A stretch of DNA of 64,000 bases, from the NCBI GenBank assembly GCA_035772405.1, contig JAYKKM010000118.1, positions 377,501 to 441,500 on the forward strand, in the 5' to 3' direction. Below are positions 1 through 64,000 of the stretch, one piece after another. Origin of the DNA: Chrysogorgia sp. JL179-B06 (Eukaryota; Cnidaria; Anthozoa; Scleralcyonacea; Chrysogorgiidae). A program made the position numbers and the translations under genes. The notes beneath the pieces are model-generated. The model saw only the letters and a program-made list of their open reading frames with translations, was not told the DNA's origin and searched no databases. The stretch's first letter is position 1. Every line of letters starts with the position of its first letter.

Positions 1-250
1 GCCTAATTCTTTGTTCTAGGTTATTGTTCACGTTTATGCAAACTTGTGCAAAATAATTTTAGTATAATGAAGCAATCATCCAATTGCAGCATTTGGGTTG
101 AATCGCTCAACCATGCTATTTAAATATTAATAAGCAAAAAACAAAAGGTTTGTGCATGGTCAGGACCATTTCAACCTAAAATCATAGCTCATTATAGACA
201 CTTTGAAGTTTGTCGGCTTTCCTAACCATTTCCCTCTATTAACTATGGTT
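1..250. repeat. Dispersed repeat, copy 1
   Basis: This stretch matches 5985-6246 in the same orientation over most of its length. Both contain TAGTATAATGAAGCAATCAT, a run around 'AATCGCTCAACC' and 'TAGCTCATTATAG', and both end near 'AACTATG' or 'GACTATG'. The copies have diverged by substitutions and small indels. No coding potential is visible, so it is an unclassified dispersed repeat in the intron upstream of the first visible ETFA exon. Confidence 0.6.
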
Positions 251-346
251 TTGCATAGTAGTTTTTGTTTTATGTAGTAAATGTTAGAGTATTCCACCCT
301 AGATTTACTGTGAGCTACGTAAATTATTTTGCTTCATTCTTTTTAG

Positions 347-3300
347 AGGTGATGGCTCCAGTAATTGTTGCTACTCAAAAACAATTTGGATTTTCTCATA
401 TTATATCCGGTTCAACAGCATTTGGCAAGGTGAGTTAACTCTTTATGCCGTAGAGTAGTGATCAGCATATAACTTCTCCTAATGATATCAATATACCAAT
501 CATATATAAGAATAAAGGAAATGATCTGCACCCAAGATAAACTATTAAAACAACCTCTCCTTACTAGTAAAATAATAATAATAATTTGTATGCTGAATAC
601 CTAGCTCAAAGGGTTAACTAAGTGTCACCATCAAGCCTGAAAATAAGCGACCGGACACAGACATATTGTCTGGCACGAAAAGGGTAACTGACCGGAACAG
701 CTGCCTTCATTCCTGACAATTTGTCTGGTAATAGTAATGAGAAACTCTGCAACATATTGCATTTTGAATACCACCAACCAAATAACAGAAGAAAATAAAA
801 CAAAGAAAATAAATATCAAACAATTAAAACATTTAACAGAACATGGCATGACAAAACTCGTCACAAAAGTGAGATTCGCTGAGTAAAATCTCTGTACAAG
901 CCTGGGTACCAGTTTCTTTGAACTTTGTCCCAGTCACATGGTCTCGGACATTGTCGCAAATTTAAATGTTTATAGCAACCAGGGCGTTCCACAGCAAAAT
1001 CATCCCGCGACCAAAAAGAATCGTATGCTGAAAGCAGTTCAGAAAATATGGGTCAATGAAGATCTAGCGAAGGCCAATGCCAACATTTGGCTAGCTTTAT
1101 ACAGTACGTTAGTTATGAAGCAAACATACAGGGAAATGTAGAGAAGTTATTCTGTAAGTTGTGCACAAAGTATGAACATCGAATACACACAATGAAAGAC
1201 TTCTCCAATGCGTGGGTAGTTGGATCGAAGAACCTCAAATTATCAAATCCCAAAGACCATTCCAATACCAGTTGTCACCTTCGAGCTTTTCGGCTGCATT
1301 CCAACGAGGTTTAACTGTAGTTTTAACTTTTGACTTTGTTTGACATTATTACAATTTAAGTTATACACCATCAAAAGGAAGCAAGGATTTTCATTGTTTC
1401 CCAATTGTTCTAGTCTGCTTAGTGAAAATGCATTAATAATTATGTATCATTAATATAAAACCATGTCACACTTATAGTAATATCTACCTGAGCAATATCA
1501 CTTTATAACACTTGTGTTTGTGAATTTTTGTAGAATATTCTCCCAAGAGTTGCAGCTTTATTAGATGTTTCACCAATATCTGATGTAACTGAAATCCAAT
1601 CTGAAGATACGTTTGTTAGATTAATTTATGCCGGTATTGTAATACAACATATTGATATTAATATTATGTAAGATAATTATGTACTTGAAACCATAAAAGA
1701 AAATACTTCAAAAGTAGAAAGTTCAAGACTTAAAGTATAAAATGTTTATTAATTTCTCTTGATAGGAAATGCTGTTATTACTATCAAATCAAACGACAAT
1801 GTGAAAATATTCACTGTGAGAGGAACTTCATTTGAACCTGCAGCTGTTGATGGCGGTGATGTTCCCCAGGAGAATGGTAATTAGTAATTTGTATTTCAGG
1901 GCCCAGTTGTATAAAAAGGAAGGTTAACTATAGCTTAGCGTTAGTTTATTTTTAACTCAGTGATCAGTGCTGTAGGGCCGGTAGCCGGCCAAAACGGCCG
2001 GCTACTTGCACATCTGGGGCTGCCTACTTTTGTCACAGCAAAATTTATATAAGTTAAATAAACAAAACATAGGTCGTAGCGTTACCACAAACTGTCGCTT
2101 GCTATCAACTTCCACCATGCAATCATTTCAAGATTTGATAACATTTAATTTTCTCACTTCACGACTACTGTGGATGAAACAATATTGGCAGCATAAGAAA
2201 TGACATCAAAAGTGAAGAAGAAGTCTCGCGCCTTTGCCGCTCGATTATAACATTCAAAAATTTGCTGCCTAACACATTTTAGCCACCTACTTCTAAATTT
2301 AATTACAGCACTGAGTGATTGAACTTAACTACAACTGCCTGACAGTTAAATCAAGTTTTATACAACCAGCTCTATCCTTGTACCATATTTTAAATGAAAA
2401 ATATTTTCCATTTAACTGTTAATTTATCTTTCTTTTCTTAGCACCAGAGGCAGATATAAGCAATGCTTTCTCAGAATTTTTAGGCCAAGAGTTAAGCAAA
2501 AGTGATCGACCAGAGCTAACCAGTGCTAATATCGTCATTTCAGGAGGTACAGATGTGAATATGACTGAAATTTAATCTGTATAATGTAATGAACAAATGT
2601 TAATGTTATGCAATGTTATAAAACCATTTTCCAGGACGTGGTTTGAAAAGTGGTGATAATTTTCAACTCCTTTATGACTTAGCTGACAAAATGGGAGCCG
2701 CAGGTTAGCAAATGTTTGAAATGTTTCTCAGGACAAGCATAATTTAAGAGCTACGTAATAGTTTTCCACACTTGGCAATGCTGTGCTATGCAGTAGTTTA
2801 AATACAAGTTTATAATAACTAATAAGTCCTCATAACTGCAATCTATACTTTTCTTTTAGTTGGAGCTTCGCGTGCTGCAGTGGATGCTGGGTATGTTCCA
2901 AATGACATGCAGATTGGTCAAACTGGAAAAGTAGTAGCACCTGTACGTTTAGAACTAGCCTTGTGTTTGGTGTTCTTTTTCTTATGATTTGTCACATGTT
3001 ATATTTTCTATTCCATGTTTTATTTTATTTGTTAGGACATGTATATGGCTGTTGGTATTTCTGGAGCTATCCAACATTTGGCTGGAATGAAAGATAGTAA
3101 GGTAAGAATGTGATCCTTCACTCTACCTCCCTTTTTATTTTTCCTTCTATCTTCTTGCCTACCTTCTTTTCTTTTTTCCTCGCTCCCTTTTCTTTTTCCT
3201 TCTCTCCTCCTTCCCTACTTTTTTTTTTCCTCCCTTCATTCCTTCCTTCCTTTATTCCTTCCTTCCTTCCTTCCTTCCTTTCTGCCTTTCTTCCTTCCAG

Positions 3301-4244
3301 GGTTCGAATTAACGGTGTGCAATGTGCAATTTGCACATCACTTTTCAAAACGAGTGCAAAAAAACCAAATAGTTCTGACAAACTATAAGTTAAGTTAACA
3401 GTACTATTTCCCAAAGATGAAAAAATTGTGTGTATTTCCTGCAGCCACGCAAAAATTGCTATTAAAATTGTAAAGAAAATCCATAATGATCGATTGATGA
3501 TTGTCGTCGACACCATGTTTTGCGTGTCTGCTCTAAAGTGCCCTGGGAATGAATCACTTTCCCGCACATGCCCGCACAATTTCCAGGAGCTATACATGTA
3601 CCCGCACAAAATGGCGGCCGAAATTTGATCTTTGTCACGCATTTTAGTGATTTTATAAACTTTCCAATTTCTTAAACCATCAGGGGCAACGGCAACCAAA
3701 AGTATCCCACGCGTAGCCTAGAATTTCTGTAGGCATTCAATTTCTTGCACATCATTATTTTGCTTATATTCACATCGTTTTTACTCAACTAATTCGAACC
3801 CTGCTTCCTTCCTTCCTTCCTGCCTTCCTTCCTTCCTTCCTTCCTTCCTTCCTTCCTTCCTTCCTTCCTTCCTTCCTTCCTTCCTTCCTTCCTTCCTTCC
3901 TGCCTTCCTTCTTTCTCTCCTTCCTTCCTTCATTCCTTTTCTTTTCTTTTCTCCCTTCTTTTCTCCCTCCTTGCTTCCTAACTGACCCTCCATACTTTCG
4001 TTCCTATTGATCTCTCCCTCCCTTTTTGAAATTTCAGGTAATTATAGCCATCAATAAGGACCCCGAAGCTCCTATCTTTCAAGGTAAAATATTTATATTT
4101 GTAACTCTAGATATATGTAATAACGCGTTGAACATTATTTCATCAGTAAATCATTGGGAGTACCTTTTCGTTTTTCTTTTTGAGTTTGTTTTTCTTCGCT
4201 ACTTTTCAGTTGCTGATTATGGACTGGTAGCAGATCTATTTAAG
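347..4244 (+). CDS. ETFA: Electron transfer flavoprotein subunit alpha (partial, nine exons)
   Basis: ETFA is the mitochondrial matrix subunit that, with ETFB, binds FAD and passes electrons from acyl-CoA dehydrogenases to ETF-ubiquinone oxidoreductase. Exons read by splice sites and phase are 347-429, 1534-1633, 1766-1876, 2442-2546, 2635-2703, 2860-2942, 3036-3101, 4038-4083 and 4210-4244, and all junction phases agree. Recognisable family blocks are [57 protein letters not shown] and, in the FAD-binding C-terminal half, [47 protein letters not shown] and [12 protein letters not shown]. The N-terminal exons with the transit peptide lie upstream of the window. The short final exon (about a dozen residues in the family) was not found downstream of 4244. 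No stop codons or frameshifts interrupt the visible exons. Confidence 0.95.
1087..1314 (+). pseudogene. Zinc-finger (BED/TTF-like) transposon fragment in ETFA intron
   Basis: An open stretch reads [11 protein letters not shown], then [12 protein letters not shown], then [12 protein letters not shown]. This arrangement of CxxC, a Trp, and paired His/Cys resembles the N-terminal zinc finger (TTF or BED type) of hAT transposase-derived proteins. No DDE core follows. It lies between the first two visible ETFA exons and is not needed for that gene. I read it as a remnant of a hAT-like coding sequence; the family call is by motif only. Confidence 0.35.
3118..3290. repeat. (CCTT)n microsatellite, left part
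   Basis: A pyrimidine tract of CCTT/CTTT units fills the start of the ETFA intron between exons 3036-3101 and 4038-4083. Long Lys/Glu/Gly-rich or Ser/Pro-rich reading frames across it are repeat artefacts. The tract continues at 3804-3980 and is interrupted by an inserted element. Confidence 0.9.
3298..3803. mobile_element. Non-autonomous hAT-type element in microsatellite
   Basis: The ends are inverted repeats: CAGGGTTCGAATTA at 3298 and its complement ending at 3803. CAGGG termini are typical of the hAT superfamily. The flanks at 3290-3297 and 3804-3811 are both CTTCCTTC, matching the 8-bp target duplication expected for hAT, although the surrounding CCTT repeat makes that match weak evidence alone. 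The 506-bp interior has no recognisable transposase, so this is a MITE mobilised in trans. Confidence 0.75.
3804..3980. repeat. (CCTT)n microsatellite, right part
   Basis: About 25 nearly perfect CCTT units, followed by degenerate pyrimidine-rich sequence reaching the polypyrimidine tract before the 4038 acceptor. The minus-strand frame of KEGR repeats is an artefact. Confidence 0.9.
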
Positions 4245-4514
4245 GTAAGTGCAATGAAGTTATAAAAGTCTTCTATTGTGTAGACAGTTTAAGAAATACA
4301 AATTAAAAACTCTAAAAGGTTTGGGTACTGCCAAAATAGTGAGTATAACGTGTAACATTTTGAGTAACATTTCAAAATAGTGAAGACCTCCCTTGAAGAA
4401 GCTGTCGGTTTGTATTGCAACGTGTCAAAAATAGAGTTTATCACAACTTCTGTTGATGCAACCATTAAGCAAAATCAGGCAAGGTGTTAAACCATGTTGA
4501 TGATTTTAAGTACC

Positions 4515-5205
4515 TTGGTTTATTTATTTATTTAGCTTCGCCTCTAAAAAAAATACATAGAAGAAGCAGGGTCACCACAACAGTTAAACACCAATTACAG
4601 TGGGCCCTTACAAAAATAATAACTAATAACAGCAAGTTATGGGTTCAGTGAGGCTTCGCCATGTGTTGCACTTTAGGCAGACAGTTTTCCAAGTTCGAGG
4701 ATCGTCAACATTATAACAGGATAATAGAGCATAATTATAATAGTCTAATAGAGATTTCTTAAATTTTTTAAAGTTTAAATGATCTAGCCTTAAGTATTCA
4801 TGAAGAGAGTTCCAAGTCCTTGTTGTTCTAATAAAAAATGAGCGATGAAAGTGGTTGCATTGACATTTGCGGAGGATCTAGTAAGTCTTAAGGGAACAAG
4901 GCGTTCGGGTAAGATATCGCTTGAAATAGGTACAATGCCATTGATAGCCTTAAAGAAGAACAGTAAGTCAAGATACTCGTGCCAGTAAGAAAGTGGTTGA
5001 AGATTTGTAGAAACGAGTCTCTCTTCGTAAGGTTCTTCGCACATATATGGTAGCTTCAAGATAAATTTTGATGCTCGGCGTTGGATGCGCTCTGTTCGTT
5101 TGATAAGCTCTGTTCGTTTGATAAGCTCGATTGACTGCGGGGACCAGACTTGGGTGGCATAGGCCAGAACAGATCGCACAACGATCGGTTCGTGGATCAT
5201 GGACT
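4515..5205 (-). pseudogene. Non-LTR retrotransposon reverse-transcriptase 3' fragment
   Basis: A minus-strand frame (5200 to 4790) reads VVRSVLAYATQVWSP, ERIQRRASKFIL and YWHEYLDLLFFFKAI, the C-terminal 'thumb' region of CR1/jockey-type reverse transcriptases. The tail at about 4520-4545 is a TTTA-rich repeat, consistent with the 3' end of a 5'-truncated copy. Only the last ~140 codons remain, and a short duplication (LIKRTELIKRTE) is visible. It is a dead insertion. Confidence 0.65.
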
Positions 5206-5212
5206 CTGCTAA

Positions 5213-5500
5213 CTGTCAAGGACTTCCGAATAGGGAAAGCTCTTATAGCCTGGACAGCTTGCAATAAAATGGACGAAATATAGCGTAGTAACCTGCCAAA
5301 CGATCTTAAGGTTGATCTATTTCGAACCACTGTGGAATCAATTCTCATGTATGGCTCTGAAACTTGGATCCTTAAAACAAAAGAATTCAAGAGACTAGAC
5401 GAGTGCTATACCAACGTCCTGCAAAGAATCCAAAATATCTCATTTGAAACAGCATTTCACTCTTCAACAGATCTATTGTGAGTTATCCCTATTTCGCAGC
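5213..5500 (+). pseudogene. Second non-LTR reverse-transcriptase fragment, opposite strand
   Basis: The plus strand reads IRKALIAWTACNKMDEI, a stop, then NLPNDLKVDLFRTTVESIL, MYGSETWIL and RLDECYTNVLQRIQN. This order is typical of a different group of non-LTR reverse transcriptases (LFRATVE...LYGSE...TR motif). It has an in-frame stop and a frame change, and it abuts the minus-strand fragment directly, so two unrelated retro-insertions are juxtaposed here. Confidence 0.6.
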
Positions 5501-5689
5501 GCCTTTTCAAACGAAGAGCGTAATTTGCTGGCCATTCGCAGAGAGCTAATGGTGAAATTATATCTGACCTTCTCCAATGGAAACCGTTAAATGGACGAAA
5601 ACATACCCCGATTCAGGGACACAGAATTAGAAATTCAAGATCTTTCTGTGGTAATGGCTGACCGCAAAGTCTGGAAAAAAGTTGTATCC

Positions 5690-5872
5690 TCCATCTCGGT
5701 GATGGTGGTCGTGATGATGGTAATGATGATAATGATGATGGTTGTGATGATAATGGTGATGATAGTGATGATGGTTGTGATGATAATGGTGATGATAGTG
5801 GTGATGGTGATGATGATGGTGATGATAGTGGTGGTGATAATGGTGGTGGTGATGATGGTGATGATGATGAAC
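5690..5872. repeat. (TGATGG/TGATAA)n microsatellite
   Basis: An imperfect trinucleotide/hexanucleotide repeat of GATGATGGT type. Poly-Met/Val and poly-Ser/Pro frames through it are artefacts. Confidence 0.9.
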
Positions 5873-5984
5873 GTTTTGAGCGAAGGACCATTGTCAGAGG
5901 TCACTTTATGTTTTTAAATAGATCACTTTATGTTTCTCTCTCTGAGCATAGTCAATCGAGATATGGTCTGGAAACTCAGCTAAA

Positions 5985-6246
5985 CTCTTTGTTCTATCTT
6001 TTTGTTCGTCTTTATGCAATTTTATGCACGGTGCACGGTCACTGAACCTATTGTATTTTAGTATAATGAAGCAATCATCCAATAGAATCGTTTGGGTTTA
6101 ATCGCTCAACCGTGTTGTTTAAATATTAATAAACCTAAAACAAAGGATGTGCACGGTGTAAGGTACGGTTCAACATCAAAACGTAGCTCATTATAGTCGC
6201 TTTGAAGTTTGCCGAGTTTCCAGAGCATATCTCGATTGACTATGCT
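5985..6246. repeat. Dispersed repeat, copy 2
   Basis: Diverged second copy of the repeat at 1-250, same orientation. It is followed by tandem short motifs around 'GAAGGACCTTTG' and 'CAGAGGTCA' (5880-6345) that are repeated three times and end in a hammerhead-like string (CTGACGA ... GAAAC, 6315-6338). Confidence 0.6.
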
Positions 6247-6509
6247 CTGAGGAAGGACCTTTGTCAGAGGTCATTGTCTTTATGTTTTAAATAGATCACT
6301 TTATGTTTCTCTCTCTGACGAAGGACCTTTGCTCGAAACTTATGAATCATCTACAAAACGTGTACAGTAATTCATTAAGGTTTACGAGGGTCAGCCTCAG
6401 TCAATTCAATTCTGTTCATCTGTTGAGAAATTTGTCATCCGGATGGTGATGCTTTCAATTTCAGATTCCTTCACTTACAGCAAAGTCGCAGAAATTTGCG
6501 TAGTTAGGT

Positions 6510-7155
6510 GTGATGCATATACTACTTTTGCTTTTATGCATATATTACTTTTATGCATTATTACTTTTGCTTTTATGCATATATTACGTTTATGCATATA
6601 TTACTTTTATGCATATACTACTTTTGATTTTATGCATATATTACTTTTATGCATATATTACTTTTATGCATATACTACTTTTGCTTTTATACATATATTA
6701 CTTTTATCCATTATTACTTTTGCTTTTATGCATATATTACTTTTGATTTTATGCATATATTACTTTTATGCATTATTACTTTTGCTTTTATGCATATATT
6801 ACTTTTACGCATATATTACTTTTGATTTTATGCATATATTACTTTTATGCATTTATTACTTTTATGCATATACTACTTTTATGCATTTATTACTTTTATG
6901 CATATATTACTTTTGGTTTTATGCATATATTACTTGTATGCATATATTACTTTTGATTTTATGCATATATTACTTTTATGCATATACTACTTTTACTTTT
7001 ATGCATATATTACTCAATACTTTTATGCATATACTACTTTTTCTTTTATCATGCATATACTACTTTTATGCATATATTACTTTTGCTTGTATGTATATAC
7101 TACAATTATGCGCATACTATTTTTGCTTTTATGCATATATTACTTTTATGCATAG
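6510..7155. repeat. TTTTATGCATATATTAC minisatellite
   Basis: About 650 bp of tandem units, mostly 17-21 bp, built on TTTTATGCATATATTAC with variants inserting TTTGAT or TTTGCT. Every frame is open because the unit lacks stops, producing IYYFYAY-type translations that are not genes. It ends about 20 bp before the terminal repeat of the transposon at 7180. Confidence 0.9.
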
Positions 7156-7362
7156 ATAAAAACTATGGAAAGTCTTTAAAGTGCCCATGACCCTTACAGC
7201 AAAAAAATACACAAAAATACTTCAGACGTGATGCGAATACTGTATCCAAAAATAAATTGAAGAGAGTGTATCGTTAAGGGTTTATGTTGCTTTGAAGTTG
7301 AATATTTTGCGTGAATCGAATGTAATTTTCGCGCATGAAAAGACTCGGTACTAACACTGTTC

Positions 7363-7382
7363 GTGACGTCATTTACGGAACG
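7363..7382. promoter_or_regulatory. Left copy of 20-bp internal inverted repeat with TGACGTCA
   Basis: The sequence GTGACGTCATTTACGGAACG contains the CRE/ATF palindrome TGACGTCA and recurs perfectly inverted at 12467-12486. It lies about 110 bp before the transposase ATG. Matching placement before both genes suggests a shared promoter element, a transposase-binding site, or both. Function is inferred. Confidence 0.5.
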
Positions 7383-7491
7383 GAAGTAGTTATTGTTAGG
7401 AGTATGGTTAGCATAATTCGCGTATGAGTGCCAATTTCTTTTTTATTTTGTACACATTGAAATCTTGAAGTTATTTATAAAAGTAATAACA

Positions 7492-10400
7492 ATGCCAGAT
7501 AGATGCGTTGTTATTAATTGTTCCAGTATTAATGATCCTGCAAATGGTATATCTCTGCATCGAATTCCATTTTGGGATGATGAGCGGCCAGAAGCCAGGA
7601 AAAGGAAACGGCAATGGATCGCATTCGTTTCTCGCAAACGTAGCAAATGGCATCCTTCGAAATCGTCGGTTGTGTGTTCGAAACATTTCAGGCCAGACGA
7701 TTTTGTACGCAAGTTTACTGGTTTTGCAGAAAAGGAACTGAAGTATGAAGCCCGATTGAAGAGAGACTATATCGGAATATCAGCCATCCCTTCTGTGTAT
7801 CCGGTAAATGAACAAATGTCAGAACAACCTATGTCAAATCGTGAAAGACGAAGGGTAAGTTGCACAACGATTTGCTTCTTTTTAATTGCATAATGTTATT
7901 TGTTGTCCAGATGATCTTCGTGACTTCGTAATTTTATTGACTGATATATTAAGACTTTAAAAGAGACGATCAACAAACCAATCCAGAACTTATCAATATC
8001 CTCTGAAGATTTGGTGTCTGGATCCTTGAAAGATGAAGAACCTGAACAAGAACCATTGGTAAGTCCTACAAATATGTACGAGTCTGGATGCTTGGTTTCC
8101 ACAGTTCCGAAAAGACGTTGAAAAATAACTAACTTCTATCCGAACATAGTCTTAGGGGAAACCCAACTGAACGTACGCAGGTTATATATATATTACTATA
8201 CAAAAACAATTATTATAAGCAACAAATCTATTTATCAGGCTTGTATTTGCACTAATATAGACTTCTCTTGAATGAAATTTACCAACAGGTTAAGGATGCA
8301 TCAACGGAAACATCAGGTTGTATCGGCTGCAAAAATTTGAATACTCATAAACGCCAAATGCGTAATAGATGGTTATCAACGAAAGAAAAACTAAAGAAAT
8401 GCAGGGCTCAGTTAAGAAAATTATCTGGTAATGCGGTTTTATTGTGGTGAAGTTTTTCGTAAAGCAATATAATTAGCAATTACAGCTTTGAATATGCTCT
8501 TGACATTGTAGATCGTGGAAAAAAACCTAAATCATTTAAACCATCAAGTCCCGACGCCACCGAAAAAGACAAAATCAATTTGGATCAATCTTTGTCTACA
8601 GCGGGTTTCTACGAGCCGTGTGATTATAGTGAAAGTGAATCTGATACATTGTCGGAAAAAGATTCAGATGATGAGCATTATGTCGAAGAAGCCGAATTCA
8701 TTGATGAAACAAGTACAGAAGATTCAGAAGACGAAGATTTACCAACGCAGAACTCCAGGTAATAAAACAAATATGTGTTCATTTTCTAGTTTATGGTATA
8801 TTGTGGACGTTATAATAACCAAATACCTTTCTATATTTCAATTTGTAATTCATTATATAGGGTGACTGTAAAAGACCAACAAGACCAAGACATTCGAACA
8901 GAACCGAAGTACATTGTTTTCTTTTCTCAGCTACTATTATTGTTTCACTTATGCCCAGCCTGCAAATCAGAGAACCCACTTGTAGAAACAAGACAAGTAG
9001 GAACTTTGGTTGAGGTGAAAACAATATGTGGAAATAATAACTGCAGTGAGAAAGAGAATATATGGTACAGTCAACCACATATACCTGGATCAAGAATCCC
9101 TGCATGTAATTTACTGGTCAGTTTTGGCATCCTCTTGTCTGGTTGTTCACCCAGTAAAGTTTTGAATTTGTTTACACATATTGGATTAGCTGGTATTTCA
9201 CTTAGAAGATATTTCAAATTTCAAAGTGTAAGTGAAAAGTAATATTAACCAATAAGGGGCAAGGGTGCACATATGGAATTTTATTCTGGCCAACACCAGA
9301 CATTTTATTAGCAGATCAGTGGTATATGCCTGCACCTTAATTAGTTAAATAGTTAAAGATCTAGCAACATCTTGGGTTAGATATTTTGGCTAGTTGCCAC
9401 GACACCCACCAAATATGTAATGATCTTTTTCTTTAGGATATATTATATCCTGCAATATCAATCCACTGGACAACCTACCAGGAAAAAATGTTGACACAAT
9501 TGAAGTCCCTTAATTTAGGTCTCACTGTGTCTGGTGATGGAAGACATGATAGCATGGGGCACTCAGCAAAGTATTGTGCTTACACAATTTTTTCTGGTGA
9601 TAACACCAAAATCATACACTTTAGTCTTGTCCAGGTAAACTACTATTTACAATATATTAAACTGTCTGTATAAAAACTATAGTACTCCATATATCTCATT
9701 CCCCCACAGATTAGTAAATGTTTGACCTTTTCATAGAAAAATGAAACATCGAGTAGCACAGCAATGGAATATATGGCATTCCAAAGATGTTTTACTTTTT
9801 TACACAATAATGGACTACCTATCAGTACATTTATTTCTGATCGGCATTCATCCATTGCAAAGCATATGAAGGAGAAGCTACCCAACACAAAGCATTACTT
9901 TGATTTATGGCATTTGGCAAAAAGTAAGTTAACTAAGATTAAAGCCTGGTTCCATTAAATAGTCATAAAAATTGTAGATGGCAACCAAATGTTGTTTCAT
10001 GAAGAATGAACAACATTTACATTTACCATAACCCCCTCTCCCAATAGCCAACAAAAATTATAAAAATTATATATAAGCCAACAAAAATGTAAACAAAATT
10101 TTTTTGCAGAAATTCGCAAAGTGTTGACAAAAACTGCCAAAGTAAATGGGTGTGAAGCATTGACAGACTGGATCAAGCCATGCGAAAGACATCTCTACTG
10201 GAGTGCTACTTCAACCATCAACGGTGATGGAAATGTGATGTGGGCCAAATTTAAATCTTTTTTATCACACATTATTAATATGCATTCAAATTTAGATGAG
10301 CCACTTTTTAATAAATGTGCCCATGATACTGATATCACTCAACGGAAATGGTTAATAAAAGGTTAGTATACTTTATCATAACAATAACCCATAAAAACAA

Positions 10401-11416
10401 ACCTGTTTTGAACAATCAAGAGGCACTGACTTGGAGCAAGTCTAGTATATTGTCAGATTGAGTTATAAAACCATATTGTGAACTATTTTCATTGCTTACC
10501 ATTACCATTTCAGAATCTTTAGTTTATGAAAAAGTTTATGGTGCCCTTACTAATAAACGACTTGTCAATGGGATAAGAAAAGCTTCCCCAAAAGAACAGA
10601 CAAGCTGTATAGAAGGATTCCACTCCACCTTAAACCAGTTTTCCCCAAAGATGGTGGCATATTCCTATGTCGGGATGTTCTGTAGGTATGATTCTAAAAG
10701 TAAGTCAATTTTGAAGGTCTACTGTATATATAATTATTTATAGTATGCTTTATCTTTTAGGCATATCATTGCTGTACTTCATTTTAACTACAATTTGGAT
10801 CGAAAAACCATAACAGAATCAAGTGGACAAAACCGGCTGAAGGTGACCTACCCAAAGTTCAAAAATGGACAAGCCACAGTTCGGGAAGTTCGTGTCAGAC
10901 AAGATTTTGGTCAGTTTTCTGACAGTTCAAATGTGGGATATTTTTATAAGGGCTCTTTCAAATTGTGAACTTTTGTATTTTATAGCTTATGTGGATGAGA
11001 TATTTAAAACCATGATAACAATGGACAAAAAGACACTGAATACAGCCAAAGCTACATTAATTGCAATGACACCATCTCCAATGAACTCAGTGCTAGAGAA
11101 GCAACCAAAACAAGATGCTATTAAAATTCACCTTGAACGAAAACAAATGAAAGCGATCAATGTCCCACCCACTACGTCTACAGCTCCAGGTAAATACAGT
11201 AGAACCCATTTTTTGCATCCCACCACATAGTGTGATGTTATTTGGTGTACAATATGTTCACCTTTTATTTTTTTGTCTATTTATGATTATATAGTGTCAA
11301 ATGTCCAAGTGAACCCAAGAAAAACTCGTTGCTGCAGAGTATGCAAAAACCCAATGAAAGGACATAAAAATGTGACCAATTGCCCAAAAAATGCAAGACA
11401 GAACGACGGCGAATAA
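7492..11416 (+). CDS. THAP-domain transposase, 12 exons, intact
   Basis: Exons: 7492-7854, 7966-8058, 8289-8427, 8512-8758, 8861-9227, 9437-9634, 9737-9923, 10110-10361, 10514-10685, 10761-10909, 10986-11189, 11295-11416; all phases agree, giving about 830 aa. The N-terminus is a C2CH THAP DNA-binding domain (Cys5, Cys10, Cys62, His65, then FRPDDF). A basic, probably coiled segment and a Ser/Glu/Asp-rich acidic linker follow, then a cysteine pair module (CPACKS and CGNNNC) and the catalytic region. Candidate acidic residues are Asp437/441 in SGDGRHDSMGH, Asp504 in FISDRHSS and Glu649 in SCIEGFHSTL. The C-terminus ends in a zinc-knuckle-like CCRVCKNPMKGH...C. The layout matches THAP transposases of Kolobok/P-like elements. 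The start was chosen because the THAP cysteines follow at once. The absence of lesions across 12 exons suggests recent activity or domestication. Confidence 0.85.
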
Positions 11417-11445
11417 GCTAGTTAGGTTCAGTAGACAATGTAAAA

Positions 11446-12387
11446 TCATTCATTATCTTCTCTAAAACCAGTAAATTCTTCTTTTCCTACTTTAAATGTA
11501 CTCCTTATTGAATGATATGTACAAGCAGGCAGAGGTATTCTTTTATTCCCAAGATATCCGTGGATTAAATACGTAAATTCGCGGTACGCAACGAGACGCA
11601 AGAATCTGTTTGAAAATAAGAAAGACGCCTGTAAGGAACAATCTGGACCCAATCCGAGATGACAAAACACCGTACAACACAATGTCATGTTCACATAATA
11701 TATTCTATACTGTACTTACTCTGTTTCCGTTCCGGTCTGTTTATACTTTCTTTGGTCTCTTGTCTTGTGCTTCCTAGCAGCTTGTCGTAAGGACCATTTC
11801 TCAAGACAAACTACTGCGAAGCCTGGATGTAATGTTACGCACGGTGGTACTTCGCTGACATCTTGTAGAACTAAAGTATCATTAAGGGCTTCCATACAGC
11901 CATCAATTTCAGTACAACAGTAACACTCCTTGGTACATTGAAGGAGTTCGATTCGACAATGACCACATTTGCACCTGAGAGGAAAAATGTAATCGGTATT
12001 TAATACATACAGAAACTAAATCACAAACGATTGTCAATTGATAGATCACGCTTCTGGTTTGTATATACATAAAATACATTGTACAAAACAGTACTTCTAA
12101 TACAATTCTTACCAGGCTTCGACGGGTTCACTGCCTTCTAATCGTCGGGAAAATTCTCTTTCTCTTTCTTCGTTTACTACCATTTGCTTGTTATATTCTA
12201 CCAACCAACCTTCGTCAGCTAGTGGTTCGTCTGCGTACGGAACATTTGCACGAGTATTATCTATATTGTCGTCCGACAAGTTTTCCACTCCTGAAGCTCC
12301 TTCTTCGACTTCGAAAACATTTCCGGTGAAAAAGTTGTACTCCGAGTCGTTTTGACTATTTTCCGAGTCGGAACTGGAAGATGACAT
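11446..12387 (-). CDS. P2X7 ballast-domain-like zinc protein (transposon-borne)
   Basis: Exons on the minus strand: 12387-12113, 11974-11720 and 11605-11446, in phase, about 229 aa. The first exon is acidic and Ser/Asp/Glu-rich (starts MSSSSSDSENS). The rest matches the cytoplasmic C-terminal 'ballast' of vertebrate P2X7 receptors: WCKCGHC, ECYCC, GCM, then CVTLHPGFAVVCLEKW, then RFLRLVAYREFTYLIHGYLG and PLPACTYHSIRSTF near the end. In P2X7 that domain coordinates zinc and binds guanine nucleotide. No transmembrane segment or ATP-gated channel domain is present, so this is a stand-alone ballast protein rather than a receptor. The gene runs tail to tail with the transposase (29 bp between stops) inside the same terminal repeats, so it is cargo or a second functional component. 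Its role in transposition is unknown. Confidence 0.85.
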
Positions 12388-12466
12388 CCTATTTACATCA
12401 TAAATCGCAGGTTACACCACAAGAAAAATCTAAAACCATGTTTTGATTGTTGATGGATAGTGTCGA

Positions 12467-12486
12467 CGTTCCGTAAATGACGTCAC
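12467..12486. promoter_or_regulatory. Right copy of 20-bp internal inverted repeat with TGACGTCA
   Basis: Perfect inverted copy of 7363-7382, about 80 bp upstream of the ballast-protein ATG on the minus strand. Confidence 0.5.
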
Positions 12487-12660
12487 AGACCCAGTCCCCC
12501 TCGATACGCGACTTTTTCAAATATTGAGCGCTTTTCCAACAACTTTGGCCGTTAATAACTCGTTCAAAAATAATTTGATCGGCGTAGTTTTTCCGGAATT
12601 AAAATAAGTACGTTACGTACTTTCTTTACTGGTGTTATAAATTTTTGGGTCATAGGCACT

Positions 12661-14255
12661 ACAGTACCTCATGACAAAGGGCCTTTGCTCGAAAGTTAGA
12701 TCTGTCATATAATAGTTTGAAGAAGGACACATCGTTCGAAACGTCGTCTATGAATATACGTATTAAGTACTCTTTATACTTAAGTATTTTTTATTTTCAA
12801 GTTCTATTATTACTCCTTGTCATATTACATCCAGTTCTTTTGAAAACTTAGCAGCTTTCATATCTATTCTATATATAATAGTATATACACACATTTCGGC
12901 AGTACCCAACCCTTTAGAGTTTTCAATACATCCATACATATGTACATACATATGCATGCTACTATCAACCACAGGTTTATTCTGTCACTCCAAGTATCCC
13001 ATTTCCGTATGTGTTATAGAGCCCTAGTTAAAAGTAATATTTGTAAATAATGAGCTTTAACATTTTCACCTGTGACCGTTAATTAATAGGAAATACGATG
13101 ATAACAGCCGTACTGTATGTCATTATATGCTCGTCTTCTCTTCTTTTGAGATAACACTGATCTTAAGCTCGTCTTTTACTGCACTTTTCTATCGACCGAC
13201 TCATTCTGTAATTACCTCTTTTTTGTTTCATAGGCCATACCTGAACTCACGGGAAAAATCTAAAAATAAATCAATCATGGCGGCTCATTCCTACCACTGC
13301 CGAGGAGGAAACATTATTTCACGGGAACACTCTCGATTTTTATCTTTGTAAATTATTGTACTGGTAAGCTCCATTGGTGAAGCTAATTATTTCAATAACT
13401 CCAAGCAACATGGATGATCTGTGATGAATGTCGGGCCGTTTTAACAGTTTCCCTTGATATGGCCCGTCGAGTTAAAAAAAAACAATTTCAATATTCTTCT
13501 GTTTACTCGACCTTTCAAGATGAAGCCGCAATCTATCTTATATATTGAGTGTATTCAGCGAGTTATGATTAGTATGAGCTTTTATTAACTACATATATCT
13601 CGCGTTTAAACAGACAATCAATCATAAGGTTTGTTATAGAAGACTTGACGCCAACCTTGTGTTCTTTGCGAAACCTTCGGCAAATAATGCCGGATGGTTG
13701 TCACACTTCTTTTCTGCCATCTGTGGCATTTTATGGGTTTTATTTAATTTTTAATTTCCCATATTATGATCAAAGCCACAACGTGCTGTACTCTCTATTA
13801 ACTTCGCATACCAGACGCTGAAATTAGTCTTGTGCTTTTTTATTAATCGAAAATGAGACACCTCGCCTAGCTCGGCCATTTTGGGAATGAAATGAAATAT
13901 TTTTATGGCGAGAATTTGATCTCTTGATGACGTCTTCGAACCAGTGGAACTTTTCGTGTGGCTTTTCTTTCATTGCCGATGAAAACTTCGCTTAATCTTT
14001 TTTTTTTAAATGCGGCACTGACGTTAATCGGAAAAGGGATTTGCTATAACCGTGAACTGGTTTGATTTGTTTTCCATGCAACTCGACAAATATAGGACCA
14101 GCTGTCAAGAATCGCAATTCATTAAAATTTCTTAGACTTATGGAGTTTAACAGTTAATTTTTTTAAGAAATCACCTGTAATGAATTGAGCTAACGTCACT
14201 TCTTAGTCTGCTTTGGAAAATAAATTAAAAGTGCGCATCAATCATAGTGTTCACG
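12661..14255. other. Intergenic, decayed repeats, then upstream region of TMEM26
   Basis: At 12665-12755 there are two adjacent degraded hammerhead-like strings (ATGACAAAGGGC...GCTCGAAAG and TTGAAGAAGG...TTCGAAACG). The remainder is unique AT-rich sequence with no supported gene; short frames at 13127-13351 match nothing I recognise. The TMEM26 promoter and 5' UTR should lie near 14100-14255, but no clear motif was seen. Confidence 0.5.
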
Positions 14256-17200
14256 ATGGCGCTTTCGGTGTTCGTCAAGTCCGTGTTGGCTCGCGTTGTT
14301 TTATTTGGGCATTCCTTATTCACCATATCGATCGTGGTCGACATTAAAGACAACAACTATTATTGGTGGTTCGCTTCCATCCTCTTTCTTCTTCTCATTG
14401 AATCTTTTGTGACTATTTACTTAAGAAAATGCAAGGAATATAAATGGTAAGTTTCTCTTTAAGTTATCAAGCCCAATAAAGGCAAAGATATTCACGAAAT
14501 CTTCACACTCATTGTGTGACATATATATATATATAGATAGAATACTCTATAGCGTTTTTTGTCTAAATCTTAACTGAATGTTTATTTATTGACTACAAAA
14601 CCTACAAAACGTCAAATACTGCAGTAGTGGCGCTGTCTGTTTCGATGGCGCTGCATGGGAACAATTCAGACATCTTTAGGCACATCTACACGATAATGCA
14701 ACACTACTAAGAGACACGCACTGAACGAGGCGCGACATCTCTACCTCGCATGCAGCGCGGCTAGCCAAAAATTGATCAAGTGGTTTTGTTATAGAGTGTA
14801 CTCATTAGACGAGACGCGACCAATTTTTACCAGGCGATTCTAAAATGTTCGCTTTCAGAGCGCTTCGCGAAGGTATTTGCAAGGTTTTGACCAACGCAGT
14901 CAAACAGCATCTTGGAACTCATCGACTCCTGTGAATGAAATGGCGGCTTCGCCAACAACGGACGGCTTATTTTGTTGGTTGCGAATTTCAGGGAGCTTCA
15001 CGACAAAATGCTTATATTATTAGAGACGTACAGCTTAAAGAACATTCGTAGTTTTTGTACTTTTTTGTAATTCATAGTTTGGTTGCGGGAGCGAGGTCCA
15101 GAGGCGTAGGAACGAATTTAAAGTTGGGGGCTGAAGTCGGCAAGCAGGTAATCGGGGGGTACGGGGTCCTCCCCCGGAAAATTTTGAAATCTAGAAGCTC
15201 GGAAAGACAATTTGCAGCAATTTGAGCAAACTTTTTTTATCTAATTCAGCAGCGAGCATAGTTCAAATGAATCCAAGAGTTGCCTGCTGCATCTTACGGG
15301 ATTTGCTATAACCCGGGCGATGATCGAGGATGAGCATGAAATCTTGTTGGTCAGCAGTCACATTAACTGGATAACATCAAGGGAATCGAGGTGGGAGGGT
15401 TAGGAAGACACTTAAGGCGGGGGGTTAGGGTTAGGGTTAGAAAACTCATTAGGTGGGGGGTTAGGGTTAGGATCTAAGTTGTTTTGGGGTTAGCGGTTAT
15501 TTTATGGTTAAGTGACAAAATTCTGACGATTATATACCTGGATTCCCTTGATGCTATCGACGAAGCTGTGGCGTAGCCAAGGGGGGGCTGCCCCCAATCA
15601 TCTTCAAGACAGCCCCTGTGAAAAGCCCAAATCCGAGGAGAAAATATTTGGGGGGGGGGGTACGAAATGATCGCTGGATCCTCCCAACATTCCTGTGAGT
15701 GCTTTAATAGATGACAATATATATAATTGGGGTCTTACTAACTGCAAGTAATAATTTACATTACAAGCGTATTATTTCAATCACTCGAAAGTCAAGCCCA
15801 CCTTTTTTATTTTTGAGTACATATATGTGTTAATATTAAAGTCGTAAGATCAACATGTGTTTTTACAAATGTAACTTTTCTATATACACAAAGATATATT
15901 AGCTAAACTTTCTTGTGAAACCATAAAAATATCTTTTTATGTGTACTACTTGTTATGCTCTAAATTCATTTAACTCGAGCCCACAAAACGCAGGAAATCA
16001 CATCGCAGAGGCCCCAGAATTCAAAAAAATTCCGGACCAACCCCCCCGCCCCCCTAGGTACCGCGCGCCTTCGGCGCTCGGCCCCTCCAATGTATAGACC
16101 CTGGCTACGCCACGCGACGAAGGTGCGATAAACATCTAAGGGGTCCGGGGGCTCACGCTCCCCGAAAATATTTTGATTTTCTAAGGCTCTGAAACGCTAT
16201 TTCCTGCATTTTGGGAGAAGCAGTGGAACGAAAATATAAGCCCATAATATTATGTGTTCAGCGGCATTTAAAACACAGCGGCAAGTACTTCATCTTGGAA
16301 TGATATATTGGACCCGCGTTAGATTAGTTATTACAAAAATACCAATTGATTTGAACCGATGGCGCTTGTGGAAACGCCCAAAGTAAAAAAAAACCAGAAG
16401 TTTAAAAATAAATTTGGTAAATAAAGGCGGAGAATGGTAAGGTCGTGCAAAAAAGTGTAGCGGCCAAATCCGCTACTGCCGCTACAGTTCCTACGCACCT
16501 GCTATGAGCTCATATACGTCTCGGCGAATAATACATATGTTAATCTAGCTGTATATAATTAGCACATGCATAAATTACTAATCGTCACAAATGAAGCACT
16601 CTAGTTTCATAATCCTAAATGTGTACTGGTTTGTTCTTCAGGATCTGTCCCGGTCTGCTGTGTCACTTGGTCACAGTGGTGCCTTGCACCTGTATATTGG
16701 AATATACTTTACTGGAGAAACGGAAGCAATTCAAGGAGACTGGGGTGAGGGTCGATTTTGAAGCTTTTTAGTTCTGCGCTAAGTATTATATTCATTAGCC
16801 TCATCCGCACCCGCCCGCAACCCCACTCACGCGCCTGAGAGAGATGCCTGCAGAGCAAGCTATATATTCATCCGATGCTCTCTATGTGTTTTGAGTAACC
16901 ACTTTTAAAATTGTAGGAAACCTCAAGGCCTTCGAGTGAGGTCTGGTACGAGAACATTACCGACATCATGGAACAGACGATTTTGTTGGTAATGATCCTT
17001 GGCCGGTGGTTAATGCCGAAGGGGAAGTTATCCCGGGATGAATTATCCCAGTTACTTCTGATCAATATGGCATCTGCTGCAGACATCATTGAATTTTTTG
17101 ACATCATAAACATTAAAGCAATCAGCTACGATGGGAAAATGATCACCTATGTTCTTGTATTGTGGTCTTGGAGCTTGATGCAGTTTCCCTTAAACACTGC

Positions 17201-17726
17201 GGTGGCGTTCGACAAACTCATCTCCGGTGATGAGCCGAAGCCAAAACGATCACCGACGATCACACGCTTGTCATCATTACCCGCTTACATCGTGAAACGA
17301 ATGTCTTTGAATATCTATGACCTTGAGACACCAGAGGAAACACTAAAGCCAGCCCTGGGAGAGTTTGCAAGTATTATGGTCGGTCTGATGTTACAAGATG
17401 CACCTTATCTTACCATGAGATTGTTCATCATTTCATATTATAAAACATTTGGTTATATGATTGTATTTCTCACCGTCAAAAACAGTCTGTTTCTTATCCT
17501 CGAGGTGTACCGACTGTGTGTTTTATTTTGTCATTGCAAAGACAGTGCTGAACATGACCCTTCACCAGACAGTCGTGTCAGCATCCAATCACGATTCAGG
17601 AATATTCAAATTGCAATCCCACATTCGTTTTTCAATGCAAAAATATTACCGAAACATGATTCTGAAGGTGCAGAATGCGATGGTACGTTGGAGAAACATA
17701 AAGACATGGACCTCGAGAAAGATTAA
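14256..17726 (+). CDS. TMEM26: Transmembrane protein 26 homologue (complete, three exons)
   Basis: Exons 14256-14446, 16642-16744 and 16917-17726 join in phase to give 367 aa, essentially the length of vertebrate TMEM26. The protein is a multi-pass membrane protein of poorly known function. It has hydrophobic helices at the N-terminus (ARVVLFGHSLFTISIVV and WFASILFLLLIE), a second exon with ICPGLLCHLVTVVPC, and a third exon with the family block MEQTILLVMILGRWLMPKG followed by LSRDELSQLLLINMASAADI, VLVLWSWSLMQFPLN, LMLQDAPYLTMRL and VFLTVKNSLFLILEVYRL. The hydrophilic C-tail is not conserved. An in-frame GTG-initiated extension upstream is unlikely; the ATG at 14256 fits the family start. The 2.2-kb first intron contains a hAT insertion and telomere-like repeats. 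Confidence 0.93.
15395..15500. repeat. Short telomere-like GGGTTAGGGTTAGG repeats
   Basis: Clusters of GGTTAGG with the phrase 'GGAAGACACTTAAGGCGGGG' lie in TMEM26 intron 1. The same phrase recurs at 37495-37555 inside a fold-back element, so these are part of a dispersed repeat, not a telomere relic. Confidence 0.6.
15566..16114. mobile_element. Non-autonomous hAT-type element (GTGGCGTAGCC family)
   Basis: Inverted ends GTGGCGTAGCCA (15568-15579) and TGGCTACGCCAC (16102-16113). The 8-mer CGACGAAG occurs immediately outside both ends (15558-15565 and 16115-16122), the target-duplication length of hAT. The interior is non-coding with G-rich and C-rich arms. Related ends (CAGTGGCGTAGC) bound the element at 37028-38689. 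Confidence 0.75.
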
Positions 17727-18414
17727 GGGGCTACTGTGCTTTCTGACCGTGCGAGAGCTGGGCAGGGTTTGTATCTTGGAGGCCAAATAACTCGATTTTG
17801 ACTTCTTTAAGACTTTATTTTTTTGTTAGTCTCGAAAAATATATTTGGCCTTTTGGCTCCTTTTTGGCCTCTCCGACAATTGACAACAATTTCTCGAAAG
17901 TTTTATCGATTTTTTGTAAAAACATTAATTGTATGGAGGTTGATTGTATTTGCAATGTAAATGTTATTGTCAGAGGATAACCTGGTTGTATTTCTAGCCA
18001 ATGGCAGGGTTCATGAAATTCAGCCAATTGTAAAGCTGATAAACTAACCAATATTATAATTCAGCATAGTACTTCGTTAACAAATGTTTGTATCTGCTTG
18101 GATTTTGTGCCCTTTTCTCCGACATAACGGTGCGATTTGGCTGGCTTCTTTTCAACAAAAAGTTTGGCCTAATTTGCAAACAATATTTGATTCTGAGCAT
18201 GCGCCGGAGTCTACCAACCTTGGAACTGGGTTCGGGAAATATTATGGCAATAATATAAACGCAAATATATTGCGTTTCCTTCGGTGAATTGTTTTGAAAA
18301 GTTACACACTTCAAGATGAAGCTTATACCTTTTTAATTCTATCAGACAAGTTTTGCTTAATGTCAAAAGACATTAAATTTGGTGATATTGACAAAACCAT
18401 CTGAACAACCCTAT
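17727..18414. other. Intergenic, no gene seen
   Basis: Sequence downstream of the TMEM26 stop. Frames here are short and unlike known proteins. It ends in an ATA/ATT-rich tail that marks the 3' end of the retroelement on the minus strand. Confidence 0.5.
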
Positions 18415-19638
18415 TATAATAATAATAATAATATCATTTATTTAATCACGATAATTACAACACTACAGCTGACGCTAATGGGGTCGTGAATCTATAGTTC
18501 TAGTATGAAATATATAAGGATGTATAAAAAAATGTATATAAAACGATTTAGAGTCTAAGTTCTAAAGTGAGTCTATAGTTCTAGTATAAAATATATAAGA
18601 ATGTATAGAAATGTATATGAAACGATTTAGAGTCAAGACTAAGATGATATTAATAGTATATGAAGTCGCAGTTGTGTTTCCGATTAGGCATAATTGGAAT
18701 GTGGTCTAAATGGTTCTTAACATGTTTTTTGAACAAATTATGTCTCTTTTCTTGTATTGATTCGTCCAGGTAGTTCCATATAACAGCGCCTCTGTACGCG
18801 ACTGATCTTCGCATGGTCTTCGTTCTCGGTCGTGGAATAACTAACGCATTACGACCTCTTAAGGCGTACACTGTGTCCCTCTTAATAAATAATTCGTTGA
18901 GCTTAGATTCAGCGCGACCCGTTTCATCGATAAGTTCAGGGTGTAGCGACTTGTGAACAAGGGTTGCTATTTTATACTTGTAAACTCAGGCCATAGATTT
19001 CCAATTAACCTTGTTTAGAACTTCGGAACTTGGCGTGTTCCAATCTAACTTGAAGATGATTTTAGCTGCTCGTAGTCGTATATGCATTTTCTCCAAGTCC
19101 TGGAAGGCCGTTTTATTACAACTTCCCCAAGCCACAATCCCGTATGTTATAGATGGTAGAATCACCTTGAAGTAAAACTGCTCCCGTACCACCGTCGGCA
19201 GGAAATGGAGAGATTTCAATAAGTTCAATTTTCTAGAGAAACTTTTTATCACTCCCTTCAAGTGCGCTGACCAATTCAATTTGTCATCCATCACAACGCC
19301 CAAGCATCTTGTTGAATTCACCAATTTCACCGTATTACCATTTATGGTCAATTGTGGCATAGGTCCCACGAATTGTGTATTCGAGATGATCATCGCTTCG
19401 CATTTGGTAGGGTGTACTGTCATCCCGTTGGTGTTGCACCACTCAGCACACAGATTCAGCGCATGGTTTAGGGACACGATTGTCGAATCGTTGGAATCAG
19501 AGATGCAGTATAGCGTGGTGTCGTCGGCGTACATCTCAATTGTTGTGTCCTCTAAATTGCAAGTAGCGTCTGGAAAGTCGTTAGTATAGAGGGTAAACAA
19601 TAACGGTCCGAGTACCGCACCTAGCGTGGTATTAGTTA
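18415..19638 (-). pseudogene. 5'-truncated non-LTR retrotransposon (reverse transcriptase)
   Basis: The minus strand starts with LGAVLGPLLFTLYTNDFP and the catalytic box MYADDTTLY, then continues with NGMTVHPTKCEAMII, STRCLGVVMDDKLNW, ILPSITYGIVAWGSC and, after an in-frame TGA at 18986-18988, resumes in the same frame with KIATLVHKSLHPELIDE and RRSVAYRGAVIWNYL to about 18653. This is the palm, thumb and C-terminal region of a CR1/jockey-like polymerase lacking its 5' half. The 3' UTR contains a tandem duplication (about 18493-18633, built on CTATAGTTCTAGTAT) and ends in a TAATAATAA tail. The single stop and truncation make it inactive. Confidence 0.8.
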
Positions 19639-19680
19639 TTAGCTTGATGACGATGATCAGTCATTAGCTTGATGACGATG

Positions 19681-21293
19681 CAGGGACGCGTGACAGTGAC
19701 CAACTTTTTGTAGTTTTTTGGCCAACTTTGTGGCACGATAATACGATTTTTGTGTCACACCTTAAAGAGCGAGTCTTTGTGTCAGGGTAATGCATTGCGC
19801 GCTTGTGTTTTTCTCGCCGACTATTTTGTGGGACGTCGAATTCAAATCGTGATCCGAATCCGTCGATATCTTTGGCCGATAAATGCGCCAAGGGAGGGGA
19901 ATGGGGCGAGGCGAAAAATTAAGAGAAGCCCCTGCTGTCCCCTCTTCGTCAATCAATCCCTTCACAATCCCTATACTTCCCTGCAATCCCAACGAAAACA
20001 TTGCTCGCACAGCCTTGGAAGCGATTTGACTCGGATAAAAGAAGCCACAGAGTTGCCTGCGGAGGAGGCTACGCACCCCCCTACCCGTGGAATACCGGGG
20101 CATTAGACCAAGGCGTGTGCTAAATTGATCTAATTCCCCGCTATACGTGGTTCGAATGCTGAGTCAGCTAAGATTTGGAATTATATGTTGTCGCCAACAG
20201 GCAATTTGTTTTTAACATCTAGCTATTTGTGTTGTTTGCATTGTAAACCATCTAATACGTTTTATTAAAAATATGTGTCTATAGTATTGGAACAGTTAAA
20301 AAATGATATGTATTTTTATAATGTTAGTACTGGATCTTTTTAATATTTACGGTTTTTCTACATGAATTATTTATAGTATTGCGTGCGATTATTAAAATCC
20401 ATGGTATTGTGCTTCAGGTGCTACTTCAGTACAGAGATCACAAAAAAACGTACAAGTTATTGTTTGAATTATTTCTGATGGTTCTCGTTTATATGGCCCT
20501 GGGGCATTAATTGTGTTCAGATGCGTGAAAATGCCAAGTCTTCCAACGTTGCACTTCGAAAACAAATCCCCGGTGATGCCCCGCCAATAGTCCCAGGTCG
20601 TAATGACATATGTAGCTACTGTTGTCTAAAGCCCCCGGTACCGTGGCGTAAAAGATGGTCTAATCCACCTATAAATCCCGGGTATGGGGGTGCGGGGCTT
20701 CCACTGACTAGTGCATTACAATGTCAGACATAGTTTGACGCTACTCTGGCTTTAACAAGATTTTGACCGTAACTTGACCCAAAGATTCGGCACTCCATCT
20801 AGTGTGGTTCATCAGGAGTGATCGTTGTAAAGTTAGGCTCCCTATTTATACCCTCATAGAACCGATGATGACGTTATCTATTAACAAGATGCAAATAAGC
20901 TTCTGGTATAAACCACCGTCATCGTGATTCAATGAGGCGTGGGCGCTATTGATATACCAAGCCTCCAGACAACGTCTCTGATGGTACCGTGGATTAGTGG
21001 TAATAACTTTGGAATTTTCCCACGCAATCTCATGGAGGTTACGCACGCGTGCTCCGACAAAGCAGAATTTTCCTTTTTTGAAAAGAAAACAGCCTTTTGG
21101 TGTTCCGTTTACTCCTGATCAATGCACGCATTGCACGCTCGGTAAATATTCACCCGTAATCACCTCGACTTTTGTGACTAATTGTTAAATATATAAATTT
21201 AATACAATTTCTCGTTTTGACCAAAACTTAATATTTAAAATTAGTGGGGGGTGTTACACCCCCCATACCCCCCGCCCGGTCGCCACGTCCCTG
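19681..21293. mobile_element. hAT-type non-autonomous element with perfect 8-bp duplication
   Basis: Ends are CAGGGACG (19681) and CGTCCCTG (ending 21293). The flanks 19673-19680 and 21294-21301 are both TGACGATG, an exact 8-bp target-site duplication. The 1.6-kb interior has no recognisable transposase; short frames at 19750-20106 and 20521-20733 match nothing known. It inserted just beyond the truncated 5' end of the retroelement at 18415-19638. Confidence 0.85.
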
Positions 21294-21301
21294 TGACGAT
21301 G

Positions 21302-21805
21302 TAGCCACAAATTTGACAAGTAAATTAGTGGTAGACATGAACGAGTCAATTCTCCACAAACACATGCATCCTTTTCAGTCGTTTAATTATTATTTCATGA
21401 TGCGTTAAGTAAAGCAGTAAATACATGATGATGGAAAGAAGGCAGCTTATTTTTATATCCTGTTTCGATATTCATTTTATATACAAAAATAATTTATTTA
21501 TTCCTAAATATGTTGTCCCATAACTCAGTTGAAACAACAAAAAAAGAAATTCTGCTTGCTACATGATTGCAGAAAGTGAGCAAATTCATAATTATGTGCA
21601 AAACATCTGAGTTTGTTGTCAAGATATACTAACTGAGGGGATTTAATGATAGCGAAAATGCCATCAGTTTTAACCCCGATTAAAGCCAAAATTAAATCGT
21701 TTACACGGTAATTAATATACAACTTCAACAGTGCTTTTTGAATGTCTCAGTTTGTCCTATCCAACTCAACGTTTATAATTAATTCCACGAATAATAAATA
21801 AGTTC
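21302..21805. other. Intergenic, nothing recognised
   Basis: AT-rich unique sequence between a hAT insertion and a TTAA-flanked MITE. No supported frame or structured repeat. Confidence 0.4.
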
Positions 21806-21809
21806 TTAA

Positions 21810-22300
21810 AGGGGTACTCCAGCCAAAATTCAAATGTTATTCATATGGAAGATCATACTGACTTTAGTTTATTTCCAAAGTTTCAGTATTCCTATCACAC
21901 AAGAAGATATGGCTAGTTGAAGTTGAAAATTTGAGGATTTTGACGCCATATTGGTTTTGAAAATATGACGTCATTGCGTGATTCTTTATCAGCAGTGTTT
22001 TGATGGCGATCACATAGTGATAGCTCTTGTGAATACTCTTTGGAAGAAAATTAGTCGAAATAAACTATTTAGTTCCTCATGCAGGAAAATAGAGGAGCTT
22101 CTTAGGCATAATACGAGATAGAATCACTCAATGACGTCATATTTTCAAAACCAATATGGCGTCAAAATCCTCAAATGTTCAACTTCAACTAGCCATATCT
22201 TCTTAACTAAATGGATAGGAGTGTTGAAACGTTGGAAGTAAACTAAAGTCAGTAAGATCTTTCATATGAACTGCATTTGTATTTTGACAGGAGTATCTCT
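21810..22300. mobile_element. TTAA-flanked palindromic MITE
   Basis: Both ends abut TTAA (21806-21809 and 22301-22304). Termini are AGGGGTACTCC and the complement of AGAGATACTCC. Nearly the whole element is an inverted repeat: the left arm with 'GATATGGCTAGTTGAA', 'GACGCCATATTGGTT' and 'AATATGACGTCATTG' recurs inverted on the right. TTAA duplication points to Kolobok or piggyBac mobilisation. It ends 26 bp from the stop codon of the GRDP-like gene on the minus strand, so it may contribute to that transcript's 3' UTR. Confidence 0.8.
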
Positions 22301-22326
22301 TTAATTCTCTAAATTTCTAGGGTTTT

Positions 22327-24225
22327 CTAAATAACGTCTTCAGCATTGCCTTTTAAGCTTCGCAGTGAAAAGCAAAGAGCTAGTATTTCTGGCACGACAG
22401 TGACGTCTCTTGGGATTGTAATGTCACCTGATATTGTATCTACATTGATGTAATCTTTTGACTCGTCAACTTTGAACTTGTACGAGGTCTTTGACGGCTG
22501 TAGGATCTCGATTCTCTTTTTGCTATCCAAATGAAAGAGATTAAGTTTAATCTGGGAGCTTAGGGTTGCCTGTGTATAGCATAGTCCCCAGTCCCTTCGT
22601 CCACGGATAAGCAGAGCGGGCTGGTCCTGACCGCCAGTATACGGGAACCCACTCAGACGTTTCGTCACCTGTCCTTTGTAAGGTAGCTCGCCTTTTGGGA
22701 CGGTGTGCGCCGATGCAACAACTCGACCATTTAATTCTGAGATTTCTACAGCAAGCAGCGGCAAACCAATTGCTTCGACCACTCTACATTTGAACACTTC
22801 GATATCACTGTACGAGTTGACACCAAATAATGCAACGCTACACGGACCATCGTTCATGAAGGTTGCGGCTACTGAACATGGCCACGCAACACCGCTGGCC
22901 ATATCCGGGACTTGAATATCGCTGTCGTAACGGTTGACGTGGAGGAAGCAGTCACCAGTGCGCAACGGTGGAAGGATCTGAAACGTCAGTGATACTTGAC
23001 CAGCGTCGTCTGATCCAGGAGGAATGATTTTGAAAACACGCTTTGAAACCTTAGGGCGAGTGATGTCATTCTCTTTTAGGACGGCGTCTAAGGATTCTGG
23101 GAAGAAAAGCAGGGGTGCTGTGTTTGTTTTTAAAGTTCCCGCCAACGTTACCTTCGCAGTCAACATCATGGGAGCGTCGGTGTGGACAGCCGCTGACCTG
23201 AACGAAGTAAGACCGTCGTCCTCGTTGACACAAGAACAGGTACCAGTCACCATAGTGACCGTTTTGTTGATGTCGATGGCATCACTTTGACACAAAGACA
23301 AGGCGTAGGTGCTGTCAGGGGGGAAATCTTGAATTTCGACTTTAATTAACTTGAGGGTGTAGATGGGTGTGGCGAGGTCTTTGTAAGGATCTGTGCGTGC
23401 CATTGGTAGTAATGGTGGAGGTTCTCGTCTCACTGTAGTCCCTGCTAGTACATAGTTATCCCCAAATGTCATGGTCCAGTGCTCGTGTGTCATGGCCGTT
23501 GCGCAAAGCGTGGCGGGATCGCCAGTTGAACTGTGATCTTCTTGATCATGATCAAGAGTTCCGTTGAATATTTTCGAGCAGTCTTTCTTGTAGATCAGAG
23601 GATGCAATATGTGCGCATGCCAGATAAGATCAATGTCTCGGCACGGAATTAAGACTTCGTTGGGCGCATTACCATGCAGACGCAGAAATTTCTTGTAACG
23701 TTTCACGGCATTTCTGAGAAACTTTCGATCATAGAAATGCGGCAACGACACTTGATAATTGAAAATTCTCTGACGTAGTGCCCCCAATACAAGGTCACAT
23801 GACAGTTCCGAAGTATGGCCAACAAAACCAACCGCGGAGACCGAGTCCAAGTTCACTTCGAAAGGTTCACTTGGATATATTTGCTTCCAAAGTTTTTCAG
23901 ATTTTTGTAGCGCTTTCTTCTTGCGCTCACCAACAATGATTTTATGATCGATGATTTTCGATACCAGTCTTTTGCAGTCGCTCTCGTAAACACGCGGCGA
24001 CAGCATGTGCAGGTGCCACACCCATTCAATATCAAGTGGAGCTGCGATCACGTCTTGGGTAGAGGCCAGCGGAAGCCAGAATTTTTCATAACGACGGATG
24101 GCGTCGGTGAGGAGAGGGCCTCTGTAGAGATTTCCTAACTTATCAACTTCGTGTATTAAATCGAGTTGACCAATGGTGGCCTCGATCAGGTCGACATTCG
24201 ATGAGACCATGGACTTTGAAAGCAT
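22327..24225 (-). CDS. GRDP-like (DUF1399) protein, paralogue 1
   Basis: A single coding exon of about 632 aa. The N-terminal half carries two DUF1399/GRDP signatures, PLDIEWVWHLHMLSPRVY and DIDLIWHAHILHPLIY, each following an RRYEKFWLPL or KRYKKFLRL helix and separated by a LRQRIFNYQVSLPHFYD segment, all diagnostic of glycine-rich domain-containing protein-like proteins. The C-terminal half is beta-rich, with ALLIRGRRDWGLCY near the end and no glycine-rich tail. Plant GRDPs are linked to stress and development; animal members are uncharacterised. The start is set at 24225 because a strong acceptor (TTCTCTCCACAG, ending 24236) precedes it, so frame upstream is probably intronic and a non-coding 5' exon is likely. 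A paralogue lies at 40040-42099 on the same strand. Confidence 0.88.
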   Translation of the reverse strand: MLSKSMVSSNVDLIEATIGQLDLIHEVDKLGNLYRGPLLTDAIRRYEKFWLPLASTQDVIAAPLDIEWVWHLHMLSPRVYESDCKRLVSKIIDHKIIVGERKKKALQKSEKLWKQIYPSEPFEVNLDSVSAVGFVGHTSELSCDLVLGALRQRIFNYQVSLPHFYDRKFLRNAVKRYKKFLRLHGNAPNEVLIPCRDIDLIWHAHILHPLIYKKDCSKIFNGTLDHDQEDHSSTGDPATLCATAMTHEHWTMTFGDNYVLAGTTVRREPPPLLPMARTDPYKDLATPIYTLKLIKVEIQDFPPDSTYALSLCQSDAIDINKTVTMVTGTCSCVNEDDGLTSFRSAAVHTDAPMMLTAKVTLAGTLKTNTAPLLFFPESLDAVLKENDITRPKVSKRVFKIIPPGSDDAGQVSLTFQILPPLRTGDCFLHVNRYDSDIQVPDMASGVAWPCSVAATFMNDGPCSVALFGVNSYSDIEVFKCRVVEAIGLPLLAVEISELNGRVVASAHTVPKGELPYKGQVTKRLSGFPYTGGQDQPALLIRGRRDWGLCYTQATLSSQIKLNLFHLDSKKRIEILQPSKTSYKFKVDESKDYINVDTISGDITIPRDVTVVPEILALCFSLRSLKGNAEDVI

Positions 24226-24245
24226 AATGAGATTCCTGTGGAGAG

Positions 24246-24669
24246 AAGATAAAAATACATTATCCAAGAACAAATAGTTTGAAAACGAATTTCAGTTATG
24301 ATGGAACCATATAACATGGAATTCCTTACTATGAGTGTTTCATAGTTGCTGCTCTTCACGTTTTGTAATTATGATTATTACACGATTGAGTCGGTATTCT
24401 TTGATGTACCGCGGGCTTTATCTAGCATAAAGACCATGCATACTAATTAGATAAGAAATGAAGGAAAAACTAAGGGAAATCTTTGTCCAAGGTGGATAAA
24501 ATGGACAACATTTTGTTGGAAAACCTCCTTACTCGTGAAATAAGTCAGATAAAGCCCTCGAACGTCGGGATTTATGCTATATAAAGCCCTCGGACGCTAC
24601 GCGTCCTCGGGTCTTTATATAGCATAAAGCCATCCTTCTCGGGCTTTATCTCTTACTTATCGCATTATT
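24246..24669. other. Upstream region of GRDP-like 1 with fold-back repeat
   Basis: Contains an imperfect hairpin at about 24531-24662 built on 'AGATAAAGCCCTCG' and its complement 'CGGGCTTTATCT', with an inner 'TTTATGCTATATAAAG' arm. A related single arm ('CGGGCTTTATCTAGCATAAAG') is at 24411. No coding potential. Confidence 0.5.
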
Positions 24670-25900
<1,231 letters not shown>

Positions 25901-25909
25901 TTATTAATG

Positions 25910-26300
25910 ATAATAATCTCACGATTATATTAATAATAATAATGAAGGTTTTATTAAAAAATACATATCATCGCACGGTGAACCGTGAATTACAATATGT
26001 TTACAAAAGAGATTAAGGATCCTTAAACATCAATATCAATTAAATGTAGAAAGGGGTAAAATATTAGAATAAATACAAAACATTTATAATGCACCTATAA
26101 AAGCAGTTCTAATTAGTCTTATGAGCCTTCGAGTTCATTGAAGGGAAAAACGATTTCCCAAAACGGTTCGTGCGGCATTTAAAAAGTGATGGACGATCTT
26201 TATTTCGCAAGTTACGATTATGCACCTGCTCTCTAGATGGCGGTATTAAATGAAAAAGTTTCGAATTGTGTTTACTCACAAAGTTCGGAGCGTCTAATGT
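25910..26300 (-). pseudogene. Non-LTR reverse-transcriptase C-terminal remnant
   Basis: The minus strand reads FHLIPPSREQVHNRNLRNK, then FKCRTNRFGKSFFPSMN before a stop near 26115, followed by an AATAATAAT tail. The RTNRFGKSF block is the extreme C-terminus seen in CR1-like polymerases and also in the fragment at 61770-62138. Severely truncated and inactive. Confidence 0.55.
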
Positions 26301-29300
26301 CTAATCTTGGGAGATTGGAGAGTTCAAGAACTTCATTAGTATCATTATATTAGTGGCGGAATAAAACACTGCTTTTTATATAATAAAATTAAATACTCTA
26401 AAAGGTTGGTATACAGCCGAAGATGCCCGTCACAGTTCATACTATATACGCCCTGAGGACTATAAACATATAACAGCCGAATATAATTCAGACGAATTTA
26501 ATAAGCCAGTTTGTAATGTCGACTGCGCGTCAAAATGACGCGTTCTGCGTCGGGATAAAACTTATTTCAATTCATAACATCTATCGATGTTATGAAATAA
26601 AATAAAATCGGTCACTGATGTTCTTCCCACCTTGTAACGTCCTCTGTGTATCTATAACTGAACAGACAACGGCAAAATGGAATCTATTTGTTTTATACAA
26701 TAACATTTAAAAACAAACCATTCAAGAGGATTATTAGCTCATTGGCGATTTCTGGGGCATGAAAAAAGATAAAAGCAGTCGGCTGACGTGATATGGCGTG
26801 AGCTGACGCCATCCGTGCATGACATCTGTCCTCTAATAGATCATGGCCAACAACCAATGAAAATGCGGATATAGTAAACAGGTTATTGTATAAATATCTC
26901 TGGAACGAGATGAAATATTGAGAAACTGAGCAAGACATTCTGTCTCATTTTGAAAATACTTTTAGAGAAAATCAAAATTGGATGCATGAATTATGATGTT
27001 ATTTCAACCAATAAGATGCGAACATCTGAGGGACGATCGTTTATTACGTCTTAGGGAGGGGACGGTACTAGTGTTAGTGGGGGAGGGGTGGGGGTAACTT
27101 TATTTTGAAGGTGCGTTTAATTTAAGGAGGTATTTTTTAATCTTCTTTAAAAAATGCATGAGGGGTTAAAATTTGGAGATTTGATATGCACAAAATATGT
27201 GAAATATACTATGAAAACAGAAAAAATGTTAACTGGGAATTGAATTGCTATCAATAACGAAAAATACAATAAAAACATACAGTAAATTGTACTAGTCGCC
27301 ATCTTGATGTGCTGAGCGAAGTCTGGGGAGCTAGAGTGTTTCAGTACAACAAAAAATTTATGATCAGCGGCCAGAGATCACTCATTAAAAAAATCATGTC
27401 TCTCTACAAGGTATGGAAAGATTTAGAGACGAAAGAAAAGCTGTCAAAGCAAGCTCCTTCGACGAATTCCTTAGCTTTGTGGTGGGGGTACATTTTCCCA
27501 ATTGTAATTAAACAGGGGGTTAATGTTTTTAATTAAAATATTTTGCTGGGGGTGAACATTTTGTTGAGCGTTATTTCTAGAAAACCACCGCCGCCCCCTG
27601 AGACGTAATCAAAGGATGCCTGACCTAGCTATAAAAGAGATATTGGTGAAGAATAAGTACAATACATATTCGATTAATTCTTCTGAAACGAAATGAGGAA
27701 TATGATTTGTTTAGGTCGTTAATAGAATAAGTCATAGTCAAATAATATAGACGTCATAGACATAGTAAAAAAATACGTGAACATTCTCACCATTTTTTCT
27801 ATATTATCGATAGTGAAAGCATCTGGAAATACGTCAAACGAGAACACTTATTTACTGTATGCCATAGTTCTGTATTATTTTAAATAATGAAACGGCAAGA
27901 ACATCTTTGTTTGAGCGATGCTTCATTGCATTAAATGCTTGCGAATAAACGTTGTCTGTGATGGAAGTCATGCCAAACAGCTGCAAATGTTGAGTTTATT
28001 CTTTGTTATAAAGATTGTTACTGAACTAGTGAGTTGAAGTTCGTTCAGTATCGTGCAATAAGTCAGCAAGTCTAAGAGCGAAATCGTATATCGAAACTAC
28101 TTTATAATTCTCAGTCACTCTAAATCAGACCTATATCTACCTGCACCTTAGTGTTTAAAATACCCTTGCCTACCCTAATGGTCAGCACCCTATCTCTTCA
28201 ATACGTTTAGGCAATTTCGAACCAACAACGATGTAGTCATAACATTTGTAATTCATTGCATGAGTATGGCTTGTTATATACACCTCTTTAGTATCATTTC
28301 TGGCTGATAACACTTTCTATGTGTATACTAGTACTCCACACATTCTTACCTTGTCTCTAGTAAAATCCCGTTTCCTACGTTTCCTTGTTACAGACCTCTT
28401 GATGTTCTTCGATGGCCGTGTTATGTTTAAACCAAGCCTCACTAATTGTTTATGCTTTTACCTGCTAGGCTATGCATGCCTGACGTGGGAATGACCGACA
28501 CCCTAGAGAGTTCTGCATAACTTATTTTTATTATATCCTCGAACCAGCGATTGTTGTTCACTACAGAAACCATCTATTGACTTAATCAACCATTTGAACA
28601 TGTCCAGTGTTAAATATTTTTGAGTCACGTCAGCGGTGCAATCTCTGTTGTGATTGCATGCTTACTGAATTTAAGCCGCAATTTTGGCTTTGTTTTAATT
28701 GTTAGATGTGAGACAAAAGCTCGAAATGAATGAAATAACTCAGCCACTCGGAATAGTCAGAAAGTTCGAGAAACATGAACAACATGAACCATCCCTGATG
28801 TTGTTGTCCGGGAGATAATAACTAAACACTCCAATTGACCCTTCCAATTGAGCCTTTTTATGTATACACTTTCCTAAATGTTCATTCCTCAATATTTATT
28901 ATTAATATTATGCAAAAAGTTAACGGCAATGATTAGACAATTTAATTGTTCACATTGGCAGCACAAACGCGGCAGGCAAGTTTGTTATCTCATGAGAATG
29001 ATGATGAGAAGAAAATGGCTAATCATGTTGAAAATAAGACGTGAAATAACCAGCTCATGACACGAAAAACAAAACGCAAAAGAGGACGAGTGGCGGGGGA
29101 AATATCCTAACAAAAATAACGCTCGTGACGTTCTCACGATCGGTAATTACCTAGTGAATATGCCCGCTAAACTATGCAGTTGGATGAAGACTAAAAGAAT
29201 GACGCAAAAGGTCCTTCGTGACATTTTCTAGAACTATTCCTAACCCAACCTAACCCTAACCGTAGATAACCCTAAAACCTAACGAAAAATAAAGACCAGA

Positions 29301-29940
29301 CAAAAGCTGAAAGATTGAGTCATTATAGCAGCTGCGATCTTTTTTGTGATTGCATGCTATACAATTTAAGGACTCTTTTTATTTTTATTGAACAACATGT
29401 ACAATAACAAAAATTTATTTAATTTATTTATATTTATTTTTATTTAATCGAATTTCAATTTTGCATTATTATATTGAGTACATTGTATAATGAAAATTTG
29501 TGGACAGTTTAAAACAGAATTCAAGATTCCATAGCATAAACCACCAGTAGAATTAACTAACGTTATTTACAAAACGAAGAAAGAATAACAATTATTATAA
29601 AGCGTTTGAGTCATTTGAAAATTTAACATATTATTAGCCAATCATTGATTCTTGATTCTGTATTGCACGTGCAAGTCACAACATGTTTTCACGGTTCTCA
29701 ATCTTCTAATTCTATACAACTAGCCGCCAGGCTAGCCATATCCTTCCGTTTGTTCGTGTTTATAGTATACACGTGTTCAATATCTTGGTGATAAACATCA
29801 GTAAGGATTCATCACGATATTCTTAGTGCAGAAATATTTGTTTGGCTAAATATAATTCCTAATTAACTTTCTTATCTATAACACAACATTCCAAAATAAC
29901 ATTCCAACGGAATTATGGCAGCATTTTCTTTCACGATAGT
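26301..29940. other. Intergenic, no gene recognised
   Basis: AT-rich sequence without a supported gene. A plus frame at 27309-27536 (QRSLIKKIMSLYKVWKDL) may be an old element fragment but was not identified. A short CCTAACCCTAACC stretch lies at 29236-29262. Direct copies of about 60 bp around 'AATTATGGCAGCATTTTC' flank the next element (29910 and 30600). Confidence 0.4.
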
Positions 29941-29941
29941 C

Positions 29942-30526
29942 TACAGTGTGTATCAAAAAAAACTGAACCCTTAGAAAACGGTCTTATACTCCTGGCAAAT
30001 TAAAAACACGGTCTTAATACACCTGGGAAATTAAGATAACTTGTAATTGTATGAAGGAACATACAGGGTGTATCAAAAAAAGCGCAACCTCGGAATTTCC
30101 CAAGAAATCCACTGTGTCGTTCTTAAACACAAAAGATTTTCGCCCCTGGGAATTTAAAATAGCTTGTAATCGTATTCCAGGGGCATATAACTGTCTAATT
30201 ACTACAAACTCGAGCACGTAAAGCAGAATTGAATCGAAATTTATGCATTTATTTAATGGAAAGTTGTTTAGTTTACAAGTATCAACAACAAAAGTGGATA
30301 ATAAAAAACTGGATTTCTTGGGAAATTCCGAGGTTGCGCTTTTTTTGATACACCCTGTATAACTGCAAAGAAACATGTTAAATATATTAACCTTTCTTTG
30401 CAGTTATGGTCCTTCATACGTTTACAAGTTATCTTAATTTACCAGGTGTATTAAGACCGTGTTTCTAATTTCCCAGGAGTATTAGACCGTTTTCTAAGAG
30501 TTCAGCTTTTTTTTATACACACTGTA
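29942..30526. mobile_element. TA-flanked MITE with nested MITE
   Basis: Outer ends TACAGTGTGTATCAAAAAA (29942) and the complement ending in ACACACTGTA (30526) are inverted repeats with subterminal arms reading 'CGGTCTTA' and 'CTGGGAAATTA'. A second complete copy of a related family (30062-30359) sits inside it. TA at the ends and the CAGTGTGTATC/CAGGGTGTATC consensus suggest Tc1/mariner-type mobilisation. Confidence 0.75.
30062..30359. mobile_element. Nested MITE, TACAGGGTGTATC family
   Basis: A 298-bp element with long inverted arms: TACAGGGTGTATCAAAAAAA then GCGCAACCTCGGAATTTCC on the left, and the near-perfect complement on the right. It lies wholly inside the 29942-30526 element, so it is the later insertion. 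A 120-residue frame across it is an artefact of the palindrome. Confidence 0.8.
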
Positions 30527-30638
30527 CATAACATAACATTCCAAAATAACATTCCAACGGATCTACATATTTGACGCTAATTGTTACATTATACTTATTA
30601 TAATTATGGCAGCATTTTCTTTCACGATAGTCTATATA

Positions 30639-31262
30639 GGGGAGGGGGTAAATTGCAGAATGCAGAATGCAAATTGCAGAACGCAGGGTTAGAAAACTCA
30701 TTGGGTGGAGGGTTAGGATCTTTGTTGTTTTGTGGTTGCTTGCAAATCCGATAACTTATGGGTACAAAATGTATTGGTTACAACGTGCTCCTAATATACT
30801 GTAGTCGCGTTCTGCAATCTGCATTCTGCAAACAGTGGTGTAACAGAGGTAGACGTGGCCCTTATACATGAATGTGGGTCTAGGGCCCCATGAAGGCTAG
30901 ACTGTAACTTCTATATTATCACTATACAGTACAACGTCAAGCAATCGTGAATACCTTCCTCGAGTTAACGTTGGCAAATCGGTAAATCAGCTCTTAGTTA
31001 TCAATTGAAAATCTCCCACCCACGACATGATTCTTGACCGTAAATCGCAGAATCGTAGGAGGCCGGGGCTGGTCCGGGAGAATCGATTATCGGGACCCCA
31101 TAAATTAGTTCTGACTAAATATGACGATAAAATATATATATGTCAGTAATGTCGCTGTTAAGCCGTAATTTTTCATTATAATCGTCCACTCCATTTTTGG
31201 CAGGGGCCCCACTGGGCCTAATGAGCGTTACGCCACTGTCTGCAAATCACCCCCCCCCCGCC
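30639..31262. mobile_element. MITE with GCAGAATGCAGAATGC arms, split by a hAT insertion
   Basis: The left arm (about 30639-30685) reads GGGGAGGGGGTAAATTGCAG followed by two GCAGAATGC units and GCAGAACGC. The right arm (GCGTTCTGCAATCTGCATTC at 30808-30827, then TGCAAATCACCCCCC after the nested hAT insert) is its complement. Removing 30833-31238 plus one duplicated 8-mer restores a continuous right arm. Confidence 0.6.
30833..31238. mobile_element. hAT-type MITE with perfect 8-bp duplication
   Basis: Ends CAGTGGTGTAAC and GTTACGCCACTG are inverted repeats with one mismatch. The flanks 30825-30832 and 31239-31246 are both TCTGCAAA. 406 bp, non-coding. Confidence 0.88.
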
Positions 31263-31926
31263 GTCTATAAAGTGCATTTTAGGGGAGTGCAAGGGTGATG
31301 GCTAGGGTTTGGAAAAAACCGCGGTTAGCCCCCGTCTAGGCGGGGGGTAGCGTTATTATACAGGCCAAGTTATTTCGGGTTAGCCAATCAGATGGCTTCC
31401 CATGGGAAGTGATACCACAAAAAATTCCCGCGAGCAGCAGGTTGCTAATTTGGTGGAAATGTACTGAAACTTTATGACGTCACACGCAGAATAGAAACAG
31501 TAAACACGTACCTAAAATGAACAGGTTTTGTGATTGGCTACATGGAACAAAAGTGGTTAGGATTAGGAGATTGGTTTATTGTTTTAATCAACCAATCACA
31601 AAACTTGATAATATAGGTAGGTGGCGACCCAATAGAAATCCAGTTTTTAAGTTGACAATATCTCGCGAATTATTAACGATAATGCTCCTAAATGTACATT
31701 TATACACTGTGATAAATCTCTATACATACTGACATACACTCAAAATAAATTGACTTGCAGCATCAGGACTGCAATATGATAGCGAGCGCAATATGACGTC
31801 AGTACCGATGTTTGTCCGCTTTTACCCATAATTCTTGCGGCCATAACAATTTGCAATCATTTGTGAGTCAAATTTGGTTTGTTTGTCCGCTTTTTGAGCT
31901 ATTAATAGCAGCCAGACTCTACGCTA

Positions 31927-32042
31927 TTAAGGATTTACACCACGAGTGATATTTGAAAATTGTGCCAAAATTGCATGAGCCGCTAGGCGAGTGCAATTTG
32001 GCACAATTTTCAAATATCACGAGCAGTGTAAATCCTTAATTG
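31927..32042. repeat. Fold-back repeat
   Basis: Arms of about 50 bp: ATTAAGGATTTACACCACGA with GATATTTGAAAATTGTGCC on the left, and the complement with GGCACAATTTTCAAATATC and GTGTAAATCCTTAAT on the right, around a short GC-rich loop. Non-coding hairpin element. Confidence 0.75.
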
Positions 32043-32910
32043 CACGAACAAAATCATATGATTACTCATTTATTATATGCATGACAAAATTACGACACGT
32101 GCGCTTCATCTTCTTCCAAGTCTTTAAAAACGTCTTGTTTCATTAGTTGATAACAAACCTCTTCACTCTTGGTGTTCTTTGTACTCATTTCAAAATATTT
32201 ACATGGAATTTTTAATTCATAGTGTACCACAAGTTGTTGGAAAAGTGAAAACTTTCCATTGCAGAATAGGCCACCATTTTGAATTTTATTGTCAAACTGG
32301 TTCCCAGTGTCTTCTCTCTTTTCATTTATTGTCCTCTCAGCCAATCAGAATCCAGTAATTTTGTGATGTAATATAATATAATAACTGTGATAATTATCTA
32401 AAGTCTCCGTTTTCAAAAGTTTCCACTTTCAAAAGTGCGTACTAGGCGGGGAGCAGCGGGCAATTTACGTAGTTAAAAATGAAAATTTCGGGCACTTTTT
32501 GAAAGAAAGTTCGGGTAAATTCGGAGTTAACATTAAATATGGAGTGGGGGGACTGGAGGAGAAAATGGGGGGGGGGAGGGTTCCTAAACAAATTCTTATG
32601 AAAAAGGGGGTCTTCATTTTTTTCAACTGGATGCAGAAGGATGAACACTTTAATACAAACTTTTCAAAATATTTAAAATAACTGATTTTCATAATGAACA
32701 ATATACCAACTATATTATTAGCATAAAATCATGATTCTTAAACTGAAACTTACTGGTAATCTGAACTTTTGTATACAGTATACTTTATCAGCTATCGATT
32801 GACCAGGCGGGAATCGTAATCTTAGGATAAATATCAAAGCCCAGCATAATAATTTTGACAAAAACCATTATATTGAGTAAAACACGAGTGAAATCATAAT
32901 GTTTATTAAA

Positions 32911-32946
32911 GTTCTAACGTTTCGTCGTTAACACAACATCTTCAGT
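32911..32946 (-). ncRNA. Hammerhead-like motif (isolated)
   Basis: On the minus strand: CTGAAGA, one extra base, a five-pair stem (GTTGT/ACGAC, loop GTTA), then GAAACGTT. This follows the CUGANGA...GAAA hammerhead layout of small Penelope-associated motifs, with an ACGT palindrome in the place of stem III. Convincing stem I pairing is not visible, so it is probably a decayed copy. Confidence 0.35.
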
Positions 32947-32984
32947 TATATAGTTACAAAGTTGTCATAAATTTGATATCATGT

Positions 32985-33055
32985 GACCAGCCGATCCTAG
33001 GGCCATTTTCGCCGACCTTCCCGTGAAGGCAAAATGCCCTGGGAACGAGGTTGAA
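32985..33055. repeat. Palindromic GGCCATTTTCGCCGACCTTCC repeat family, copy 1
   Basis: A short near-palindromic repeat containing GATCCTAGGGCCATTTTCGC, CCTTCCCGTGAAGG and AAAATGCCCTGGGAACGAGG. Diverged copies occur at 37985-38065 (inverted) and 38405-38520; related 'CCTGGGAATGAGGTTG' or 'CCTGGGTACGAGGTTG' ends occur at about 62458 and 62876. Confidence 0.7.
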
Positions 33056-33208
33056 AGTAATATGTTTTAACATCAACCTAATATATTAGAGTTGTTTTGC
33101 AGTTGCGCGGTAAAGGCTATATCACGATGTGAAGTTGCGCCTGCCATATGATCGCGGTAGAGCCTATTTACCTAGTCACCAGGACTTTGGTGATTGTTTA
33201 TATAACAT

Positions 33209-33330
33209 ATATGCTTCGTTCTTTAAAAACCCCGCTGTTTCGATTCAGAAAAGCAGGGTCGTTAAAAGCTGGGTTATTACTGAATCGAAACAGAAATTTA
33301 AAGCGGGGTTTTTAAAGAACGAAGCATGCA
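33209..33330. repeat. Fold-back repeat
   Basis: Arms ATGCTTCGTTCTTTAAAAAC CCCGCT...TTCGATTCAG and CTGAATCGAA...AGCGGGG TTTTTAAAGAACGAAGCAT pair over about 40 bp. Non-coding. Confidence 0.75.
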
Positions 33331-33884
33331 TTGATAGGTGATCGCAGTCGACTCTTAATTTTTTGGGCAAAAATCTTTTGCTCCCCCCAAACATAACTGG
33401 TCAGGTACGCCTATGGCGTTGTTAACGGACGGAAGCCTGCCCGAAAACGAATAAAAGTCTTCGTTTTCGGTGAAACGATGGTGTGCACTGTTGCCGGACG
33501 GAAGCCCGAAAACAAATAATAGATTAAGTCTTAGCGCGTGAAAACGCATACGTGCATTGGACGGGGCATAGCGCCCACATTGATCGCAGCAGTAGTCTAG
33601 TCTTGAAAAAATGAGAACCTTTAGCAATTGTTTTCGTAAATGATATGATATAGAAATCAACAATCGTTATACTGTGATCTAATAATTTAATGAATTCGAT
33701 TCTTGCGTCTTAATTGAGTTTTTAATAACAGCACTTATTGTATATTTATATATTTAAACAAACCACAAAGATCTCTTTGTTTAAAAGTTGTTTTCATGTA
33801 CCAAACACTTTTTTAAATACTTTACATTATAATAAGAATCGTGTCTCGACAAACATGAAACAACATACAGTATTTCAAATCCAA

Positions 33885-34507
33885 ATACACTAGTCAATTG
33901 AAACTGGGATTTTAACATTTCACGAGTGTTAAAAACCTGGCTCAAAAATACCGTTCAGTTGTTAAAATATACCCGGCTACCCGGGCATAAAGATTTAGTT
34001 TTCCCTGATTTTCACATTCAATAAGAAAACATTTATAAGTTTAATATTCTTACAACAAACAGAACCCAAAAATTGTTAAGGCTTTCTATTTGTTTTGCTC
34101 ATTTCATCTTTTAATAACTGTTCTTTGAAAACTGATTTTTTGGCGCATAGGCTTGCACTTCGGGCAGAACCACGAACCATGCATTTGGTGGATATTTCAA
34201 ACTGACACATGCATCGAATGTGAAACCAGCAATAATAGTGTAATTGTAAAAAGCATAACAAAAGTTTGAATTTAATAGTATAGGATTTCTTTTTTCGTCG
34301 GATTTCTTGTCTGATCCCAGACTCTACGAGTGTTAAATCCCGGCTACACCATCGATCCCCGCTTTTTCATGTCAGTGGTCAGTCATGTTACAATCCCGGC
34401 TACCAAAAGATCGATGTTTGTCAAAACCTTGCATGTATTTCGCCGGCAAAGTCCTGTTAAAACCCTGCATAGTCCCAGGGGTCCGGGGTTTCGATTGACT
34501 AGTGCAT
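33885..34507. mobile_element. Probable MITE with CACTAGTCAAT ends
   Basis: The left end CACTAGTCAATTGAAACTGG and the right end CCGGGGTTTCGATTGACTAG TG are imperfect inverted repeats about 620 bp apart. A related right end (CTTCCACTGACTAGTGCA) appears at 20699. The interior has 'AAAACCTGG/CCCGGCTAC' fragments and no coding. Confidence 0.5.
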
Positions 34508-35359
34508 AATGCCACGTTGGCACTTTATGTTGGCACTTTAAGACTACTGTATGAACAATTGCGCTGTGATTTTATTCAGCAAATCAAAGTACAAAACCAA
34601 ATAATTAACTGGAACACTCACTTGACATTAAAGCAAAATAATAAATCTAAGGCTGCAAACGTTGAGCTTTTACAAATGGCAACAAACCATATTAATGGCG
34701 GCCATGCAAAACGGCCATATTTGGCCAAATAAGCTCAAAATTTCACATAAAGTGAACGCTGCATATTGTTATTTGGTGGAGCTTTTAAATTCTCTGAAAA
34801 AAAAGTCACGACCGTACCGAATTTTTCACTGGCACTTTTATATAAAATACGGTAAAATGAGAGAGGTTCACATTGTTTATTGTAAGAATAACTAATCCAC
34901 TTACCTTTGACGACGTTTTGGACGGCGTGTGTTAACGTTTTTCCAACTGTGGGAAAGTTTTTCTACGAAATATCACTGGCAGTTGCGTTTGTGATTTCTC
35001 ATTAGACACCTTTTGAAAGCCTATACCACATACTGATTTTGCATTTCAAAGTGTAAACACAAAGCATGCAGACAAACCTAGTGACAATCCATTTCCGATT
35101 TCCCAAAGGCGTATATTATTTTGCAAAGGATGAAACGTAATGTTTGATGTGGGATATGATTTGACGTGTTTTCAAGTCAGTTGATAATGAAGGGAAGTGC
35201 GTCTAGGATTTGACATTAAAATACCTCTAATTATCTCAGTTTAAAATAATCCAGACGTTACTATATTCATTGTAATATTGTTAGTTTTATCTTGGTTAGT
35301 AGTAATTCATGAAAACTAGGCTAGTAGTAATTCATGACTAACATAAACTCATATAGTTC

Positions 35360-35600
35360 ATCACTTCATGTCCGAATGTGCGTCATCTTCAGAGCAATTA
35401 AATTTATAAAGCTTTAGCCGTTTTCTTAATTATTCACGTTGTAAACCTTTAGACCTATATAAATTGAAAACCTGTGAGAATATATCTCTATAGGTCTAAA
35501 TGTTTACAACGTGAATAATTAAGAAAACGGCTAAAGCTTCGTAAATTTAATTGCTCTGAAGATGACGCACACTCGGACATAAAGTGATGAACTATGTATT
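35360..35600. repeat. Long fold-back (about 105-bp arms)
   Basis: The left arm (35362-35460: TCACTTCATGTCCG, GCGTCATCTTCAGAGCAATT, TTAGCCGTTTTCTTAATTAT, TTCACGTTGTAAAC, TTTAGACCTATA) is repeated inverted on the right (35490-35590) with few mismatches. The transcript would form a long hairpin. The right arm contains CTGAAGATGACGCAC, resembling the hammerhead-like families. Confidence 0.85.
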
Positions 35601-35683
35601 AAACTAGAAGTTACTATTGCAAGGGAAGTGCTGCCTCGAAATCCAAGGCAGTCGTGATATTGTGCAAAATTACAAAAATAAGT

Positions 35684-35793
35684 GGTAGTACAGCCTCATA
35701 CCCACTGCGGTTATGGTTTAGGACCTTAGGTAATACCAGACTCTGGTATTATCTAAACCATAACCGCAGTGGGTATGAGTCTGTACTACATCC
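35684..35793. repeat. Fold-back repeat
   Basis: TAGTACAGCCTCATACCCAC and TGCGGTTATGGTTTAG on the left recur inverted as CTAAACCATAACCGCAGTG and GGTATGAGTCTGTACTA on the right, around a small AGACTCTGG core. Arms are about 50 bp. Confidence 0.8.
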
Positions 35794-36494
35794 ACTGCGA
35801 GTTTGACTTCAATAAGAGTTCTTCAGTACATATATATGGAGCTCACAATGAGCTTGCTGGACCATATACTCGCAGTCTGGGGTACGTTAGACATCTATCT
35901 GGAGTAAGACATTCATTATGCGCAGCCAGGGCCCCCCTGCACATGCTTCGTCTGCCCCTGACACCGCAGATGTCTCACATCTGCCCCAACCTTGTTGACC
36001 CCCTTTGTATTACACCTTTCTCAACATCTATTCACAATATAGTAGTTCATGAACATGTGTATTGCAGAAAAATGTAGTTGAACATAGTTATATGATAAAA
36101 TAGTTGTATAACATAGTTCTCTGAAAGTGAAACGCTAGTAAATTAAACATGTTTTAAACTTTTTTTATTTGTATTAACCGTGTCTATCCCTGATGTTTTT
36201 TGGCCCCAACACCAAAATCGGTGTAAATTGTTGCCTCTGTGCGGACAGTAAAAACGCGTGTAACGTTACACTATAATTGGTAAGCTTATCTTTATTTGTA
36301 TTACGATTACGCTTTTCACCCGGAAAATCGATTGCCAAGATTGTTAATACTCTTCAGTCTAATAAAAGACATAAAAAGCATTTATGATGATCATTTAAAA
36401 ACGCTTTGTAAAGATGAGAAACATTTCCCCCACTACGTACGTACCGCAGTAAAAAGACTGTCTGTTATCTAAAGTGCCATCTCACGTTTGGGGA

Positions 36495-36752
36495 TTTCAC
36501 ATATTCGTAATATTTGGGTCTTCCTGAGCAAAATCATAATATATCTTGTCTGCAGACAATTTCATCTTCATGCACTTTTTTGCTAGTTATCGGATGTGGT
36601 GTCACAAGAGACATTTTTGTGGCAAGTATTAACAAAAGAAAACTGGTTTGGAACGCTTCTTCTGAAAAGCAACATGAAGATAACATTTTCGGCTGACAAG
36701 ACACACTATGATTTTGCTCAGGAAGACACAAATATTACGAATATGTAAAATC
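36495..36752. repeat. Fold-back element
   Basis: Outer arms of about 45 bp (ACATATTCGTAATATTTG with GTCTTCCTGAGCAAAATCAT) are inverted at 36700-36750. Inner arms around TTTTGTGGCAAGTATT and CTTCTGAAAAGC are less well paired. Short open frames on both strands begin identically, as expected for a palindrome, and are not genes. Confidence 0.7.
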
Positions 36753-37042
36753 CTTCAAAAATAACAATTCCGCGGTGCCGGGCGTCTAGTTCCCAGGAGC
36801 GCGCGATGTGAGGCGGGTGTATGTATCTGCAGGCTAATTACGTGCAGACAATCGCTGAGAAAATTATATAATTAGGTTTCCGCAGAGACTCGTGAAAGGA
36901 AATTGCTCGAGGGTTAGTATGTAGGTTAATATATACGAGGGTAAGGTAAGGATAAGGTTAACAAAATTAAATTTAAAATTACAGCCCAGCAATCCTATTG
37001 GTTGGATTAGTACATCGGTATTTCAAACAGTGGCGTAGCGAA

Positions 37043-37080
<38 letters not shown>

Positions 37081-37204
37081 GCATCTACACATTTGGCCCT
37101 GATGCTAAATTCAAGTAAGATCTGTTGCTAGTCGTGATGTTGATAGGCTTACCAGCTGAATCAGTGTTCACAGTATTACACACTCACACTAGAGGCAATC
37201 CACT

Positions 37205-37746
37205 GAGGGTCTTTAACCGAGTGGGGACTAGTACTAGTTGCTAAATTATATTTCTGCCCTGCCAGGTTATCTTGATTCTTAGATTACCAATAATTGGCAA
37301 TTGTCAAATACTCTTAGATTACCAATAATGGGTAATTCCACAACAGTATATTGTAGGATTCTAGAACTCAACCCCAACACAACACCAATCGTAACCCAAC
37401 CAAGTGGGGACTACGAGTAGTTGCTAAATTATTTAAGTTTCTTAATTTTTTAAAACACACAGGTTGGGAGTTAGGGTTACAATGAAGTTGAAGGCGGGGA
37501 TTGGCGGGGGGTTAGGGTTAGGAAGACACTTAAGGCGGGGGGTTAGGGTTAGGATTTGTGTTGTGGTTCAGTTCTAGAATCCTACAATTTACTGTTGTGG
37601 AATTACCCATTATTGGTAATCTAAGAGTATTTGACAATTGCCGATTATTGGTCTTTAATCATGTACTCCTAAAAACAGTTCAAAACAGTAAAAAATAGTT
37701 GGTAATATAGTAACTAGTCCTAGTCCCCACTCGGTGAAAGACCCTT
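37205..37746. mobile_element. Fold-back MITE nested in hAT element
   Basis: Arms beginning GAGGGTCTTTAACCGAGTGG and GACTAGTACTAGTTGC are inverted at the right end. Inner arms (ATTACCAATAATGGGTAATT and GTAGGATTCTAGAACTCAA) pair with 37565-37640. The centre carries the same GGGTTAGGGTTAGG and GAAGACACTTAAGGCGGGG phrases as 15395-15500. Confidence 0.75.
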
Positions 37747-37984
37747 AGGTCATTTTGACCAGCGTCGGCTAAAATATGACCAAAGATCTCTGCTGCATTG
37801 AATGCAAATATTGTGAGCCATGGTTATTTATCTTGTTGTCAGACTTTGACAGGTTAGTCAAGGACTCCAGCTATATACGAATTAATCGTAATAATTGTAA
37901 TCAATTTTATTTAAATTTATTTTCAACCAGACGCATGTGCAGGTAATTTTTTTTGGGAAAATTCGTTTCAGAAATCACGGGAAA

Positions 37985-38065
37985 TGCCCAACCTCGTACC
38001 CAGGGCATTTTGCCTCCACGGTGGAAGGTCGGCGAAAATGGCCCTGGGATCGGCTGGTCGATTCC
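37985..38065. repeat. Palindromic repeat family, copy 2 (inverted)
   Basis: Reads CCTCGTACCCAGGGCATTTT, GCCTCCACGGTGGAAGG and TCGGCGAAAATGGCCCTGGG, the reverse complement of the 32985 copy. Confidence 0.7.
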
Positions 38066-38404
38066 ATAATCTTATTGGCCAGTTCTAAAACTCGATTAAT
38101 TCAGCTAGAGTATAATTTATTCATCTAATGCACATGTTAAGAAATTTCCTCGACTTTCAATTTTACCGCAAATAAGAAATATAAGGGTTTTGGTTAATTG
38201 TCAAGAACTACATTCGATATACTTGCACTTGTTCCTCCATGATATTTATATGGGATAATCATGGATGTATTACGAATTAGTTGCTTTTAGGATGAATGCT
38301 TTACATAAACAAGTCTGCAGAGTGTTGCATATTTCTCATCATTATCACATCAACAGAGTAAACAAAGACAAATGACCTAAATTATCATATCAAAACACCC
38401 AGAT

Positions 38405-38520
38405 ATTCTGGGTGTCATGTGACCAGTCGATCCCAGGGCCATTTTCGCCGACTTTCCACCGTGGAGGCAAAATGCTGTGGAAAGCCCTCACAGCAACCTC
38501 GTCCCCAGGGCCTTGCCCTC
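38405..38520. repeat. Palindromic repeat family, copy 3
   Basis: Same orientation as copy 1: GATCCCAGGGCCATTTTCGC, CTTTCCACCGTGGAGGC, then CCTCGTCCCCAGGGCC. Confidence 0.65.
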
Positions 38521-38945
38521 ACAGAGCTTCAAAAATTCAAACTTTTCTGGGGGGATGCCCCCATACCCCCCAACATTGGTCGCGGCTAAAACCACGACCT
38601 ACACCATATAATGCTTGATAATTATAATCGAACTGCACCCCCAAATTTTCCGTTGCTCCCCCAAAATTTTGATCCTAGCTACGCCACTGATTTCAAATCA
38701 GGTTTTCCGTGAAAATGGCTAAAAAGGATTAGACCCTGAGTTCTTGAAAATGGGAAAGTCCTTTTGAATCATTCCTTTTCTCTAGACCTTTCACGTATTC
38801 CGAATTTTTAATAATTGTTTTAATTAATTGTTTTGTAGATGATACTCGAAAACAATATTGTAGTTTTCATCCAAAAATTGTGTTTTATTGCTCGCTATGC
38901 TTCAATGTGAACGTTTCATCCGTTTTATTTGCATTTTCACGTTGC

Positions 38946-39605
38946 GGATGCAGGATTTTTTCAAGGGGGGTGACTTTTTAGATGTAATTTCTAAATGTCA
39001 AAACCTTCACCCATTCTGCAGTTTGGGAATATGGCTTTTTGACGAGCCTTGCATGCTTGGCAGTGGCGTGTTGTAACTATAATTGTAAGGCAAGCAACAC
39101 TTCTCACTTGTGGTGTACTTCAACCGCAACCACTATTAAAAAGGCCGAAAGCAAGATATTGGTTTTAAGGTAACTCATGCACAACAAGATTCAAAACGAG
39201 AAATCAGAAAATAGAAGAATGTAGAAATAACTTAACTCTGCTTATACTGCTCATGACGTTGAAATTCAACTAGCTTCCGAACAGGTGAGCCCCCCATTCA
39301 ATGCACTACTGGCTAATGGGAGTCGAGAGTAAAGGCCCGTTACACAGGTGATTTTTGCTGCGATTTTTCTCTTTTTAATATATGTGATCGAATGGATTGT
39401 CTTACGAATGTCTTGAACCATTTGGGCATATCTATGACGTTCAATACTTTAGTGAGTCATCCACTGTCTATATCGCATACGTCAGGGTCAGAATAATCGC
39501 AGCAAAATCGCCTGTGTAAACGGGCCTTTAAGAGACCAATTAACTTCATGTAAGCCTGTCGAAGCATTTCAACCATATAGTGTATCGGTTGGGACAGAGA
39601 AGGGG
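38946..39605. repeat. Inverted copy of the interior of the 24670-25900 element
   Basis: About 650 bp is the reverse complement of 24720-25880, including 'ACCCATTCTGCAGTTTGGG', 'GGCCGAAAGCAAGATATTGG' and 'AGAGTAAAGGCCCGTTACAC'. The hAT termini are degraded (GCGGATGCAGGATTTTTT on the left) and the GATA array is absent. It is an older copy of the same family. The pair makes a potential long-range inverted duplication around the 25-39 kb interval. Confidence 0.7.
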
Positions 39606-40039
39606 GGTGACTATAGTAACCCCAGTCTACAGTCCGCTTCAAGAAGCCGACTTTGTAACTCTTTCAACTTAAGTACAATATTCTTCAACAATGTCCCATA
39701 GTTCATAAATCTTCTAAATTTGACCTTTCGTGGGTCGCCACCTACCTATACTATCAAGTTTTGTGATTGGTTGATTAAAACAGTAAAACAATAGAATAAA
39801 CCACAAAGAAACCAATGTCCTAACCTAACCACCTTTGTTCCATATAGCCAATCACAAAACCTGTTCATTTTAGGTACGTATTTACCGCCCTTCGTGCATT
39901 ACAAAAGAAAACAAAACCTCGGAAATTAAGTTACCATGTTTTAAAATGTAAGTGTATTTTACCGGGGGGTGTATTTTACAGGGAGTGTATTTTCGTTCGT
40001 TCGTTAAACTGGTGTGAATGAACGTATATACATTTTAAA

Positions 40040-42099
40040 TCATACAAAAACACTATCTTGATCTGAATGACTATCTCTATCTTCACTATCAGCCTCGTTT
40101 AACTGCATGTTCGAGAAACGCCCTTTCGTAGCTTTTAAAGCTTCCCTGCTTTCTAATTCTTTATGGTGTTCGTTTTTGTTACGCGAGCTACGTTTCTTTT
40201 CACGATGTCGATGACTTGATGTCACTCTCTCGTTAAACCCGAGATACTCCAGTATGTACTCGATCTCAAGGCGCGCATCCTGCGACGAAGGGTCATCTTT
40301 TGACGTTAAAACACAATTTTCAAAAACACTTCTCAGATTGTCTTGGAAAAAGCGCAGAAAACTATTGGATGGCGTCCACGTGCAGTTCCTTCCGGTCGCC
40401 AGGAGAAGGTTAGAGACAAAAGGATCTCTGTTTAACCACATGGACTTCTTGCCAACAGAGCCAGTACTGAATATCCCATCGCGTTTCGTCGTTCTCGATG
40501 CTCTGGTTTCTTTACTCAAAGGAAAAGGTTGAAGGCTTTTGAGATCAGGGGACTGAAATGGATCAACCGGGTAAAATTCCCGGGCTCTTTCCCGGCATAG
40601 CACGTAGAGAATTCCGATGACGTAGGCAAGGGCCACAATCTCGGGGACAAATGTCGCGATATCAGTGTAAGGAACAGTGACCATTCCCGTAGCAAGGTTC
40701 ACGAAAATTGACTTGGCCTCTCCAAACACCTTCACTTCGTAAACCGTGCACTCAGCACTGGAGGAATCGGATTGGCTTACGTTTTGCCATTCGTTGGTTT
40801 CCATGTTGTAGAACGAGATAACAAGGTCACCTGATTCATTGCTGCCGACCCACTTCCCCACGCATATGCCCCAGTCTTTTTGACTGCGAATGAGCAGCGC
40901 TCTTTCTTTGGCCTCAGGGGTATAGCCACAGGAAGTGCCTCGAAGGTCACCCAGCTGACTCTTCATTGGAATTTGTTTTCCTGCGATGGTGTGCGCTGTT
41001 GCAATGAGATGGCCTTTGGGATGGCAAACCTCGACGATCGACAGAAGGGGTGCCAGAGAGTGGATCACTTTGACATCGTAGATCTTATCGGTTTTACCAT
41101 ACGTGATGTTAATCACGTGACTTGAACAGGTCAAAGTCAGCGAGGGGAGGTTCAACCAACATGGCGTCAACACGAGATCGCGGGCTTTCGTTACGCTCGA
41201 TATCGACACGGTATTCTGAAAGTCTTCTTTTAGAAGTTTAACTTTGAACACGAGTTCGTTGACTTTATGCGTCAGTAAAATCCTCTCTTTAATGCAAATG
41301 AGAGCCTCGCCCGGTACATTGCCCCGGGGATCGACTTCGGAGCTAGAGCATTTCGTTCCTTTCTAGGCGATGCTTTCCACGCGACAATCCCGCTGCTCGA
41401 GTCCGTGTCATAGTGACCAAGCATTTCTCCGAAAACTTTGCGCGTATCATCGCGATACAAGACGGGATGCGCAAGATGCGTGTGCCAGATGATCTGAACG
41501 TCGAAACAACCGTTCAATATCAGTGACGGATCTTGGAGTCTTGCGCGTAGAAAATCTTTGTAGCGCTTGAATGCTTTTTCCAAGAATTTGGAATCACGAT
41601 AGTGCTTCAATGCCACTTGGTAATTGAAGAATCTTTGACGCAAAATCGCTGAGAAAAGATCAAAAGAGAATTTCGATACGAAGGGTTTCGAGATTGCTGG
41701 TGGCAATGTCAGATCCAAACTGAATTCTTCTCTTGGATAATATTTTGCCCATATCTCTCGTGCGTTATTTAGACCGACATTCCGCTCCTTTGGTGAACAG
41801 ATCCGATGATCAATGACCTGACCAAAACGATGTAAGCAATCTCTATGGTACGCGTAAGGTGCAAGCATGTGCACGTACCACACCCACTCGATATCCAGTG
41901 GGGCTGAGATCAGGTGTTGGGGTTCAACACGTGCAGCCAGAGGAAGCCATAGTGTTTCATAACGTCGAACAGCATTGTGAGCATGCAGTCCTTCGTATAA
42001 CCAAGGGTAGTTGTCGATGAGTCTTAGGAATTCCCACAGATGTACCGACAAGTCGTTTAATTCGATACTCACTGGAATCCCGGATCTTCTAACGGCCAT
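40040..42099 (-). CDS. GRDP-like (DUF1399) protein, paralogue 2, apparent frameshift
   Basis: The minus strand has two abutting frames. The first (42099-41272, about 275 aa) holds two DUF1399 blocks, PLDIEWVWYVHMLAPYAY and DVQIIWHTHLAHPVLY, with RRYETLWLPLAARV and LRQRFFNYQVALKHYRD. The second (to 40040, about 403 aa) continues the family C-terminal half, including PEAKERALLIRSQKDWGICV (compare RGRRDWGLCY in paralogue 1). The second frame is open upstream to about 41365 and reads VPGEALICIKERILLTHKV, which looks like genuine protein, so a one-base shift lies between 41272 and 41365; no intron of plausible size fits. Either an assembly error or a lesion would explain it. The C-terminal tail is charged (RHREKKRSSRNKNEHH) and unique to this copy. 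No glycine-rich tail. Confidence 0.82.
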
Positions 42100-42469
42100 G
42101 TCAAACTAGAAACGAATAATTTCTACGAATTAATTTTTTATTTTAAGTTTCAAATCAACAATTTTGTCGCGGTTGCTGCAATATAAAAGTTTCGAAAAGG
42201 TTGGACCAATTTATGGTCCAAGGCTACTCATTATTCGTCAGCCTTCTTGATCATAAATTTCGCATCACTCATAACTTCCCACTTAAGATTAACATAGACA
42301 GCTGACGTACTTCTAATTTCATTTTATTTTATTTTAAAACTCTTTCCTCATGAAGAACGAGCTAGAAACCTTGAGATAGTTTAACTTATAAAAATTAAAA
42401 CCACGCCATTTTGCAACCGTTGAAACTCAGCTATTCATGATCAGTCTTTACCGTCGACACAATATATAT

Positions 42470-42841
42470 ATATATATATAGGTAATATTTGGCATTTCAC
42501 TCGATCAAACTACATGTTGAAAGGATTTATGGTGAAGGAAAATTTCGAGTGTTGGAATACATACATTTTAAGACCAAATCGGGACCAGTTGCGAAAAATG
42601 CAACTTTAAGGCCTTCCGGCTGGGAATTGAACCCGCGACCCTGCGATGCTAGTGCAGTGCTCTGACCACTGAGCTACGGAAGCCGTTGCGGTGGTGGTAA
42701 TGCCGGGATAAGATTCTGGGTATATTATAGGTTGTTTGGGTAGTTTGATCGAGTGAAATGCCAAATATTACCTATAATATACCCAGAATCTTCAATCTTA
42801 TCCCGGCATTACCACCACCATATATACAGAACTCGTGACTA

Positions 42842-42881
<40 letters not shown>

Positions 42882-43039
42882 AAAGGATTTACGGTGAAGG
42901 AAAATTTCGAGTGTTGGAATACATACATTTTAAGACCAAACCGGGACCAGTTGCGAAAAATGCAACTTTAAGGCCTTCCGGCTGGGAATTGAACCCCTAG
43001 TGCAGTGCTCTGACTACTGAGCTACGGAAGCCGTTGCCG

Positions 43040-43138
<99 letters not shown>

Positions 43139-43140
43139 TA
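42470..43140. repeat. SINE-like copies, hairpins and (TA)n tracts
   Basis: Two copies of a block reading AAAATTTCGAGTGTTGGAAT, GGGACCAGTTGCGAAAAATG and a tRNA-like segment lie at 42515-42690 and 42875-43035. Between them, 'TAATATTTGGCATTTCACTC' (42484) recurs inverted at 42752, and 'GGTGGTGGTAATGCCGGG' (42690) recurs inverted at 42810. (TA)n tracts occupy 42846-42877 and 43043-43135. Confidence 0.7.
42610..42684 (-). ncRNA. tRNA-Ala-like SINE head (possible tRNA pseudogene)
   Basis: The minus strand folds as a tRNA: acceptor GCTTCCG/CGGAAGG, A box TAGCTCAGTGGTCAGAGC, anticodon stem CTGC/GCAG with loop CTAGCAT (anticodon AGC if functional), and B box GGTTCAATTCC. Partial copies at 42972-43032 and 43632-43680 share the same 3'-flanking block, showing it is a repeat family rather than a single tRNA gene. 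The acceptor stem has a mismatch. Confidence 0.6.
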
Positions 43141-43539
43141 AAACAGATTTGTAACATGAATGTTATGTAACGTGCCGAGTTACAACAACTAAATGCGCGA
43201 ACGGAGAACCACACACACTCAACAGAGTTGGAATGGAGAACCATTTGTTAGAACAAAGTACATCTTATATAGCGTAACATTGCGTCATTGCGTGGGAATC
43301 ACACCAAAAAAGGAACTACGTCAATTACATAATTTGCGATGACAACTAACTAAACAAATGCAGGAAGGAACGAAGTTTCTACCGCCTAATCTCAGTCATT
43401 ATCATTACTACGTCAATGCAACATGCAATATGGAAACCATGAACGTCACAGTTACAAAGCTGGCGGATGGTTCAAGAGTGCTCGATACCATTAGAGGGAG
43501 AGCGTTTATAAAATAGTTAGAATATATATATATATATAG

Positions 43540-43735
43540 GTTCTAAGGATTTTTGGTGAATGAAAATTTCGAGTGTTGGAATATATACATTTTAAGACCA
43601 AACCGGGACCAGTTGCGAAAAATGCAACTTCAAGATTGAACCCGCGACCCTGCAGTGCTCTGACCACTGAGCTACGGATTGCCGATTGCCTAGTCACGAG
43701 TTCTGTATATGATCTGACCTAAAGGATTTTGAGAA
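43540..43735 (-). repeat. Third, truncated SINE-like copy
   Basis: Shares AAAATTTCGAGTGTTGGAAT and GGGACCAGTTGCGAAAAATG with the 42515 copy; the tRNA-like part (43632-43680) lacks the anticodon arm region. A further, more decayed relative occurs at about 56655-56750. Confidence 0.6.
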
Positions 43736-43779
43736 CTTAGCATATTAGTAATAATAATAATAATGATCTTATTAACAGA

Positions 43780-43895
43780 CACAACAGAGGCGTGACTGGA
43801 GGAAAACCCTCAAAACACGGGAGATAATAGCCTGCGCGCAGTCCCAGTCTTCCCAAGGAAGTAAGGGAAGACTGGGACTGCGCGCAGGCTAGGGA
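43780..43895. repeat. Short fold-back
   Basis: AGCCTGCGCGCAGTCCCAGT and CTTCCC are followed after a few bases by the exact complement, giving a hairpin of about 27 bp per arm near 43828-43891. Confidence 0.75.
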
Positions 43896-43959
43896 GATAA
43901 TAACTCTACTCATATATGCAATTATAATTTGCAGCTTTATGTTGCAAATCCTATACATA

Positions 43960-46400
43960 AATCATCATGCGAGCTGCCAGCGCATTAGATGAACTCCATG
44001 ATCATGTACTAAACTATACATATAATTGTAAAAGGATGTCTATACTTGAAATGTGTAACATTCTCAAATTTTACGATCAAATTGCACTTGACGTAAGCTT
44101 ACTATATCTTCCTTGACAACCAATGGTTGACGTCTCACAGCTTGTACTACAAACAACATATGTATACACAACACGTATATGTTTGTGCAAATGTTATTGA
44201 AGTCAGTGCTTAATACAGTTGCATGCAGTTACAGTTTAACAGCAGACTGAGCAGAGCATCCTTGAAACTATGCATACTATACCTAACATAAGGATTCCGA
44301 GCGGAGATGTAAGAAATACACGTATTGCCTCTTGACAACAATATCGCAATTTAAGTGTATAACACGGTTTCTGTCACCATAACAGTCTTATTTATTCTAT
44401 TTAATCAATTGATACTACGTTTATGAATTTTTTCAATCGAGTTACCTACACATACGATACGTATGACTTGCTGCGTTAGCCGTGGCTAACACATATTATT
44501 TCAAACTGAGCTGCGTCGCTGATAGACTGATATAGACTCTCTTGCTGTTGTTATGTTCAGTATCACGCGTTGTCGTCGTTGAAATTTCTTTTCACCAAAT
44601 GAGAACTCAGTTGAAATACTCCTGTTCAGTTTTTCGTAAGTAAAGCAAGTACAGTCTACTCTTTCCGTTAGTTATCCTGGCAGTTATACAACACATAACA
44701 ATTGAATTCAAATAAGCGTGACGTATGCTCCATAATATTCTTCAAAATATGACTAAAGATGCAACAGGGCTTGTCTTCCAGGCAGGCTAGAATGGGAAAT
44801 AGCTCTGCTTTACGTAAACCAAATACATGTTTCTAAAGTGTTACATTATATAGTCGACCATAGACAAAGGAAACGCTTCTTAAAATTCTTTCAAAATGCT
44901 TACGAAAAAGACTGCTGTCGTGGCCGAGTCAGTGTATGTAAGAAACAATGTGCATGAGTATAAATATAATTTACAATGCTCTTGAATACTTTGAAACGTA
45001 CAAGAAATGTTTCAAACAACAGCTAAAAACATACCCGATTTCATAGTGATAGGGCACGTCCCTTCGTGTTTCTTTAGGCCTTTGGCTTCATTTATGTTGT
45101 TATTATATATATTATAATTCAAAAACTGCTACTCACCTAGTATTTAGTTCCTGTCACATTCACTCTTCGTCACGTTACTCACAGCAAATTCTTAATAACA
45201 TTTTAGTGTTATATCACTGTCTACTATATATATCTCGCCATATAGCAAGACATGTATTTGAGGTTCCCAAGATTTAAGATTTTGCCACAGACAGTGAACT
45301 AAAGGCGCCCGTCGGCTTATCGCTGTATTTTTTAACAGTTATAAGTCTTTGTTTGTAATTTATGCAAATAGTTTGAAACCAAACACGACCAATCGAAATT
45401 CGTATTGTAATTTTATCGAATATGGCACACGCAAAGTGATGCGAAAATATACATAAGTTAACAGATTTTTAAATATATTCACACCTTATACAGCAGGTAT
45501 ACATCTCTGCGTGCGGTGTGTATAATATGGCGCATCTCGTATTAATTCTTGTCTGTCTAAATATTGCGGTTAATTGTAGACTCTAGAAACACTAGGCACT
45601 TATGGGCCATTTAATCCAATATTTGATGTATATAAATACTTCGTACTACGTTAATGTCGTCCTTCTTTGAACATCAACAGTTCTCAATCTTTTCAAGCAC
45701 GCTATTGATCTATTTAAGACTACCGTCATAGTGTGAATCAAGTAACAAGACTATAGTCTGAGGAATTTTCTTGATATCGCTTGTGGAGTATACATGACGT
45801 AGGTAGGCTAATATTTCGGATGAGTTGGATGACTGACTTGCTGGGTGGGGGTGGTGTGACACACATGCAGCGGGGGAGGAGTAATATATTGCAACATTCC
45901 CACCATGAGCTCTACCTTTCGATCAAACGGTCATCAACAATGTCACACCAGCGATACACGGATACATTTACTTTACACGGACGAACGTCACTCAAATCCT
46001 CAAAAATATTTCTCAGTCTCGGACAGGAATCAAACCATGTAACCTTCTTATTGACGGTGAGACGCTTTAGCCATTGTGCATTGAGCTATACTGGGAATCA
46101 GATGGAGAGCGAAGGTTACAATATTGTAGAATACATTATTGTAGTAATAATGTAGCCTATATATGTCAGTGTGTCACAATATATGATTGAGTAAGTTTTC
46201 TTTGTTATTCATAAGTCAATTATTTCTAATAAACACTCTCAAACCTAGCGGGCATTTGACATTCTCCAGAGAAAAGTGGTGTCCCAAATAATTCATTAAA
46301 AATGCAATTCTGTGTTCTATCTCCAGTCATATCAATCTTACCAGTAATTTCAATGATTTTTGAGGGTACATATACAAATCTCTAGTTATCTGTGGATGAG
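43960..46400. other. Intergenic, no gene seen
   Basis: AT-rich sequence between GRDP-like 2 and the 3' end of the paracaspase gene. The longest frame (45781-46155) resembles nothing known. No structured repeats were noticed. Confidence 0.4.
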
Positions 46401-46523
46401 TCATGAGTGGATCATATCTAAAGTAGGTTTACAGTAAAATTTAAATACGTATACAATATATATATATAAATGAAAATCTTTTTCAAAACTAGAGTTCCTT
46501 CACAAATAGTAAATTGATTATTA

Positions 46524-64000
<17,477 letters not shown>

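Follow-up and report, generated by a model that had tools for sequence, protein, structure and literature searches.

A Kol0-type Kolobok transposon with convergent transposase and KolX genes in a cnidarian genome

Does a gene for a protein with the P2X7 ballast fold, lying tail to tail with a transposase gene, belong to a mobile element, and what does it do there? The question was raised by a locus in a window of 64,000 nucleotides (the whole stretch of DNA analysed), where the initial annotation had described matched inverted ends around two complete convergent genes 29 bp apart. This structure held (Table 1). The left end, AGTGCCCATGACCC, and the reverse complement of the right end were identical at 13 of 14 bases. 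The 834-aa transposase frame had no internal stop and GT-AG borders at all 12 exons, and the three-exon ballast gene, KolX, was open over its 229 aa; the splicing of both genes was inferred from frame and homology. The window copy shows no target-site duplication, since its left flank is TTAA and its right flank (12661-12664) is ACAG. Positions 6600-7160, immediately to the left of the element, form an AT-rich array whose repeats are imperfect (TTTTATGCATATATTAC...).

Table 1. Positions of the element and its features in the window
Feature	Position	Strand	Extent and basis
DNA transposon	7180..12660		5,481 bp; ends match, both convergent genes open
TTAA target site, left side	7176..7179		matching right-hand TTAA absent
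Left terminal inverted repeat, AGTGCCCATGACCC	7180..7193	+	end comparison
THAP/DDE Kolobok transposase gene	7492..11416	+	834 aa, 12 exons; GT-AG sites, frame, Pfam THAP, motifs
Transposase exons 1-6	7492-7854, 7954-8058, 8289-8427, 8512-8758, 8861-9227, 9437-9634	+	
Transposase exons 7-12	9737-9923, 10110-10361, 10514-10685, 10761-10909, 10986-11189, 11295-11416	+	
THAP zinc-finger DNA-binding domain	7504..7797	+	residues 5-102, with AIPSVY box; PF05485, 46.1 bits
Intergenic gap (stop codon to stop codon)	11417..11445		29 bp
KolX (P2X7 ballast-fold) gene	11446..12387	-	229 aa; exons 12387-12113, 11974-11720, 11605-11446; PF20478, fold match of relative
Right terminal inverted repeat, AGTGCCTATGACCC (on - strand)	12647..12660	-	end comparison

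The transposase scored 46.1 bits with the Pfam THAP model (PF05485, cut-off 23.9); the Pfam MULE transposase model reached 21.6, below its cut-off of 27.6. Its motifs follow in the order GDGRHDS (440), ISDRH (506), DLWH (529), HIINMH (589), CAH (605) and CIEGFHS (651), and their positions predict a DDD/E transposase with C/DxxH and H2CH motifs behind the THAP domain. This series agrees with published descriptions of Kolobok, in which a THAP domain accompanies the DxxH and H-H-C-H motifs of the transposase (PMC6004289). The element also has the 5'-RR and YY-3' termini of the superfamily (AGTGCC...GGCACT), and the 4-bp TTAA target-site duplication was found in its relatives, the window copy having the left TTAA only.

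Within Kolobok, Kojima and Bao (Mobile DNA 2022, PMC9587614) describe a Kol0 group (type Kolobok-1_XT) that has a TTAA target, RR..YY termini (AG..CT) and a DDE transposase and also encodes KolX, a protein matching the P2X7 C-terminus and ballast fold with seven conserved cysteines. The window KolX scored 28.5 bits (cut-off 23.5) with Pfam P2RX7_C (PF20478, the P2X7 intracellular domain), and a convergent KolX accompanied the transposase at all 15 other places considered below. The element is thus almost certainly a Kol0-type Kolobok transposon carrying KolX, an assignment that rests on KolX beside the transposase together with the family features. It differs from the described Kol0 group in its 12-exon transposase, 3-exon KolX and cnidarian host. 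KolobokP, KolobokD, KolobokE and KolobokH likewise combine a Kolobok transposase with an accessory protein, but theirs are nucleases or a helicase (PMC9587614).

Neither the transposase-KolX pairing nor the origin of the P2X7 tail is new, since both were published by Kojima and Bao, who trace P2X7 to a P2X4-like gene that became fused to a KolX protein. They also state that KolX is encoded by the Kolobok families first reported, so that calling this an unusual mobile system was too strong. Added here are a selection test, a within-genome count of the pairing, an empty site and residue counts. They confirm independently, in one genome and with selection tested, that Kolobok transposons are a home of the P2X7 ballast domain, where it is maintained as a gene. 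The window copy has both genes open and so offers a handle on the role of the ballast fold before its fusion to an ion channel in vertebrates.

The resemblance of KolX to the ballast domain was examined by fold and by residue. A PDB search with the window KolX as a single sequence returned no P2X7; a profile search with 19 relatives returned P2X7 as its sole match at E up to 1, a weak one (E 0.087-0.2), and the relative P0004 gave a fold match to P2X7 only. Residues were counted in 20 aligned proteins, the window KolX and 19 relatives. At the positions aligned with rat C477, C479, C482, C498, C499, C506 and C572, cysteine was found in 20, 17, 20, 20, 20, 19 and 20 of them, and the window protein has all seven. 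The fold, by way of P0004, and the zinc-site cysteines are both present, and the strongest conservation falls on these cysteines. Counterparts of Y550 and F581 were conserved in 19 and 20 of the 20 proteins. Compared with the P2X7 ballast and the free-standing ballast proteins (PMC7016195), KolX has no receptor part, is encoded by a mobile element and has its own N-terminal region, which is disordered and acidic.

The initial annotation had also taken the ballast protein to be nucleotide-binding, and this claim fared less well. The GDP contacts of rat P2X7 are R546, H547, R574, R578 and K583 (Rump et al. 2020, PMC7016195). Only R546 and R578 have counterparts in KolX, each kept in 19 of 20 proteins; H547, R574 and K583 were replaced in 20 of 20, the K583 position being loosely aligned. 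Rump et al. report the same GDP-contact pattern outside deuterostomes, and these contacts are not required for the fold. Judged from its residues, KolX is predicted to bind zinc, and nucleotide binding appears doubtful.

To determine how regularly the two genes occur together, 15 places with a transposase DDE region were compared besides the window, and every one had a convergent KolX behind that region on the opposite strand. Eight had been reached by transposase similarity (L019-L024, L031 and L032), three by whole-element similarity (C260 and two on C80) and four via the ballast gene (the second, distant element in L015, on C75, and L025-L027); L001-L008 were excluded as repeats of places within longer loci. 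One further place, L018, contained a THAP-region fragment only and no ballast gene. A ballast gene with no paired transposase in the fetched stretch occurred four times: the first on C75, and those on C249 (L016), C397 (L017) and C63 (L028). Stop codons interrupted the aligned part of the C75 and C397 genes, and that of C249 had a gap at a conserved cysteine.

Among the genome matches listed, more than 100 KolX places were present. Pairing was also counted from these lists, using 141 KolX places and 142 transposase matches after exclusion of those that were further exons of a listed copy. A listed convergent KolX accompanied 32 of the 50 transposases of at least 47% identity, 0 of 49 at 40-46% and 0 of 43 below 40%, the zeros arising because the list was limited to close relatives (the best 150 of 1558 candidates scored). 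Seen from KolX, 32 of 141 places had a listed convergent transposase, rising to 45 of 141 when 21 further places were added; two more lay near a listed transposase, but on the same strand. A restriction of KolX to one clade was ruled out, as both distant places then fetched had a convergent KolX. These two, L031 (C240) and L032 (C439), are about 38% and 44% identical in the transposase core, belong to distant lineages of Kolobok and have very diverged KolX proteins; the transposase core of L031 lies in one open frame of 724 codons.

Three arrangements of KolX were observed in addition. In one subfamily KolX matched in one piece, with no introns (L025 and L026, on C112 and C336, and by the hit list C494 and C192); its transposase core is about 50-51% identical and its ends, in L025, are AGGGCATATGACTC. 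On C249 (L016:1820-4459) a distance of about 2.1 kb separates exons 1 and 2, suggestive of an insertion into the intron. On C63 (L028:259-5546) KolX lies in a unit of 5,280 bp with inverted ends flanked by TTAA, in which the probes used found no transposase; another piece of the first KolX exon is present near the opposite end.

The initial annotation had named several two-gene copies between the same ends, and a filled and an empty site, as support to be sought in the host genome; both were recovered from 781 Mb in 522 contigs, the element is not single-copy, and its other copies do not lack the ballast gene throughout. A copy on C260 is 96-98% identical to the window copy over 7176 (the TTAA) to 12660 and is interrupted by two inserts. 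Two older copies on C80 (C80a and C80b) carry both genes, their aligned pieces being 69-81% identical; C80a has 5,166 bp between its TTAA sites and the other copy lacks two bases at the right border. TTAA was present on both sides of the C260, C80a, C244, C250b, C267, C209 and C112 copies. A scripted scan of 16 loci for TTAA-flanked inverted ends gave a clear pair at seven: C80a, C244 (5,669 bp), C267 (6,343 bp), C250b (6,316 bp), C112 (5,311 bp), C209 (5,367 bp) and C63 (5,280 bp, one mismatch). The other nine had no end pair or no convincing one, and some of these stretches may miss an end.

Both C80 copies occupy the same position in retroelement-like sequence, by a frame-based reading, and probably therefore go back to one insertion and a later duplication. 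The uninterrupted site with a single TTAA occurred 14 times in the genome (11 exact, three with one mismatch), and the reversed pattern 0 times. The surroundings of one empty site were read and matched the C80 flanks.

The constraint on both genes was estimated by dN/dS. Between the window and C80b the ratio was 0.166 for the transposase (bootstrap 95% 0.125-0.207, 747 codons) and 0.098 for KolX (0.054-0.160, 211 codons), and between the window and C80a 0.158 and 0.119, respectively; the KolX values omit 12 residues apparently out of frame, and with these become 0.111 (C80b) and 0.135 (C80a). Since the synonymous distances are about 1.0-1.2 the ratios are rough, but both lie far below 1, and the overlapping intervals indicate similar constraint on the two genes. 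For KolX of the window and C260 the ratio was 0.131 without an out-of-frame tail, on only three changes, and 0.471 with it. Near-identical pairs gave, for transposase and KolX, 0.98 and 0.27 (two changes) in C80a-C80b, 0.86 and 0.63 in C244-C9, and 0.70 and no value in C250a-C267; ratios often near 1 are the expectation for copies decaying after insertion. Across eight copies the protein distances of transposase and KolX correlated (Mantel r 0.69, p 0.01), the C80a KolX distances being inflated by alignment through an intron. KolX is under purifying selection between lineages, as is the transposase, and therefore belongs to the element. With both genes lying between ends of the same type and a filled and empty site pair, this bears out the proposal that the ballast gene is a kept part of a two-gene transposon, the portion of the initial interpretation that stood.

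Since selection between lineages has preserved KolX, the protein serves the element in some way. Taken as a whole, the observations are very probably best explained by a Kol0-type Kolobok, with KolX as a putative partner of the transposase that would aid its movement. By analogy with the Kolobok family, the THAP domain would bind the element ends, and the DDE core would cut and then insert at TTAA. KolX, a small zinc-stabilised ballast-fold protein, may assist through assembly, stability or nuclear delivery of the transposase. That it is a positive cofactor is the simplest reading, a putative one to which we give an even chance. Next comes the possibility, rather unlikely in our estimate, that KolX is a negative regulator by which the element limits its own transposition: purifying selection fits any function that aids persistence, and KolX-bearing places without a paired transposase do exist, but those on C75, C249 and C397 look decayed, not kept. 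Capture of the ballast gene from the host as a bystander is extremely improbable, and so is the view that the two genes are a single-copy or domesticated pair. The missing TTAA of the window copy would suit such an origin, but the pairing at 15 of 15 other places in divergent subfamilies, the KolX dN/dS of about 0.10 and the number of KolX places argue against it.

The partner reading also has to be weighed against a role of KolX in sensing. In rat P2X7 a guanosine nucleotide is bound by this fold (Rump et al., PMC7016195), and the R546 and R578 counterparts are kept in KolX, which would suit a GDP/GTP sensor, as suggested in the initial annotation, that couples transposition to cellular state; with the other three contacts replaced throughout, one at a loosely aligned position, and strong conservation placed on the zinc cysteines, we consider such a sensor improbable. 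A more speculative version, to which we attach slightly less credence still, is that KolX binds a nucleotide or another small ligand, through residues other than the ones used by rat P2X7, and lets cell state switch transposition, P2X7 having inherited the switch when it captured the domain.

The two inserts in the C260 copy were also delimited. The larger, of about 18.2 kb (approximately 444,830-463,063; L009, L010 and L011), lies inside a transposase exon and has long matching inverted ends and an apparent 6-bp duplication, TATGGT. Its frames matched thymidine kinase (105.5 bits), Bro-N (75.8) and the rve integrase core (26.8, below cut-off), and we take it to be a Polinton/Maverick-like element. 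The second, of about 730 bp (approximately 463,670-464,400; L009:3670-4400), lies within an intron of that copy.
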